DNA of 64,000 bases, from the NCBI RefSeq assembly GCF_027497235.1, contig NZ_CP114902.1:1501501-1565500 (forward strand), written 5' to 3'. Position numbers and translations under genes: made by a program. Under the pieces are notes generated by a model. That model was not told the DNA's origin. It was given only the letters and a program-made list of their open reading frames with translations, and ran no database searches. This DNA is from Micromonospora sp. WMMD1128. GTDB taxonomy: Bacteria; Actinomycetota; Actinomycetes; Mycobacteriales; Micromonosporaceae. Below are positions 1 through 64,000 of this stretch, piece by piece (within the stretch, counting starts at the first letter, position 1; every line of letters begins with the position of its first letter).

Positions 1-166
1 GGAGACACCACAGCAGCTCACCCTGGGTGCGCCGGAGCGCGGCTGGCGGGAGGCGGAGGCGGCGGCCGACGCGGCGGCTGCCCGTTTCGGGCGATCCGTC
101 ATAGGTCCGGCCAGTCTTCTCGGGCGGCGTGATAAGCACCGAGTCGAAAAACCGACCCGGCCGTAG
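1..166 (+). CDS. dinB: DNA polymerase IV, C-terminal end (5' truncated by window)
   Basis: The window opens inside this gene. The frame beginning at base 2 reads ...QQLTLGAPERGWREAEAAA..., then RFGRSVIGPASLLGRRD, and stops at 164-166. This matches the little-finger tail of Y-family DNA polymerase IV, where a W-R-x-A-E-x-A-x-D-x-I/A-x-x-R-F-G stretch followed by G-P-A-S-L-L closes the protein. The enzyme does error-prone translesion synthesis. Only about 54 residues are present, so the catalytic palm is outside the window and the call rests on the tail alone. Confidence 0.72.
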   Translation, partial: ETPQQLTLGAPERGWREAEAAADAAAARFGRSVIGPASLLGRRDKHRVEKPTRP

Positions 167-199
167 GTCGTCCCGCTTTCCGACGCGCGAGCACCCTCG

Positions 200-205
200 T
201 AGACT
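200..205 (+). promoter_or_regulatory. candidate -10 box for the DUF3040 gene
   Basis: TAGACT matches the actinobacterial -10 consensus TANNNT and lies between the dinB stop and the DUF3040 gene. It predicts a start near 212 and a leader of about 70 bases. No convincing -35 is visible. Confidence 0.35.
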
Positions 206-281
206 TGCGGGTAAGCAGCCGGTTGGCTGCCACGGTCTGTCGGCCCGACCGGGCCGACCAACGTGACCGGGGAGGAGTGCC

Positions 282-686
282 GTGCCGCTCTCGGAGCACG
301 AGCAGCGGCTGTTCGAGCAGATCGAGCAGTCGCTTGCCGAGGATCCCAAGTTCGCCTCGGCTGTGCGCGCCAGCGACCCGCGTTTCCACGCGCGGCGTCG
401 CGTGCTCGTCGCTGCCGGCGTGGTCGTCGTTGGTCTGGCCCTGTTGATTTACGGGGTCGTGATCAAGATTCCTGCGGTGGCCGTGGCGGGCTTCGTCGTC
501 ATGCTGGCCTCGTCGGGCTACGCGGTGCAGTCGCACCGCCGGTCCCAGACGCCCGACCTGCACGTGGTGGGCGGCACAACGACAAGCCGGCGTCGTCCCC
601 GTGGCCGCAGCAGCGGCGGCCGTCGGGGCTCCTTCCTCGACCGGATGGAGGACCGTTGGCGGCAGCGCCCGGAGGGCCACCGCTGA
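282..686 (+). CDS. DUF3040 family small membrane protein
   Basis: A 134-residue protein starting with GTG behind a strong GGAGGAG site at 271-277. The N-terminal MPLSEHEQRLFEQIEQSL motif followed by a short Asp/Phe-rich stretch is the signature of DUF3040 proteins, common in actinobacteria. Two adjacent membrane segments lie at roughly residues 43-60 and 63-80; the tail is Arg/Gly/Ser rich and ends in a basic amphipathic stretch. In many actinobacteria DUF3040 genes lie near dinB and the division cluster, as here. The function is unknown. Confidence 0.85.
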   Translation: MPLSEHEQRLFEQIEQSLAEDPKFASAVRASDPRFHARRRVLVAAGVVVVGLALLIYGVVIKIPAVAVAGFVVMLASSGYAVQSHRRSQTPDLHVVGGTTTSRRRPRGRSSGGRRGSFLDRMEDRWRQRPEGHR

Positions 687-723
687 CCGCGATCCACCGC
701 TGACCGAGGCGGGCCGCGACGGA

Positions 724-749
724 CGCCTGCCGGCGTGTGCCGGCAGGCG
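724..749. terminator. hairpin between convergent genes
   Basis: A perfect 11-bp stem (724-734 with 739-749) with a 4-base loop lies in the 122-bp gap between the DUF3040 gene and the convergent transglutaminase gene. There is no T-tract, as is common for GC-rich actinobacterial terminators. It could stop transcription from both sides. Confidence 0.55.
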
Positions 750-808
750 CACTCCCCGCGCGCCCTCCCGTCCCCTCCCCGTCCTCCCCTGATTCACTGG
801 GGGGTGGG

Positions 809-3262
809 TCAGCGGGCCAGCAGGCGACGGGGATTCCAGCGCAGCAGCCGCTGCCGTACCTGACCGGTGGTGATGACCAAGCGGGCCGACCGCTCGGCCA
901 GGGCGGTCCGCCACCGGATCAGCACCGACGGCGGCAGCACCGCCGCCAGCAGCCGGGTCCGCCGGCTCGCGCCGGCCGCGAGAGCCCCGCGTACCGTCCG
1001 CAGCGCCGGCTGCAACTCCGCGCCGGTCAGCGGGTCCCGGGCGTAGCGGGCCCGCTCCTCGGCGCGGCCCAGCAGTCGTACCCCGGTGGCCGCGCCCGCG
1101 TCCTCGACCAGCGCCTCCCGGGCCAACCGCTCCGCGGTCGCCCGCGGGGTCTCCGTGCCGTCCACCGGGACGTGGAAGTCGACAAGCGTGTCCAGCAACT
1201 CGTCCCAGACGGCGTGCGCGTCGGCGCGGGCCGCCTCGGCGTCCACCCCGACCACCACCTCGCGGGTCTCGCCCCGCTGCCCGGGCACGGTCACGGCGGT
1301 GGCCGCCGGCACGGTCGCCCGGACCCGGCGCCGGCGGCGAAGCGCCGAGCGGCGCAGGGCCGGTACGGCGAGCAACGCCAGCAGGGCGAGCGCCCCGGCC
1401 AGCCACCACGGCCAGACCGGCGCCCGCCGGGTCGGCCCGCTCTCGCCGAGCGCCAGACCCTGGTCGGCGTCCTTGTCCAGGCGGTCCGGCTCGTTCGGGC
1501 CGGCGGACGGGTCGACCCCACCGGGTGCGGCGCTGCTGCCGGGCGCGGGGGCGTTCTCCTCCGGGGCGTTCGTGTCCGGCGCCCAGGACGACCGGACCGC
1601 ACCCGGGATGCTCGCCGCCGGGGTGGCGTCGAACGGCACCCAGCCGATGCCGCCGAAGTAGACCTCGGTCCAGGCGTGCAGGTTCTGGTTGGTGAGCACG
1701 TAGGTACCGCCGTCGACGTTGCTGCCGTTGGTGAACCCGACCGCCACCCGGGCCGGTACGCCGGCCTCCCGGACCAGCCAGGCCATCGCCGCGGCGTACT
1801 GCTGGCAGTAACCCACCTTGGTGGCGAGGAAGTCGGTGATGTCATCCCCGCTGCTGCCGTTGCGGGTGGACAGCGCGTAGGTGAAGCCGTTCTCCACCGA
1901 GAAGTAGTCGTAGACCGCCCGCACCTTGTCGTAGTCGGTCTGCTTGCCCTTGACCAACTGCTTGACCAGCCGCTCGACGGCCGGCACGGACGGCCTGGCG
2001 GTCTGCAGCGTCATGATCCGGCTGTCCGAGGGGAGGGACGGCGCGGCGCGCAGCGCCGACGGGCTGAACGTCGACCGCACGTAGTCGAAGGAGTAGCGCT
2101 TGCCCCGGGCGTTCTCCCGGTTGGAGAACACGACCTGCTGGTTCGGGTCGTACAGCCAGTAGTTGCTGAGGTCGTCGGTGTCGACCGGCTCGGCGTAGAC
2201 CGGCAACAGCGGCATGTTCAGGTTCTTGGTCACCTCGACGGTGGCCCGGTAGCGCTGCTGCTCGACCCCGCGGGGCGCGCGCTCGCCCGGGTCGGGCAGG
2301 CCACGGGTGACCGCCCGGCCGGTGGGCACCCGCGCCTGGAAGCCGTTCGGCCGCAGGTCGTCCACCACGCCGAGGCGCAGATAGAACGGGTCGGGCTCGT
2401 TGGTGGTGACCTTGACCAGGTCGAACCGCTCGCTCTGGTTGAGCTGACCGCTGAGCGCGGCGAACAGGTCGACCCGGCCCGGGCTGCCGCCCTGACCGGG
2501 CCGGCCGTTGCCGTCGCCGTTGCCGGCGCCGACGGTGCTCATCAGGCCGCCGGTCATCCCCGGTACGGCCAGCGGCACCGCCACCGCCACCGCCACCCCG
2601 ACCACGGCCAGCCGGCGGCCGGCCGCGGCCAACGGCGACGCCTCCCAGACGTCGACGTCACGCCCCTCGCCGGTGAACCGGCGACCGAACCGGCGCACCC
2701 GGTCGACGTTGTCGGTGACCAACAGCCACAGGTAGCCGGCGGCGCCCACCACGAACGGGGTGGCGGGGACGCTGTCCACGTAGACCGCCACCGGCACCGA
2801 GTAGATGGCCAGCATCGGCAGCCCGGCCAGCGCCGGCCGGCGCAGCCCGACCGCGAGCACGTCCACCACCACGGCCACCGCGCCGATGCCGAGCACGGCC
2901 AGGAAGAGCAGCGAGTCGACGTCGGGCACCTCGACGCCGTACGTGCGCATGTCCTCGAGCGAGGACGAGAGCAGGTCACCGAAGTGGACGAACGTGGCCG
3001 GGGTGGGCACGAACGCGAACACCTCGGTGCCACCCGGGAAGACCCACGTCAGGCCCAGGGTCAGGCCACCCAGCATGGCCAGCAGCTGACCCCACAGCGG
3101 GGCCCGGCCCAGCCGGCTCAGCGCCGCCGCGCCGGCCACCACGGAGACCACGATGGCCGCCTGGACCAGCCACGTCCAGCGTTCGAAGATCGCCGACAGC
3201 GGGGCCGCCGACAGCAGGGTCGCCGCCGCGGCGACGAAGCCGATGTTGCGGTGCGGGGTCAC
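809..3262 (-). CDS. TgpA-like membrane transglutaminase
   Basis: An 817-residue membrane protein starting at GTG 3262 behind AGAGG, the last gene of a moxR-DUF58-transglutaminase operon. About six N-terminal membrane segments (DUF3488) precede an extracytoplasmic transglutaminase core with the Cys-His-Asp triad visible: GYCQQYAAAMAW (Cys near 484), LHAWTEVYF (His near 528) and VPFDATP (Asp near 543). A further membrane segment near residue 625 is followed by a cytoplasmic DUF4129-like tail. The family is linked to cell-envelope functions in other bacteria; the substrate is unknown. Confidence 0.88.
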   Translation of the reverse strand: MTPHRNIGFVAAAATLLSAAPLSAIFERWTWLVQAAIVVSVVAGAAALSRLGRAPLWGQLLAMLGGLTLGLTWVFPGGTEVFAFVPTPATFVHFGDLLSSSLEDMRTYGVEVPDVDSLLFLAVLGIGAVAVVVDVLAVGLRRPALAGLPMLAIYSVPVAVYVDSVPATPFVVGAAGYLWLLVTDNVDRVRRFGRRFTGEGRDVDVWEASPLAAAGRRLAVVGVAVAVAVPLAVPGMTGGLMSTVGAGNGDGNGRPGQGGSPGRVDLFAALSGQLNQSERFDLVKVTTNEPDPFYLRLGVVDDLRPNGFQARVPTGRAVTRGLPDPGERAPRGVEQQRYRATVEVTKNLNMPLLPVYAEPVDTDDLSNYWLYDPNQQVVFSNRENARGKRYSFDYVRSTFSPSALRAAPSLPSDSRIMTLQTARPSVPAVERLVKQLVKGKQTDYDKVRAVYDYFSVENGFTYALSTRNGSSGDDITDFLATKVGYCQQYAAAMAWLVREAGVPARVAVGFTNGSNVDGGTYVLTNQNLHAWTEVYFGGIGWVPFDATPAASIPGAVRSSWAPDTNAPEENAPAPGSSAAPGGVDPSAGPNEPDRLDKDADQGLALGESGPTRRAPVWPWWLAGALALLALLAVPALRRSALRRRRRVRATVPAATAVTVPGQRGETREVVVGVDAEAARADAHAVWDELLDTLVDFHVPVDGTETPRATAERLAREALVEDAGAATGVRLLGRAEERARYARDPLTGAELQPALRTVRGALAAGASRRTRLLAAVLPPSVLIRWRTALAERSARLVITTGQVRQRLLRWNPRRLLAR

Positions 3263-3277
3263 CTGACCACCTCTCGG

Positions 3278-4576
3278 TTATCGCATGCCGCCGGCGACCG
3301 TCTCGGCCAGCGCCGCCCGCAGGGCGAAGCCCTGGGAACCGCGGCCGGCCTGCGGCCACAGCGCCGGCAGCCGGTTGCCGTGCTCCACCCCGATCACCCG
3401 CCAGCCGCTCTGCAGCAGGGCGAGCGCGGAGCTGCCGTGTGCCCGCTCCGCCTCGGCCCGTGCCTTCGGCGGCAGGTTCAGCCAGGTGTTGCTGTCGAGC
3501 AGGAACGCCACGCAGGTGGCGCCGTTGCCACGCAGCCCGGCCAGCAGCTCCGCCTCGGCGTCGCCGAGCGTGCCGAGGAGCGCGATGATCAGGCCGCCGT
3601 CGGCCCGCTGCCGAACCTGCTGCACAAGCGTGGTGATCTCGCCCCGCCGGTCGAGGTGCACCTCGGCCAGGTGGTCGAGGAGCAACCCGTCGCCGCCGGC
3701 CTCGGTGGCGCCGACGTCGGTGCCGGCGCCGGTGACCAGGCGCAGCTTGTAGCCGGCCTGACGCAGGTGCACGGCGATGCTGGCGGCGGCGGAGACGGCC
3801 CACTCGAAGCTGGCCGTCGGGCCCTCGCCCCGGTGGCCGGCGGCCCGGGTGTCGAGCACCACGGTCGCCCGGCTCTCCCACGGCTGTTCCTCGCGGCGCA
3901 CCATCAGCTCGCCGGTGCGGGCGGTCGACTTCCAGTGCACCCGGCGCAGGTCGTCGCCCATCCGGTATTCCCGGGTGGCGGCGTCGTCCTCGCCGTGCAC
4001 CGCCACCGAACGCGCGCGGCTGTCGCCGCTGCCGGCGTACTCGCCCGGCAACCGCACCGCGGGCAGCGGGGTGACCTGCGGGATCACGGTGAGGTGGTCG
4101 GTGCTGGGGAAGGACCGGGTCAGCTCGCACAGCCCGAACGGGTCGGTCAGCCGGATCACCAGCGGACCCACGTCGTAGCGGCCCCGCACGTCGGCGCGGA
4201 CCGTGTACGCCACGGAGCTGGCCTGGTGCGCGCCGAGTCGCTCCAGCACCACCCGGGGCCGGCTGCCCAACGCGTAGGGCAGCCGGTCCTCCAGCAGCAG
4301 CGTGCCGGTGGGCAGCCGGGACAGGTTCTGCAGCCGCAGCACCACCCGGGAACTGGCCCCGACCGGCACCCGGTGCGGTTCGAGCGTGCGGTTGCAGGCC
4401 AGCTTGTAGCGGCTGCGCCCGACGTACGCGGCCGCGAGCAGCGGCAGGACGGCGAGCAGGACGGCCACCCGGAGCAGGTCCTTCTCGCCGAGGATGCCGG
4501 CGGAGATCGCGGCGGCGACCGCCGCCGCCAGGAAGGAGCGGCCGCGGGTGGTCAGCCCGCGCAGGCCGTCACGCAC
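3278..4576 (-). CDS. DUF58 domain protein
   Basis: A 432-residue protein with N-terminal membrane segments (about residues 10-55) and a C-terminal DUF58 domain that resembles von Willebrand factor A folds. The family hallmark DDLRRVHWKSTARTGELMVR is present near the middle. GTG start at 4576; its stop lies 15 bases before the transglutaminase start, and the upstream moxR gene ends 1 base before it, so translation is probably coupled. With MoxR and TgpA it forms the common MoxR-DUF58-transglutaminase trio, thought to act as a chaperone-like membrane system. Confidence 0.88.
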   Translation of the reverse strand: MRDGLRGLTTRGRSFLAAAVAAAISAGILGEKDLLRVAVLLAVLPLLAAAYVGRSRYKLACNRTLEPHRVPVGASSRVVLRLQNLSRLPTGTLLLEDRLPYALGSRPRVVLERLGAHQASSVAYTVRADVRGRYDVGPLVIRLTDPFGLCELTRSFPSTDHLTVIPQVTPLPAVRLPGEYAGSGDSRARSVAVHGEDDAATREYRMGDDLRRVHWKSTARTGELMVRREEQPWESRATVVLDTRAAGHRGEGPTASFEWAVSAAASIAVHLRQAGYKLRLVTGAGTDVGATEAGGDGLLLDHLAEVHLDRRGEITTLVQQVRQRADGGLIIALLGTLGDAEAELLAGLRGNGATCVAFLLDSNTWLNLPPKARAEAERAHGSSALALLQSGWRVIGVEHGNRLPALWPQAGRGSQGFALRAALAETVAGGMR

Positions 4577-4577
4577 G

Positions 4578-5630
4578 TCACGGCCTCCGCGGCTCGTACG
4601 GCCCGCGGCCGTTGCCGCTCCCGGGCCGGGTGTCGTACGGGGAACGCTGCCGGTCGTGCGGCAGCGGCAGGCGGTGCACCAGTTCGGCCACGATCGCGTC
4701 GGTGGTACGCCGGGCCAGCTGCGCGTCCGCGGTCGGGATGATGCGGTGCGCCAGCACCGGCACCGCCAGGGTCTGGAGGTCGTCCGGAAGGACGTAGTCG
4801 CGGCCCTCCAGGGCGGCCACCGCGCGGGCCGTGCGCAGCAGTTGCAGGGTGGCCCGCGGGGACGCGCCGAGTCGCAGGTCGGGCGCCTCGCGGGTGGCGG
4901 TCACCAGGTCGATGGCGTACTGCTTGACGGCGTCGGCGACGTGCACCTGACGGACGTGGCCGATCAGCCGGCGCATGGTGGCCGCGTCGGCGACCGGCCG
5001 CAGCGCCGGCAGCGGGTCGGTGGCGCCGTGCCCGTCGAGCATGGCCAGCTCGGCGCTCGGGTCCGGGTAGCCCATCGCGATGCGGGCGGTGAACCGGTCC
5101 CGCTGCGCCTCGGGCAGCGGGTAGGTCCCCTCCATCTCGATCGGGTTCTGCGTCGCGATCACCATGAACGGGGTCTGGAGCTGGTAGGTCACCCCGTCGA
5201 CGGTGACCTGCCGTTCCTCCATGCACTCGAGCAGGGCCGACTGGGTCTTCGGCGAGGCCCGGTTGATCTCGTCGCCGACCACCAGGTTGGCGAAGACCGC
5301 GCCCGGGCGGAACTCGAAGTCGTGGGTCTCCTGGTTGTAGACGCTCACACCGGTGACGTCGCTGGGCAGGAGGTCGGGGGTGAACTGGATGCGGCGGACC
5401 GAGCAGTCGATGGAGCGGGCCATCGCCTTGGCGAGCTTGGTCTTGCCGACGCCGGGAACGTCTTCGATGAGGAGGTGGCCCTCGGCCAGCAGCACCGCCA
5501 GGGCGAGCCGGACGGTGGCCGTCTTGCCCGCGATGACCTGCTCGATGTTGGCCACGACGGCTTCGCTGGCGGCACGGAACTCGTCGTGCGGCAGCAGACC
5601 GCCCACCTCGTCCCAGGTCTGTTGTGTCAC
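4578..5630 (-). CDS. MoxR-family AAA+ ATPase
   Basis: A 350-residue ATPase. Walker A is DVPGVGKTKLAKAMARS, Walker B is LVVGDEINRASPKTQSALLE and the sensor region is MVIATQNPIEMEGTYPLPEAQ, all typical of MoxR. I place the start at GTG 5630 (VTQQTWDEV), because AGGAGGAGG lies just upstream; the frame stays open another 33 codons upstream without family similarity. First gene of the leftward operon with DUF58 and the transglutaminase. MoxR ATPases act as chaperones that assemble or activate VWA-type partners, here probably the DUF58 protein. Confidence 0.9.
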   Translation of the reverse strand: MTQQTWDEVGGLLPHDEFRAASEAVVANIEQVIAGKTATVRLALAVLLAEGHLLIEDVPGVGKTKLAKAMARSIDCSVRRIQFTPDLLPSDVTGVSVYNQETHDFEFRPGAVFANLVVGDEINRASPKTQSALLECMEERQVTVDGVTYQLQTPFMVIATQNPIEMEGTYPLPEAQRDRFTARIAMGYPDPSAELAMLDGHGATDPLPALRPVADAATMRRLIGHVRQVHVADAVKQYAIDLVTATREAPDLRLGASPRATLQLLRTARAVAALEGRDYVLPDDLQTLAVPVLAHRIIPTADAQLARRTTDAIVAELVHRLPLPHDRQRSPYDTRPGSGNGRGPYEPRRP

Positions 5631-5824
5631 GGGCCTCCTCCTCGTCGCCGGAACGGCAGCTCTGTATAGAGCACCTGGACCCGCCGTTGGGTTCGCGACG
5701 CCGAGCCTCGTCTGCCGCACGCATCTCACTGGCCTCTCAGGCTAACCATGTTTCTCGTCAACGCCGACTCCCGCAGGTGGTCGGTCGGTTACACCCGGAA
5801 TATTCGCCGGACGGGGGATCGGGG

Positions 5825-5830
5825 TACACT
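5825..5830 (+). promoter_or_regulatory. -10 box of the leuS leader transcript
   Basis: TACACT fits TANNNT and is followed by 7 bases and then the ATG of the leader peptide ORF. This is the spacing of a leaderless transcript. The -35 region is not well conserved. Confidence 0.5.
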
Positions 5831-5837
5831 GCCGGGC

Positions 5838-5876
5838 ATGGCCGGAGTGTTCCTGCTTCTTACCGAGCCGTGCTGA
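5838..5876 (+). CDS. leucine leader peptide of leuS (12 residues)
   Basis: ATG at 5838 opens MAGVFLLLTEPC and stops at 5874-5876. Three leucine codons in a row (CTG CTT CTT) include two CTT codons, which are rare in this GC-rich genome. The stop codon lies at the top of the left arm of a hairpin (5867-5901), which is followed by an intrinsic terminator and then leuS. This is the layout of a ribosome-mediated attenuator sensing charged leucyl-tRNA. The peptide itself probably has no function beyond being translated. It begins 7 bases downstream of a -10 box and has no ribosome binding site. Confidence 0.65.
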   Translation: MAGVFLLLTEPC

Positions 5877-5901
5877 TGCGCTGAACGCGCGACAGCACGG
5901 C
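5867..5901 (+). promoter_or_regulatory. pause/anti-terminator region hairpin of leuS attenuator
   Basis: An 8-bp perfect outer stem (5867-5874 with 5894-5901) encloses a second stem (5877-5881 with 5887-5891). The left arm overlaps the last codons of the leader peptide, so a ribosome stalled at the Leu codons (5853-5861) would cover part of it and free the right arm. I infer that the freed right arm interferes with the terminator; 5895-5898 can pair with 5912-5915 in the terminator loop, but the exact alternative fold is not settled. Confidence 0.5.
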
Positions 5902-5902
5902 C

Positions 5903-5928
5903 GCCCCTCCTGTGCGAGGGGCTTTTTT
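5903..5928 (+). terminator. intrinsic terminator of leuS attenuator
   Basis: Perfect 7-bp GC-rich stem (5903-5909 with 5916-5922), 6-base loop and six T at 5923-5928. A T-tailed terminator 52 bases in front of the leuS start, after a Leu-rich leader ORF, only makes sense as conditional termination. Confidence 0.75.
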
Positions 5929-5980
5929 GTGCCCGCAGCAGACCTCCCACCACCCGAGACGAACGCGCCGAGGAGACGCC

Positions 5981-8821
5981 ATGAGTGAGGCAGCCGCACC
6001 GGCCACCGACATCCCCCCGTTCCGGTACACCGCCGCCCTGGCCGACGAGATCGAGCACCGCTGGCAGGAGACCTGGGCGCGGGAGGGCACCTTCCACGCG
6101 CCGAACCCGACCGGCCCGCTGGCCGATCCGGACCACCCCCGCGCGGGCGCCGAGAAGCTGTACGTGCTGGACATGTTCCCCTACCCGTCGGGCGCCGGCC
6201 TGCACGTCGGCCACCCGCTGGGCTACATCGGCACCGACTGCTACGCCCGCTACCAGCGGATGTCCGGGCGCAACGTGCTGCACGCGATGGGCTTCGACGC
6301 GTTCGGCCTGCCCGCCGAGCAGTACGCGGTGCAGACCGGCACCCACCCCCGCGCCACCACCGTGCAGAACATCGAGCGGTACCGGGCGCAGCTGCGCCGG
6401 CTGGGGCTGGGCCACGACGAGCGGCGGTCGGTGGCGACCATCGACACCGACTTCTACCGCTGGACCCAGTGGATCTTCCTGCAGGTCTTCAACTCCTGGT
6501 ACGACACGGACGCGAAGAAGGCCCGGCCGGTCGCCGAGCTGATCGCCGAGTTCGAGGGCGGGAACCGGCCCACCCCGGACGGCCGCCCGTGGGCCGAGCT
6601 GACCGTGGCCGAGCGCCGCCGCGTCGTCGACGACCACCGGCTGGCGTACGTCTCGGAGGCGCCGGTGAACTGGTGCCCGGGCCTGGGCACCGTGCTGGCC
6701 AACGAGGAGGTCACCGCCGACGGCCGCTCCGAGCGCGGCAACTTCCCGGTCTTCAAGCGCAACCTGAAGCAGTGGATGATGCGGATCACCGCGTACGGCG
6801 ACCGGCTGCTGGACGACCTGGACACGCTGGACTGGCCGGAGCCGATCAAGTTGCAGCAGCGCAACTGGATCGGCCGGTCCACCGGCGCGCACATCGACTT
6901 CCCGACCGACGCCGCCCCGGTCCGGGTGTTCACCACCCGCCCGGACACGATCTTCGGCGCCACCTACATGGTGCTGGCGCCCGAGCACGAGCTGGTCGAC
7001 GTGCTGGCGCCGGCCGCCTGGCCGGAGGGGACGAAGGACGCCTGGACCGGTGGGCACGGCAGCCCGCGCGAGGCCGTCGAGGCGTACCGCAAGGCCGCCG
7101 CGGCCAAGACGGACGTCGAGCGGCAGGCGGACAGCAAGGAGAAGACGGGCGTCTTCGTCGGCGCGTACGCGACGAACCCGGTGACCGGCGGGCGAATCCC
7201 GATCTTCATCGCCGACTACGTGCTGGCCGGCTACGGCACCGGCGCGATCATGGCGGTGCCCGCCCAGGACGAGCGGGACTGGGCCTTCGCCGAGGTCTTC
7301 GACCTGCCGATCGTGCGCACCGTGGCCCCGCCGGAGGGCTTCGACGGCAAGGCGTTCACCGGCGACGGCCCGGCGGTCAACAGCGCGGCGCCGGAGCGGG
7401 GCATCGACCTGGACGGCCTGGGGGTGGCCGACGCCAAGGCGCGGATCATCGAGTGGCTGGAGGCGAACGGGCACGGCGCGGGCGCGGTCACCTGGCGACT
7501 GCGCGACTGGCTGTTCTCCCGGCAGCGCTACTGGGGCGAGCCGTTCCCGATCGTCTACGACGAGACCGGGGCGCCGATCGCGCTGCCGGAGTCGATGCTG
7601 CCGGTCGAACTGCCCGAGGTGGACGACTTCTCGCCGAAGACGTTCGACCCGGAGGACGCCGCCAGCAACCCGGAGACCCCGCTGTCGCGGCGACGCGACT
7701 GGGTGGAGGTGGAGTTGGACCTGGGTGACGGGCCGAAGCGCTACACCCGGGAGACGAACGTGATGCCGCAGTGGGCCGGCTCCTGCTGGTACGAGCTGCG
7801 TTACCTGGACCCGACCGACTCGCGGCGGTTTGCCGACCCGGCGAACGAGGCGTACTGGATGGGCCCGCAGCGACCCGGCGACTGCGGCGGCACCGACCTG
7901 TACGTCGGCGGCCAGGAGCATGCCGTGCTGCACCTGCTGTACGCCCGCTTCTGGCACAAGGTGCTGTTCGACCTGGGGCACGTCTCGTCGTTCGAGCCGT
8001 TCCGCAAGCTGTTCAACCAGGGCATGATCCAGGCGTACGCGTTCGTCGACCCGCGCGGCGCCTACGTGCCCGCCGAGGAGGTCGTCGAGGTCGACGGCCG
8101 GTGGTTCCACGGCGAGAACGAGGTCCGGCGCGAGTACGGCAAAATGGGCAAGTCGCTGAAGAACGTGGTCACCCCGGACGACATGTGCGCGGCGTACGGC
8201 GCCGACACGTTCCGGGTGTACGAGATGTCGATGGGTCCGCTGGAGGTGTCCCGCCCGTGGGAGACCCGGGCGGTGGTCGGCTCCTACCGTTTCCTGCAGC
8301 GGGTCTGGCGCACCGTCGTCGACGAGCAGACCGGCGGGCCTCGCGTCACCGACGCCCCCGCCGACGAGGCGACCCGGCGGCTGCTGCACAAGGTCGTCGA
8401 CGGGGTCCGCGCCGACATGGACGGGATCCGATTCAACACCGCCATCGCCAAACTGATCGAGCTGACCAACGGCCTGACCCGGCTGGCCGAGACGCCGCGT
8501 GAGGTGGCCGAGCCGCTGGTGCTGATGGTCGCCCCGTTCGCCCCGCACGTCGCCGAGGAACTGTGGCGCCGGCTGGGCCACGACACCTCACTGGCGTACG
8601 CGGACTTCCCGGTGGCCGATCCGGCGCTGCTGGTGGCCGAGTCGGTGACCTACCCGGTGCAGGTCAACGGCAAGGTGCGCGGCCGGGTGGAGGTGCCGGC
8701 CGACGCGCCCGAGGACGCGGTCCGCGCGGCGGCGCTGGAGGCGGTGGCCGGCGCGCTGGCCGGCAAGGAGCCGCGCAAGGTGATCGTGGTGAAGGGACGG
8801 ATGGTCTCGGTCGTCGCCTGA
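5981..8821 (+). CDS. leuS: leucyl-tRNA synthetase
   Basis: A class I synthetase of 946 residues charging tRNA-Leu. The HIGH-type motif is HVGH at 75-78 (after [10 protein letters not shown]) and the KMSKS-type motif is KMGKS at 721-725. Between them lies a CP1 editing domain, then the catalytic core resumes with [14 protein letters not shown], and the C-terminal anticodon-binding and VNGKVRG segments close the protein. I choose ATG 5981 ([10 protein letters not shown]) because AGGAGA at 5971-5976 is well placed; the frame is open 23 codons further upstream, but that part overlaps the terminator. Expression is probably controlled by the leucine attenuator upstream. Confidence 0.97.
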
Positions 8822-9219
8822 CCTCGCCGTCTTCGAGGCTCGGTCCGGCTGGTATGGCCGGGGCGGCGGCCGAGCCGTCGAGGGCTGACGGACGGCTGCG
8901 GCGACGAGGACTGGACGGACCGGCCGGGTCGGAAAGGGGTCTGCGGCGCCTACAAACTTGATGACGTGAATGACTCGCTCCTCCGCGATGGCAATCCACG
9001 TCCGTGCGGAGGCAGCCTGGCGTCCGTGCGGAGGCAACCACGCGCGTCCGCGCGGCTGAGTCATCTATGCCATCAAGTTTGTAGGCAACAGAGGAGGCAG
9101 GTCCGGACCGGACCGGAACGTGACATCGCGGGACTCAGCGGTGCGGCGAAGTGGGGGAAAGGTGGTCAGGCCGAGCGCGGCCTCGACCGCCGGTCAGCCG
9201 CTCGCCGGTGCCCGGCAGG
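8822..9219. other. 398-bp non-coding gap between leuS and the VTT-protein gene
   Basis: Convergent gap. It holds the 139-bp inverted-repeat element (8948-9086) and otherwise unremarkable GC-rich sequence. I see no gene in it. Confidence 0.7.
8948..9086. repeat. 139-bp element with 29-bp terminal inverted repeats
   Basis: Left end 8948-8976 and right end 9058-9086 are inverted copies matching at 25 of 29 positions; the first 16 bases match exactly (GCCTACAAACTTGATG). The interior has two direct copies of GTCCGTGCGGAGGCA (9000-9014 and 9022-9036) and a third related palindrome near 9046. The ends are far more AT-rich than the surroundings. No coding capacity. It could be a small miniature transposable element or a palindromic repeat. 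No clear target-site duplication flanks it. Confidence 0.6.
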
Positions 9220-9936
9220 TCAGGTCGGGCCGAGGCGGCGTTGCCGTTCGGCCCGCCACCAGCGGTGGATGATCAGCACGCTGGCGATCAGGCCGAGGCT
9301 GGCCGGGGCCGCCGCGTACCAGTTGATCGAACCGGGGCTGCTCACCGCCGCGCCGATCGCGGCGTAACCGATGGCGGTGGGCGCGGAGGCGATCACGCTG
9401 CCGGCGAGGAACGGCAGCACCCGGGCGCCGGTGGTGCCGTAGCCGTAGCTGACCAGCCCGAAACCGGCGATCGGCAGCAGCCGTACGGTGATCACCCCGA
9501 ACACGCTCTGCCGGGCGAACCAGCCGTCGAGCCGGGCCAGCCGGCCGCGCACCCGCTCGGCCACGAACTCACGGCCCAGCAGGCGGCCGACCGCGAAGCC
9601 GAGCGCCGCCGCGAGCAGCGCCGCGCCCAGCGCGTACGCGGCGCCCAGCACCGGACCGAAGATGGCGCCGGACGCCAGCGTGACGAACGTCCGGGGCACC
9701 AGGGCCACCAGCAGCAGCGCGCCGCCGACCACGGCCGCGACCGGGGCGTACCCGCCGAGCGCGTCGGCGAGCCGGGGCAGGTCGGCCGCGTCCGGCCGGG
9801 GCGCCAGCAGCAGCGTCACCGCGAAGCCGGCGAGCAGCAGGAGCAACAGCCCGAACCGGCGTGCCGACGGCTGCCCGAGCAGCCCGGCGAGCCGGCGGAC
9901 CACCGGTCGCCGCCCCGGTGGGGCGGCGCCGGTCAT
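9220..9936 (-). CDS. VTT/DedA (SNARE-associated) membrane protein
   Basis: A 238-residue integral membrane protein of the TVP38/TMEM64 group. It has about six membrane segments and the family core FVTLASGAIFGPVLGAAYAL followed by LGFAVGRLLGREFV. ATG start at 9936 overlaps the gatD stop by 4 bases (ATGA), so it is translationally coupled as the third gene of murT-gatD-VTT. DedA/VTT proteins are linked to lipid transport or scrambling and membrane homeostasis. Its position next to lipid II amidation genes suggests an envelope role, which is inference. Confidence 0.85.
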   Translation of the reverse strand: MTGAAPPGRRPVVRRLAGLLGQPSARRFGLLLLLLAGFAVTLLLAPRPDAADLPRLADALGGYAPVAAVVGGALLLVALVPRTFVTLASGAIFGPVLGAAYALGAALLAAALGFAVGRLLGREFVAERVRGRLARLDGWFARQSVFGVITVRLLPIAGFGLVSYGYGTTGARVLPFLAGSVIASAPTAIGYAAIGAAVSSPGSINWYAAAPASLGLIASVLIIHRWWRAERQRRLGPT

Positions 9937-10655
9937 GCCCGGGCGGCGGCGGCGACCGCGGCGCGCCGCTCGGACCGGAGCCGGTCGGCCCAGGTGTCGT
10001 CGAGCGCGGGGAGCTGGTGGATGCCGGTCGCCCAGCGCAGCAGCAGGTCGGCCAGGTCGGGGTTGCGCGCGAGCGCCGGGCCGTGGGAATAGGTGCCGAG
10101 CAGCTTGCCCCGCCAGGCGCCCTCGGTGGCGCCGTCGTTGCCGACCCCGGCGGTGACCCGGGCCAGCGGCGACACGCCGGGGCCGAGGTGGGTGCGCCCG
10201 CCGTGGTTCTCGAAGCCGGTCAGGTGCGGGATGCCCAGCCGCGGGTCGACCTCGCCGGCCAGTTCGCCGACCGCCCGGGTCGGACCCCGGTCGGAGGAGA
10301 GGTCGAGCAGTTCCAGGCCGGCGCACCTGGTGCCCTTGGCGAAGAAGGAGGTGCCGAGCAGTTGGTAGCCGGCGCAGACGCCGAACACCACCGAGCCCTG
10401 GGCCACCGCCCGGTGCAGGCCGCCGTCGGCGTGCAGGCGCTGGGCGCCGAGCGCCTGCGGGCCGTCCTCGCCGCCGCCGATCAGGTAGATGTCGGCGGTG
10501 GCGGGCAGCCGCTGGTCGGAGCGGACCTCAAGCACCTCGACCGGCATGCCGCGCAGCTGGGCCCGGCGGGCCAGGATCAGCGCGTTGCCCCGGTCGCCGT
10601 AGGTGGACAGCAGGTCGGGGTAGACCCAGACGATGCGCAGGCTCTCAGTTGACAC
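9933..10655 (-). CDS. gatD: lipid II isoglutaminyl synthase, glutaminase subunit
   Basis: A 240-residue CobB/CobQ-type glutamine amidotransferase. The nucleophile is Cys94 in VVFGVCAGYQLLG and the catalytic His is near 191 in LGTYSHGPAL; the N-terminal YPDLLSTYGDRGNALIL motif is typical of GatD. It supplies ammonia to MurT for amidating the D-Glu of the peptidoglycan stem. GTG start at 10655 overlaps the murT stop by 11 bases. The pair is divergent from the mra/mur cluster that makes its substrate. Confidence 0.93.
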   Translation of the reverse strand: MSTESLRIVWVYPDLLSTYGDRGNALILARRAQLRGMPVEVLEVRSDQRLPATADIYLIGGGEDGPQALGAQRLHADGGLHRAVAQGSVVFGVCAGYQLLGTSFFAKGTRCAGLELLDLSSDRGPTRAVGELAGEVDPRLGIPHLTGFENHGGRTHLGPGVSPLARVTAGVGNDGATEGAWRGKLLGTYSHGPALARNPDLADLLLRWATGIHQLPALDDTWADRLRSERRAAVAAAARA

Positions 10656-11907
10656 GGTCCAGCTCCGCTCGGATGTCCTGGAAGGCGGTGTAGTTGGCGA
10701 TGACCTCCAGCCGGCCGGGCGGCACCGCGCGGACCGCCTCGTCGAACGTGCGCACGTGCCGGAACGGCACGCCGTTGACGTCGAGCCGCACCGCGAGGTC
10801 GTACGCCCGGTCGCCGGTGATCAGCACCTGCCGGCCGGCCAGCGGCGAGAAGTCGACGTCGAACAGCCACGAGGTGTCCAGTCCGTCGGGGTCGCGCGCG
10901 TTGATGGAGAGCAGTGTCGGCGCGACGTCGGCCATGTCGAACGCCTCCAGCCAGCTCGCCGGGTTCTTGGCCAGCAGCAGCCGGATGTTGCGCCCGTCCC
11001 GCTGCACCTGGGCGTACCGGCCGGCCACCGAGGCGACCGTGCCGAGTCGGGAGACCGCGTCCACCGGGCGTACGCCGAATTCGGCGGCGACCGCCAGCGC
11101 GGTGGCCGCGTTGCCGAGGTTGACCTTGCCGGGGAGTTGGAGCTGGATCTTGTGCCAGGCGCCGGTGGGGTCGAGCACGCCGTCGTCCTCGACCGTCCAC
11201 TGCGGTTCGGGGCGGCGCAGCGGGCACCCGGTGCACCACCACTGCCCGCCGGAACGCTGGATGGTGGAGCCGCACTCGGGGCAGACCCACGAGTCGTCGT
11301 GCCAGCGCTGGCCGGCGCTGAACCAGGTGACGTGCGGCGGCACGTGGCCCTGGGCCGGGTCGGCCGGCGGGGTGGCGGCCCAGACCACCATCGGGTCGTC
11401 GGCGTTGGCGACCACCCGCACGTCCGGGTGCCGGACCAGGGCGGCGCGCCAGAGCTGCGCCATCATGGCGACCTCCTTGGCCCGGTCGAGCTGGTCGCGG
11501 GAGAGGTTGAGCAGCGCCACCACGTGCGGTTCGGTCGCCTCCAGCACCTGGGCGAGGTAGTGCTCGTCCACCTCCAGCACGGCGTAGGGCGTGCTGCCGG
11601 CCTTGGCCAGCGCCGAGGTGTGCCCGGTCGGCATGTTGGCGCCGAAGGCGTTGGAGGCGACCCGACCCAGCACGCCTACCGCGGCGGCGGTGAGCCGGGT
11701 GGTGGTGGTCTTGCCGTTGGTGCCGGACACCAGGGCGATGGCCCGCCCGGCCGAGAGGTGGGCGAGCAGGTCCGGGTCGATCTTGAGGCCGATCCAGCCG
11801 CCGATCACCGAGCCGTCGCCACGGCCCGCGGCCCGCGACAGCGCCGCGGCGGTGCGCGACACGGAGCTTGCCACCTTTGCCCGCATGGGCATCTTCGCGT
11901 CCGTCAC
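10645..11907 (-). CDS. murT: lipid II isoglutaminyl synthase, Mur ligase-like subunit
   Basis: A 420-residue Mur ligase relative with Walker A SGTNGKTTTT (61-70), a four-cysteine ribbon inserted in the middle domain (VCPECGSTIQ ... WWCTGCPL) and the C-terminal DUF1727 domain ending in the Tyr/Asp-rich region that contacts GatD. It activates D-Glu of lipid II for amidation by GatD-derived ammonia. I place the start at GTG 11907 because TAACCT (11915-11920 on this strand) lies exactly 7 bases upstream, the geometry of a leaderless transcript, and no ribosome binding site is visible. In-frame ATG codons at 11892 and 11886 are alternatives. Confidence 0.93.
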   Translation of the reverse strand: MTDAKMPMRAKVASSVSRTAAALSRAAGRGDGSVIGGWIGLKIDPDLLAHLSAGRAIALVSGTNGKTTTTRLTAAAVGVLGRVASNAFGANMPTGHTSALAKAGSTPYAVLEVDEHYLAQVLEATEPHVVALLNLSRDQLDRAKEVAMMAQLWRAALVRHPDVRVVANADDPMVVWAATPPADPAQGHVPPHVTWFSAGQRWHDDSWVCPECGSTIQRSGGQWWCTGCPLRRPEPQWTVEDDGVLDPTGAWHKIQLQLPGKVNLGNAATALAVAAEFGVRPVDAVSRLGTVASVAGRYAQVQRDGRNIRLLLAKNPASWLEAFDMADVAPTLLSINARDPDGLDTSWLFDVDFSPLAGRQVLITGDRAYDLAVRLDVNGVPFRHVRTFDEAVRAVPPGRLEVIANYTAFQDIRAELDRVN

Positions 11908-11914
11908 GCGAGCG

Positions 11915-11920
11915 AGGTTA
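11915..11920 (-). promoter_or_regulatory. -10 box of leaderless murT-gatD operon
   Basis: TAACCT on the minus strand, 7 bases before GTG 11907, so the transcript probably starts at the initiation codon. Confidence 0.55.
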
Positions 11921-12132
11921 CCGGACCACGGACGCCGCCAGATCGCCGCCGACGGTGAACCGTTCGGCCGGGGACGACACGGTGGACGGCCGGAGCGCGC
12001 TCGCCCGGACGGTGGCGGTCGATGTCGGGTAACGGACCGTCGGCGGGGGGCGTGCACCCCCTCCACTCCGCCCCACCCGCATTGACGTGCGGTTTTACGC
12101 GCCGGATCGCCGCGCCGAGCGGGCGATTCTGG

Positions 12133-12164
12133 TTGCAGGTGGAGGGAAGTGGAGTAGAGTGGGG
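12133..12164 (+). promoter_or_regulatory. mraZ promoter overlapped by three MraZ-box repeats
   Basis: Three direct repeats GTGGAG, GTGGAG, GTGGGG start at 12139, 12149 and 12159, exactly 10 bases apart, so one face of the helix. MraZ is known to bind short GTGG/TGGG repeats at about 10-base period in front of its own gene. They overlap a promoter TTGCAG (12133-12138), 16-bp spacer, TAGAGT (12155-12160). MraZ binding here would block RNA polymerase, which predicts autorepression of the division cluster. Confidence 0.75.
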
Positions 12165-12248
12165 CGCGATGGTGAGGCCGGGAGGGCCACACCGGCCCGG
12201 GGGGTCAGCGGCGCCGCGAACGCCGCTCAGGGCGAGGGGGTTGGGCCG

Positions 12249-12680
12249 ATGTTCCTCGGCACCCACACTCCGCGCCTGGACGACAAAGGCCGGTTGATCC
12301 TGCCGGCCAAGTTCCGGGACGAGCTGGCGGGGGGTGTCGTGATCACCAAAGGGCAGGAGCGCTGCCTCTACGTCTTCCCGATGCCCGAGTTCCAGCGGAT
12401 CGCCGACCAGTTGCGTGCGCAACCGATGACGAGCAAGGCGGCCCGGGCCTACAGCCGGGTCTTCTTCGCCAGCGCGCACGACGAGGTGCCGGACAAGCAG
12501 GGCCGGGTCACGATTCCCGGGCACCTGCGGTCCTACGCGGCCCTCGACCGGGATCTGGTCGTGATCGGGGCGAGCACCCGGGTGGAGATCTGGGACCGGG
12601 CGGCCTGGGAGGCCTACCTCGCGGAGAGCGAAGACGACTTCGCCGACATCGAGGAGGGGGTGCTGCCGGGCGGTCTGTAG
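12249..12680 (+). CDS. mraZ: MraZ transcriptional regulator
   Basis: A 143-residue protein with two AbrB-like halves. Both copies of the D-x-x-G-R-x-x-[IL]-P core are visible: [17 protein letters not shown] and [17 protein letters not shown]. It forms a ring-shaped oligomer that represses the mra/division operon. ATG 12249 gives the canonical [12 protein letters not shown]-terminus behind GAGGGGG at 12234-12240. It is the first gene of the cluster, with its own binding repeats over the promoter. Confidence 0.96.
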
Positions 12681-12729
12681 GGCGTGACGGCGCCCGACGT
12701 ACTGCGAGATCTCCAGCCGCTTTCGAGTT

Positions 12730-12755
12730 CCTGGCACCCCTTCCCCGGTGCCAGG
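12730..12755 (+). terminator. hairpin between mraZ and rsmH
   Basis: A perfect 9-bp stem (12730-12738 with 12747-12755) with an 8-base loop in the 205-bp gap after mraZ, without a T-tract. It may attenuate or process the cluster transcript so that mraZ is expressed differently from the genes downstream. That role is inferred. Confidence 0.45.
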
Positions 12756-12885
12756 CGCACGATCCGACACGGAGGGCCGCGGCCTCCGGCGGGCGGGGAG
12801 CGGATGGGGATCTGGCGGTATGGCGAGGCGTCGTGGCGACGACGGACACGTGGACGAAGACGGGTTTCGAGCAGTGGGGGTCGAC

Positions 12886-13944
12886 ATGGGGGAGCTACGC
12901 GGCACGCATGTGCCGGTGCTGCTCGAGCGGTGTCTCGAGCTGCTGGCCCCCGCGCTGGGCCGCCCCGGCCGGACCGTGCACGTCGACGCCACGCTCGGCC
13001 TGGCCGGGCACGCCGAGGCGGTGCTCACGGCACACCCGGACACGGTCCTGGTCGGCCTGGACCGGGACACCGAGGCGCTCGCCCACGCGCGGGTCCGCCT
13101 GGCCCGGTTCGCCGACCGGGTCCACCTGGAGCACGCCGTCTACGACGAGCTGCCCGAGGTGCTCGACCGGCTCGGCTACCCGGCGATCGACGGCGTGCTG
13201 TTCGATCTCGGCGTCTCGTCCCTGCAACTCGACGCGCCCGACCGCGGGTTCGCGTACGCGCAGGACGCGCCGCTGGACATGCGAATGGACCAGACCCGGG
13301 GGGTGACCGCCGAGGAGGTGGTCAACACCTACTCCCATCCGGATCTGGCCCGGCTGTTGCGGGTGTACGGCGAGGAGAAGTTCGCCGGGAAGGTCGCCTC
13401 GGCGATCATCCGGGAGCGCGAGCGGACCCGGATCACGTCGTCGGCCCGGCTGGCCGAGCTGGTGCGGGAGGCCATTCCCGCCCCAGCCCGACGAACGGGC
13501 GGACACCCCGCAAAGAGAACGTTTCAGGCTTTACGGATCGAGGTAAACAGAGAACTGGCAGCGCTGGAGACGGCGCTGCCGGCCGCTCTGGACAAGCTCA
13601 CCGTGGGCGGCCGCATGGTGGTCCTGTCCTACCACTCGCTGGAGGACCGGCTCACCAAGCAGGCGCTCGCCGATCGGGTCCGCAGCAAGGGCCCGGTCGA
13701 CCTCCCGGTCGAACTGCCCGGGTCGGGCCCGACGTTCCGGCTGTTGAGCCGGGGCGCCGAGCTTCCCGGGGAGGCGGAGGTGGCCGCGAATCCGCGGGCC
13801 GCCTCGGTGCGGCTGCGGGCCGCGGTTCGGCTCGATCCGGAGGCGACCCGGCAGGAGGGTACCGACCGCGAACGGTACCGCCGCCGGGTGAAGGCGATGC
13901 ACCAACCGGGGAACGGCACGGACGAAGAGGGGGAGGGGACATGA
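12886..13944 (+). CDS. rsmH: 16S rRNA (cytosine1402-N4)-methyltransferase
   Basis: A 352-residue methyltransferase (also called MraW) modifying C1402 in the decoding centre. The start [15 protein letters not shown], the SAM-binding [17 protein letters not shown], the [13 protein letters not shown] motif and the [14 protein letters not shown] and [11 protein letters not shown] segments are all diagnostic. I choose ATG 12886 (MGELRGTH) behind GTGGGGG; the frame is open 46 codons upstream, with in-frame starts at 12820 (ATG) and 12850 (GTG). The stop overlaps the ftsL ATG by 4 bases. Confidence 0.94.
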
Positions 13945-14519
13945 ACGTCGAGAAGCGCGACGGCCGGGGGGCCGTCGGGCAGCGCGCACCGCGGTCGGGG
14001 GGCCGGACCACGGCGCAGCGCACCACGCGAGACACGACGACGGCCGGTGGTCGGGAGGGGACCCGCGCCCGGGGGACGCGCGACTACCCGACCGAGGGCA
14101 GCGCCGCGCTGCGTCCGGCCGAACGCAGCCGGACCACCGCGCCGGCGGCGCCGCGGCTGCGGGTCGCCCCGCCGCCGCCGATCCGGGTGCCGCGGGCGCC
14201 CTTCGTCGGGCTGATCCTGGTGCTCGTCGTCGGCGGGGTGCTCGGCATCCTGGCGGTCAACACCAAGATCAATGAGAACGCCTTCCGACTGGAGCGGCTC
14301 CAGCAGCAGCAGGCCAAGCTCGACGTGGACGAGCAGGAGCTGAAGAAGGAGATCGCCGACCAGGAGGCGCCCGGCAACCTCACCGCCAACGCCCGCAAGC
14401 TGGGCCTGGTGGAGTCCGCGGACCCCGCGTACATCCGGCTGCCGGACGGGGAGACGATCGGCGTCCCGCACCCCGCGGAGGGTGGGACGGCGGGCGGCCA
14501 GCAGGGCAACGGAGGCTGA
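13941..14519 (+). CDS. ftsL: FtsL-like divisome protein
   Basis: A 192-residue bitopic protein. The basic, disordered cytoplasmic segment (1-85) is followed by one membrane helix (about 87-106) and a short coiled coil (about 112-142, [21 protein letters not shown]), then a brief C-terminal tail. That architecture, size and position between rsmH and ftsI identify it as FtsL, although the sequence itself is poorly conserved. FtsL joins FtsQ and FtsB to activate the FtsW-FtsI synthase. Its ATG overlaps the rsmH stop (ATGA), and its stop lies 3 bases before ftsI. Confidence 0.83.
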
Positions 14520-14522
14520 GCG

Positions 14523-16748
14523 ATGCCGCCGAGATCGGACGAACCGCGCCGGGACCCCACGGGCTCCCGGCGCGGTTCGTCGCGTGGGGCCGAGCCGCGC
14601 GGGTCCGAGTCACGGGAGCCGGGCGTCGGGGGGATCTCCGACGCCCGCGCGTACACCCCGCGCGGGCGGACCATCCGCGAGGGTGGCGCGGAGCAACGGC
14701 GTACCCCCCGCAGCAGCCGGTCCGGCGACCCGTTCCGGCCGGCGTTGCAGGTCCTCGACGGCGGCCGGGTCACCCGCGCCGGCCGCCGGGAGCCGGCCGC
14801 GGCCGGCGAGAGCGCCCGGGCCGGCCGCCGCGCGCCGACGACCGGCGGTCGCGCCGGCGTGGTGCGGACCGTCTCCGCCCGCCCGGCCCGCGAGCCGTTC
14901 GAGGACGACGAGGAGGACCCGCCGCCGCGGCGCCGGCCCGGCCCGCGCCGGCCGGCGGCCCGCCGGCCGGTCCGCAAGCCGCGCCGCCCGCCCCGGCTGG
15001 GCGACCCGCGCCGGCGGCTGCGCCTGGCCACGGTGCTGGCGCTGGCGATGTTCGCCAGCATCGGCGTCCGCCTGGTCTACCTGCAGACCGCGAACGCCCC
15101 GGCGTACGCCGACGGCGGCCTGTCCAAGCGGGTCGCCACGGTCGAGCTGCCGGCGCCGCGCGGGGCCATCCTCGACCGCAACGGCCAGCCGCTGGCGCAC
15201 AGCGTGGAGGCCCGGTACGTCTTCGCCGACCCGACCGAGGTCGAGGACCGGGACGCGACCGCGCGGGCGCTCTCCCCGCTGCTCGGCGTGCCCGCCTCGA
15301 AGCTGGCCGACCGGATGAAGCCGAGCAAGCTGCCCGGCACCGACAAAGACCTGGAGTTCGTCTACCTGGCCCGGGGGGTCGAGATCGGCACGGCCAAGCA
15401 GATCGTGGCGCTCGACCTGGCCGGCATCGGCGTGCATCGGGACGAGCGGCGCGAGGTGCCCGGCGGCGACCTGGCCGCCAACATGCTCGGCTTCGTCAGC
15501 CCGGACATGAACGGCCTGGAGGGGCTGGAGGCGAAGTACGACGACCTGCTGCGCGGCGTGGCCGGCAAACGGACCTACGAGGTGGGCCAGGGCGACCTGG
15601 CCGCGCCCATCCCGGGCGGCTACAGCCGGACCACCAAGCCCCAACCGGGCAGCTCGCTCCGGCTCACCATCGACCGGGACCTCCAGTTCATGACCCAGCG
15701 GATCCTGACCAAGCAGGTGGCCCAGGCCAGGGGCAGCGTCGCCGCCGCCGTGATCATGGACGTCCCGACCGGGGAGGTGCTGGCCCAGGCCAGCCAGCCC
15801 ACGTACGACGCGGCCGACCCGACGAACGTCGACTCGCCGGCGGACCGGGACGACGCGGCCACCAGCTTCGTGGTGGACCCCGGCTCGATCCACAAGGCGA
15901 TCACCTACGGCGCGGCGCTCCAGGAGGGCGTGATCACGCCGAACACCACGTTCCCGGTGGCCAACACCACCGTCCGGGGCGGCGTCACGTTCGAGGACAC
16001 CCACCACGCGAACGGCCGCGTCATGAGCATCCCGGGAATGCTCGCCTTCTCGTCCAACATCGGCACCATCGAGATCGCCGACCGGTTGGGCAAGGAACGG
16101 CTGATCGACTACCAGAAGCGGTTCGGGCTGGGCCAGCCGACCGGCGAGGGCCTGCCCGGCGAGGCGTCCGGCCGGCTGCTCCCGGCCGAGGAGTGGAGCG
16201 GCTCGGCGTACGGGTCGGTGCCGATCGGGCACAGCGTGGACGCCACGCCGTTGCAGATGGCCGCCGCGTACAACGCCATCGCCAACAACGGGACGTACGT
16301 GCAGCCGCACCTGATCAAGGAGACGATCGGGCCGGACGACAAACGGACCCCGAGCGCGGCCCCGGCCTCCCACTCGGTGCTCAGCCCGGCCAACGCCGCC
16401 GCCCTGCGCCGGATGCTGGAGGCGGTCACCACCGTCGACGGCCCGGACGGGCGGGCCACCGGCCTGGCCGCCGCGGTGCCGGGCTACCGGGTGGCCGGCA
16501 AGACCGGCACCGGCCTGCGCTACGACAACGGCAAGCGGCAGCCGGGCGACGTCGGCTCGTTCATCGGGATGGCCCCGGCGGAGAATCCGCGGTACGTGGT
16601 GGCGGTCTTCGTCTGGAGCCCCGGCGGCGAGGGCGGGGCGGTCGCCGCGCCGGCGTTCCGCGAGATGATGGGCTTCACTCTCCGCCACTACCGGGTGCCG
16701 CCGTCGCGCACCGACAAGTCCCCGAAGTTCGAGGTCTTTCCGCGCTGA
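14523..16748 (+). CDS. ftsI: division-specific class B penicillin-binding protein (FtsI/PBP3)
   Basis: A 741-residue transpeptidase crosslinking septal peptidoglycan. A long Arg/Pro-rich cytoplasmic region (1-165) is followed by one membrane helix (about 168-190), a pedestal domain starting at VATVELPAPRGAILDRNGQPLA, and the transpeptidase domain. Active-site motifs are SIHK (Ser455, Lys458), SSN (510-512) and KTGT (660-663). The cytoplasmic tail is much longer than in enterobacteria, as is usual in actinobacteria, where it contacts Wag31 and other factors. Third of the tightly packed cluster after mraZ. Confidence 0.95.
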   Translation: MPPRSDEPRRDPTGSRRGSSRGAEPRGSESREPGVGGISDARAYTPRGRTIREGGAEQRRTPRSSRSGDPFRPALQVLDGGRVTRAGRREPAAAGESARAGRRAPTTGGRAGVVRTVSARPAREPFEDDEEDPPPRRRPGPRRPAARRPVRKPRRPPRLGDPRRRLRLATVLALAMFASIGVRLVYLQTANAPAYADGGLSKRVATVELPAPRGAILDRNGQPLAHSVEARYVFADPTEVEDRDATARALSPLLGVPASKLADRMKPSKLPGTDKDLEFVYLARGVEIGTAKQIVALDLAGIGVHRDERREVPGGDLAANMLGFVSPDMNGLEGLEAKYDDLLRGVAGKRTYEVGQGDLAAPIPGGYSRTTKPQPGSSLRLTIDRDLQFMTQRILTKQVAQARGSVAAAVIMDVPTGEVLAQASQPTYDAADPTNVDSPADRDDAATSFVVDPGSIHKAITYGAALQEGVITPNTTFPVANTTVRGGVTFEDTHHANGRVMSIPGMLAFSSNIGTIEIADRLGKERLIDYQKRFGLGQPTGEGLPGEASGRLLPAEEWSGSAYGSVPIGHSVDATPLQMAAAYNAIANNGTYVQPHLIKETIGPDDKRTPSAAPASHSVLSPANAAALRRMLEAVTTVDGPDGRATGLAAAVPGYRVAGKTGTGLRYDNGKRQPGDVGSFIGMAPAENPRYVVAVFVWSPGGEGGAVAAPAFREMMGFTLRHYRVPPSRTDKSPKFEVFPR

Positions 16749-16825
16749 GCGGGCCCGGCGGGACATCATCGGTGAGTGGCGACGAACCACCGGGGCGGCT
16801 GTGCGGTCGGAACCGGACGACCGGG

Positions 16826-16831
16826 TAGGGT
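16826..16831 (+). promoter_or_regulatory. -10 box at murE, possible internal promoter
   Basis: TAGGGT lies 8 bases before GTG 16840. It suggests an internal leaderless promoter feeding murE-murF-mraY in the 91-bp gap after ftsI. Confidence 0.4.
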
Positions 16832-16839
16832 CTGACGCC

Positions 16840-18363
16840 GTGCCCGGCAATCCACGTCCCGCCACCGTGCTCCCCGTCCGGCTCGGCGACCTCGCCGCCC
16901 GCCTGTCGGTGACACCGCCGGAGGCCGCCGCCGACGTGCCCGTCACCGGGGTCACCCACGCCAGCCAGGAGGTCCGCCCCGGCGACCTGTACGCCGCCCT
17001 GCCCGGCGCCCGCCGGCACGGCGCGGAGTTCGCCGCCGCCGCGGCCGGCGCCGGCGCGGTGGCCGTGCTCACCGACCCGGCCGGGGCGCCGCTGGCCGCC
17101 GCCGCGGGCCTGCCGGTGCTCGTCGTCGACGACGCCCGGGGCGCGCTCGGCGACGTGGCCGCCACGGTCTACGGGGACCCCACCGCCGGGCTGACCGTGA
17201 TCGGGGTGACCGGCACCGCCGGCAAGACCTCCACCAGCTACCTGATCGAATCCGGGCTGCGCGCCGCCGGGCACGTCACCGGCCTGGTCGGCACCGTGGA
17301 GACCCGCCTCGGCGACCTGGTGGTGGACAGCGTCCGGACCACCCCGGAGGCCACCGACCTGCACGCCATGCTCGCGGTGGCCCGCGAGCGCGGGGTGGAC
17401 GCCGTGGTCATGGAGGTGTCCAGCCACGCGCTCGTCATGGGCCGGGTCGGCGGCGTCCGGTTCGACGTCGGCGGCTACACCAACTTCGGCTCCGACCACC
17501 TCGACTTCCACGCCGACGAGGCGGACTACTTCGCCGCCAAGGCCCGGCTCTTCGACGGCAGGTGCCGGGTCGAGGTGCTCAACCACGACGACCCGGCGCT
17601 GCGCCCGCTGCGCAAGCCCGCCACGGTCACCTACTCGGCGGCCGGTGACCCCTCCGCCACCTGGTGGGCCGACCAGGTCGACGGCGAGGGCTACGCGCAG
17701 CGCTTCACCCTGCACGGCCCGGAGGTGCCGGCGCTGCCCACCGGCGTGGCGCTGCCCGGCCGGCACAACGTGGCGAACGCGCTGCTGGCCGTCGCCACGC
17801 TCGTGGCCGCCGGCGTCGACCCGGTGACCGCGGCGCGCGGCGTGGCCGCCTGCGGCGGCGTGCCCGGCCGGTTGGAACTGGTGAGCGGCGACGCCCCGGT
17901 GCGCGGCGTGGTCGACTACGCGCACAAGGCGAACGCGATCGAGGCGGTGCTGACCGCGCTGCGCGACCTGACCGACGGTCGCCTGGTGTGCGTGCTTGGC
18001 GCCGGCGGCGACCGGGACCGCGGCAAGCGGCCGGTGATGGGCGACGCGGCGGCCCGGGGCGCCGACGTGGTGCTGGTGACCGACGACAACCCGCGTACCG
18101 AGGATCCGGCCACGATCCGGGCCGAGGTGCTGGCCGGCGCGTACGCCGCGGCCACCGCGGCGCGGATCATCGAGGTGCCCGGGCGGCGGGCGGCGATCGA
18201 GGAGGCGGTCCGGGTGGCCGAACCGGGTGACGTGGTGGCGGTGCTGGGCAAGGGCCAGGAACGCGGCCAGGAGGTCGGCGGCGAGGTGCTGCCGTTCGAC
18301 GACCGGGTGGAGCTGGCGGCGGCGCTGCGCGCCCGCTTCGGCGACCTGGTGGGTCAGCGGTGA
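16840..18363 (+). CDS. murE: UDP-MurNAc-L-Ala-D-Glu:meso-diaminopimelate ligase
   Basis: A 507-residue Mur ligase. ATP loop [14 protein letters not shown] (Walker A around 125-131), the central [10 protein letters not shown] substrate loop and the DNPR motif at 416-419, which selects meso-diaminopimelate over lysine. It adds the third residue of the peptidoglycan stem in the cytoplasm. I start it at GTG 16840 ([15 protein letters not shown]) because a TAGGGT -10 box lies just upstream; the frame is open 13 codons further without ribosome binding site. Its stop overlaps the murF GTG. Confidence 0.95.
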
Positions 18364-19766
18364 TCCCGCTGACGCTGGCCGAGGTGGCCGCCGCGGTGGG
18401 TGGGCGGCTGGCCGACGCCGACCCGGGCGCCACGGTGACGTCGACGGTGGAGTTCGACTCCCGCAAGCTGACCCCGGGCGGGCTCTTCGTCGCGTTCCCC
18501 GGCGAGAAGGTGGACGGTCACGACTACGCGGCCGGCGCGGTGGCGGCCGGCGCGGTCGCGGTGCTCGGCACCCGGCAGGTGCCGGGCGTGCCGATGGTGC
18601 TCGTCGACGACGCGCTCGACGCGATGGGCCGGCTGGCCCGCGCGGTGGTCGACCGGCTGCCCGGGCTGACCGTGATCGGGTTGACCGGCTCCTCCGGCAA
18701 GACCACCACCAAGGACCTGATCGCCCAGTTGGCGGTCCGGCTCGGCCCGACCGTGGCGCCGCCCGGCTCGTTCAACAACGAGTTGGGGCACCCGTACACG
18801 GCGTTGCAGGCCACCCCGGAGACGCGCTACCTGGTGATGGAGAAGGGCGCCCGCGGGGTCGGTCACGTCCGCTACCTGTGCGACGTGGTGCCGCCGCGGA
18901 TCTCGGTGGTGCTCAACGTCGGGGTGGCGCACCTCGGCGAGTTCGGCTCGGTGGAGACCATCGCGCTGGCCAAGGGGGAGCTGGTCGAGGCGCTGCCCGA
19001 CGACGGGCTGGCGGTGCTGAACGCCGACGATCCCCGGGTCGACGCGATGGCCACCCGGACCTCCGCCCGCGTGGTCCGGTACGGCGAGTCGGCGCAGGCC
19101 GACGTGCGCGCGGTGGACGTGACGCTCGACGGCCGGGGTCGGCCCTCGTACACCCTGGTGACACCGGAGGGGAGCGCGCCGGTGCGGCTCGGGCTGACCG
19201 GCCGGCACCAGGTGTCCAACTCGCTCGCCGCCGCGGCGGTCGCCCGGGAGCTGGGGCTGCCCCTGGCCGACCTGGCCGCGGCCCTGGGCGAGCTGGGTCT
19301 GGTCTCCACCCGGCGGATGGACGTCTTCGAACGCCCCGACGGGGTGGTCGTGATCGACGACTCGTACAACGCCAACCCGGCCTCCACCGGCGTGGCGCTG
19401 CGCGCGTTGGCAAGCATGCGGGGCGAGGGGCGTACCGTCGCGGTGCTCGGCTACATGGCCGAGCTGGGCGACTTCGAACGGGAGGGACACCAGCAGGTCG
19501 GCCGGCTCGCGGCCGAGTTGGGAGTGGACCGGCTGCTCGTGGTGGGCGAGCCGGCGGCGCCGATCCACGAGGGCGCGACAGCGGTAGGCAACTGGGGAGG
19601 AGAGTCGGTGCTGCTCACCGATCAGGCGGCGGCCGTCGAGGTGCTGCGGAGCGAGCTGCGTCCAGGGGACGTGGTGCTGGTGAAGGGCTCCCGGTATCGG
19701 ACCTGGGAAGTGGCCGACGCGCTGCGCGCGGACGCCCGGGAGGCGGCGGAGGGCGGCGCCGCATGA
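18360..19766 (+). CDS. murF: UDP-MurNAc-tripeptide:D-Ala-D-Ala ligase
   Basis: A 468-residue Mur ligase adding D-alanyl-D-alanine. The N-terminal [13 protein letters not shown], the ATP loop [32 protein letters not shown] and the C-terminal [20 protein letters not shown] and VLGYMAELG segments are typical of MurF. GTG 18360 overlaps the murE stop. It is followed with a 4-base overlap by mraY, consistent with ordered synthesis of the UDP-MurNAc-pentapeptide that MraY consumes. Confidence 0.96.
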
Positions 19767-20890
19767 GGGCGGTCATCGTCGCCATCGGCGTCGCGTTCCT
19801 GATCTCGCTGTTCTGCACCCCGATCGCGATCAAGGTGTTCGCCCGGCTGAAGGCCGGCCAGCCGATCCGATCGAACCTCGGGCTGGCCAGCAACGAGGGC
19901 AAGAAGGGCACGCCGACGATGGGCGGCGTGGTCTTCATCCTGGCCACGGTCATCGCGTACGTTGCCGGGCACCTGGCCCTGACCACGCTGCCGGACGCGC
20001 AGATCGCGCAGGTCGAGCCGACCATCACGGCGCTGGTGCTGCTGGGACTGATGGTGTTCTCCGGCGCGGTCGGCTTCATCGACGACTTCCTCAAGGTCCG
20101 CAAGCGGCACAGCGGCGGTCTCAACAAGCGGGGCAAGCTGGCCGGGCAGATCCTCGTCGGCGCCGTGTTCGGCGCGGTGGCGGTCTACTTCCCGTCGAGC
20201 ATGACCGACGTCAGCGGCAACGCGACCAACACCGAGACGGTGGGCAGCACCACGCTGAGCTTCATCCGGGACATCCCGGCGCTGGAGATCGGCAGGATCG
20301 GCGCGGTGATCGTCATCATCATGGTGGTGATGGCGGCGACGAACGGCGTCAACCTCACCGACGGGCTGGACGGCCTGGCCACCGGCGCCTCGGTGATGGT
20401 GCTCGCCGCGTACGCGCTCATCGCGTTCTGGCAGTACCGGCACTGGTGCGCGGACCCGAACTACACCGAGGCGTACTGCTACACGGTGCGCGACCCGCTG
20501 GAGATCGCGCTGATCGCCGGCGCGGCGGCCGGCGCGTGCGTCGGTTTCCTCTGGTGGAACACGTCGCCGGCGCGGATCTTCATGGGCGACACCGGCGCGC
20601 TCGGGCTGGGTGGCCTGATCGCCGGCATGGCGATGTCCACCCGGACGATCCTGCTGCTGCCGATCCTGGGCGGCCTCTTCGTGATCATCACGATGTCCGT
20701 GGTCATCCAGATCATCTCGTTCCGCACCACCGGCAAGCGGGTGTTCCGGATGTCGCCGCTCCAGCACCACTTCGAGCTGGCCGGCTGGAGCGAGGTCAAC
20801 ATCGTGGTCCGGTTCTGGATCATCGCCGGCATCGGCGTGGCCATCGCGTTGGGCCTGTTCTACAGCGAGTTCCTCGCCGCGGTCAGCTAG
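19763..20890 (+). CDS. mraY: phospho-MurNAc-pentapeptide translocase
   Basis: A 375-residue membrane enzyme with about ten helices that transfers phospho-MurNAc-pentapeptide to undecaprenyl phosphate, making lipid I. Family motifs are [13 protein letters not shown], the Asp pair [32 protein letters not shown] and the histidine-rich [17 protein letters not shown] 19763 overlaps the murF stop. After it the expected murD is missing and a palindrome takes its place before ftsW. Confidence 0.97.
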
Positions 20891-20895
20891 GTGTG

Positions 20896-20943
20896 AGGAG
20901 GGGCCCCTTTTTAACAGACGTCTGTTAAAAAGGGGCCCCTCCT
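20896..20943. repeat. perfect 48-bp palindrome between mraY and ftsW
   Basis: Bases 20896-20919 and 20920-20943 are exact inverted copies (24-bp arms, no loop). Each arm runs from AGGAGGGGCCCC through an AT-rich stretch to a central GACGTC. As RNA it would fold into a very stable hairpin with an internal U-tract, so it could act as a bidirectional terminator in mid-cluster, or be a copy of a dispersed palindromic repeat. It sits where murD lies in most clusters of this type. Confidence 0.8.
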
Positions 20944-21010
20944 TCAGATCCGACACGCCGACCGCGCGGTTGCGCCACGGGCGGGCGGGGCGAGCCGCCA
21001 TGATGGGCGG

Positions 21011-22537
21011 GTGGGGGAGGGACGAGACATCCAGGTCAGCAGCGACCCGCCGGTCCGCCGTGCGCCCGCGGCGACGCCACCGGCCGATCCGCCGGCCGCG
21101 CGCTGGGATCCGGCGGGCGGCCTGGCCGCGCTGCGGGGCCTGCTGGCCCGGCCGTTGGCCTCCTACTACCTGCTGCTCTCCAGCGCCGGCCTGCTGCTGC
21201 TGATCGGCCTCACCATGGTCTTCTCGGCGACGAGCGTCCGGGACTACGCCGAGGGCGGTGACGCCGCCGCCTCGCTGACCAAGCAGACCGTGTTCGCGGT
21301 GATCGGCGTCGGCGCGTTCTGGGCCTGCCAGCGGCTGCCCGCGCGGACGTTCCGGGGGGTGAGCCGCCCCGCGCTCGGCGTGGCGGTGGCGCTGCTGCTC
21401 CTGCTCAACCTGCTGGTCGCCATGGAATCGCTGTTCGGGGTGGCGTCCATCGGGCCGTTGAAGGGCGAACTCCTCTCGCTCTCCCTCGGCCCGATCTCGC
21501 TCCAGCCGGCCGAGGTGGCCAAGTTCGCGCTGGTGCTGTGGGGCGCGCACGTGCTCGCCCGCAAGGGCGCCAAGCTGGGCTGGTGGCGGGAGTTGGCCAC
21601 GCCGCTGTTCCCGGTGGTCGGCCTGCTCTTCGTGCTCGTCGGCTTCAACGACCTGGGCAGCATGCTGTGCCTGGTGGCGCTCGTGGTGGGTCTGCTCTGG
21701 GCGGCCGGCGTCCGGGGCCGGGTCTTCGCCGTGCTCTCCACGATCGGCCTGGCCGGTATCGGCCTGCTGGTCGCCGCCGCCTCGCTCGGCGCCGGCTCCG
21801 GCTCCCGGGACGCCGACAACTACCGGCTGGGCCGGCTCACCATGTGGCTGAACCCGCCGGATCCGCAGACCTGCATCGAGCTGAAGCTGGAGAACTGCTA
21901 CCAGCCGATGATGGCCCGGTACGCGATCGGCAACGGCGGCTGGTTCGGCGTCGGCCTGGGTCAGAGCGTGTTCAAATGGGACTGGCTGCCCGAGGCGCAC
22001 AACGACTTCATCTTCGCCATCATCGCGGAGGAGCTGGGCGTGGTGGGCTGCGCGGTGATCCTGGCGCTGTTCGCCGTGCTCGCCTACACCGGGATGCGGA
22101 TCGCCCGCCGGGTGGAGGATCCGTTCCGCCGGCTCGCCGCCGCCGGGGTGACCGCCTGGCTGGTCGGGCAGGCCGGCATCAACATCGGCGGGGTCACCGG
22201 GCTGCTGCCGCTGACCGGCGTACCGCTGCCGTTCATCTCCGACGGCGGCAGCGCCCTGGTGGTGACGCTTGCCGCGATCGGCATGCTCGCCTCCTTCGCC
22301 CGCGCGGAGCCGGACGCGGCCCGGGCCCTGAACGCCCGTCCACCGGCCCGATGGGTCCGACTAGTGTGGGCCCCGTTGCCGCCGCTTCCCGGCCGGCGCC
22401 GCCGACCGGCGCCGCCACCGGCGGACCGAGGGTCCGTGCCCCGGTCCCGCCAGCGTCGGCGCGACGATCAGGCCGCGGCCCGCGGCGCCCGGTCCGACCG
22501 GGCGCGCGCCGGCTCGGCGAGCGAGAGGAGACGCTGA
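21011..22537 (+). CDS. ftsW: lipid II polymerase FtsW (SEDS family)
   Basis: A 508-residue SEDS glycosyltransferase that polymerises lipid II at the septum with FtsI. About ten membrane helices; conserved stretches include PISLQPAEVAKFALVLW, the PEAHNDFIFAIIAEELG loop and TGVPLPFISDGGSAL. A long Arg/Pro-rich cytoplasmic tail after about residue 430 is actinobacterial in style. GTG 21011 is the only start giving the full N-terminus. Its stop overlaps the murG ATG by one base. Confidence 0.95.
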   Translation: MGEGRDIQVSSDPPVRRAPAATPPADPPAARWDPAGGLAALRGLLARPLASYYLLLSSAGLLLLIGLTMVFSATSVRDYAEGGDAAASLTKQTVFAVIGVGAFWACQRLPARTFRGVSRPALGVAVALLLLLNLLVAMESLFGVASIGPLKGELLSLSLGPISLQPAEVAKFALVLWGAHVLARKGAKLGWWRELATPLFPVVGLLFVLVGFNDLGSMLCLVALVVGLLWAAGVRGRVFAVLSTIGLAGIGLLVAAASLGAGSGSRDADNYRLGRLTMWLNPPDPQTCIELKLENCYQPMMARYAIGNGGWFGVGLGQSVFKWDWLPEAHNDFIFAIIAEELGVVGCAVILALFAVLAYTGMRIARRVEDPFRRLAAAGVTAWLVGQAGINIGGVTGLLPLTGVPLPFISDGGSALVVTLAAIGMLASFARAEPDAARALNARPPARWVRLVWAPLPPLPGRRRRPAPPPADRGSVPRSRQRRRDDQAAARGARSDRARAGSASERRR

Positions 22538-23643
22538 TGGGTCCGCTGCGTTCGGTGGTGCTCTGCGGAGGGGGTACGGGCGGGCACATCTACCCGCTGC
22601 TCGCCTTCGCCGACTGCCTGCGCCGACACGACCCGAGCGTCCGGATCACCTGCCTGGGCACACCGAAGGGGCTGGAGAACGAGCTGATCCCGCCGGCCGG
22701 CTACGACCTGCGGCAGATCCCGGCCTACCAGCTGCCCCGGTCGGTGAACATGAGCCTGGTGCGCACCCCGGACCGGATGTGGAAGGCGGCCCGCGCCGCG
22801 GGCAAGGTGATCGACGAGGTGCAGGCCGACGTCGTGGTCGGTTTCGGCGGGTACGTCTCGGTGCCCGGCTACCTGGCCGCGTGGCGGCGCGACCTGCCGA
22901 TCGTCATCCACGAGGTGAACGTGCCGCCGGGTGTGGCCAACCGGATGGGCATGAAGTTCACCAAGAACGTCGCGGTGGGTTTCCCGCACCAACCGGTGCA
23001 GGCCGAGGCGCTGCGCGACGCCCGGGTGGTCGGGGTTCCGCTGCGCCGCGGCATCGCCGGGCTGGACCGGGCCGCCCTGCGGGACGCCGCGCGTGCCCAC
23101 TTCGGGCTCCGCCCCGACCTGCCGGTGCTCTTCGTGGCCGGCGGCTCGCAGGGCGCCCGCTCGATCAACCTGGCCGTCTCCGGCGCCGCCAAGGAGTTGG
23201 CGCGCAACGGCGTGCAGGTGCTGCACGTGATCGGCGCCCGCAACGAGCCGGTCTCCGTCCCCTCCGACCTGCCGGTGCCGTACGTGACGCTGCCCTACCT
23301 GTCCGAGATGGAGCTGGGTTACGCGGCGGCCGACCTGATGCTGGGCCGGGGCGGCGCGATGACCTGCGCCGAGGTGGCCGCGATCGGCCTGCCCACGATC
23401 TACGTGCCCTATCCGCACAGCAACCAGGAGCAGAAGCGCAACGCGCTGCCCGTGGTGGACGCCGGCGGAGGGCTGCTCGTCGACGACGCCGAGGTGACCC
23501 CGGCCTGGGTGGAGCACACGGTGATCCCGCTGATCCGGGACACGCAGCGGCTCTGGGCGATGAGCCACGCCGCGGCCGGCTACGGTCGCCGCGACGGCGA
23601 CGTGGCGCTGTTGAACTTCGTCTACGAGGCGGTGTCCCGCTGA
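22537..23643 (+). CDS. murG: UDP-GlcNAc:lipid I N-acetylglucosaminyltransferase
   Basis: A 368-residue GT28 glycosyltransferase converting lipid I to lipid II at the inner face of the membrane. Motifs: CGGGTGGHIYPLLAFAD at the N-terminus, the VVGFGGYVSVPGYLA loop, IHEVNVPPGVANRMG, VAGGSQGARSIN and LGRGGAMTCAEVAAIGLPTI with PYPHSNQEQKRNA. ATG 22537 lies behind GAGAGGAG and overlaps the ftsW stop. It is followed by murC after a 31-bp gap. Confidence 0.96.
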   Translation: MGPLRSVVLCGGGTGGHIYPLLAFADCLRRHDPSVRITCLGTPKGLENELIPPAGYDLRQIPAYQLPRSVNMSLVRTPDRMWKAARAAGKVIDEVQADVVVGFGGYVSVPGYLAAWRRDLPIVIHEVNVPPGVANRMGMKFTKNVAVGFPHQPVQAEALRDARVVGVPLRRGIAGLDRAALRDAARAHFGLRPDLPVLFVAGGSQGARSINLAVSGAAKELARNGVQVLHVIGARNEPVSVPSDLPVPYVTLPYLSEMELGYAAADLMLGRGGAMTCAEVAAIGLPTIYVPYPHSNQEQKRNALPVVDAGGGLLVDDAEVTPAWVEHTVIPLIRDTQRLWAMSHAAAGYGRRDGDVALLNFVYEAVSR

Positions 23644-23674
23644 TGCGGGCCGTCGTGACGGGAAGGTACCTGAC

Positions 23675-25156
23675 ATGAACACCGCGCAGTTCACGCCCGC
23701 CGGCACCATGACCGCGGAGGATCTGGGCCGGATCCACCTGATCGGGGTGGGCGGCGTCGGGATGGCCGGTCTGGCCCGTCTCTTCCTCACCCGCGGGCTG
23801 CCGGTCTCCGGCAGCGAGTTGCGGGAGTGGCCGTCGCTTGCCGGCCTGCGGGCGCTGGGCGGGACGATCCACCCCGCTCACGAGGCGTCCAACCTCGACG
23901 GGGTGGACACCGTCGTCTACTCCTCGGCGATCCCGCAGGACCATCTGGAGATGGTCGAGGCGCGTCGCCGGGGCCTGCGCGTGCTGCACCGGTCCGAGGC
24001 GCTCGCCGCCGCGATGACCGGCCGGCGCACGGTGGCGGTGGCCGGCACGCACGGCAAGACGTCCACCACGTCGATGGTCACCATGGTGCTCCAGCAGGCC
24101 GGCACCGATCCGTCCTTCGTGATCGGTGGCGAGATCTCCGAGGTCGGCTCCGGCGCGCACCACGGCACCGGCGAGCACTTCGTGGTGGAGGCGGACGAGA
24201 GCGACCGCTCCTTCCTCATCTACCGCCCGTACGTGTCGATCATCACGAACATCGAGGCGGACCACCTCAACACCTACGGCGACCTGGCCAACCTGGAGGC
24301 GGCCTTCGCCGAGTTCGCCCGGCTCACCGATCCGGACGGTTTCGTCGTCACCTGCGCCGACGACGCCGGTGGCCGGCGGCTGGCCGAGACGCTGCGGTCC
24401 GAGGGGCGTCGGGTCTGGACGTACGGCGAGTCCGCCGACGCCGACCTGCGGATGAGCGAGGTGGTGTCCTCGGCGCGCGGCGTGCGTTACCAGGCCGAGA
24501 TCGAGGGCCGGTCGCTGGGCGAGATCCGGCTGCCGATCCCGGGCCGGCACATGGCGCTCAACAGCGCCGCCGCGGTGCTCGCGGCGTACCTGCTGGAGCT
24601 GCCGGTGGCGGCGGCGGAGGCCGCGCTCGGCGCGTTTCCCGGCGTGCGGCGGCGCTTCGAGCGCAAGGGCGTGGCCGACGGCGTGCTCGTCTACGACGAG
24701 TACGCCTACCACCCGACCTCGATGACGCTTGCGCTCCAGACGCTGCGCGAGGTGGCCGGCGACGGCCGGCTGATCGTGGTCTTCCAGCCCTACCGGCTCT
24801 ACCGCACCCGGGACCTCCAGGCGGAGATCGCCGCCGCGCTCGGCATCGCCGACGAGGTGGTGCTGCTGGAGGTCTTCGGCCCCGGCGAGCAGCGCGACCC
24901 CGGCGAGGGGTCGGCCGCGCTGCTCGCGGCGGTGCCGCTGCCGGCGGATCGGAAGGTCTTCGTCGAGGCGTGGGACGACGTGCCGGCCGAGGTGGCCCGC
25001 CGGGCCCGTACCGGCGACGTGGTGGTGACCATGGGTGCGCCGCCGATCTCGCTGATGGGTGACCAGCTGCTGGACGCCCTGGTGGCCCGGACCGGCGGCA
25101 CCGCGGCCCCGGGCGTCGGCGTCGACCCGGACGGCGCGGCGACCACCGCCGGATGA
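23675..25156 (+). CDS. murC: UDP-N-acetylmuramate:L-alanine ligase
   Basis: A 493-residue Mur ligase adding the first stem residue. The Rossmann start HLIGVGGVGMAGLARLFL and the ATP loop VAGTHGKTSTTSMVTMVL identify MurC, supported by VVEADESDRSFL and ITNIEADHLNTYG. The C-terminal domain carries YDEYAYHPTSM, which is the DEYAHHP region of the family. The stop overlaps ftsQ by 4 bases. Confidence 0.96.
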   Translation: MNTAQFTPAGTMTAEDLGRIHLIGVGGVGMAGLARLFLTRGLPVSGSELREWPSLAGLRALGGTIHPAHEASNLDGVDTVVYSSAIPQDHLEMVEARRRGLRVLHRSEALAAAMTGRRTVAVAGTHGKTSTTSMVTMVLQQAGTDPSFVIGGEISEVGSGAHHGTGEHFVVEADESDRSFLIYRPYVSIITNIEADHLNTYGDLANLEAAFAEFARLTDPDGFVVTCADDAGGRRLAETLRSEGRRVWTYGESADADLRMSEVVSSARGVRYQAEIEGRSLGEIRLPIPGRHMALNSAAAVLAAYLLELPVAAAEAALGAFPGVRRRFERKGVADGVLVYDEYAYHPTSMTLALQTLREVAGDGRLIVVFQPYRLYRTRDLQAEIAAALGIADEVVLLEVFGPGEQRDPGEGSAALLAAVPLPADRKVFVEAWDDVPAEVARRARTGDVVVTMGAPPISLMGDQLLDALVARTGGTAAPGVGVDPDGAATTAG

Positions 25157-25971
25157 GTCCCGGCCCGGCCCGCGGACGCACGGGCGGCCAGGACGGCGGG
25201 GCGGGGCGGCGGAGTCCGGTCCGCCGCTGGCAGCTGGTGCGGGCCGGCGCGGACGCGGTGCCGCCGTCCACCCGCCGTTTCATGGCCCGGGCCCGGCAGC
25301 GGCGGATGCGGGCCGCGCTGCCCTGGGCGGTGGCGGCGGCGGTGCTCTCGGGCGCCGGTCTGGTCGCCTGGACGGTGCTCGGCACCGGGCTGTTCGGCGT
25401 CCGCGATGTGCGGGTGGTCGGCGCGCGGCTGGTCACGCCGGTGGAGATCCGGGACGCCGCGGCGGTGCCGGACGACGCGCCGTTGGCGCGGGTGGACCTG
25501 GCCGCGACCGCCCGTCGGATCGGCACGCTGCCGCCGGTGGCGCGGGCCACGGTGGCGCGGGAGTGGCCGTCGACGCTTGTGATCCGGGTGGTCGAGCGGG
25601 TGCCGGTGGCGGCGGTGCCGCAGGGGGAGCGGTTCGCCGTGATCGACGCCGCCGGCGTGGTCTTCCAGCGCCTGGACCGGGCCCCCGACGGTTTGCCGCT
25701 GGTCCGGGTGGTCCGGCCGGGCCCGGACGACCCGGGTACCCGGGCCGGCCTGGCGGTGCTCGCCGCGCTCGGCGAGAAGCTGCGGGCCGAGCTGGTCACG
25801 GTGGACGTGGCGGGGCTGGCCCGGATCACGGTGCGGCTGCGCGACGGCCGGGAGATCTTCTGGGGCGACGCCTCCCGCAGCGCGGACAAGTCCTCGGTGG
25901 CCACCGCGTTGCTGCCGCGCCGCGCCGACCGGATCGACGTCAGCGCGCCGGACGTGGTCACGTTCAAGTGA
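25153..25971 (+). CDS. ftsQ: divisome protein FtsQ
   Basis: A 272-residue bitopic protein: basic cytoplasmic tail (1-53), one membrane helix (about 54-76), a POTRA domain beginning GVRDVRVVGARLVTPVEI, then the FtsQ beta domain (LVIRVVERVPVAAVPQGERFAVIDAAGVVF). It forms the FtsQLB complex that licenses FtsWI. ATG 25153 overlaps the murC stop. A 248-bp gap with a separate promoter region separates it from ftsZ. Confidence 0.93.
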   Translation: MSPGPARGRTGGQDGGAGRRSPVRRWQLVRAGADAVPPSTRRFMARARQRRMRAALPWAVAAAVLSGAGLVAWTVLGTGLFGVRDVRVVGARLVTPVEIRDAAAVPDDAPLARVDLAATARRIGTLPPVARATVAREWPSTLVIRVVERVPVAAVPQGERFAVIDAAGVVFQRLDRAPDGLPLVRVVRPGPDDPGTRAGLAVLAALGEKLRAELVTVDVAGLARITVRLRDGREIFWGDASRSADKSSVATALLPRRADRIDVSAPDVVTFK

Positions 25972-26085
25972 CCGGTGGGTCAGTGGGCGGGCGTTGTGTC
26001 GCTGGTCGCTCCGTCGGCGACACGCCGAAAGGGGTCCTTGGCTCCTGGCGCGGCGGCGCATACGTTGCCCCGAAGAGATCAGTGG

Positions 26086-26123
26086 TTGACATAACTCTAA
26101 GCCTCTAGTAGAGGGTTAGGGTT
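26086..26123 (+). promoter_or_regulatory. ftsZ promoter with 31-bp dyad
   Basis: TTGACA (26086-26091), 17-bp spacer, TAGAGG (26109-26114) form a promoter upstream of ftsZ. Between and across them lies an inverted repeat, 26093-26107 against 26109-26123, matching at 13 of 15 positions around G26108. One of the two mismatches would be a G-U pair in RNA. The dyad covers the spacer and the -10, so it is a good candidate operator. TAGGGT at 26117-26122 is a second possible -10. Confidence 0.6.
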
Positions 26124-26219
26124 CTCGTCGCGGAGAGGTTCGCCGGAGTTGCTCCGCCGCTGGTCCGGCCAAGCCGTGTGGGGTCGGCCCATGCCAATCT
26201 CGAAGGGAAAGGACCGGAG

Positions 26220-27335
26220 ATGACACCTCCGCACAACTACCTGGCGGTCATCAAGGTCGTCGGCATCGGGGGCGGCGGCGTGAACGCCGTCAACCGGATG
26301 ATCGAGGTTGGGCTCAAGGGCGTCGAGTTCATCGCGATCAACACCGATGCGCAGGCGCTGCTGATGAGCGACGCCGACGTCAAGCTCGACGTGGGGCGGG
26401 AACTGACCCGAGGGTTGGGCGCCGGCGCGAATCCGGACGTCGGGAAGAACGCCGCCGAGGACCACCGCGACGAGATCGAGGAGGTGCTCAAGGGCGCCGA
26501 CATGGTCTTCGTGACCTGCGGCGAGGGTGGCGGCACCGGCACCGGCGGCGCGCCGGTGGTGGCGAACATCGCGCGCAAGCTCGGTGCGCTCACCATCGGC
26601 GTGGTCACCCGGCCGTTCTCGTTCGAGGGCAAGCGCCGCCAGGTGCAGGCCGAGGCGGGCATCGAGGAGCTGCGCAACCAGTGCGACACGCTCATCGTGA
26701 TCCCGAACGACCGGCTGCTCGCGCTCGGCGACCGCAACATCTCCATGATGGACGCCTTCCGCACCGCGGACCAGGTGCTCCTCTCCGGTGTCCAGGGCAT
26801 CACCGACCTGATCACCACGCCGGGCCTGATCAACCTGGACTTCGCCGACGTGAAGAGCGTGATGAGCGGCGCGGGCAGCGCGCTGATGGGCATCGGCAGC
26901 GCCCGGGGTGAGAACCGCGCCGTCGAGGCGGCCGAGGCGGCCATCTCCAGCCCGCTGCTGGAGCAGAGCATGGACGGCGCGCGGGGGGTGCTGCTCTCCA
27001 TCGCCGGCGGCTCGGACCTCGGCCTGTTCGAAATCAACGACGCGGCGCAGCTGGTCACCGACGCGGCCCACCCGGACGCCAACATCATCTTCGGCGCGGT
27101 CATCGACGACGCCCTCGGTGACGAGGTGCGGGTGACCGTGATCGCGGCCGGCTTCGACGGGGGCACGCCGGCCTACAAGGCGGTCGAGCCGCCGCGCAAG
27201 AGCAACCAGAATCCGCCCGCCCAGCCGAACGCGCCGGTGAGCCCGCCGGCCACCATGCCGGCCCCGCAGCAGCCGTCGCGCCGGGTGCTCTTCGACGACG
27301 TCGACGTGCCCGACTTCCTCAAGAACGGGTCCTGA
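26220..27335 (+). CDS. ftsZ: cell division GTPase FtsZ
   Basis: A 371-residue tubulin homologue that polymerises into the Z ring. The GTP-binding motif GGGTGTG is at 103-109, NTDAQAL at 41-47, the T7 loop appears as [11 protein letters not shown], and the C-terminal peptide [12 protein letters not shown] is the conserved tail that binds SepF. I choose ATG 26220 ([15 protein letters not shown]), since the usual ftsZ N-terminus begins there behind AAAGGACCGGAG; a GTG 14 codons upstream is less likely. It has its own promoter region after ftsQ. Confidence 0.98.
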
Positions 27336-27344
27336 GCCGCGCCG

Positions 27345-28091
27345 ATGACCGACTCACCCATCGCGGTGCGACCCGAGCGTCGCGCCGAACTCGCGGCCGG
27401 CCTGACCCGGGTCCGGGCCCGCGTCGCGGACGCCTGCGCGGCGGCCGGCCGGTCCCGGGACGAGGTGACCCTGGTCGCGGTGACGAAGACCTACCCGGCC
27501 GCCGACGTGGTCGCGCTGGCCGGGCTCGGGGTGACCGACGTGGGGGAGAACCGGGACCAGGAGGCGGCACCGAAGGCGGCGGCGGTGACCGATGCCGGGG
27601 CCGCCCCGCGCTGGCACTTCATCGGCCAGTTGCAACGCAACAAGGCCCGTTCGGTGGTCCGGTACGCCGATGTGGTCCAGTCGGTCGACAGCGTGCGACT
27701 GGCCGCCGCCCTGGACGCCGCCGTGACCGGCGTCCGGGACCGGCCGTTGGACGTGCTGGTGCAGGTCAGCATCGACGGTGACCCGGCCCGGGGCGGGGCG
27801 CTGCCGGGCGCGGCCGAGCCGGAACGGGGGCTCGGGCCGGTGGCCGCGGCCGTGGCCGGGGCGGGTGGGCTGCGGCTGGCCGGTCTGATGGCGGTGGCCC
27901 CGCTCGGCTGGGAGCCGGATCGGGCGTTCGCCCGGCTGGCCGAGGTGGCGGCGGGGCTGCGGGCCGACCATCCGGGCGCGACGGCGCTGTCCGCGGGGAT
28001 GAGCGGCGATCTGGAGAGCGCGATCGCTCACGGCGCGACACATGTCCGCGTCGGCAGCGCGTTGCTCGGCATGCGTCCCACGCTGGGGTAG
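27345..28091 (+). CDS. PLP homeostasis protein (YggS/PROSC family)
   Basis: A 248-residue single-domain TIM-barrel protein. The pyridoxal phosphate lysine is Lys48 in VTLVAVTKTYPA; other signatures are VGENRDQEAAPKA, WHFIGQLQRNKAR and LSAGMSGDLESAIAHGATHVRVGSALLG. It binds and delivers PLP and affects amino acid homeostasis; it is not known to catalyse a reaction. It follows ftsZ by 9 bases, its standard place in actinobacterial clusters. Confidence 0.94.
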   Translation: MTDSPIAVRPERRAELAAGLTRVRARVADACAAAGRSRDEVTLVAVTKTYPAADVVALAGLGVTDVGENRDQEAAPKAAAVTDAGAAPRWHFIGQLQRNKARSVVRYADVVQSVDSVRLAAALDAAVTGVRDRPLDVLVQVSIDGDPARGGALPGAAEPERGLGPVAAAVAGAGGLRLAGLMAVAPLGWEPDRAFARLAEVAAGLRADHPGATALSAGMSGDLESAIAHGATHVRVGSALLGMRPTLG

Positions 28092-28285
28092 CCTGGCCGC
28101 GACGGAAGCAAATTACATCAGTGTTGTTCAGGACGGCGTTTCCCGTAGCCGGGGGCCGTGGCGGGCGGGCCGCGAACCGCACGTCAGGGGATTGCCGATC
28201 CGGTCCGGTGGGCATGATCGTCCACTCGTGATCAGGCGACACGGCACGGGGGCGCGTGCCGCATGGCGGACGGAAGGGCGCGGGG

Positions 28286-28990
28286 ATGGGTGCACTGCGC
28301 AAGGCGGGGGTCTGGCTCGGTCTCGTCGAGGAGGACGACGAGCGGGCGTACGAGGACGGTGGCTACGACAAGGGTGGCTACCGTGACTCGCGCTACCGGT
28401 CGAGCCGGTACGCCGAGGAGTTCGCCGACGAGGACGACGAGGAGCCGGAGGAGCCGCCGGCGCCCCGGACCCGCGCGGGCGACCGGGGTCGGCTGGCCGA
28501 GCGCGCCACGAGCCGCGGGGTCGACACCGACCGCTCCGACACCGAGCGTCCGGAGCGCGCGGAGCGGGCCGAGCGGGCCAGCGTCCGGTCGATCACCCGC
28601 TCCTCCGCCGGCGAGACGTCCGGCGCGCTGGCCTACCACACCCGGGACAACCTCGCCCTGGCGCCGCAGGCGTCGCCGCGTGAGCGGGCGGTGGTTCCGG
28701 AGGACGAGCAGCGCTACCAGATCACCACGCTGCACCCGACCACCTACCGGGAGGCCCGGACCATCGGCGAGCACTTCCGGGACGGGGTGCCGGTGATCAT
28801 CAACCTCACCGAGATGGACGAGGCGGACGCCCGCCGACTTGTCGACTTCGCCGCCGGGCTCGCGTTCGGCCTGCGCGGTACGATCGAGCGCGTGACCAAC
28901 CGGGTGTTCCTGCTCTCACCGGCCAACGTCCAGGTCACCGCGGAGGACAAGGCCAAGATCGCTGAGGGCGGCTTTTTCAGTCTGAGCTAG
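28286..28990 (+). CDS. sepF: SepF, Z-ring membrane anchor
   Basis: A 234-residue protein: an N-terminal amphipathic helix ([15 protein letters not shown]) for membrane binding, a long acidic and then charged disordered linker (20-135), and the C-terminal SepF domain (about 140-234: [27 protein letters not shown]..., ending [14 protein letters not shown]). It tethers FtsZ to the membrane through the FtsZ C-terminal peptide and replaces FtsA in actinobacteria. I choose ATG 28286 because it places the membrane-binding helix first. Confidence 0.95.
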
Positions 28991-29018
28991 CCCGCACGAC
29001 CGAGGGACGTCGCCTGCC

Positions 29019-29324
29019 GTGTTGTCGATCCTGTTCCAGGTGCTCTACCTGCTGCTCTACTTCTTCCTCCTTGTCCTTTTGGCGAGGTTTGTTCTGGGAG
29101 CCGTCCTGGCCTACGGCCGCCGCTGGCAGCCGGGGCGAGGCGCATCGGCAGGACTGGAAGTCGTGTGGAGCGTCACTGATCCGCCCCTGCGAGCGTTGAG
29201 GCGTGTGATCCCACCTCTGCGAATTGGTACCGTGAGCATCGACCTGGCCTCCCTTGTGCTCCTGGTTATCCTGTTCGTGCTGATGGAGTTCGTGTTACAG
29301 CGTCTGATCGTGGCGTTTGCCTGA
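29019..29324 (+). CDS. YggT family membrane protein
   Basis: A 101-residue protein with two hydrophobic regions (about 1-30 and 72-98) separated by the conserved V-x-D-P-x-L-x-x-L/R-x-x-I-P-P motif, here [20 protein letters not shown]. The family is widely found next to sepF and divIVA. Its role is unclear but tied to membrane and division context. GTG start with GAGGGA upstream. Confidence 0.88.
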
Positions 29325-29365
29325 CCAGAGCGCTTTCGCGGCCGCAACTGACCCGAGGAGTTTCG

Positions 29366-30172
29366 ATGCCGCTGACCCCGGCCGACGTCCACAACGTCGC
29401 CTTCAAAAAGCCGCCGATCGGCAAGCGGGGGTATGACGAGGAGGAGGTCGACGCCTTCCTGGACGAGGTCGAGCGCGAGCTGGCCCGTCTGATCGAGGAG
29501 AACAACGAGCTGCGCGCCCAGGTGGAGCGCGGCGGTCGGGGTGGCGCGCCCGCCGGCCCTGGCGGCGACGCCCGGCTCGCGGCGGAGCTCAACGACGTCA
29601 AGGCCCAGCTCGACCGGGTGCAGCGCGACAAGGCGGCCGCCGAGCAGGCGGCCCGGGCGATGCAGGCCGAGCTCGAGCAGGTCCGCACCCAGGGCGGCCC
29701 GGCGGGCGTCACCGGTGACGGCGAGCAGCAGGCGCTGCGGGTGCTGATGATGGCCCAGCGCACCGCCGACGACCACGTCTCCGACGCCCGGCGCGAGGCC
29801 GACAGCCTGCTCTCCGAGGCCCGGTCCAAGGCCGAGGAGGTCACCCGCGAGGCGCGGGCCAAGGCCGACGCCCTGGAGCGGGACGCCCGCCAGCGGCACC
29901 AGGAGGCCATGGGCGGCCTGGACGCCAAGCGCACCGCGCTCCAGAAGCACATCGAGGAGCTCAAGCAGTTCGAGCGGGAGTACCGCACCCGCCTCAAGGC
30001 GTACCTGGAGAGCCAGCTGCGTGACCTCGACGGTCGCGGCCAGGGCCTCGAGGTCGAGATGAACCGCGCCGAGGGCAACCGTGCCGCCGGCGGCAGCAAC
30101 GGCCTCGCCACCGCGGGCCTCGCCGGCTCCTACGGCGGCGGTCGCGGCGGCGCGCTCGAGTCCGGCCGCTGA
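29366..30172 (+). CDS. wag31: DivIVA/Wag31 polar growth protein
   Basis: A 268-residue coiled-coil protein. The N-terminal DivIVA membrane-binding domain reads [20 protein letters not shown] followed by [19 protein letters not shown]; long coiled coils run over about 30-80 and 125-235, and the tail is Gly/Ala rich. It marks negatively curved membrane at the poles and organises tip growth in actinobacteria. ATG 29366 behind GAGGAG. Confidence 0.95.
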
Positions 30173-30178
30173 GCCCAC

Positions 30179-30209
30179 GTCGGTGGCCGTCCCCGCGGCG
30201 GCCACCGAC
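30179..30209 (+). terminator. hairpin after wag31
   Basis: A perfect 11-bp stem (30179-30189 with 30199-30209) with a 9-base loop starting 7 bases after the wag31 stop. It probably ends the division cluster transcript. Confidence 0.6.
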
Positions 30210-30245
30210 CGCACCAGACCGACACGACGCGGCCGGGGGTGAGCC

Positions 30246-30923
30246 GTGATAGCCGCCAGCATCCTGCTCATCCTCGTCGCGGTCGTGCTCCTGGTGGTCG
30301 GGCTGGCCGGTGGGTCCAGCTCGCTGCTGATCGTCTCGATCGCGGCCAGCCTGCTGTCCGCCGTCGCCTTCGTCGCGTTCGCCCGCCAGGCGGCCGCGAC
30401 CCGGGCCACGGCGGCCCGGGAGGCCGGGCCGCGCTCCCGGACCGCACCCACCGGCCCGTCCCCGGACGAGCCGGTGAGCCCGGTCCCGCACCACACGTCC
30501 ACGGTCGGCGCCGGTGGACCCGGATGGCGGCAACCGCCCGGGTCCCCGGCCGCCGAGCCGTACGACGCGCCGGCCACCGCGTACTCCCCGGCCGCCGAGC
30601 CGTACGACGCGGAGGCGCCGCTGGGCGGCGCGTACTCTCCGATGGCCGAGCCGGCGCCCACCTCGCCCGCGCCCGGTGGTCCGTTCGACGGTGATCCGCC
30701 GGCCGAGTTCCTCTCCGCCGGGCAGGTCGCCCGGCTGGTGCGACTGCCCGACGAGGTCCGGGTGGTCGACGGGCATCCCCGCTTCCACCTGACCGACTGC
30801 CCCCACCTGGTGGGCCGGCTGGACGAGCCGATGCCGGTCACCGAGGCGATCGGCCTCGGCTTCACCCCGTGCGCCCACTGCGCCGCCGCCAGCACCCTGC
30901 TCGCCGACGGCCGGCCGCGCTGA
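30246..30923 (+). CDS. membrane protein with C-terminal Cys/His motif, unknown function
   Basis: A 225-residue protein starting with GTG 30246. Two membrane segments (about 2-23 and 26-46) are followed by a disordered Pro/Ala region with a repeat (EPYDAPATAYSPAA, EPYDAEAPLGGAYSP) and a compact C-terminal domain (about 155-220). That domain contains HPRFHLTDCPHL and FTPCAHCAAA, a Cys/His pattern resembling small metal-binding modules. I do not recognise the family beyond its regular occurrence after wag31 in related actinobacteria. The metal binding is inferred. Confidence 0.72.
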   Translation: MIAASILLILVAVVLLVVGLAGGSSSLLIVSIAASLLSAVAFVAFARQAAATRATAAREAGPRSRTAPTGPSPDEPVSPVPHHTSTVGAGGPGWRQPPGSPAAEPYDAPATAYSPAAEPYDAEAPLGGAYSPMAEPAPTSPAPGGPFDGDPPAEFLSAGQVARLVRLPDEVRVVDGHPRFHLTDCPHLVGRLDEPMPVTEAIGLGFTPCAHCAAASTLLADGRPR

Positions 30924-30925
30924 CC

Positions 30926-31234
30926 ATGACGAACGCGGAGGCCCCGCTCACCGTCGCGGTGCGGGTGAAGCCCGGCGCGGCCCGTGCCCGGGTCGGCGGG
31001 CGGTTCGACGGGCCGCACGGTCCCGCCCTGGTCGTCGCCGTGCACGCCCCGGCGGTGGACGGCCGGGCCACCGAGGCCGCCCGGCGGGCGTTGGCCGACG
31101 CGCTCGGCGTCCGGCCGGCGGCGGTGTCGCTGCGCTCCGGTGTGGCCAGCCGGGACAAGCTCTTCCTGGTCGAGCGCCCGACCGACGGGTTGACCGAGGT
31201 GCTGCGTCGGCTCCGCGACGGCAGCGCCGGGTGA
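30926..31234 (+). CDS. DUF167 (YggU) family protein
   Basis: A 102-residue single-domain protein matching DUF167: VRVKPGAARARVGG at the start, LVVAVHAPAVDGRATEAARRAL in the middle and VSLRSGVASRDKLFLVE near the end. ATG 30926 lies two bases after the previous stop; the frame is open 19 codons further upstream inside the neighbour. The family often accompanies yggS/yggT, as in this window. Function unknown. Confidence 0.85.
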   Translation: MTNAEAPLTVAVRVKPGAARARVGGRFDGPHGPALVVAVHAPAVDGRATEAARRALADALGVRPAAVSLRSGVASRDKLFLVERPTDGLTEVLRRLRDGSAG

Positions 31235-31256
31235 GGAAGCGTCGGGCCGGTCCGCG

Positions 31257-32762
31257 ATGACTCCGGGGCTGAACCTCGCGCTGCTGGTGGGCGCCGCCGT
31301 GCTGCTGGTCGCGGTGGGCGCGGTGCGCTTCTCCACCCGGCTCGGCGTGCCCAGCCTGCTGGTCTACCTGGCGCTCGGCGTGCTGATCGGCGAGGCGGGC
31401 CTGGGCATCCGTTTCGACGACGTCGAGCTGACCCGGATGCTCGGTTTCTGCGCGCTCATCGTGATCATCGCCGAGGGCGGCCTGAGCGCGCGGTGGAGCC
31501 TGCTGCGTCCGGTGCTCGGCCTGGCCGCCGTGCTCTCCACGGTCGGTGTCGTGGTCAGCATCGTGGCCGTCGGCGTGGTGGTGCACGTGCTGCTCGGCCT
31601 GGACTGGCGGCTCGCCCTGCTCTACGGCGCGGTGCTCTCCTCGACCGACGCCGCGGCGGTCTTCGCCACCCTGCGGCGGCTGCGCCTGCCGCCCCGGCTG
31701 GTGGCCACGCTCGAGGCCGAGTCCGGGATGAACGACGCCCCGGTGGTCCTGTTGGTGCTGCTGCTGTCCCGGGCCGGGGTGGAGGCCGCCCACCCCTGGT
31801 GGTACGAAGCGTTGCTGCTCGCCTACGAGCTGGCCGTCGGCGCGGCGGTCGGGGTGGTCGCGGGCCTGGCCGGGCGGTACGCGTTGCGTCGCGCCGCGCT
31901 GCCGTCGGCGGGTCTCTACCCGATCGCGGTGGTCGGCTTCACCGTTCTGGCGTACGCGGCCGGCTCGGCGCTGCACGCCTCGGGTTTCCTCGCCGTCTAC
32001 GTGGCCGGGGTGCTGCTCGGCAACTCCCGCCTGCCGCACCGGCAGGCGATCCTCGGGTTCGCCGACGGGCTGGCGTGGTTGGCCCAGATCGGCCTGTTCG
32101 TGCTGCTCGGCCTGCTCGTCACGCCGGGCCGGCTGGGCTCGGCGGTGGTGCCGGCGGTGATCACCGGGCTGGCCCTGCTGCTGTTCGCCCGGCCGCTGTC
32201 GGTGGCGGTGTCCGCGCTGCCGTTCCGGGTTCCCGTGCGCAAGCAGCTCTTCCTCTCCTGGGCCGGGCTGCGCGGCGCGGTGCCGATCGTGCTGGCCACC
32301 ATCCCGCTGTCGTTGCGGGTGCCGGGCGCGGACCGGCTCTTCGACGCGGTCTTCGTGCTGGTGGTGATCTTCACGCTGCTCCAGGCCGGCACGCTGGCCC
32401 CGGCCGCCCGCCGGTTGGGTGTGACCGCGCCGGCGGAGGCGACGGAGATCCTGTTGGAGACCGCCCCGCTGGAGCGGATGCGGGCCGACCTGCTCCAGTT
32501 GGAGGTGCCGTCCGCCTCCCGGCTGGCCGGGGTGCACGTGGACGAGCTGCGGCTGCCGGTCGGCGCCGCGGTCACGCTCGTGCTGCGGGACGGGGCCGGG
32601 TTCGTGCCCGACGCGGGCACCCGGCTCAAGGTGGGCGACAGCCTGCTCATCGTCGCCACCGCGGGGGTGCGGGACGAGGCGGAACGGCGGTTGCGGGCGG
32701 TCAGTCGCCGGGGTCGCCTGGCCCGGTGGTTTGGGGAGGACGGCGAGGACCGGACCGGGTGA
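31257..32762 (+). CDS. CPA1-type cation/proton antiporter with TrkA-C domain
   Basis: A 501-residue transporter with about 12 membrane helices (1-395) followed by a cytoplasmic TrkA-C/RCK-C domain (about 415-480, LAGVHVDELRLPVGAAVTLVLRDG). Family motifs include AEGGLSARWSL, LSSTDAAAVFATLR (the ion-binding Ser-Thr-Asp-Ala-Ala stretch) and ESGMNDAPVVLLV, which correspond to NhaP2-like potassium or sodium/proton antiporters. The regulatory domain suggests nucleotide or ligand gating. ATG 31257. Confidence 0.9.
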   Translation: MTPGLNLALLVGAAVLLVAVGAVRFSTRLGVPSLLVYLALGVLIGEAGLGIRFDDVELTRMLGFCALIVIIAEGGLSARWSLLRPVLGLAAVLSTVGVVVSIVAVGVVVHVLLGLDWRLALLYGAVLSSTDAAAVFATLRRLRLPPRLVATLEAESGMNDAPVVLLVLLLSRAGVEAAHPWWYEALLLAYELAVGAAVGVVAGLAGRYALRRAALPSAGLYPIAVVGFTVLAYAAGSALHASGFLAVYVAGVLLGNSRLPHRQAILGFADGLAWLAQIGLFVLLGLLVTPGRLGSAVVPAVITGLALLLFARPLSVAVSALPFRVPVRKQLFLSWAGLRGAVPIVLATIPLSLRVPGADRLFDAVFVLVVIFTLLQAGTLAPAARRLGVTAPAEATEILLETAPLERMRADLLQLEVPSASRLAGVHVDELRLPVGAAVTLVLRDGAGFVPDAGTRLKVGDSLLIVATAGVRDEAERRLRAVSRRGRLARWFGEDGEDRTG

Positions 32763-32831
32763 TCTGCTAGCGTTCCTTTTGCCCCAGTTGTGGCGGTCCG
32801 GGGCCGAAACGCGGTGCGACGGTGCGGCACG

Positions 32832-32861
32832 TTGTCGCACGCGGCGTACGTTCCGTATTCT
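32832..32861 (+). promoter_or_regulatory. promoter of dksA-lspA-rluD operon
   Basis: TTGTCG (32832-32837), 18-bp spacer, TATTCT (32856-32861). This is close to consensus for the vegetative sigma factor. It sits 120 bp before the DksA-like gene and is the only strong promoter in that gap. Confidence 0.6.
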
Positions 32862-32980
32862 TGCCAACCTCTGGAGTGCGCGGCTGGCCGCCGCGTGCCC
32901 GTTCCGTTCGCGGGGGACACGCCGGTGCCCCCTGCCCACGTACCGCTGACCGCCGCGCCACGCGGCTGAGGGAGCTGACG

Positions 32981-33400
32981 ATGGCGAAGCCAGCCGACAC
33001 CAGGACCGCCGGCCAGAAGCCGGTGGCGAAGGCCACCCGCAGCGCGGCCGAGACCGAGAAGATCCGGGCCGCGCTGGCGGCCCGACGGGACGAGCTGAAC
33101 GCCGAGTACGATCAGACGCTGAGCGAGATCACCGAGCTGCAGCGCGACCGGCTGACCGACTCGGCCGGGGACGACCAGGCCGACACCGGCACCAAGACGT
33201 TCGAGCGCGAGCAGGAGATCTCTCTCGCCAACAGCATCAAGGAGCGGATCACGCAGGTCGAGCGCGCGCTGGAGCGCCTCGACGAGGGTGGCTACGGCTG
33301 GTGCGAGCGGTGCGGCAACCCGATCCCGGTGGAGCGGCTCGCCGCGTTCCCGTCGGCGACCCTCTGCGTGAGCTGCAAGCAGCTGGCGGAGCGGCGCTGA
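32981..33400 (+). CDS. TraR/DksA family zinc-finger regulator
   Basis: A 139-residue protein: a Lys/Arg/Thr-rich start, a coiled-coil hairpin (about 22-100) and a C-terminal zinc finger with spacing C-x2-C-x17-C-x2-C (CERCGNPI ... CVSC). Acidic residues at the tip (SAGDDQADTGT) fit a protein that enters the secondary channel of RNA polymerase. ATG 32981 behind GAGGGAGC. In actinobacteria the gene is regularly followed by lspA and rluD, as seen here. Confidence 0.9.
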   Translation: MAKPADTRTAGQKPVAKATRSAAETEKIRAALAARRDELNAEYDQTLSEITELQRDRLTDSAGDDQADTGTKTFEREQEISLANSIKERITQVERALERLDEGGYGWCERCGNPIPVERLAAFPSATLCVSCKQLAERR

Positions 33401-33431
33401 CGTCCGCTCCCCGGCCGCCGAACGGCAGACG

Positions 33432-34070
33432 GTGACCGCCACCGTCGCGAGCGTCGATGGGGAGCAGATGACCGCAGCACCGCCCGCCGGGTCCGGCACC
33501 ACCGAGCCGGACGCCGGCGCGCCCCGGCGCAGGGCGGTCGGCCTGCTGCTCGGCGTCTCCCTGCTCTCGCTCCTCGCGGACCTGGGCACGAAACAGCTCG
33601 CGCTCGGCGAGCTGACCGGCCGGGAGCCCGTGTCCCTGCTCGGCGGCGCCGTCTATCTCACGCTCACCCGCAACAGCGGCGCCGCCTGGAGCATCGGTTC
33701 CGACCACACCTGGGTCTTCCCGCTGATCACCTTCGCGGTGATCGGATGGATCGGGTGGATGGCGCTGCGGCTGCGCTCACTGCCGTGGGCGGTGTCGCTG
33801 GGCCTGGTGCTGGGCGGCGCGCTGGGCAACCTGACCGACCGGATCTTCCGTGCGCCGGGGCACTTCGTCGGCCACGTGGTCGACATGATCAGCCTGTTCG
33901 ACCCGTACGGCCAGGTCTGGCCGGTGTTCAACCTGGCCGACAGCTCGCTTGTCTGCGGCGTGGTGCTGGCGGTCTTCCTGGAACTGACCGGCCGGCAGCG
34001 CGACGGCTCCCGGGCCGGCGCCGAACCGGCCGGTGACGACGCCCCGGCGGGTCAGCGGGAGCGCGCGTGA
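33432..34070 (+). CDS. lspA: prolipoprotein signal peptidase
   Basis: A 212-residue membrane aspartyl peptidase that removes lipoprotein signal peptides. Four membrane helices; the two catalytic Asp motifs are [12 protein letters not shown] and [11 protein letters not shown], and N-S-G-A-A-W-S is the family's Asn-x-Gly-Ala stretch. Two starts are possible: GTG 33432, or ATG 33468 ([10 protein letters not shown]). The stop overlaps the rluD GTG by 4 bases. Confidence 0.93.
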
Positions 34071-35011
34071 CCGCCGCGTACGCCACCGGCGGCGACCACC
34101 GGTCCCTGCCCGTGCCGGACGGCCTCGACGGCATGCGGCTGGACCAGGCCGTGTCCCGGCTGTTCGGGTTGTCCCGCACCGCCGCGGCGGCGCTCGTGGA
34201 CGCCGGGGACGCGCTCGTCGACGGCACGGCCCGGGCCAACTCGCACAAGGTGCGGGCCGGGGCCTGGCTGGAGGTCACGCTGCCCGCGCCGGTCGCCCCG
34301 CCGACCGTGGTGCCGCAGGCCGTCCCCGGTCTGACCGTGGTCTACGCCGACGACGACATCGTGGTGGTCGACAAGCCGGTCGGGGTGGCCGCGCACCCGA
34401 GCCCCGGCTGGACCGGCCCGACCGTGATCGGCGGGCTGGCCGGCATCGGTCACCGGATCTCCACGAGCGGCGCGGCCGAACGGCAGGGCGTGGTGCACCG
34501 GCTCGACGTGGGCACCACCGGCGTGATGGCGGTGGCCAAGAGCGAGCTGGCCTACACCGCGTTGAAGCGGGCCTTCAAGGAACGCGAGGTGGAGAAGCGC
34601 TACCACGCCGTGGTGCAGGGGCACCCGGACCCGCTGCGCGGCACCATCGACGCGCCGATCGACAGGCACCCGCACCACGACTACCGGTGGGCGGTGGTCT
34701 CCGGTGGCAAGCCGAGCATCACCCACTACGACACGCTTGAGGCGTTCCCCTCGGCCAGCCTGCTGGACGTGCGGCTGGAGACCGGGCGTACGCACCAGAT
34801 CCGGGTGCACTTCTCGACGCTGCGGCACCCCTGTGTGGGTGACCTGACCTACGGCGCCGACCCGACCCTGTCGGCCCGGCTCAAGCTGTCCCGGCAGTGG
34901 CTGCACGCCCGCTCGCTGAGCTTCCGGCACCCGCGCACCGGCGACGAGGTCACCTTCGTCAGCGAATACCCGGACGACCTGGCCCGGGCGTTGGAGATCC
35001 TGCGCGACTGA
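34067..35011 (+). CDS. RluD-type 23S rRNA pseudouridine synthase
   Basis: A 314-residue protein with an N-terminal S4 RNA-binding domain (about 20-80, [19 protein letters not shown]) and the pseudouridine synthase domain with catalytic Asp in [19 protein letters not shown]; also [19 protein letters not shown]. It belongs to the RluA group; the target is probably helix 69 of 23S rRNA, inferred from family. GTG start coupled to lspA. Confidence 0.92.
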
Positions 35012-35013
35012 CC

Positions 35014-35889
35014 ATGAGCGACGACACCACGCCGCCGCGCCGGTCGCGGTCCACGGCGCTGACCTGGCTCGCCCTCGGCTGCGCGCTGGTGGTGCTGGTG
35101 GTCACCGTCGCGCAGCGGCGGGACCGGCCGGTGGGGGACCGGACGGTCGGCGAGGTGACCCGCGTCGGGGTGGCCGGCGGCGCGTCCGTCCCGGCGTACC
35201 TGCGCACCGCCGGGGACGAGCTGGCCCGGCTCGACGCGCCAGACGGCTACGCCCTGGTCTCGTTCGCGGCCTACCTGACGCCGGCCCGGGTGGCGGAGAC
35301 GCTTGCCGGCACGCCGGTCTCGGCGGTCCTGGCGCGGGTGCCGCTGCCCGGTCGGCAGACCGAGATCGTCCGGCTCGCCGTGCTGCGCCTGCCCGACGAC
35401 GCGGTCACCGCGATGGCCGAGGTGGCCGCGCGCAAGGACCGGGAGGCCGCGGAGTACCGCGCCCGCGCCGCCGCCCCGTCGGCCACCGCCGATCCCGGGC
35501 GTCGCCGGGAGTACGACACCGGCGCCGCGGTCGCGGCCGGGGAGGCGGCCGGCTACCGGGCCGGCTGCGCCTGCCTCTACGCCGCCGTGGTCCGGGGCGT
35601 CCCGGCCGCGCTGCGTGCGCTCGCCGAGCGTCCCGGGGTGCGGGTCGTGGACCCGGCGCCGGAGGTGACCCGGCTGGATCGCACGGTGTTCACCCCGCCG
35701 CTGCCCGAGCAGCGCGACGTGGCCCGCCCGCCGGCCGACGCCGGTCCCGCGCCGGCCGACGCCGGTCCCGCGCCGGCCGGTGGAATGGGCGATTCGTCGG
35801 AAGCCGCACCGACAGTGAGCGCACCTTCACCGGCCGGCCGTCCACCCGCCTCCGGGTCCGGGCCGCCCAATCCCGCTCCCACCTCCTGA
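35014..35889 (+). CDS. membrane-anchored protein of unknown function
   Basis: A 291-residue protein with one N-terminal membrane helix (about 16-35), a mixed globular region (50-210) and a Pro/Ala-rich tail with tandem PADAGPAP repeats. The ATG lies 2 bases after the rluD stop, so it ends that operon. I see no recognised domain; the central GYRAGCACLYAAVVRGVP contains two cysteines that may face the outside. Function unknown. Confidence 0.75.
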   Translation: MSDDTTPPRRSRSTALTWLALGCALVVLVVTVAQRRDRPVGDRTVGEVTRVGVAGGASVPAYLRTAGDELARLDAPDGYALVSFAAYLTPARVAETLAGTPVSAVLARVPLPGRQTEIVRLAVLRLPDDAVTAMAEVAARKDREAAEYRARAAAPSATADPGRRREYDTGAAVAAGEAAGYRAGCACLYAAVVRGVPAALRALAERPGVRVVDPAPEVTRLDRTVFTPPLPEQRDVARPPADAGPAPADAGPAPAGGMGDSSEAAPTVSAPSPAGRPPASGSGPPNPAPTS

Positions 35890-35985
35890 GACATCCGGGT
35901 ACGCCACCACCGGCCGGACGCCGCGGTGAGCAGACCCACCGGGCGATGTGCGGCGCGGGGAGTGGTCCGAATAGGGTTTCGTTCG

Positions 35986-35991
35986 TAGCCT
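35986..35991 (+). promoter_or_regulatory. candidate -10 box for the ParA-like gene
   Basis: TAGCCT fits TANNNT and lies about 40 bases before TTG 36032. TAGGGT at 35972-35977 is an alternative. The -35 region is not clear. Confidence 0.35.
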
Positions 35992-36031
35992 GTCAGGCGG
36001 AGATCGATGGGCTGGGGGAGAGGGCGAATCC

Positions 36032-37552
36032 TTGGACGGCAGCGAGACCGGTTGGGGTCGGCAGGGCGAGCCGGCACCGCGGTGGCGGGCGCTGCTCGAC
36101 CGGGCCCGGCTCGGCGGTCGCGGCGCGGAGCACACCGACGCCGACCGGCGCGTCGAGGAGAACCAGGTGCCGCCCCCTGATCCGCTGCCGCGCCGGGGCG
36201 CGGGCACCGGCTGGACCGGGCGCGCCGCCGCCGTCGGCCGCGCCGCGGACGGGTCGTACGGCGCCGAACCCGGCTACCGGGCCGAGGCCACGTTCCGGGT
36301 CGATCCGGCCTTCCGCGCCGACCCCCGCTACGACGGCGAGCCCGCCTACCGGGCCGAGCCGGCCTACCGCACCGACCCGGAGCCGCCGGCCGAGGCGTCC
36401 TGGCGCGCCGACCCGTCCTACGCCCCCGAGTCGCCGGCCGATCCCTCCTGGCGGGCCGATCCGTCGTACGTCCCGGAGTCGCCGGCCGAGCCGTCCTGGC
36501 GGGCCGACCCGGAGCCGCGCGGGCGGGCCGAGGCCCCGGTCGAGTCGCGCTACTCCCTGCTCGACGGCGGCTACCGGCCCGCGCCGCCGCCACCGGAGTC
36601 CCGCTACGCCCTGCTGGACCGGGGACGCTACCGACCGGTGCTTCCGCCGGCGCCGGAACAACCCGTGGCGCCCGCCCCACGCCGACCGGTGGCGGGCCGG
36701 GCCGAGCCGGCGCAGGCGCAGTGGCGTGCCCCGGAGCAGGATCCGGAGCTGGAGCGGGCGACCGGCGTGCTCCGCCGCGAGCTGGGCACCCCCCGGGTGC
36801 TCGCCTTCGCCAACCCCAAGGGCGGGGTGCACAAGACCACCGCCACCGTGCTCGCCGCGGCCACCGTGGGCAGCGTGCGCGGTCGCGGCGTGCTCGCCTG
36901 GGACGACAACGAGTTGCGGGGCACCCTCGGCCTGCGCGCCGGCAGCGCCCGGCACGCCCGCACCATCCGGCACCTCGTCCAGGACCTCGCGCACATCGAG
37001 ATCCTGGAGGGCAACACCCTGCTGTCGCACCTCGACGACTACCTGCGGCACGCCTCCGACGGGTCGTACGACGTGCTGGCCGGCGAGGAGAGCCCGCGCT
37101 TCGCCCAGCGGCTCGACCAGTTCACCGTCAAGCGGGTGCTGGAGCTGCTGCGCCGCACCCACGAGGTGGTCTGCGTGGACACCGGCAACAACGTGGAGAG
37201 CCCGAACTGGCGCACCGTGATGCAGGCCGCCGACCAGCTCGTGGTGACCACCGTGCCGCGCGAGGACGCCGCCTTCAGCGCGGACTGGATGCTCGACCTG
37301 CTGCACGAGGTGGGCATGGGCGAGCTGGCCGACAACGCGGTCACGCTGATCTCCTGCCCGACGCCGGGGCGCACCTCCCTCCAGGACGACCTGGAGCGGC
37401 ACTTCGCCACCCGCACCCGGGCGGTCGCCGTGGTGCCCTACGACCCGGCGCTGGAGACCGGCTCCTCGATCGAATACCACCAGCTCCAGGCGGAGACGCG
37501 CAACGCCTGGCTCAAGGCCGCCTCGGTGATGCTGGAGCCGTTCGCGCGCTGA
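36032..37552 (+). CDS. ParA/MinD-like P-loop ATPase with disordered N-terminus
   Basis: A 506-residue protein starting at TTG 36032 with GGGGGAG at 36014-36020. The first 235 residues are disordered with repeats (SWRADPSY, YRAEPAY). The ATPase part starts near 245: FANPKGGVHKTTATVLAAAT is a deviant Walker A in which the usual KGGVGKTT Gly is His; VVCVDTGNNVESPNW follows as Walker B, and VVTTVPREDAAFSADWML as a later motif. Similar proteins occur in other actinobacteria, often called MinD/ParA-like. No partner such as ParB is adjacent. Target unknown. Confidence 0.78.
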   Translation: MDGSETGWGRQGEPAPRWRALLDRARLGGRGAEHTDADRRVEENQVPPPDPLPRRGAGTGWTGRAAAVGRAADGSYGAEPGYRAEATFRVDPAFRADPRYDGEPAYRAEPAYRTDPEPPAEASWRADPSYAPESPADPSWRADPSYVPESPAEPSWRADPEPRGRAEAPVESRYSLLDGGYRPAPPPPESRYALLDRGRYRPVLPPAPEQPVAPAPRRPVAGRAEPAQAQWRAPEQDPELERATGVLRRELGTPRVLAFANPKGGVHKTTATVLAAATVGSVRGRGVLAWDDNELRGTLGLRAGSARHARTIRHLVQDLAHIEILEGNTLLSHLDDYLRHASDGSYDVLAGEESPRFAQRLDQFTVKRVLELLRRTHEVVCVDTGNNVESPNWRTVMQAADQLVVTTVPREDAAFSADWMLDLLHEVGMGELADNAVTLISCPTPGRTSLQDDLERHFATRTRAVAVVPYDPALETGSSIEYHQLQAETRNAWLKAASVMLEPFAR

Positions 37553-37601
37553 CCGCCGACCACCGCACCCACGCCGCCCTCCGGCCTGAGAGGATCACCG
37601 G

Positions 37602-38603
37602 GTGAGTCCGGACACCCCTGATCCCGAGCGGACCGCCGACCGTCCCGGCGCCGCCGACCATCCGACCGCCGCGGACCCGCTCGCCGGGCATCCGGGCGCG
37701 GAGCGGGAGCCATTCGGCGCGGAGCGGGAGACACCCGGCGCGGAGCCGGAGCCATTCGGCGCGGAGCCGGAGACACCCGGCGCGGAGCCGGAGACACTGG
37801 GCGCGGCACCCGCGACCCGTCGCGGTGGTGGCCGGGCGGTGGCGACCGTGCTCGGCGTGACGGCGCTGCTCAGCGCGCTCGGCGTGCCGCTGGGGCTGCT
37901 CTGGGTGTGGCTGGCGCCGGGCACGCCGGTGCGGCAGACCCCTGGGGGCGCGGTCTACGCCGTCCCGCAGCCGGAACAGCCGATCGCGGCCGACGGCTGG
38001 TTCAGCCTTCTCGTGCTCGGCTTCGGGGTGCTCGCCGCCATCGCCCTGTGGATGTTGCTGCGGTGGCGGCGCGGCCCGGTGATCCTGCTCGCGGTGACGC
38101 TCGGCGGCCTCGGCGCGGCGGTGGTGGCCTGGCAGGTCGGCCGCCGGATCGGGTTGGCCACCTTCGAGCGGCTGCTGGAGACCGCGCCGCCGGGGACCGA
38201 CTTCACCAGGCCGGTCGACCTGCGCGCCGGCGGCGTCGACTGGTACGGCCCGCTGCCGGCGCCGCACGGCAACCTGCTGCTCGCGGCGTTCGGCGCGGCC
38301 GTCACGTACACCTTGCTGGCCGGCTGGTCGCGGTGGCCGTCGCTGCGCCCGGAGCCGGAGCCCGGCGACTGGCCGCCCCCGCCCGGTTTCAGCGGCACCT
38401 GGCCGCCCCCGCCCGGCTTCAGTGGCACCTGGCCGCCCCCACCGGGACGTCAGGGCGACGGGCCGTCCCCGCCAGGGTTCCACGGCGACGGGCCGTCCGC
38501 GCCGGGGTCTCGCGGCGACGGGCCGTCCGCGCCGGGGTTCCACGGCGACGGGCCGTCCGCGCCCGGGGTCAGTTCGGGGCCGGAGGGCCCGCCAGCTCGC
38601 TGA
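37602..38603 (+). CDS. DUF2567-type membrane protein with terminal repeats
   Basis: A 333-residue protein with GTG start. The middle (about 75-250) has four membrane segments with VPLGLLWVWLAPGTPV, typical of DUF2567 in actinobacteria. Both ends are repetitive: five 7-residue units of the form E-x-E-x-x-G-A (37701-37805) and, at the C-terminus, WPPPPGFSGT and GDGPSAPGFH units. The last 35 bases overlap the convergent Lon-N gene. Function unknown. Confidence 0.75.
   Translation: MSPDTPDPERTADRPGAADHPTAADPLAGHPGAEREPFGAERETPGAEPEPFGAEPETPGAEPETLGAAPATRRGGGRAVATVLGVTALLSALGVPLGLLWVWLAPGTPVRQTPGGAVYAVPQPEQPIAADGWFSLLVLGFGVLAAIALWMLLRWRRGPVILLAVTLGGLGAAVVAWQVGRRIGLATFERLLETAPPGTDFTRPVDLRAGGVDWYGPLPAPHGNLLLAAFGAAVTYTLLAGWSRWPSLRPEPEPGDWPPPPGFSGTWPPPPGFSGTWPPPPGRQGDGPSPPGFHGDGPSAPGSRGDGPSAPGFHGDGPSAPGVSSGPEGPPAR
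37701..37805 (+). repeat. five 21-bp tandem repeats in the DUF2567 gene
   Basis: In-frame units begin at 37701, 37722, 37743, 37764 and 37785. Each encodes 7 residues ending in G-A. Units 1/3 and 2/4 are almost identical, which suggests duplication of a two-unit block. Confidence 0.8.
38454..38573 (+). repeat. four 30-bp tandem repeats in the DUF2567 gene
   Basis: In-frame units begin at 38454, 38484, 38514 and 38544, each encoding a 10-residue GDGPS(P/A)PG-x-x unit. They are preceded by two 30-bp WPPPPGFSGT units from about 38371. Such arrays change copy number easily by slippage. Confidence 0.8.
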
Positions 38604-39273
38604 GCGGCACCGGCACCGCCCGGACCTGGCGCAGCAGCGCCGACTCCCGGTTGAGCAGGCGCAGCTCGGCGCGGAGCCGGCCGGGGGTGTCGTCGATGGC
38701 GAGCAGTCGCTGCCGGTCGGCCACGGTCAGCGCGGCGGTCGCCGCGACCAGGTGCGACAGCACGGTCGGATCCTCCGGGAGCTGCTCGGAGATCTCCTCC
38801 TGCTCCGGCCGGATCAGGCTGAGATATTGCCGGAACACCGAGATCACCCGGGCCGCCAGCACGTCGGCCACCTCGTCCGGGCCGGCCGGCTCGGGCAGCC
38901 ACTCCACCTCGGCGGTGAGGTAGGGCTCGGCGGCGTCGTCGATCTCGGCGATCCGGAACCGCCGCCGGCCCACCGTGACGATGTCGAACCCGCCCTCGGC
39001 CAGCTCGGTGACCTGCCGCAGCTCGGCGGTGCAGCCGACCTCGTGCAACGTGACGTCGCCGCCGGCCGGCCCGGAGCGGCCCGACGGCCCGGCCGGGGCG
39101 ACCTCCCAGCCGGCCTGGATCGCCACCACGCCGAACTCGCGTGGCGCGCCCTCGGGCAGGCCCACCAGGTGGCGCACCAGCGCCTGGTAGCGCTCCTCGA
39201 AGATGTGCAGCGGAAGGACCAGCCCGGGAAAGAGGACGGTCCCGAGAGGGAACACCGGCAGCCGTGCGCTCAC
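38569..39273 (-). CDS. Lon N-terminal (substrate-binding) domain protein
   Basis: A 234-residue protein consisting of a Lon-N/LON substrate-binding domain without ATPase or protease: [29 protein letters not shown] is split over the first 30 residues. I place the start at GTG 39273 ([10 protein letters not shown]), because TACGCT (39281-39286, minus strand) lies exactly 7 bases upstream, a leaderless arrangement; the frame is open 16 codons further. It is divergent from hisD and overlaps the DUF2567 gene at its 3' end. Function unknown, possibly protein quality control. Confidence 0.85.
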
Positions 39274-39280
39274 GTGATCG

Positions 39281-39286
39281 AGCGTA
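39281..39286 (-). promoter_or_regulatory. -10 box of leaderless Lon-N gene
   Basis: TACGCT on the minus strand, 7 bases before GTG 39273. Confidence 0.5.
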
Positions 39287-39367
39287 TCCCGATCGCGCTC
39301 GGCCGGCGTGTCCCGGCTCACCGTCCCGGCGTACGGGCGGCTCCGGCCGGTCCGACCGGCGGCGGCC

Positions 39368-39373
39368 TAGACT
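39368..39373 (+). promoter_or_regulatory. -10 box of leaderless his operon
   Basis: TAGACT, 7 bases before GTG 39381 of hisD. The main his transcript therefore probably has no leader, so no his leader peptide or attenuator is expected here, and none is seen. Confidence 0.55.
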
Positions 39374-39380
39374 CGCAGGC

Positions 39381-40703
39381 GTGCTGACTCGGATCGACCT
39401 GCGCGGCGGGACACGTGACCCGCGCCGCCTGCTGCCCCGTGCCCAGCTCGACGTCTCCGTGGCGGTCGAGCGGATCCGTCCTCTCGTCGAGGCGGTCCGG
39501 GAGCATGGCTACCCGGCGATCCGGGAGGCCAGCGAGCGGTTCGACGGCATCTCCCCGGAGCATCTGCGGGTGCCGGTCGAGGTGATCCGCGCCGCCGAGA
39601 GCGAGCTGGACCCGCAGGTTCGCGCCGCGTTGCTGGAGTCGATCACCCGGGCCCGCCGGGTCCACGCCGACCAGCGCCGCACCGACCACACCACCCGGGT
39701 GGTGGCCGGCGGCACGGTGACCGAGCGGTGGCTGCCGGTCGACCGGGTCGGCCTCTACGTCCCCGGCGGCCTGGCGATGTATCCGTCGACCGTGGTGATG
39801 AACGTGGTCCCGGCCCAGGCGGCCGGGGTCCGGTCGCTTGTGGTGGTGAGCCCGCCGCAGAAGGACAACGACGGCCTCCCGGACCGCCGGGTCCTGGCCG
39901 CCTGCGCGCTGCTCGGCGTCGACGAGGTGTACGCGGTGGGCGGCGCCCACGCGGTGGCCATGCTCGCCTACGGCGCCGCCGTCGACCCGGCCGGCGAGCG
40001 GCGCTGCGACCCGGTCGACCTGATCACCGGTCCGGGCAACATCTGGGTCACCGCCGCCAAGCGGCTGCTGCGCGGCGTGGTCGGCATCGATGCCGAGGCC
40101 GGCCCGACCGAGATCGCCGTGCTGGCCGACCACACCGCCGACCCGGCGCACGTGGCCGCCGACCTGATCAGCCAGGCCGAGCACGACCCCCTCGCGGCGA
40201 GCGTGCTGGTCACCCCGTCGACGGAGCTGGCCGACGCGGTCGACGCGGAGCTGGCCCGGCAGGTGCCGGCCGCCAAGCACGCCGAGCGGATCGGCACCGC
40301 GCTGCGCGGCGAGCAGAGCGGGGTGGTCCTGGTCGACGACCTGGAGGCCGGGCTGCGGGTGGTCGACGCGTACGCGGCCGAGCACCTGGAGATTCAGACC
40401 GAGAACGCCCGCGAGTGGGCGTTGCGGGTGCGCAACGCCGGTGCGATCTTCGTGGGCGCCTGGTCGCCGGTGTCGCTCGGCGACTACTGCGCGGGCTCCA
40501 ACCACGTGCTGCCCACCGGTGGCTGCGCCCGGCACTCCTCCGGGCTGTCCGTGCAGTCCTTCCTGCGCGGCGTGCACCTGGTCGAATACACCGAGGCGGC
40601 GCTGCGCGAGGTGGCCCCGCACGTGGTCACGCTGGCCGGTGTCGAGGACCTGCCGGCGCACGGCCAGGCGGTCAGCGTCCGTTTCCCCGGAGGCGTGTCG
40701 TGA
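39381..40703 (+). CDS. hisD: histidinol dehydrogenase
   Basis: A 440-residue zinc enzyme oxidising histidinol to histidine in two NAD-dependent steps. Motifs: [56 protein letters not shown] and [18 protein letters not shown], which hold the zinc and catalytic histidines. GTG 39381 ([10 protein letters not shown]) is 7 bases after a -10 box; the frame stays open 80 codons upstream without similarity. First gene of the his operon; its stop overlaps hisC. Confidence 0.96.
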
Positions 40704-41773
40704 CCACCCTCGACGACCTGCCGATCCGCGACGACCTGCGGGGGCGCTCCCCGTACGGCGCGCCGCAGCTCGACGTGCCGGTGCGGCTGAACACCAACGA
40801 GAATTCCTACCCGGTGCCCGAGCCGGTGGTCGAGGCGATCGGCAAGGCCGTCGCGGCCGAGTTGCGCGACCTCAACCGCTACCCGGACCGGGACGCCGTG
40901 GCGCTCCGCGCCGACCTGGCCGCCTACCTGGGCCACGGGCTCACCGTCGACCACGTGTGGGCGGCCAACGGCTCCAACGAGATCCAGCAGCAGCTGCTCC
41001 AGGCGTTCGGCGGGCCGGGGCGCACCGCGCTCGGTTTCACCCCGGCCTACTCGATGCATCCGCTGCTGGCGCTCGGCTCCGGCACCGGTTGGGTCGCCGC
41101 CGACCGGGACGCCGACTTCGGGTTGACCGCCGCCGACGCGGTCGCCCAGGTGCGCCGGCACCGGCCGGACGTGGTCTTCCTCTGCTCGCCGAACAACCCG
41201 ACCGGCACCGCGCTCGACCCGTCCGTCGTCGCCGCCGTGCTCGACGAGGCGCCCGGCATGGTGGTGGTGGACGAGGCGTACGCGGAGTTCGCCCGCCCCG
41301 GCACGGTCAGCGCGCTCGCCGTGCTGCCCGGCCACCCGCGGCTGGTGGTCACCCGCACCATGAGCAAGGCGTTCGGGTTCGCCGGCGGCCGGCTGGGCTA
41401 CCTGGCCGCCGACCCGGCGGTGGTGGCGGCGGTGCAACTGGTCCGGCTGCCCTACCACCTGTCCGCGCTCACCCAGGCCGCCGCCCGCGCGGCGCTGGCC
41501 CACCGGGACGCCCTGCTCGGCACCGTCACCGCGATCATGGAGCAACGCGACCGGATCGTCGCCGAGCTGCGCGCGCGGGGGCACCGGGTGGCCGACAGCG
41601 ACGCCAACTTCGTGCTCTTCGCCGTCGACGGCGACCAGGGCGCCGCCTGGCGTACGCTGCTCGACGCCGGCGTGCTGGTCCGCGACGTCGGCCTGCCGGG
41701 CTGGCTGCGGGTGACCGCCGGGACCCCGGCCGAGACCGACGCCTTTCTGTCCGCGATGGAGAAGTTGTCATGA
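40700..41773 (+). CDS. hisC: histidinol-phosphate aminotransferase
   Basis: A 357-residue fold-type I PLP enzyme. [12 protein letters not shown] at the N-terminus, [27 protein letters not shown] and the PLP lysine in [17 protein letters not shown] identify HisC. It transaminates imidazole-acetol phosphate. GTG 40700 overlaps the hisD stop and its own stop overlaps the hisB ATG by 4 bases. Confidence 0.96.
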
Positions 41774-42381
41774 ACCGCACCGCCCGGATCGAGCGGGTCA
41801 CCAACGAGACCAAGGTGCTCGTCGAGATCGACCTCGACGGCACCGGCAAGGCCGACATCGAGACCGGTGTCGGCTTCTACGACCACATGCTCAACCAGAT
41901 CGCCCGGCACGGGGGCTTCGACCTGACCGTGCACACGGTCGGCGACCTGGAGATCGACGCGCACCACACGATGGAGGACACCGCGCTCGCGCTGGGCGCC
42001 GCGTTCGACCGGGCGCTCGGCGACAAGGCCGGCATCCGGCGGTACGGCTCGGCCACCGTCCCGATGGACGAGGTGCTGGTCCGGGCCGCGGTCGACCTGT
42101 CCGGGCGGCCGTATGTGGTGCACGACGAGCCGGCGCTGTCGCCGTACATCGGGCCGGTCTACCCGACCAGCATGACCCGGCACATCTGGGAGTCGTTCGG
42201 CCAGGCGGCCCGGGTGACGTTGCACGTCGACGTGTTGCGGGCGGCCCGGCCGGGCGGCCACCCGGACGCGCACCACGTGGTCGAGGCCCAGTTCAAGGCC
42301 GTCTCCCGCGCGCTGCGCGAGGCCACCGCGATCGACCCGCGCAGCGCCGGCGTGGTGCCGTCCACGAAGGGCGCGCTCTGA
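41770..42381 (+). CDS. hisB: imidazoleglycerol-phosphate dehydratase
   Basis: A 203-residue monofunctional HisB. Metal-binding motifs are [14 protein letters not shown] and the repeat [17 protein letters not shown] near the C-terminus, plus [18 protein letters not shown]. It lacks the phosphatase half seen in enterobacteria, as usual for actinobacteria. The ATG overlaps the hisC stop. Its stop codon lies inside the first copy of a 59-bp tandem repeat. Confidence 0.96.
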
Positions 42382-42493
42382 TGAGCGCGAGGAACGCAGC
42401 GCAGCGGAGTCCCGCAGTCGCGAATGAAGGACGGCTCTGATGAGCGCGAGGAACGCAGCGCAGCGGAGTCCCGCAGTCGCGAATGAAGGACGG
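42376..42493 (+). repeat. two 59-bp tandem repeats after hisB
   Basis: Copies at 42376-42434 and 42435-42493 are identical as far as I can read. The first copy contains the last codons and stop of hisB. The unit holds the stretch GAACGCAGCGCAGCGGAGTC. It has no reading frame of its own that I would call a gene. It lies just in front of the 55-residue ORF and so changes spacing inside the his operon. Confidence 0.85.
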
Positions 42494-42501
42494 CACTGCC
42501 G

Positions 42502-42669
42502 ATGAAGGTGTTGCCGACGCTGCTGTTGATCCTGGCCGGGGTGCTTGTCGGCGGGACGTGGTCGCTGCACAAGCAGGGCGCGGCCCGCCCGGCCGTGGTG
42601 GTCACCGGCCTGCTGGCGGTGCTGGCCACCGTCGGCGGGGTGCTCTGGCTGCTGCCGGGGGAGGCGTGA
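42502..42669 (+). CDS. small membrane protein in the his operon (55 residues)
   Basis: ATG 42502 opens MKVLPTLLLILAGVLVGG, continues with SLHKQGAARPAVVVTG and a second hydrophobic stretch, and stops at 42667-42669, overlapping the hisH ATG by one base. Two membrane helices (about 4-20 and 31-51) joined by a basic loop. The GC-rich third positions and the coupling to hisH support it as a real gene. Function unknown; comparable small membrane proteins are often found between hisB and hisH in actinobacteria. Confidence 0.75.
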   Translation: MKVLPTLLLILAGVLVGGTWSLHKQGAARPAVVVTGLLAVLATVGGVLWLLPGEA

Positions 42670-43295
42670 TGGGCAGGCGGGTGGTGGTGCTCGACTACGG
42701 CTCGGGCAACCTGCGTTCGGCCGAACGCGCGTTGGAGCGGGCCGGCGCCGACGTGACGGTCACCGCCGACCTGGCCGCCGCCGCGACCGCCGACGGCCTG
42801 GTGGTGCCGGGTGTCGGCGCGTACGCCGCGTGCATGGCCGGCATCGAGGCGCTCGGCGCCGGCCCGGTCATCGCCGAGCGGGTCGCCGCCGGCCGCCCGG
42901 TGCTGGGCATCTGCGTCGGGATGCAGGTGCTCTTCGAGCACGGCGACGAGCACGGCGTGGTGACCAAGGGCCTCGGGCTGCTGCCGGGCGGGGTGACGAA
43001 GCTGCCCGCCCCGCGCCTGCCGCACATGGGCTGGAACACCGTGCGCGCGCCGGCGGGTTCGGTGCTCTTCGCCGGGCTGCCGGCGGACGCCCGGTTCTAC
43101 TTCGTCCACTCCTACGGGGTGACCGACACCGCCGGGTTGGCCGCCGCCGGCGCGACGGTCACCACCGCCGAGCACGGCGCCGACTTCGTCGCCGGGGTGG
43201 AGCGGGGCGCCCTCGCCGCGGCCCAGTTCCACCCGGAGAAGTCGGCCGACACCGGCGCCGCGCTGCTGCGCAACTGGTTGGGCACACTTGAGTAA
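42669..43295 (+). CDS. hisH: imidazole glycerol phosphate synthase, glutamine amidotransferase subunit
   Basis: A 208-residue class I amidotransferase. The nucleophile is Cys in LGICVGMQVLFEHG; the catalytic His/Glu are in AAQFHPEKSADTG; LDYGSGNLRSAERAL is the N-terminal signature. It feeds ammonia to HisF, whose gene lies 3.7 kb downstream rather than adjacent. ATG 42669. Confidence 0.96.
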   Translation: MGRRVVVLDYGSGNLRSAERALERAGADVTVTADLAAAATADGLVVPGVGAYAACMAGIEALGAGPVIAERVAAGRPVLGICVGMQVLFEHGDEHGVVTKGLGLLPGGVTKLPAPRLPHMGWNTVRAPAGSVLFAGLPADARFYFVHSYGVTDTAGLAAAGATVTTAEHGADFVAGVERGALAAAQFHPEKSADTGAALLRNWLGTLE

Positions 43296-43608
43296 GGAGC
43301 GAGCCCGCCGCCGGGCCGCCCGCGAGGCCGACCAGCAGCGGGCGCGCGCCGCCCGGGCCCGCCGGGTGGCGCGCCGGGAACGACGCCGTTCGGTGGTACG
43401 CCGGTTGACGCCGCGGCTGCGCCGGGGTCGCACCGGTCGGCTGCGCCGGCACAGCCGGGGTGAGCGGGCGGCCATCGTGCTGCTCACCGCCGTCGCGGTG
43501 GCCGGCATCTGGAGTTTCGTCGACGATCTCGCCCTGCGCCTGGCGTTGGTCGTGTTGTTGCTGTTGGTCCTGCCGGCGATCGTGGTGATCGCGTTGGACC
43601 GTCGTTGA
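43288..43608 (+). CDS. small basic membrane protein in the his operon (106 residues)
   Basis: TTG 43288 overlaps the hisH stop. The first 60 residues are extremely Arg-rich ([20 protein letters not shown]), followed by two membrane segments (about 61-75 and 80-102) and a short basic tail. The family is conserved at this place in related actinobacteria as far as I can judge, but I know no function. Confidence 0.75.
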
Positions 43609-43627
43609 GCATGCGAGGAGACAAGCG

Positions 43628-44356
43628 TTGAGCCTTGACCTGTTGCCCGCCGTGGACGTCGCCGACGGCCAGGCCGTCCGGCTCGTGCAGGGCGCCGCCG
43701 GCAGCGAGACCGCCTACGGCGACCCGCTGGAGGCGGCCCTCGCCTGGCAGTCCGACGGCGCCGAGTGGATCCACCTGGTCGACCTGGACGCCGCGTTCGG
43801 CCGGGGCTCCAACGCCGAGTTGCTCGCCGAGGTGGTCGGCAAGCTCGACGTCAAGGTGGAACTGTCCGGGGGCATCCGGGACGACGGGTCGCTGCGGGCG
43901 GCGTTGGGCACCGGGGCGGCCCGGGTCAACATCGGCACCGCCGCGCTCGAGGATCCCGAGTGGTGCGACCGGATCTGCGGCGAGTACGGCGACCGGGTGG
44001 CGATCGGGCTGGACGTGCGGGGTCGTACCCTCTCGGCGCGGGGCTGGACCCGCGACGGCGGTGACCTCTACGACGTGCTGGCCCGGCTGGACGCCGCCGG
44101 CGCCGCGCGGTACGTGGTGACCGACATCACCAAGGACGGCACGATGCGCGGGCCGAACCTGGACCTGCTGCGCGAGGTGTGCGCCCGCACCGACGCCCCG
44201 GTGATCGCCTCCGGCGGGGTGTCCACCCTGGACGACCTGCGGGCGCTTGCGACGCTGGAGCCGGTCGGCGTGGAGGGCGTGATCGCCGGCAAGGCGCTGT
44301 ACGCCGGCGCGTTCACCGTCGCCGAGGCGCTGGCCACGCTGCGGGCCGGCGCGTGA
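43628..44356 (+). CDS. priA: bifunctional HisA/TrpF isomerase PriA
   Basis: A 242-residue (beta-alpha)8 barrel. In actinobacteria this enzyme serves both histidine (HisA) and tryptophan (TrpF) synthesis. [18 protein letters not shown] carries the first catalytic Asp and the substrate Arg; the second Asp is in [17 protein letters not shown]; the phosphate loops are LSGGIRDDG and [15 protein letters not shown] start behind AGGAGA. The downstream Rid gene overlaps its stop by 4 bases. Confidence 0.93.
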
Positions 44357-44844
44357 CCACCGACGTGGGCGGGCCGGTCGAGGACCTGGGCGGGCTGGTC
44401 GAGGACCTGGGCCGGTCGCCGGTCGACGGCGTGGGGGAGCCGCCGCTCGACGGCGCGGTGGTGACCCGGCTCGGCTCGGGCGGCCCGTGGGAGGCGCTCT
44501 ACGGCTACTCCCGGGTGGTCCGGGCCGGCGCGCTGGCGATCACCGCCGGTTGCACCTCGACCGTGGACGGCCGGGTGGCGCACGTGGGGGACGCGGCGGC
44601 GCAGACCGCGCAGGCGATCCGGATCGGCCTGGACGCCCTGGCCGAGGTGGGCGCCCAGCCGGGCGACGTGGTGCGGACCCGGATGTACGTGACCGACCGG
44701 CTCTACACCGACGAGGTGGGTCGGGCGCACAACGCGGTGTTCGGCCCGGTGCGTCCGGTGGCGACCATGGTGGTGGTGGCCGGTCTTCTCGACCCGGAGC
44801 ACCTGGTCGAGGTGGAGTTGGAGGCGTACCTCCCCGAGGGCTGA
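44353..44844 (+). CDS. Rid (YjgF) family protein, non-canonical
   Basis: A 163-residue protein with a 30-residue acidic start and a Rid domain: [32 protein letters not shown] and [20 protein letters not shown]. RidA imine deaminases have an Arg in the P-A-R-S stretch; here it reads P-V-A-T, so the catalytic Arg is absent. It is therefore more likely a member of another Rid subgroup. GTG 44353 is coupled to priA, which suggests a role near histidine or tryptophan metabolism. Confidence 0.85.
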
Positions 44845-44880
44845 TCTCCTCGGCCCGCGGCGGCAGGGTCGGCTCTCCGG

Positions 44881-44958
44881 CGCCTTTCGAGCTGATGTCA
44901 CGAACGACTCACCGGCCCCGACGCTGCCGAGTCGTTGCTGATATCAGCTCGAAAGGCG
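44881..44958. repeat. 78-bp hairpin element with 30-bp arms
   Basis: Left arm 44881-44910 and right arm 44929-44958 are inverted copies matching at 27 of 30 positions around an 18-base loop. The arm starts CGCCTTTCGAGCTGATG. Its inner part resembles the ends of the 139-bp element at 8948-9086 (both have GCCT at one end and TGATG-x-C-x2-GAA-x-GACTC at the other). It lies between the priA/Rid operon and ohrR, where it may also terminate transcription. Confidence 0.7.
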
Positions 44959-45026
44959 TTCTTGGCGCTGGTTTCTCCGCCGCCCCGGACCGGGAACGTG
45001 ACCGGCCTCGCACCCGGATCCACGCG

Positions 45027-45061
45027 ATTAAGTTGTGCACAACTTGATTGCGCGCTACGGT
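45027..45061 (+). promoter_or_regulatory. ohrR promoter and OhrR operator
   Basis: The palindrome AAGTTGTGCACAACTT (45030-45045, perfect; extended AT at each outer side) covers the -35 TTGTGC (45033-45038). A 17-bp spacer leads to TACGGT (45056-45061), 6 bases before GTG 45068. Binding of the MarR-type repressor would block the -35. Oxidation of its Cys by organic peroxide would release it. Confidence 0.7.
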
Positions 45062-45067
45062 TTTGGC

Positions 45068-45514
45068 GTGACCGATGATCTGGTGCTGCGCCGGCAGGTG
45101 TGCTTCGCCCTCTACGCGGCGTCGCGCGCCCTGACCGACGTCTACCGGCCCATCCTCGACGAGCACGGCCTGACCTACCCGCAGTACCTGGTGCTGCTGG
45201 TGCTCTGGGAGCGCGGCGACGACGCCCCCACGGTCTCCGAGCTCGGCGCGCGACTCCGGCTCGACTCCGGCACGCTCTCCCCGCTGCTCAAGCGGCTGGA
45301 GGCGGCCGGCCTGGTGGTGCGCACCCGCTCGGCGACCGATGAGCGCCGGGTCGAGGTGGGCCTCACCGGCCGGGGCCGGGCCCTGCGGGAAGGGATGGAC
45401 GAGGTGCCGATGCGGGTGGCCCGGGCGACCGGCCTCACCGAGACCGAGCTGATCGGCCTCCGCGACACCCTCACCCGGGTCACCGAGACGATCCACCGAC
45501 AGAAGGAGCAGTGA
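45068..45514 (+). CDS. ohrR: organic-peroxide-sensing MarR-type repressor
   Basis: A 148-residue MarR-fold regulator. The reactive cysteine is in [15 protein letters not shown] (Cys12), as in OhrR; the winged helix includes [21 protein letters not shown] and the wing [18 protein letters not shown]. Start at GTG 45068 follows a -10 box by 6 bases, so the message is probably leaderless; an upstream GTG at 45035 lies inside the operator and is unlikely. It is directly followed by ohr. Confidence 0.92.
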
Positions 45515-45516
45515 CC

Positions 45517-45942
45517 ATGCAGGTCCTCTACACCGCGTCCGCCAAGGCCACCGGCGACGGCCGCGACGGCCACGTCCGCACCTCCGACGGCACGGTCGAG
45601 CTGGATCTCGCCGTACCCAAGGAGATGGGCGGCGCCGGCGGCGCGGCCAACCCCGAGCAGCTCTTCGCCGCCGGCTACGCGGCGTGCTTCCACTCCGCGC
45701 TGCGCGTCGTGGCCCGCCAGGCCAAGGCGGACGTCTCGGGTTCGGTCGTCGAGGCCGAGGTGGGCATCGGCCCGAACGGCAGTGGCGGCTACGGCCTGAC
45801 CGTGACCCTCGTGGTGGACCTGCCCGCGGTCGAGCGTCCGGCCGCCGAGAAGCTCGTCGAGGCGGCCCACCAGGTCTGCCCCTACTCGAACGCGACCCGC
45901 GGCAACATCGAGGTCACGCCGACCGTCCGGGACGCAGCATGA
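45517..45942 (+). CDS. ohr: organic hydroperoxide resistance peroxidase
   Basis: A 141-residue OsmC-fold thiol peroxidase that reduces organic hydroperoxides. Catalytic Cys57 is in AAGYAACFHSAL and resolving Cys121 in HQVCPYSNATRGN; NPEQLFAAGY supplies the conserved Glu. I prefer ATG 45517 because AAGGAG (45502-45507) is well spaced from it; a GTG at 45511 is too close. Coupled to ohrR upstream, and its stop overlaps the oxidoreductase ATG by 4 bases. Confidence 0.95.
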   Translation: MQVLYTASAKATGDGRDGHVRTSDGTVELDLAVPKEMGGAGGAANPEQLFAAGYAACFHSALRVVARQAKADVSGSVVEAEVGIGPNGSGGYGLTVTLVVDLPAVERPAAEKLVEAAHQVCPYSNATRGNIEVTPTVRDAA

Positions 45943-46940
45943 GCAGCGTCAACCGGGAGATCCATCTGGCGTCCCGCCCGGAGGGCTGGCCGACCGCCGA
46001 CAACTTCCGGCTGGTCACCACCGATGTGCCGACGCCGGGACCGGGTCAGGTCGTGGTCCGCAACCAGTTCATGTCCGTCGACCCGTACATGCGGGGGCGG
46101 ATGAACGACGCCAAGTCGTACGTGCCGCCGTTCGCGCTCGACGCCCCGCTCGACGGCGGCGCGATCGGCGAGGTGGTGGCCGGCGAGGCCGGCGGGGTCA
46201 AGCCCGGCGACGTGGTGCTGCACGGTCTCGGCTGGCGCGAGTACGCGCTCGTCGACGCCCGGGCGGTCCGCAAGGTCGATCCCGGGGTCGCCCCGGTCAG
46301 CGCCTACCTGAGCGTGCTCGGCATGACCGGGCTGACCGCGTACGCCGGTCTGCTCGACGTGGCCGCGATGCAGCCGGGGGAGACGGTCTTCGTCTCCGGC
46401 GCTGCCGGCGCGGTGGGCAGCATGGTGGGGCAGATCGCGAAGCTGCGCGGCGCCGGCCGGGTGGTCGGCAGCGCCGGCTCCCGGGCGAAGGTCGAGCGGC
46501 TGGCCGCGCTCGGTTTCGACGCGGCCTTCGACTACCACGACGGGCCGGTGTACGAGCAGCTCAAGGCCGCCGCCCCGGACGGTGTCGACGTGTACTTCGA
46601 CAACGTCGGCTCGGACCACCTGGAGGCCGCGATCGGGGCGATGAACCTGCACGGCCGGGCGGCGATCTGCGGCATGATCGCCCAGTACAACTCGGCCGAG
46701 CCGCCGGCTGCCCCGCGCAATCTGGCCCTGGTGATCGGCAAGCGGCTGACCCTGCGCGGCTTCCTCGTCGGTGACCACGGCCACCTGCGCGAACAGTTCG
46801 TCCAGGAGGTGGCCGGCTGGTTGCGGGAGGGCCGGCTCTCCTACGACGAGACCGTGGTCGACGGCATCGAGCAGGCGCCGGAGGCGTTCCTCGGCCTGCT
46901 GCGCGGCGAGAACCTCGGCAAGATGCTCGTCCGCCTCTGA
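45939..46940 (+). CDS. NADP-dependent medium-chain oxidoreductase (zinc-independent)
   Basis: A 333-residue MDR-superfamily reductase of the prostaglandin reductase/CurA group: [32 protein letters not shown], the Rossmann motif [20 protein letters not shown] and [16 protein letters not shown]. No structural zinc cysteines. It is translationally coupled to ohr, so it may reduce unsaturated carbonyls formed by lipid peroxidation under the same stress. That link is inferred from position. Confidence 0.9.
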
Positions 46941-46995
46941 CCGGCACGCGCGGCGGCGGTGCCCGGCCGCACCGGCCGGGCGCCGCCGCGTTGGC

Positions 46996-47001
46996 TAGGC
47001 T
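46996..47001 (+). promoter_or_regulatory. -10 box of leaderless hisF
   Basis: TAGGCT, 7 bases before ATG 47009. It gives hisF its own promoter, separate from the his operon upstream. Confidence 0.55.
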
Positions 47002-47008
47002 TTCGGGC

Positions 47009-47776
47009 ATGACGGTGGCGGTACGGGTCATCCCGTGTCTGGACGTGGACGCCGGGCGGGTGGTCAAGGGTGTCAACTTCGTCGACCTGCGCGACGCCGG
47101 CGACCCGGTGGAACTGGCGGCGGCGTACGACCGGGCCGGCGCGGACGAGCTGACGTTCCTCGACGTGACGGCGTCGTCGAGCGACCGCGGCACCATGCTC
47201 GACGTGGTCCGGCGCACCGCCGAGTCGGTCTTCATCCCGCTCACCGTGGGCGGCGGCATCCGCCGCGTCGAGGACGTGGACACGCTGCTGCGGGCCGGGG
47301 CGGACAAGGTCGGGGTGAACACCGCGGCGATCGCCCGGCCGGAGCTGATCGCCGAGATCGCCGACCGGTTCGGCCGGCAGGTGCTGGTGCTCTCGCTCGA
47401 TGTGCGGCGCGCCCCGGCGGGGGTCGCACCGAGCGGTTTCGAGGTGACCACGCACGGCGGGCGGCGGGGCACCGGCCTGGACGCGGTCGAGTGGGCCGCG
47501 CGCGGCGCCGAGCTGGGCGCGGGCGAGATCCTGCTCAACTCGATGGACGCCGACGGCACCAAGGCCGGCTTCGACCTGCCGCTGATCCAGGCGGTGCGTG
47601 TCGTGGTCGACGTGCCGGTGATCGCCAGCGGTGGCGCGGGCGCGGTGGCGCACTTCCCGCCGGCCGTCGGCGCGGGCGCCGACGCGGTGCTCGCCGCCAG
47701 CGTCTTCCACTTCGGCGAGCTGACCGTCGGCGAGGTCAAGGACGCGCTGCGCGGCGCCGGGCACCCGGTGCGCTGA
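47009..47776 (+). CDS. hisF: imidazole glycerol phosphate synthase, cyclase subunit
   Basis: A 255-residue (beta-alpha)8 barrel. Catalytic Asp residues are in [15 protein letters not shown] and [37 protein letters not shown] is the phosphate loop. It pairs with HisH to form the imidazole ring. I start it at ATG 47009; a TTG 6 codons upstream overlaps the -10 box. Confidence 0.96.
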
Positions 47777-47803
47777 CCCGGTCCGAGGCCACGCGCCAGC
47801 GCC

Positions 47804-47827
47804 CCGGCCGAGGTGTCCGGCGGCCGG
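47804..47827. terminator. weak hairpin between convergent hisF and the small gene
   Basis: A 7-bp stem (47804-47810 with 47821-47827) with a 10-base loop in the 54-bp gap between convergent genes. No T-tract. Confidence 0.35.
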
Positions 47828-47830
47828 CGG

Positions 47831-48292
47831 TCAGGGCCGGCCGGAGCGTCCCTCGGGGGACCGGCGCGGCATCGGGATGGAACGGACCACATATTCCTGC
47901 ACGGCCGCCGCGTGGTCGTCCTCGTCGAGCTGCCACTCGGACTCGCCGGGCGGGTGCCGGCGGGTCAGCACGCCCTGCACGGTGTCGACGGTGGTGCCCA
48001 GCCCGGCGCTGGGCCGGGTGCGCCACAGCCGTTCACCGTCCGGGGTGACCCGGAACCAGCCGTCGGAGACGCTGACCAGGCCGGCCCCGACGAGCCGGCG
48101 GACCGCCCCCTCGACCTCGTGCCGTTCCGGGATGGCCTGGTTGAGGTGGTCGGCGGTGGAGAGGACGTCGGTGAGGCGTACCCCCTCGGGGCGGCGTGTG
48201 GCGGCGGCCCGGCGGTGCCGGCCGGCGCCGCTCGCGATGACCAACGCGACGAAGATCCAGGCGTCGCTCCAACGCCATCCGTTCTCCCCCAT
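47831..48292 (-). CDS. small protein with winged-helix-like region, unknown function
   Basis: A 153-residue protein: a short hydrophobic start (WRWSDAWIFVALVIASG), then a region (about 38-100) with LTDVLSTADHLNQAIPERHEVEGAVRRLVGAGLV split over the first helices and a WFRVTPDGERLW strand-turn, which looks like a winged helix, and an acidic tail. ATG 48292. I do not recognise the family; the DNA-binding guess comes from its secondary-structure pattern only. Confidence 0.6.
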   Translation of the reverse strand: MGENGWRWSDAWIFVALVIASGAGRHRRAAATRRPEGVRLTDVLSTADHLNQAIPERHEVEGAVRRLVGAGLVSVSDGWFRVTPDGERLWRTRPSAGLGTTVDTVQGVLTRRHPPGESEWQLDEDDHAAAVQEYVVRSIPMPRRSPEGRSGRP

Positions 48293-48409
48293 GCACGCAT
48301 GATGCCCGCCCGCGACGCCGGAGGAAACACCCGGTTTTCGCCGGCGCGCGTCGTTGCAGCTCAGAGCCGTTGAAGCGGGCGCGCGCGGTGGCGGTGGGCC
48401 GGGTGTTGC

Positions 48410-49042
48410 TCACGCAGCGTAGGCGGCGACCGGGCGGGGTGGCATCGCGAAGATCGGGATGAACAGTTGGGCGAGCGGCCCGATGGCAAGCGCGTAGGCC
48501 ACGGTGCCGAGGCCGACCGTCCCGCCGAGCAGCCAGCCGAGGCCCAGCACGGTCACCTCGATGGCGGTCCGGACCAGCCGGAGCGACAGGCGGGGGTGGC
48601 GGGCGGTGAGGCCGGTCATCAGGCCGTCGCGTGGCCCGGGGCCGAGGCCGGCGCCGAGGTAGAGCCCGGTGGCGGCGCCGTTGGCGACGATGCCGGTGAC
48701 CAGCAGCGCGGCGCGCGCCGGCAGGCCCTCGCCCGGTGGCAGCACGACCAGGGTGGCGTCGACGACCAGCCCGACCACCACGACGTTGCTGATCGTGCCG
48801 AGACCGGGCCGCTGCCGCAGCGGGATCCAGAGCAGCAGCACCACGGCGCCGACGGCGATGGTGACGGTGCCGAAGGAGAGGCCGGTCTGCCGGGCGAGCC
48901 CCTGGTGGAACACGTCCCACGGGTCGAGTCCGAGTTCGGAACGGATCATCAGCGCCATGCTGACCCCGTAGACGGCCAGGCCGGCGTAGAGCTGGGTGAG
49001 CCGCCGCACCGGCCGGTGCCGGAGATTGCCAAGCTGTGCCAT
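48410..49042 (-). CDS. yczE: YczE-type membrane protein
   Basis: A 210-residue membrane protein with about five helices: RLTQLYAGLAVYGVSMALMI, SELGLDPWDVFHQGLARQTG, and LYLGAGLGPGPRDGLMTGL. These Pro-Trp-Asp and Gly-Pro-Arg-Asp stretches are typical of YczE. ATG 49042 follows TAGGGT by 7 bases (leaderless). It is divergent from a MocR-type regulator, an arrangement known for the YczR/YczE pair. The transported or sensed compound is unknown. Confidence 0.87.
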   Translation of the reverse strand: MAQLGNLRHRPVRRLTQLYAGLAVYGVSMALMIRSELGLDPWDVFHQGLARQTGLSFGTVTIAVGAVVLLLWIPLRQRPGLGTISNVVVVGLVVDATLVVLPPGEGLPARAALLVTGIVANGAATGLYLGAGLGPGPRDGLMTGLTARHPRLSLRLVRTAIEVTVLGLGWLLGGTVGLGTVAYALAIGPLAQLFIPIFAMPPRPVAAYAA

Positions 49043-49049
49043 GCATGCC

Positions 49050-49088
49050 ACCCTAGGTGCCAATTGATGAAGGTGAAGAGGCCAATTC
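49050..49088. promoter_or_regulatory. shared yczE / mocR promoter-operator region
   Basis: The minus-strand -10 TAGGGT (49050-49055) serves yczE. Two direct GCCAATT copies (49059-49065 and 49081-49087) lie 22 bases apart, about two helical turns, and a third CCCAATTGG lies just inside the regulator gene near 49124. They are candidate MocR/YczR sites, since regulators of this class bind direct repeats. Confidence 0.45.
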
Positions 49089-49101
49089 CGGAGGTGTGGC
49101 C

Positions 49102-50553
49102 ATGACCAGCCAGGTGCGCGGTGCCCAATTGGCGCGGTTGCTCGGTCAGTGGCACGCCCTGCCGGGCCGCCGCCGCAGCCCCGACTACGTGGCGCTGGCC
49201 GCCGCCGTCCGTGGTCTGCTGGCAGACGCCCGCCTCCCGCTCGGGATCCGCCTGCCGGCTGAACGGGAACTGGCGGAAGCGTTACGGATCAGCCGGACCA
49301 CCGTCACGGCCGCGTACCGCGAACTGCGGGAGACCGGCCACCTGGCCAGCCGGCGCGGTGCCGGGAGCTGGACCATGCTGCCCGGCACCCACCGGGTGGC
49401 CAGCACCGGCCTGTGGACGCCGCTCGACGACCGGGAGATGATCGACCTCGGTGTGGCCGCGCTGTCCGCCCCGCCGCAGCTCGTCCCCGCCGCCCGGGCG
49501 GCGGCCGAGGACCTGCCCCGCTACCTCGGCGGCGCCGGCTACCACCCGACCGGCATCATCGAGCTGCGCGAGGCGGTGGCCCGCGGGTACACCGAGCGCG
49601 GGCTGGCCACCAGCCCCGAGCAGATCATGGTCACCAGCGGCACCCAGCACGCGCTCGACCTGGTGCTGCGCCTGGCCCTGTCGCCCGGCGGCGCGGTGCT
49701 CGTCGAGTCGCCCACCTACCCCAACGCGCTCGCCGCGCTCGCCGCCCGGCGGGCCCGGATCACCACCCACGGGCTCTCCGACGACGGCTGGGACGCCGAC
49801 CTGCTGTTCGGCAGTCTCCGGCAGACCCGGCCGAAGCTCGCGTACGTGATTCCGGAGTTCCACAACCCGACCGGCCACCTGATGGCGGCCGACCTGCGGG
49901 AGCGGCTGGTCGGCGCGGCCCACGCGGCCGGCACCGACCTGGTGGTCGACGAGTCCTTCGTCGACCTGCCGCTCGACGGCACGCCGCTGCCGCCGCCGGT
50001 GGCGGTCTTCGACAGGCACTCCCGGGTGATCAGCATCGGCGGGATGAGCAAACCCTACTGGGGTGGACTGCGGATCGGCTGGGTGCGCGCCTCCGCACCC
50101 CAGGTGCAGCGGCTGGCCGCCGCCCGGGTCGGGGTGGACATGGCCAGCCCGGTGCTTGACCAGCTCGTCGCGGTGCACCTGCTCACCCAGGCCCCGACCA
50201 TCGTCGCGGCCCGCCGCGCGCAGCTCGCCGCCCAACGGGACGCCCTGGTCGCCGCGCTCGCCGACCGCCTGCCCGACTGGCGGGTCACCGTCCCGCGCGG
50301 CGGCGTCACGCTCTGGGCCGAGCTGGACGGCCCGATCTCCAGCGCGCTGGCCCGGGCCGCCGAGGAGGTCGGCGTACGGCTGGCGCCCGGCCCCCGGTTC
50401 GGGCTGGACGGGACGCTGGAGCGGTTCCTCCGGCTGCCCTTCACCCTGCCCGCCACCGAGCTGGTGGAGGCGGTCGGGCGGCTCGCCGCGGTCCGCTACG
50501 ACCTGGACCGGGCCGGTCGCCCGCAGTGGCGGGAGCCGAGCGTCATCGCCTGA
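49102..50553 (+). CDS. MocR/PdxR-like regulator (GntR HTH fused to aminotransferase domain)
   Basis: A 483-residue chimera. The GntR-type winged helix (about 25-90: LPLGIRLPAERELAEALRIS, RTTVTAAYRELRETGHL) is followed by a fold-type I aminotransferase domain (about 120-470) with VTSGTQHALDLVLRLALSPG, YVIPEFHNPTGHLM and the PLP lysine in IGGMSKPYWGGLRIGW. ATG 49102 behind GGAGGT. By its divergent position it probably controls yczE (YczR type). The effector is likely PLP or a derivative. Confidence 0.92.
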   Translation: MTSQVRGAQLARLLGQWHALPGRRRSPDYVALAAAVRGLLADARLPLGIRLPAERELAEALRISRTTVTAAYRELRETGHLASRRGAGSWTMLPGTHRVASTGLWTPLDDREMIDLGVAALSAPPQLVPAARAAAEDLPRYLGGAGYHPTGIIELREAVARGYTERGLATSPEQIMVTSGTQHALDLVLRLALSPGGAVLVESPTYPNALAALAARRARITTHGLSDDGWDADLLFGSLRQTRPKLAYVIPEFHNPTGHLMAADLRERLVGAAHAAGTDLVVDESFVDLPLDGTPLPPPVAVFDRHSRVISIGGMSKPYWGGLRIGWVRASAPQVQRLAAARVGVDMASPVLDQLVAVHLLTQAPTIVAARRAQLAAQRDALVAALADRLPDWRVTVPRGGVTLWAELDGPISSALARAAEEVGVRLAPGPRFGLDGTLERFLRLPFTLPATELVEAVGRLAAVRYDLDRAGRPQWREPSVIA

Positions 50554-50619
50554 CGCCCGTTCCGGTGGGGATCGGTGGAACGGGACCATCGGCTCGGGAG
50601 GTGCCCGCAGACTGCCCGG

Positions 50620-51927
50620 GTGGGAGACTCCGCCGGTGTCCGGTCGTCGCGCGCCGTGCGGGCCGGCGCGCCCGGTTCCCGGACCACCCGGCTGGAACTC
50701 TTCTACGACCTGGTCTTCGTCTTCGCGTTCCTCAGCGTCACCACGCTCACCGCCTCCGAACTCACCCCGGTCAACCTCTACCGCTTCCTGCTGGTGCTGG
50801 CGCTGCTCTGGTGGTCGTGGACCGGCTTCGCCCGGATGGGCAACGCGATCCGCGCCGACCAGGGCGTGCTGCCGCTCGTCGGCTTCGTCACCGTGGCGGC
50901 GACGTTCCTGCTGGTGCTCAGCGTCCCCGGCGCGTTCGTGGACCGTCCCGGCGGGCTGCCCGGCCCGCTCGTCTTCGCCGGCTGCTACTTCGTGATCCGG
51001 GTGGCCCAGCTCACCGTCTTCGGCTGGGTCGACCGCGCCGACCCGGTCCGCCGTCAACGGTTCCTCCTGCGTGCCTCGGTCCCGGCCGTGGCCACCGCGC
51101 TGCTGCTGGTCGCCGGCACGGTGCCGGCCCGGCTGCCGCAGGAGCGGTTCGCGGTGGGGTTGCAACTGGCGCTCTGGACGCTCGCCGTGCTTGTCGAGTA
51201 CGTGGTCGGGTCCACCCTGGCCCGACGCTGGTGGGTGGTGGTCTCGGCCGGGCACTGGGCGGAACGGCACGCGCTGATGGTGCTCGTCGCGCTCGGCGAA
51301 TCGATCATCGCGCTGGGGCTCGGCCCGAAACGCGGGCTGCCGCTGACCGGGCCGGTGGCGGTGGCCGCGCTGCTCGGCATCCTGATCGTGGCGGCGCTCT
51401 GGTGGGTCTACTTCGACACGCTGGCGTTCGCGCTGGAACAGGCGCTGCACCACGCCCGGGACCAGGCCGCCCGGCTGCGGCTGGCCCGCGCGGTCTACAC
51501 CTTCCTGCACCTGCCGATGGTCACCGGCATCATCCTCTACGCGCTCGGCCTGAAGGACCTGCTGACCGAGGTCGCCGACCCGCCGACCCCGGACTGGGGC
51601 TGGCCGCTCGGCGGCTTCTGGGGCGGCGTCATCTTCGGTGGCGTCGCGCTCTACCTGCTCAGCATCGCCGGGTGCTGGTGGCTGACGGTGGGCGAGGTGC
51701 ACCTGCCGCTGCTGGTCACCGTGGCGGCGCTCGCCGCGGCCGGCCCGTTCGCGTTCCGGATCCCGGAGGTGGTCGCGCTCGGCGTGCTGTGGGTGCTCAC
51801 CGGCGCCGGCGTGGCCTGGGAGACCCGCAGCGAGGACGGCCGCCGGCGGCGGGTGCGCCGGCTCGCCCTGGAGGAGCAGCTCGCCGCCGAGGCCGAGCAG
51901 AGCCGGTGGCGGCAGCGGCACCTGTGA
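50620..51927 (+). CDS. low-temperature requirement A (LtrA) family membrane protein
   Basis: A 435-residue protein with about 12 membrane helices. It begins with the family signature RTTRLELFYDLVFVFAF and contains WWSWTGFARMGNAIRAD and AERHALMVLVALGESIIALGL. The start is uncertain: GTG 50620 (VGDSAGVRSS) or GTG 50575. It has a charged cytoplasmic tail rich in Arg and Glu. Biochemical function is not established for this family. Confidence 0.85.
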   Translation: MGDSAGVRSSRAVRAGAPGSRTTRLELFYDLVFVFAFLSVTTLTASELTPVNLYRFLLVLALLWWSWTGFARMGNAIRADQGVLPLVGFVTVAATFLLVLSVPGAFVDRPGGLPGPLVFAGCYFVIRVAQLTVFGWVDRADPVRRQRFLLRASVPAVATALLLVAGTVPARLPQERFAVGLQLALWTLAVLVEYVVGSTLARRWWVVVSAGHWAERHALMVLVALGESIIALGLGPKRGLPLTGPVAVAALLGILIVAALWWVYFDTLAFALEQALHHARDQAARLRLARAVYTFLHLPMVTGIILYALGLKDLLTEVADPPTPDWGWPLGGFWGGVIFGGVALYLLSIAGCWWLTVGEVHLPLLVTVAALAAAGPFAFRIPEVVALGVLWVLTGAGVAWETRSEDGRRRRVRRLALEEQLAAEAEQSRWRQRHL

Positions 51928-51948
51928 CGACCGGCGCCGTCGCGCGCC

Positions 51949-51978
51949 GGCCGTGCCCCGGGACGGTGGGGCACGGCC
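51949..51978. terminator. bidirectional hairpin between convergent ltrA-like and fadD genes
   Basis: A perfect 11-bp stem (51949-51959 with 51968-51978) and 8-base loop in the 72-bp gap between two convergent genes. Confidence 0.6.
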
Positions 51979-51999
51979 CGCGCGGCGTCCGGGGGCACG

Positions 52000-53826
<1,827 letters not shown>

Positions 53827-53927
53827 CGTTGGCGCCGCCTTCGGGGTGGAGGGGCGTGACGGGGGTCACGCCGATCTGCGGTTACCGAAGGGTATTGCCT
53901 GTACCGGGGCAGCGGCTAGCCCCGGGA

Positions 53928-54878
53928 TCAGGTGTAGCGGGCGGCGGCGCGGGACCAGTCGTACGTGGCCCGGACCCAGTCCCGCCGGGTCGCCAGGAAC
54001 GCGCGCAGCCCGTCGTCGGCCCCGGCGACGAGTGCCGCGTCCCGTTCCGCGTACGCCGCGAGCGCCGCGTTGAACCGGGCCGCCGCCGCGGCGAGCGCCG
54101 CCTCCTCGCCCTGCCCGGTCTCGCCGGCGATCGTGGTGACCAGGTTGTGCGCCGCCGGGGCGCCGCCGCGTTCCTTGGCGTAGGAGAACAGGTCGTTGCA
54201 CCAGCAGACCAGGTCGGTGGCGAGCGCGTCCAGCACGGCCAGCGCCGGATCGGCCCGATGGGCCGGCCCGGATCGCGCCGGACGGGTCAGGTCGGTCACC
54301 GTGAAGCTGGGCCGTACGCCGCCGGTGTGCCGGCGCATCTGCACGTACTCGGCCACCCCGGGCACCCGGTGACGTTCCCGGTTGGCCGCCTCCCAGAGCA
54401 GTGCCAGCAGGTATTCACGCAACTGGCTGACCAGGCGCAACAGCAGCGCGGGCCGCTGCGCCTCGCGGGCCCGCCGGCACAGGTCGTGCAGGGCCACGGC
54501 GAGCGGATCCCCGCCGGCCGGGCCGGCCGGGGCCGGGTCGCCGAGCCGGTCGAGCACGGTCAGCAACGCCGCCACGGTGGGCGCGAGCCGGACCGGGTCG
54601 GTGCCCAGCCCGTCGTCGTCGCAGGCGTCGTCCACCACGAACAGCCAGTTGATCAGGTCGGTGAGCAGGCGCAGGCCGCCGGGGGACGCCTCCGGGCAGG
54701 CCCGCCCGGCCAGCTCGGCGGCGTGCGCGCCGGCCAGCCGGCGCTGCCCGGCGGGGTCGTCGACCAGGCCGAGGTCACGGACCCAGCCGGCGCTCTCCGC
54801 GGCAACGCCTTCCACGGCGGGGTGCCGCCGTGCCGGAAAGGGCGGCTCGTGCAGCGCCGCGAGCGCGAAGCCACGCAT
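53928..54878 (-). CDS. class I terpene synthase
   Basis: A 316-residue protein with the metal-binding set of bacterial terpene cyclases: Asp-rich VVDDACDDD (83-89), NSE-type NDLFSYAKE (228-236), the effector-region Arg/Gly in RRHTGGVRPSF (182-192) and the C-terminal RY pair (314-315). All helical, size typical of mono-domain cyclases. It should ionise a prenyl diphosphate, probably farnesyl or geranyl. No prenyl transferase, P450 or other tailoring gene is adjacent. ATG 54878 behind GGGGG. The product cannot be deduced. Confidence 0.88.
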   Translation of the reverse strand: MRGFALAALHEPPFPARRHPAVEGVAAESAGWVRDLGLVDDPAGQRRLAGAHAAELAGRACPEASPGGLRLLTDLINWLFVVDDACDDDGLGTDPVRLAPTVAALLTVLDRLGDPAPAGPAGGDPLAVALHDLCRRAREAQRPALLLRLVSQLREYLLALLWEAANRERHRVPGVAEYVQMRRHTGGVRPSFTVTDLTRPARSGPAHRADPALAVLDALATDLVCWCNDLFSYAKERGGAPAAHNLVTTIAGETGQGEEAALAAAAARFNAALAAYAERDAALVAGADDGLRAFLATRRDWVRATYDWSRAAARYT

Positions 54879-55004
54879 CCATGCCCCCTGTCCGCCGCCC
54901 GTGCGGCCGGGTGACGGGCAGGAGCGTACGGCAGAAACGGATCGGTGAGCATCGTTGGAGATGCAATTTTCACGATGGGTCGGTCACCGACCGCACACCC
55001 TGGG

Positions 55005-55634
55005 TCACAGGCCCAGTTCGGCGGTGCGCAGGCGGTGTGCGGCACCGCTCGGACCGTCCACCTGGACCCGGGCCACCCGCTGCCGGCCGGTCAGGAACAG
55101 GACGAGTTCCCCCGGCGCGCCCACCAGGCGCAGCCGTTCACCGCCCCGCCCGCCCCGCACCTCGCCGTGCCCGGGCGCCTGCACCAGCACCTCGGCCGGG
55201 AAGCGCCGCAGCGCCATCCGGGCCAGCAGGGCGACCCGCTTCCACAGCACCGCCTGCTGCCCGGCCGGGAGGTCGCGTGGACGCCAGCCGGACCGGGCCC
55301 GGCGCACGTCCTCGTGGTGGATGAAGAACTCCATGCCGTTCGCCAGCTCGTCGGTGAGCGGGTTGCTCACCGGGCTCCACACCGGCGGGCGGCGGACCCG
55401 GGCGACCAGGTCGGCGTACGGGCCGGCGGCGATCCGGCGACGGACCGCCTCGCCGTAACCGCGCAGCGGCGGCAGCAGGAGCCCGCCGGCCGCGTCCGGG
55501 CGACGCTCCCGCACCAGCAGGTGCGCCGCCAGGTCACGGGTGGTCCACCCCTCGTTGACCGTCGGCGCGTCCGGTCCCAGTTCCAGCATCAGGTCGGCGA
55601 GCGCCTCGCGCTCCGCTCGGGCGTACCGCGGCAT
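55005..55634 (-). CDS. TIGR03085-type DinB/maleylpyruvate-isomerase-like protein
   Basis: A 209-residue protein of the mycothiol-dependent, DinB-like superfamily. It has the His motif TRDLAAHLLVRERRPDAA near residue 36-53 and the second metal-ligand motif NGMEFFIHHEDVRRAR. ATG 55634 (MPRYARAERE) follows TACGAT (55641-55646, minus strand) by 6 bases, so it is probably leaderless. Such proteins bind a divalent metal with three histidines; the reaction is not known. Confidence 0.87.
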   Translation of the reverse strand: MPRYARAEREALADLMLELGPDAPTVNEGWTTRDLAAHLLVRERRPDAAGGLLLPPLRGYGEAVRRRIAAGPYADLVARVRRPPVWSPVSNPLTDELANGMEFFIHHEDVRRARSGWRPRDLPAGQQAVLWKRVALLARMALRRFPAEVLVQAPGHGEVRGGRGGERLRLVGAPGELVLFLTGRQRVARVQVDGPSGAAHRLRTAELGL

Positions 55635-55802
55635 GGCCCGATCGTAGGCCCCACCGGGCGGATCGGCGCGCGGTAACCGCGCGGCGGGCGGCGACCGGCC
55701 GGTCACCGCCCGCCGCCGTCGGTGGTCCGTGGGAACGTGACGGCGGACATATCCGCGCGGGTCGGCGGCGGTGGCGGCGAGCGGTAAGGATGGGGGAGAA
55801 AA

Positions 55803-57701
55803 TTGCGGCTTACGGCGGGGGCGAGCGTGGCGAGCGGGACAAGTCGGGACGTTCTCGGCAGAGGGCTACGGGTGCTCGGCCAGGCGATCCGGGAACAACC
55901 CCGGATCTTCGCGGTGGCGGTGAGCGGCAGCGTGCTGTTCGGCCTCCTGGTGATCGCCAGCGCCCGTGTGGTGGGAGCCGTGATCGGCGAGGTGGCCATC
56001 CCCGCCGTCCTGCGGGGCGCCGTCGGCACCGGGACCCTCGCCCTGGCCGCGGCGGCCCTGTTCGGCATCAGCGTGCTGCGGGTGGTGGGCATCTTCGGCC
56101 GCCGGCTCGGCGCCGGCTACATGCAGTACCGGCTCCAGGCCGCCTACCGCCGCCGGGTCACCCGCCGCTACCTGGACCTGCCGCTGGCCTGGCACCACCG
56201 CAACTCCACCGGCACGTTGCTGTCCAACGCCAACTCCGACGTGGAGGCCGCCTGGTATCCGATCGCGCCGCTGCCGTTCGCGGTCGGCACGCTGGTGATG
56301 CTTGTCGGCGCGGTGGCCTCGCTCTTCCTCACCGACTGGGCGCTCGCCCTGGTCGGCCTCGCCGTCTTCCCCGCGCTGTTCGCGCTCAACGTGGTCTACT
56401 CCCGCCGGATGGCGCCCCGGCAGGCCCGGGCGCAGCGGCTGCGGGCCGAGGTCAGTGGCATCGCCCACGAGAGCTTCGACGGCGCGCTCGTGGTCAAGAC
56501 CATGGGCCGCGAGTCGCAGGAGACGGCCCGCTTCGCCGCCCGGGCCGGCGAGCTGCGCGACGCGCTCATCGCGGTCGGGAAACTGCGCGGCGTCTTCGAC
56601 CCGATGCTGGAGACCCTGCCCAGCCTCGGCACGCTTGCCGTGCTGGTGGTCGGCGCGGTCCGACTCCGCCAGGGCGCGATCACGGTGACCGAGCTGGTCA
56701 GCGTCGCCTTCCTCTTCACCGTGCTGGCCTTCCCGGTGCGGGCCATCGGCTGGGTGCTGGCCGAACTGCCGCGCAGCGTCGCCGGCTGGGACCGGGTGCG
56801 CCGGGTCCTGGACGCCACCGGCGACATGCCGTACGGCACGACGGCCCTCGACCCCACCACCCCCGACCCGGCCACCCTCGCCTTCCGCGACGTCCACTTC
56901 TCGTACGAGCCGGCCGAGGCGCACCTGCCCGGCGCCGAGGTGCTCGGCGAGGTGACGTTCACCGTGCCGGCCGGAAAGACGGTCGCCCTGGTCGGCCCGA
57001 CCGGCGCCGGCAAGTCCACCATCGCGTCGCTTGCTGTACGCCTGGTCGACCCGCGCACCGGCGGCGTCACCCTGGACGGCGTGGACGTACGCGACCTGAC
57101 CGCCGCCTCGCTCGCCGCCACGGTGGCGCTGGTGGCCCAGGTGCCGTTCGTCTTCGACGACACCGTCCGGGCCAACATCGCGCTCGACCGGGCCGGCATC
57201 GGCGACGACGAGGTGTGGGCGGCGCTGCGGCTGGCCGAGGCGGACGGCTTCGTCGCCGCCCTCCCGGACGGCCTGGACACCATGGTCGGCGAGCGGGGCA
57301 CGTCGCTCTCCGGCGGGCAACGGCAGCGGCTGACGCTGGCCCGGGCGCTCGCCGGCCGGCCCCGGCTGCTGGTGCTCGACGACGCCACAAGCGCCGTCGA
57401 CCCGCGCGTCGAGGCCGCCATCCTGGCCGGCCTGCGCGCGCCCACAGGTGGGGGCGCGCAGGCGTCGATCCTGGTGGTGGCGTACCGGCGGGCCACCATC
57501 GCGCTCGCCGACGAGGTGATCTACGTGGAGCAGGGCCGGGTGGTCGCCCGCGGCACCCACCCCGAGCTGCTGGCCACCGTGCCCGGCTACGCCGACCTGG
57601 TCACCGCGTACGAGCAGGCCGAGCAGGAGCGCGAGCAGAACCGGACGTACGACGAGGTCACGCCGGTGGCCTCCGGCCTGGAGATGGAGGTGGACCGGTG
57701 A
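55803..57701 (+). CDS. ABC exporter half-transporter A (degenerate ATPase)
   Basis: A 632-residue half-transporter: six membrane helices (about 30-340) and a nucleotide-binding domain. Walker A GPTGAGKST (about 397-405) and signature LSGGQ (about 500) are normal, but the Walker B reads LLVLDDATSAVD (Asp instead of the catalytic Glu, about 522-533) and the H-loop is VVAYRR (Tyr instead of His, about 557). These changes mark the degenerate side of a heterodimer. TTG start at 55803 behind GGGGGAG. Its stop overlaps the partner by 4 bases. Confidence 0.9.
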   Translation: MRLTAGASVASGTSRDVLGRGLRVLGQAIREQPRIFAVAVSGSVLFGLLVIASARVVGAVIGEVAIPAVLRGAVGTGTLALAAAALFGISVLRVVGIFGRRLGAGYMQYRLQAAYRRRVTRRYLDLPLAWHHRNSTGTLLSNANSDVEAAWYPIAPLPFAVGTLVMLVGAVASLFLTDWALALVGLAVFPALFALNVVYSRRMAPRQARAQRLRAEVSGIAHESFDGALVVKTMGRESQETARFAARAGELRDALIAVGKLRGVFDPMLETLPSLGTLAVLVVGAVRLRQGAITVTELVSVAFLFTVLAFPVRAIGWVLAELPRSVAGWDRVRRVLDATGDMPYGTTALDPTTPDPATLAFRDVHFSYEPAEAHLPGAEVLGEVTFTVPAGKTVALVGPTGAGKSTIASLAVRLVDPRTGGVTLDGVDVRDLTAASLAATVALVAQVPFVFDDTVRANIALDRAGIGDDEVWAALRLAEADGFVAALPDGLDTMVGERGTSLSGGQRQRLTLARALAGRPRLLVLDDATSAVDPRVEAAILAGLRAPTGGGAQASILVVAYRRATIALADEVIYVEQGRVVARGTHPELLATVPGYADLVTAYEQAEQEREQNRTYDEVTPVASGLEMEVDR

Positions 57702-59470
57702 CTGTCGCTGCCGAGGCGCGGACCGAGACGACCTGGGGAACGCTGCGGCGAGGGCTCGCGCTCTCGCCGGAGTTGAAGACCGGGCTCGCCGCCACGCTGG
57801 CGCTGGCGCTGGTCTACATGGTCGGCCGGGTGGCCGTGCCGGTGGCGGTGCAGCGCGGCATCGACCACGGCATCGTCGGCGGGCTCGACCTGGACGTCAT
57901 CTCGCGGACCGTGACGATCACCGCCGCCGTGCTGGTGGTCACCACCACCTGCGGCTACCTGATGATGCGCCGGCTCTTCACGGTCAGCGAGACCGCCCTG
58001 GCCGGCGTGCGCACCCGCGCGTTCCGGCACGTGCACGACCTGTCCATGCTGCACCAGCAGTCCGAGCGACGGGGGTCGCTGGTCTCCCGGGTCACCAGCG
58101 ACGTCGACCAGATCACCCAGTTCCTCCAGTGGGGCGGCGTGATCCTCCTCGTCAACCTGGGCCAACTGGTGGTCACCACCGCGGTGATGCTCGCGTACTC
58201 CTGGCAGTTGACGCTCGTGGTGCTCGTGGCGTTCGCGCCCGCGGTGCTCATCATCCGGCAGCTCCAGCGGCGGCTCGCCGCCGCGTACGGGCTGGTCCGG
58301 CAGCGGACCGGCGCGCTGCTCGGCGCGATCGGCGAGAGCGTGGTGGGCGCGCCGGTGATCCGGGCGTACGGGATCGCCGGGCGCACCGCCCGCCGGCTGG
58401 ACGTGGCGATCGAGGGGCAGCGGGTGGCCCAGCAGCGGGCGATCCGGATCAGCATCCTGGGCAGCTCGGTCGGTGAGCTGGCCGCCGGCCTCGCGCTGGC
58501 CGGCGTGGTGGTGGTCGGGGTGAGCCTCGGCGTCGACCGCACCCTGTCGGTCGGCCAGCTCACCGCGTTCCTGTTCCTGGTCACGCTCTTCATCCAGCCG
58601 GTGCAGATCGCCACCGAGGTGCTCAACGAGGCGCAGAACGCGATCGCCGGCTGGCGCCGGGTGCTCGACGTGCTGGACGTCGAACCGGACGTCGCCGACC
58701 CGGGCGAGCAGGGCCGGGAGCTGCCCGGCGGTCCGCTCGACGTCCGGTTCGCCGGCGTGACGTACGCCTACCCGGGCGGGCCGCCGGTGCTGCACGACGT
58801 GACGCTTGACATCGCGGCGAAGAGTCGGGTGGCCGTGGTGGGCGAGACCGGCAGCGGCAAGACCACGTTCGCCAAGCTGCTCACCCGGCTGATGGATCCG
58901 ACCGAGGGCGAGGTGCTGCTCTCCGGCGTCGACCTGCGCCAGGTGCGCTTCGACTCGCTGCGCGCCCGGGTGGTGATGGTGCCGCAGGACGGGTTCCTGT
59001 TCGACGCCACGGTCGGGGAGAACGTCCGCTTCGCCCGGCCGGAGCTGACCGACGCGCGCCTCGCCGCCGCCTTCACCGAGCTGGGCCTGGCCGACTGGCT
59101 GGACGGGTTGCCGGCCGGGCTGGACACCCCGGTCGGGGAGCGGGGCGAGGCGCTCAGCGTCGGCGAGCGGCAGCTCGTGGCGCTGGCCCGCGCGTACGTG
59201 GCGGACCCGGACCTGCTGGTGCTGGACGAGGCGACGAGCGCGGTCGACCCGGCCACCGAGGTGCGCCTCCAGCGCACCCTGGACGCGGTAACCCGGGGGC
59301 GTACCACGCTCGCCATCGCGCACCGGCTCTCCACCGCGCAGGCGGCCGACGAGGTGATCGTGGTGGACCGGGGCCGGATCGTCCAGCGTGGCCCGCACGA
59401 GGAGCTGGTCCGGGACGCCGACTCGGTCTACGCCCTGCTTTACGCCTCCTGGCTGGAGCAGACCCGCTGA
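57698..59470 (+). CDS. ABC exporter half-transporter B (catalytic ATPase)
   Basis: A 590-residue half-transporter: six membrane helices (about 30-310) and a nucleotide-binding domain with intact Walker A GETGSGKTT (about 381-389), Walker B LLVLDEATSAVD (about 507) and H-loop IAHRLST (about 541), but an altered signature LSVGE. Together with the partner, one composite site pairs intact Walker motifs with LSGGQ and the other pairs the weak ones, as in TM287/288 or BmrCD. The substrate is unknown; multidrug or lipid export is the usual role. Confidence 0.92.
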   Translation: MTVAAEARTETTWGTLRRGLALSPELKTGLAATLALALVYMVGRVAVPVAVQRGIDHGIVGGLDLDVISRTVTITAAVLVVTTTCGYLMMRRLFTVSETALAGVRTRAFRHVHDLSMLHQQSERRGSLVSRVTSDVDQITQFLQWGGVILLVNLGQLVVTTAVMLAYSWQLTLVVLVAFAPAVLIIRQLQRRLAAAYGLVRQRTGALLGAIGESVVGAPVIRAYGIAGRTARRLDVAIEGQRVAQQRAIRISILGSSVGELAAGLALAGVVVVGVSLGVDRTLSVGQLTAFLFLVTLFIQPVQIATEVLNEAQNAIAGWRRVLDVLDVEPDVADPGEQGRELPGGPLDVRFAGVTYAYPGGPPVLHDVTLDIAAKSRVAVVGETGSGKTTFAKLLTRLMDPTEGEVLLSGVDLRQVRFDSLRARVVMVPQDGFLFDATVGENVRFARPELTDARLAAAFTELGLADWLDGLPAGLDTPVGERGEALSVGERQLVALARAYVADPDLLVLDEATSAVDPATEVRLQRTLDAVTRGRTTLAIAHRLSTAQAADEVIVVDRGRIVQRGPHEELVRDADSVYALLYASWLEQTR

Positions 59471-59486
59471 CCCCGCCGCCGGCCCG

Positions 59487-60122
59487 TCAGCCGATGGCCA
59501 GCGGGCCGGTGAGATAGCGCTGCACGGTCGGGCCGATCGTGGCGGCCAGCGTGTCGTGAGACGCGGACGCGACCGGTTCCAGGCGGATCACGTAGCGCAT
59601 CATGGCCAGGCCGGCGATCTGGGTGGCGACGAGCGCGCCCCGCAGCGGCGCCTCGGCCGGGTCCAGGTCGAGCTGGTCGAGGACCCGGCGCAGGATCTGG
59701 GTGGTCAGGAACTCGCGCAGCAGGCGGCCGGTCCACGTGTTGCTCACCGCGGAACGCAGCAGGGCCACCGCGGCGGCGCCGGCCGGGGAGTCCCACACGG
59801 TCAGGAACGTGCGGACCAGCCGCTCGCCGACCTCGCCGGCGCCGCCCGCCAGCACCCGCGGCACCAGCTCGGCCGGGTCGATCGGGATCGCCATGGCGGC
59901 CCGGAACAGCTCCTCCTTGGCGCCGAAGTAGTGGTGCACGAGCGCCGGGTCCACGCCTGCGGCGGCGGCGACCGCCCGGATCGGGGTGGCGTCGTAGCCC
60001 CGTTCGGCGAACGCGGTCCGGGCCGCCGCGAGGATCGCCTCCCGGGTCTCCGGGTTGCCGGGCCGCCGCCCGGTGCGCTGCCGGCTCGTCCGCCGGGCCG
60101 GCTCGTCGGGGCGCGGGCTCAT
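59487..60122 (-). CDS. TetR-family repressor
   Basis: A 211-residue regulator with the TetR helix-turn-helix (about 22-70: REAILAAARTAFAERGYDAT, VDPALVHHYFGAKEELFRAA) and a helical ligand-binding domain. ATG 60122 overlaps the permease stop by 4 bases, so it is the third gene of ABC-ATPase/permease/TetR. It probably represses its own operon through the palindrome at 61612-61627. Confidence 0.9.
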   Translation of the reverse strand: MSPRPDEPARRTSRQRTGRRPGNPETREAILAAARTAFAERGYDATPIRAVAAAAGVDPALVHHYFGAKEELFRAAMAIPIDPAELVPRVLAGGAGEVGERLVRTFLTVWDSPAGAAAVALLRSAVSNTWTGRLLREFLTTQILRRVLDQLDLDPAEAPLRGALVATQIAGLAMMRYVIRLEPVASASHDTLAATIGPTVQRYLTGPLAIG

Positions 60123-60874
60123 CCGCTGCGCCGGCGCAGCGTCGCGGCGGCAAGCACCAGGGCGACCACCGCCGCTCCGGCCACGATCGCCACGTCGCGC
60201 CACATGGTGCCGGTCGGATCGGCGTGCGCGCCGACCTCCTGGAGGGCCTCGACCGCGTACGACAAGGGCAGCACGTCGCTCACCGCCTGGAGCCACCCGG
60301 CCATCTGGCCGCGCGGCACGAACAGCCCGCAGAGCAGCAGTTGCGGGGCGACCACCACCGGCATGAACTGCACCGCCTGGAACTCGGTGCGGGCGAACGC
60401 CGAGCAGAACAGGCCGAGCGCCACGGCCAGCACCGCGTTCACCCCGGCGATCAGGACGACGAGCCCGGGGCTGCCGACGGTGTCCAGGCCGAACACCAGG
60501 TACGCCACGAGCGAGGCGACGGTGGACTGGAGCACCCCGGCCAGGCCGAATGCGATGCCGTAGCCGAAGAGCAGGTCGAGCTTGCCCAGCGGCGTGGTGA
60601 GCAGTCGCTCCAGCGTCCCGGTGGTGCGCTCGCGGAGCATGGCGATGCTTGTCACCAGGAACATGATGATGAACGGGAAGAAGCCCAGCATGATCAGCGC
60701 GACCCGGTCGAACGTGCTCGGCGCGCCGGGTGGGGTGGGCTGGTCGACGTACATGAAGTAGACGAGCGCGAGCAGCACGGCCGGCACCAGGAGGAGCAGC
60801 GCCACGGTGCGCCGGTCGTGCCGGAGCTGGCGCAGGATCCGCCCGGTCGTGGCGGCCAGGATCCGGCCGTTCAT
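60119..60874 (-). CDS. ABC-2 type permease
   Basis: A 251-residue membrane protein with six helices of the ABC-2 family: LRHDRRTVALLLLVPAVLLA at the start, SIAMLRERTTGTLERLLTTP and LLLCGLFVPRGQMAGWLQ in the conserved middle. It pairs with the ATPase encoded upstream, whose stop it overlaps by 4 bases. Exporters of this class with a linked TetR often confer drug resistance; the substrate is unknown. Confidence 0.9.
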   Translation of the reverse strand: MNGRILAATTGRILRQLRHDRRTVALLLLVPAVLLALVYFMYVDQPTPPGAPSTFDRVALIMLGFFPFIIMFLVTSIAMLRERTTGTLERLLTTPLGKLDLLFGYGIAFGLAGVLQSTVASLVAYLVFGLDTVGSPGLVVLIAGVNAVLAVALGLFCSAFARTEFQAVQFMPVVVAPQLLLCGLFVPRGQMAGWLQAVSDVLPLSYAVEALQEVGAHADPTGTMWRDVAIVAGAAVVALVLAAATLRRRSG

Positions 60875-61596
60875 GCGGCGTCCTCCTGCTCGGTGTCGCG
60901 GATGAGGCGCAGGAACGCCTCCTCCAGGTCGTCCACGCCGGTGGTGGCGCGGACCGCGGCCGGGGTGTCGTCAGCGATCAGCCGGCCCTCGCGGATGAGC
61001 AGCAGCCGGTCGCAGCGGGCCGCCTCGTCCATCACGTGACTGGAGACCAGCAGCGTGGTGCCGGCGGCGGCCATGGCGTGGAACCTGGCCCACAGGTCGG
61101 CCCGCAACACCGGGTCCTGACCGACCGTGGGTTCGTCGAGGACGACCAGCTCCGGTTCGCCGACCAGGGCGCAGGCGAGCGAGGCGCGGCTGCGCTGGCC
61201 GCCGGAGAGCGTGCCGACCAGCTGGTCCGCGGCGGCGGCCAGGCCGACGTCGGTGACCGCGCGGTCGGCCTCGGCGCGGCCCCGGCCCTGGAGCACGGCG
61301 AAGTAGCGGGCGTTCTCCCGGACCGTGAGGTCGGCGTAGACGCTCGGCGCCTGCGTCAGGTAGCCCACCCGCTGGCGCAGGTCGGCCGAGCCGGCGTGCC
61401 GGCCGAGCACGTCGACCGTGCCGCCGTCGATGGTCTGCACGCCCACCACCGCCCGCATCAGCGTGGTCTTGCCGCTGCCGCTGGGCCCGAGCAACCCGGT
61501 GACCGTGCCCCGGGGCACGTCGCAGCTGATGCCGTGCAGCACCCGCCGTCCGCCCCGGTCGACCACCAGGCCACGGACCGACACCGCGTCGTCCAT
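60871..61596 (-). CDS. ABC transporter ATP-binding protein
   Basis: A 241-residue ATPase: Walker A GLLGPSGSGKTTLMRAV, Q-loop YLTQAPSVYADLTVREN, signature LSGGQRSR, Walker B LVVLDEPTVGQDP and H-loop LVSSHVMDEA. I start it at ATG 61596 (MDDAVSVRGL) since GGAGG lies just upstream; an upstream in-frame ATG at 61632 lies over the predicted operator. First gene of the leftward operon with the ABC-2 permease and TetR. Confidence 0.92.
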   Translation of the reverse strand: MDDAVSVRGLVVDRGGRRVLHGISCDVPRGTVTGLLGPSGSGKTTLMRAVVGVQTIDGGTVDVLGRHAGSADLRQRVGYLTQAPSVYADLTVRENARYFAVLQGRGRAEADRAVTDVGLAAAADQLVGTLSGGQRSRASLACALVGEPELVVLDEPTVGQDPVLRADLWARFHAMAAAGTTLLVSSHVMDEAARCDRLLLIREGRLIADDTPAAVRATTGVDDLEEAFLRLIRDTEQEDAA

Positions 61597-61611
61597 GTCC
61601 GCCTCCGACAA

Positions 61612-61661
61612 TTCATCAACCGATGAAATCAACGCTAGATGAATTTCTCCGACCGCGCAAT
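61612..61661 (-). promoter_or_regulatory. promoter and TetR-like operator of the ABC-2 operon
   Basis: On the minus strand, TTGCGC, 17-bp spacer, TAGCGT form a promoter reading towards the ATPase gene. Just downstream lies the perfect inverted repeat TTCATCAACCGATGAA (61612-61627), and a further GATGAA copy (61638-61643) overlaps the promoter spacer. The TetR protein of the same operon is the natural candidate ligand. Confidence 0.6.
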
Positions 61662-61666
61662 TGTGG

Positions 61667-61697
61667 TTGACTTCGAGTGGACTCGAACTGGGAACCT
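61667..61697 (+). promoter_or_regulatory. MerR-type promoter with 19-bp spacer and dyad
   Basis: TTGACT (61667-61672), 19-bp spacer, GAACCT (61692-61697). The dyad TTCGAGT-GG-ACTCGAA (61672-61687) lies within the spacer. An overlong spacer with a central dyad is the hallmark of promoters activated by MerR-family proteins through DNA untwisting. The start codon GTG 61704 follows by 6 bases, so the message is leaderless. Confidence 0.68.
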
Positions 61698-61703
61698 GGA
61701 GCG

Positions 61704-62093
61704 GTGGACATCGGTATCCGGGAGCAGAGCGTCAGCGTCGGCGAGGCCGCCGAGCGGGTCGGTCTGACCACCTACACGCTGCGCTGGTACGAGCAGGAGG
61801 GGCTGGTCGCCCCGGTCGGGCGGGACTCCGCCGGGCGGCGGCGCTACACCGAGGCGGACGTCAACTGGCTGTTCCTGCTCACCCGGCTACGCCGTACCGG
61901 GATGCCGGTGCGCGACATGCGCCGCTACGCCGAACTGGCCCGGCAGGGGGACCGCACGCTCGGCGCGCGGCGCGCGCTGTTCGAGGCGCACCGGGCCCGG
62001 GTGCTGGCCCGGATGGCCGAGCTGACGGAAGATCTGACAGTCCTCGACCACAAGATCGACGCGTACCGGCGGGCCGAGGAGGAACTGGGCTGA
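61704..62093 (+). CDS. MerR-family regulator
   Basis: A 129-residue regulator: N-terminal MerR helix-turn-helix ([40 protein letters not shown]), a dimerisation coiled coil ([20 protein letters not shown]) and no C-terminal cysteines, so not a classical metal sensor. It resembles the aldehyde/electrophile-sensing or YyaN-type branch. I start it at GTG 61704 because of its promoter; a GTG 9 codons upstream falls inside the operator. It probably activates its own gene. Confidence 0.88.
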
Positions 62094-62166
62094 AGCCGCC
62101 CGCAGCGGACACCATGTCCGGCATCGGGCATTGCGCCGAAGATCGGACTTCCGGCACCATTGCCCG

Positions 62167-63504
62167 GTGGGTCCCGCCGCGTTGCCCGATTCCGGATTCC
62201 TCGACGAATGGGCCACCCGCCTCCGCCTGGCCGCCGATCGCCCCGTCGTCGGGATCATGCTGCGGGGCAGTCACGCCCGGCGGGCCGCCACCGAGCACAG
62301 CGACGTCGACGTCGACGTGCTCGTCGCGACCGACCACCGTCCCGCCGCCACCACCCGAGCCTGCCCCACCCCGTACGCGGCCCGGCGCGCCTACCTGGCC
62401 GACTTCGACGGCCGCCTGGTGCACGTCTCGGTGGCCGCCCGGGACGTGCGTTCCTGGGTACGCCGGCTCGGCCAGCCCGCCGACTGGGCGTTCGGGCTCC
62501 CGGTCACCGCGCCCGCCCGACTGCTCTGGGCGGTGCCGGAGTGGCGCCGCCGGATCGACCTGCCGGTGCTCTGCCAGCCCGCCGACGAACCACGCCTGGA
62601 GGAGCTGATCGCCACGCTGGGAAAGGTGGCCGGCGCGCACTGGGCCGACGACCCGGTCGGGGTCCGACTCGCCGCCGCCGACCTGGCCCGGCTCTGCCCC
62701 TCGGTGCTCCGGCTGGCCAACCCCTCGATCCGGGTGGTGTCCCGCCGGGCGGCCCTGACCGCCGCGCTCGACCTGCCGGTCGCCCCGCCCCACTACCGCG
62801 CCGACATGCTGCTCTGCCTCGGGCTGCGCGCCGGCCACCCGGCCGAGGTCGGCGCCGCCGCCGGCCGGCTGGTCACCGGGATCGTCCCGCTCGTCCGCCC
62901 GTACACCGGGGAGATCGCCGCGGTGAACGGCGCGGACCTGGCCGAGGCGCTCGCCGACGGGCGGGTGGACCGTTACCTCGGTCAACTGAGCGAGGCGCTG
63001 GGCACGGTGCCACCCGTCACCCGGGACACGTCGGCGGTTCCGGCGCCGCGTACGGGAGAATGGTCAACCGTGCCCGCCTCTGACGCGCCGGTGACCGGCG
63101 CCCCCGCCCGCCCCGGCGGTGCCCCGGCCCCCGGCCCGGCCCGCCCCTCCCGGCTCGACCCGGCCATCGCCGCCAAGCTCCGGCGCGGGCCGGACGGCCT
63201 GGTCGCCGCCGTGGTCCGCGCCCACGACTCCGGTGAGGTGCTGATGGTCGCCTGGATGGACGACGAGGCGCTGCACCGCACACTCACCACCGGCCGGGCC
63301 ACCTACTGGTCGCGCAGCCGGGCAGAATACTGGGTCAAGGGTGCCACCTCCGGCCACCACCAGTACGTCCGCTCCGTCGCGCTGGACTGCGACGGCGACG
63401 CGCTGCTGGTGAGCGTGGAGCAGGTCGGGGCGGCCTGCCACACCGGGCACCGCACCTGCTTCCACACCGACCTGCCGGTCAGCCCGCCGGAGGTGACCGA
63501 GTGA
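62167..63504 (+). CDS. hisI: nucleotidyltransferase domain fused to phosphoribosyl-AMP cyclohydrolase
   Basis: One open frame of 445 residues. The first part (about 1-290) has a minimal nucleotidyltransferase motif, [20 protein letters not shown] (Gly-Ser and Ser-Asp-x-Asp), then helices. A Pro/Ala linker (about 291-340) leads to a complete His[33 protein letters not shown], metal-binding DCDGDALLV and [12 protein letters not shown]. HisI opens the ring of PR-AMP in histidine synthesis. No stop separates the two parts. GTG 63070 (VPASDAPV) could start a free HisI, so the locus may yield both. Start at GTG 62167 is tentative. Confidence 0.8.
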
Positions 63505-63544
63505 CCGGTCGTGACCGCCGCCGCCGAGACACCGCGGCCGGCCG

Positions 63545-64000
63545 ATGAGCGTGCCCGACACCGCCACGACCGGCCCGTCCGCCGTCCGCGGCCGGCGCGA
63601 GCTGGCGTACGCGGTGCTGCTCTGCCTGGCCGGCGCGGGCCTGGCCGCCTGGGCGGTGACCCGCACCTGGTCGGTGGAGCTGACCACCCGCGGCGCCCTG
63701 CCACCGGGGGAGCGGACCCGCACCGGAGCGGAGCTGCTGCCCTGGGTGTCGGCGCTGGCCTACGTCGGGCTGGCCGGCGGCGGCGCGGTGCTGGCGACCC
63801 GGGGGCGACTGCGCCGGCTGCTGGGCGCGCTGCTGGCCGCCGTCGGGCTGGCCGTGGCGGTCGGCGGCGGCGTCGGCATCACCGAGTCCGGGGTGAGCCG
63901 GCACTGGCCGGCGCTGGTGCTGGCGGGCGGGCTGGCCCTGGCAGTCGGTGGGGTGCTGACCGGGTGGCGCGGCGGCGGATGGCCGGCGATGGGGGCCCGC
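63545..64000 (+). CDS. Trp-operon-associated membrane protein (3' truncated by window)
   Basis: ATG 63545 opens MSVPDTATTGPSAVRGRREL, then four hydrophobic segments (about 21-37, 70-87, 92-112, 118-136) with AWAVTRTWSVEL and GAELLPWVSALAYVGLAGGG, the pattern of the TIGR02234/Trp_oprn_chp family. These proteins lie between hisI and trpC or next to trpE in actinobacteria. 152 residues are present and the frame is still open at the window end. It suggests tryptophan genes just beyond. Confidence 0.85.
   Translation, partial: MSVPDTATTGPSAVRGRRELAYAVLLCLAGAGLAAWAVTRTWSVELTTRGALPPGERTRTGAELLPWVSALAYVGLAGGGAVLATRGRLRRLLGALLAAVGLAVAVGGGVGITESGVSRHWPALVLAGGLALAVGGVLTGWRGGGWPAMGAR

Follow-up and report, generated by a model that had tools for sequence, protein, structure and literature searches.

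It was asked what the short stretch in front of leuS does in Micromonospora sp. WMMD1128, where a small open reading frame (ORF) with consecutive Leu codons is followed by two hairpins, and whether it lets the cell adjust the synthesis of leucine--tRNA ligase to its leucine supply. The window, i.e., the whole stretch of DNA that was analysed, comprised 64,000 nucleotides, and the features of the locus are given below.

Parts of the leuS leader

5825-5830, + strand: -10 box TACACT, 7 nt 5' of the leader ATG, a leaderless-looking arrangement
5838-5876, + strand: leader ORF MAGVFLLLTEPC, 12 codons, ATG at 5838-5840 and stop TGA at 5874-5876
5853-5861, + strand: putative regulatory Leu codons CTG CTT CTT, the final CTT (5859-5861) beginning 8 nt before hairpin 1
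5867-5901, + strand: hairpin 1 (1:2 or pause hairpin), 9 pairs, with an inner stem within the loop
5895-5915, + strand: weak candidate antiterminator from nascent-RNA folding, GCACGG (5895-5900) with CUGUGC (5910-5915)
5903-5922, then T6 at 5923-5928, + strand: intrinsic terminator GCCCCTC-CTGTGC-GAGGGGC, 7-bp stem, loop CTGTGC
5981-8821, + strand: leuS, leucine--tRNA ligase, 946 aa (TIGR00396, 864.7 bits against a cut-off of 548.4)

The original prediction had described a -10 box, a 12-residue ORF with three Leu codons (two of them CTT), a hairpin whose left arm overlaps the end of the ORF, and a perfect stem with six T at 5903-5928 ahead of leuS; all of these were found in place, and the identity of leuS was confirmed by TIGR00396. 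The ORF reads ATG GCC GGA GTG TTC CTG CTT CTT ACC GAG CCG TGC TGA. The arms of hairpin 1 lie at 5867-5875 (GCCGTGCTG) and 5893-5901 (CAGCACGGC), the left one extending into the stop codon TGA, and the ATG of leuS at 5981 is 52 nt 3' of the terminator. Folding of 5840-5932 gave -46.5 kcal/mol against -33.6 +/- 3.1 kcal/mol in shuffled sequences (z -4.2; 0/200 as good), and a terminator scan returned two overlapping matches, both corresponding to the 5903-5928 stem, where shuffles gave 0.3 on average. A sigma-70 consensus scan detected no promoter; the failure of such a match carries little information in actinobacteria. The leaderless start of the ORF is putative, being inferred from the spacing between the -10 box and the ATG.

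Related loci were then compared within the family; their selection relied solely on LeuS protein similarity (best 80 of 294 relatives). A leader ORF containing Leu codons was present 5' of leuS in 80/80 of these Micromonosporaceae loci, and it is clear that no member of this set lacked either the Leu codons or the terminator, a loss that the original prediction had named as evidence against itself. Together with the window, both hairpins were parsed in 81/81 loci from the same best 80 of 294, and the third Leu codon was CTT in all 81. As had been claimed, CTT is rare: it accounts for 4/5570 Leu codons when the 81 leuS genes (window and best 80 of 294) are counted to the stop codon. Chance origin of the leader is excluded, because it is conserved across the leuS loci of the family.

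Conservation of the leader across Actinomycetes

A covariance model, R1, was built from 28 Micromonosporaceae leuS-leader elements alone, and it matched in 140 of 393 Actinomycetes genomes, leaving 253/393 without a match to this model. Of 142 places fetched, 136 were located 5' of leuS, 135 as judged by tblastn and one by eye; the match L219 adjoins no such gene, and L087 and L217-L222, which gave no leuS hit, were kept outside the parsed-element counts. The parser took 207 of 215 loci (the exceptions were L154, L183, L185, L188, L189, L199, L207 and L214), and these 207 elements collapsed to 190 distinct ones. The class-wide set is selected for having the element, since it was found with R1. 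The predicted attenuator was present in 20 family labels of the 393-genome sample and, as far as sequence can tell, is no peculiarity of Streptomyces; it is widespread in actinobacteria.

Attenuators of leuS were predicted in Streptomyces avermitilis and S. coelicolor (Seliverstov et al., 2005; PMC1262725), and LeuL2 of S. lividans TK24 was described as a leaderless 12-residue ORF, MRAVRLLLSEPR, before leuS with a hairpin and a U run (PMC8079986). From the accessible text of both sources, attenuation of leuS as such is not new, and on account of these Streptomyces precedents the control of a synthetase by a leader peptide appears less unusual than the original prediction had held. The Streptomyces elements of 2005 share with the window the gene, a leader ORF with Leu codons, the terminator and an antiterminator, proposed there and a weak candidate here; in its accessible part, PMC1262725 names only these two Streptomyces species for leuS, unlike the Micromonospora of the window, and contains no mention that we found of the leaderless start, the rare codon or the fixed spacing noted here. 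LeuL2, as far as the available text of its description goes, resembles the window in its 12-residue ORF (putatively leaderless in the window), hairpin and U run before leuS, the genus being different. Elements with a peptide identical to LeuL2, MRAVRLLLSEPR, were recovered by R1 in 27/207 parsed loci (E about 1e-12); they carry CTT-CTG-CTT (one CTC-CTG-CTT) and a longer hairpin-1 loop, whereas the window has CTG-CTT-CTT. On this evidence the window element is homologous to these Streptomyces-type leuS elements.

The sensing codon hardly varied, either in place or in identity. At 8 nt before hairpin 1, 184 of the 190 distinct parsed elements carried CTT and the other 6 CTC; of the eight unparsed loci, read by eye, six had CTT there, L189 had CTC and L188, which lies at a contig end, had CTG. 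The leader stop codon, in the same 190, ranged between -2 and +25 as counted from hairpin 1. With a nearly fixed codon at -8 and a movable stop, the proposed stalling at the codon is therefore the conserved feature. The gap from the -10 box to the start was 6 nt in 126 and 7 nt in 64 of the distinct elements, figures that depend on a parser which demanded TANNNT 4-10 nt 5' of the leader start and scored slightly towards 6. In the class-wide leuS pieces, CTT made up 18 and CTC 386 of 3624 Leu codons. CTC is expected to be read by the same tRNA-Leu(GAG) as CTT, and an account of the CTT preference by isoacceptor alone was weakened, because CTC is rare at -8 (6 against 184 CTT) yet far commoner than CTT in the leuS pieces.

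Both hairpins were supported by covariation, a check that the original prediction had suggested for relatives. Class-wide, double-sided changes were observed at 6/8 modelled pairs of hairpin 1, which overlaps the leader ORF, and at 4/6 modelled pairs of the terminator. In 100 sequences, the structure counts gave 98.8% paired and 10/14 pairs with double changes, with 84 double-change cells against 9.2 in shuffled alignments and at most 7 in slid versions. When arms were swapped between relatives, the own partner was favoured in 144/156 cases for hairpin 1 and in 76/85 for the terminator.

The mutually exclusive antiterminator of classical attenuation is a weak candidate. With hairpin 1 disallowed, the pairing GCACGG:CUGUGC formed part of the best fold of nascent RNA reaching to 5916 or 5918; its six pairs gave -6.9 kcal/mol, and as soon as the right arm of the terminator has been made in full, the terminator is the favoured structure. 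Five or six of the six pairs were possible in 153/159 loci with a 6-nt terminator loop. The pairing of arm 2 with the terminator loop was not more stable than in dinucleotide shuffles (mean z 0.08). Swaps favoured the own loop in 41/102 and the own arm in 56/102, with no covariation; the swap test has limited power since the arms hardly vary, though it was clearly positive for hairpin 1 and the terminator. Aligned pairs numbered 4.92 against 4.82 (p 0.13). Runs of at least 6 pairs were found in 35 of 100 distinct pieces, against about 12 with shuffled bases and about 42 when relatives exchanged partners.

Proposed mechanism and its alternatives

We consider it highly probable, from sequence comparison, that the leuS leader is a ribosome-mediated transcription attenuator; this interpretation, already given in the original prediction, is strengthened by the conservation, by the covariation of both hairpins and by the near-fixed sensing codon. 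Transcription would begin at or beside the leader AUG, and a ribosome would load on the leaderless 12-codon ORF. With ample charged tRNA-Leu, the ribosome would pass through and leave, hairpin 1 would form and the transcript would end near 5928. With charged tRNA-Leu scarce, we infer that the ribosome halts when the final CTT (5859-5861) occupies its A site, its leading edge covering roughly five bases at the start of hairpin 1 (5867-5871). Hairpin 1 would then fail to form properly, arm 2 could compete with the terminator, and polymerase would continue into leuS. In this way the leader would very probably raise the output of the enzyme under leucine shortage.

The Salmonella leu attenuator has multiple control codons, and its antiterminator is well established. 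It resembles the window in the use of rare Leu codons as sensor, the accessible text recording that a change of CUA to CUG lowers sensitivity (PMC1183508, citing Carter et al., 1986); it controls biosynthesis, whereas the window leader precedes leuS. The LEU element of actinobacterial leuA, as described in the available part of PMC1262725, has a leader ORF with a Leu run as in the window, no terminator, a pseudoknot and an SD-pairing model; the window differs in its gene, leuS, and in having a terminator. The same text reports that leader codon mutations in S. coelicolor ilvB were without effect on regulation, which by analogy is a warning for the stalling model of the leuS leader.

Leader and stalling might act mainly on leuS translation, the run of Leu codons pairing with the RBS GAGGAG (5970-5975) unless covered by a ribosome. 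CTTCTT is complementary to GAGGAG if two G-U pairs are allowed, a similar base stem was proposed for the leuA LEU element in the available part of PMC1262725, and the weakness of the classical antiterminator adds to this view; we nevertheless hold it to be improbable, as the match is unspecific, pyrimidine-rich Leu codons pairing with any Shine-Dalgarno sequence, and a covarying intrinsic terminator directly upstream would be idle. The terminator might instead be constitutive and keep basal leuS expression low, in which case the Leu ORF would promote early translation only, with no leucine control. Such a device would suit an antiterminator that is not firm and a leucine response that is predicted from sequence, but it leaves unexplained both the CTT or CTC at one position in 190/190 distinct parsed elements and the agreement between leader codons and downstream gene seen for leuS, cimA and ilvB, and is very unlikely.

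An arrest peptide, in which the nascent chain and not the Leu codons stalls the ribosome, was rejected and retains scarcely any probability. The peptide end LLL-x-[EG]-P-[CR] does recur in many relatives, yet the N-terminal residues vary freely, and 14/190 elements stop with TAG at -2, after LLLT or similar, and thereby lose the peptide end while retaining the RNA with the hairpin-1 AGCCG; the apparent conservation of the peptide is therefore conservation of RNA. Elsewhere, synthetase genes often carry T-boxes, which is the general ground for thinking here of a T-box or of some other leader that binds tRNA or a metabolite. This is equally hard to credit for so short a leader, organised around an ORF; a search of 4500-7500 against Rfam at E <= 1 gave no T-box and, on the opposite strand, a single unrelated hit below threshold, and none of seven loci (four of cimA type, three of leuS type) matched Rfam at E <= 0.1.

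Other leader ORFs before cimA, ilvB and leuA

The same leader design with Ile codons was found before cimA, both in this Micromonospora genome and across the class, an Ile model matching in 87/122 sampled genera. Seventy Ile-model loci were fetched (30 returned by the search and 40 chosen from listed places, among the matches listed), and cimA was the next gene on the same strand in 67 of them. The leader was parsed in 55/70; the other 15 failed the -10 filter and by eye showed Ile codons before the hairpin in 14 and Val codons in one (L366). Within the family, the spacing between the last Ile codon and the hairpin was 11 nt in 24/26 cimA leaders and 8 nt in 2/26, so that 8 nt is a rule of leuS leaders and not general for such leaders. 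Val/Leu codons were present in a leader before ilvB of this genome, a Val-Val leader preceded ilvB at L366, and leuA of this genome also has a leader ORF with a Leu run, MWRAYLLLGCRDGA. The leader codons change with the downstream gene in leuS, cimA and ilvB. No report of an Ile leader before cimA was found in the literature searched.

A joint reading, which we put forward tentatively and at slightly less than even chances, would place the leuS leader in a set of attenuators with exchangeable codons (Leu for leuS, Ile for cimA, Val or Val/Leu for ilvB). Each would consist of a mini-ORF of leaderless type, a GC-rich hairpin that begins two to three codons beyond the one that senses, and a terminator next to it. 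U-ending sensor codons (CTT, ATT) are favoured over C-ending ones of the same expected tRNA, and therefore the speed of wobble decoding, not only the charging of an isoacceptor, may set the sensitivity; hairpin 1 may gate the terminator with no conserved antiterminator. A cimA leader with Ile codons would bring isoleucine synthesis by way of citramalate within the reach of attenuation, and in the leuS leader one rare codon, nearly invariant and with few exceptions placed 8 nt from the hairpin, offers a handle for testing the principle of sensing.

Leader of leuS and its conservation in Micromonosporaceae

The region in front of leuS had been read in the original prediction as a ribosome-mediated attenuator, and a -10 box, a Leu ORF, an overlapping hairpin, a terminator with six T and leuS were all present in that order between 5825 and 5981. 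The stretch 5840-5932 folded 4.2 standard deviations better than shuffles.

Parts of the leuS leader in the window
First part of 5825-5928: -10 box TACACT; the ATG starts 7 nt further on
Leader frame: 12 codons, MAGVFLLLTEPC, Leu run CTG CTT CTT
5867-5875 / 5893-5901: hairpin 1, 9 pairs; its left arm overlaps the leader frame's last codons and the stop
5903-5928: terminator, 7 pairs and six T, last part of the element
5981: start of leuS, 3′ of the terminator

Judged from the sequence, the attenuator reading is supported, and it is of a known kind: Seliverstov et al. (2005, PMC1262725) had put forward attenuators before leuS in both S. avermitilis and S. coelicolor, and the reannotation of S. 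lividans gives LeuL2 as MRAVRLLLSEPR, leaderless, with a hairpin and a U stretch (PMC8079986). No published report of a leuS leader in Micromonospora was found by title or abstract start in the open-access papers searched.

GTDB genomes were scanned with the LeuS of the window, and the best 80 of 294 relatives were taken as family loci; they belong to Micromonospora, Salinispora, Plantactinospora, Dactylosporangium, Actinoplanes and related genera, and going by record titles we take all of them to be Micromonosporaceae. A Leu ORF lay upstream of leuS and a terminator was present in 80/80, so that no relative lacking either, as would have spoken against the prediction, was seen among these best 80. 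Both hairpins were parsed in 81/81 loci (80 and the window). The third Leu codon was CTT in all 81, while the second was CTT in 67, CTC in 13 and CTG in 1. Within the 81 leuS genes CTT made up 4 of 5570 Leu codons, and none of the 66 in the window's own leuS.

Three ORFs on the minus strand (809-5729; profile scan over 4578-5729) diverge from leuS; their products presumably resemble transglutaminase-like, DUF58 and MoxR-type AAA ATPase proteins. Within the ATPase gene, the Rfam L31-Actinobacteria leader gave a sub-threshold match (21.6 bits against 35; 5059-5103, minus strand), which is probably due to chance.

Putative sensing codon, hairpins and candidate antiterminator

Codon positions, in nt relative to the start of hairpin 1, were counted in 190 distinct elements, collapsed from 207 parsed of 215 loci. 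At -8 (5859-5861 in the window) the codon was CTT in 184 and CTC in 6, but CTT and CTC numbered 18 and 386 in the class-wide leuS pieces. The -11 codon was CTT in 73, CTC in 64, CTG in 51 and another in 2; at -14 CTG (102) and CTT (42) were found, plus others. Without collapsing, CTT stood at -8 in 81/81 family and 120/126 class loci; among the eight unparsed loci, L188, at a contig end, has CTG there by eye. The stop lay at +7 in 165 elements, at -2 in 14 and at +10 to +25 in 11. Since the sensing codon keeps a nearly constant distance and the stop a variable one, it is the codon, not the stop, that is pinned to hairpin 1. Variants with TAG directly at hairpin 1 retain the hairpin nucleotides, which argues that the conserved peptide end reflects RNA and not peptide. 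Going by typical ribosome footprints, a ribosome holding the -8 codon in its A site would reach over roughly five bases at the start of hairpin 1.

The tRNA survey gave 53 matches in the genome, and the 12 longest and 30 further loci were scanned, eight short matches being left out. The 12 longest included one tRNA-Leu gene each with anticodons CAG, GAG, TAG, CAA and TAA; the 30 further loci held no additional Leu gene and included tRNA-Ile(GAT). From this set, tRNA-Leu(GAG) is expected to decode both CTT and CTC. Rare Leu codons in attenuators are an established theme; in the Salmonella leu leader, CUA to CUG reduces sensitivity, and selective tRNA charging, not rarity per se, was proposed as the cause (PMC1183508).

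Covariation was scored in 100 hand-picked sequences (the window, 10 family-scan and 89 class-search loci); L219, the probable chance match, and the four matches of cimA type are among them. In this alignment, which is biased toward the modelled structure because it was fitted to it, 98.8% of cells were paired, 10/14 pairs changed on both sides, and there were 84 double-change cells, where shuffles gave 9.2 and slid structures 7 or fewer. Swapping arms between relatives weakened hairpin 1 in 144/156 and the terminator in 76/85 cases.

A classical attenuator requires a structure in competition with the terminator. The candidate joins the right arm of hairpin 1 (arm 2) to the loop of the terminator (GCACGG:CUGUGC in the window, -6.9 kcal/mol); it appeared in the best fold of hairpin-1-free RNA ending at 5916 or 5918, and with the end at 5922 the terminator outcompeted it. 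Five or six of its six pairs are possible in 153/159 class-wide loci with a 6-nt loop. Runs of at least six pairs occurred in 35/100 distinct pieces, against about 12 with bases shuffled and about 42 with partners swapped between relatives. Aligned pairs averaged 4.92 for own and 4.82 for swapped partners (p 0.13), the pairing was no more stable than in dinucleotide shuffles (mean z 0.08), and the own loop paired better than a swapped one in only 41/102. Because the swap, aligned-pair and energy tests show no excess, we regard this antiterminator as possible and grade it no higher.

Spread in Actinomycetes and isoleucine leaders before cimA

R1, a covariance model of the leuS leader built from 28 family elements, gave a single match in the window's own genome and 142 places in a class sample, in 140/393 genomes and 46/122 genera; 253 of the 393 were without a match, and no genome of family f2, of the same order, was among the matches. 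All 142 places were fetched and inspected for the downstream gene. leuS lay 3′ in 135 by tblastn and in L087 by eye, the leuS-linked places spanning 20 family labels (counted from the match table). At the other six, genes were named by NCBIfam on three representative translations and otherwise by reading the sequence: L217, L218, L220 and L221 precede cimA, L222 precedes ilvB, and L219 adjoins a tRNA end and is probably a chance match.

Leaders elsewhere in the own genome (G000), outside the window
G000:C1:4961286-4961379, minus strand (L265/L303): cimA leader, MTSSVLIISS, then hairpin and terminator
L269: ilvB leader, leaderless-looking MSSNRSLRVLT, with GTA CTT right before hairpin and terminator
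L266: leuA leader, MWRAYLLLGCRDGA, CTT CTC CTT; this ORF resembles the published LEU element

At least two consecutive Ile codons were found in the leader of 26/30 fetched family cimA loci; L293 has a single one, no convincing leader was found in L281 and L296, and in L275 the cimA start motif was not found. In these 26 leaders the last Ile codon was ATT in 23, and its distance to the hairpin motif GCGCG was 11 nt in 24 and 8 nt in 2. R2, a model built from 13 Ile elements, matched in 234/393 class genomes and 87/122 genera, with cimA next on the same strand in 67/70 fetched loci. L366 has Val codons before ilvB; in L353 and L361 (family label f20), with leaders MFALVIIM and MFTPRIII (the latter by eye), hairpin and terminator are followed by a short frame that, by eye, resembles an ACT-domain protein and not cimA. 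The R2 hairpins covary: double changes fill 94 cells, where shuffles give 20.7 and slid structures no more than 23. Like the leuS leaders with CTT, the Ile leaders tilt to the T-ending codon relative to coding pieces, ATT making up 69/134 Ile codons in 55 parsed leaders against 14/739 in cimA coding pieces.

Rfam at E ≤ 0.1 returned no family match in cimA-type L303, L306, L339 and L359 or leuS-type L091, L144 and L177. The entries of Table 4 of the S. lividans reannotation consulted here include no cimA leader (PMC8079986), and no report of a cimA Ile leader was found by title or abstract start in the open-access papers searched. To the known kind of leuS attenuator, the present analysis adds its breadth and a nearly invariant rare codon at a constant place; it also casts doubt on the antiterminator and brings in an isoleucine counterpart in front of cimA.
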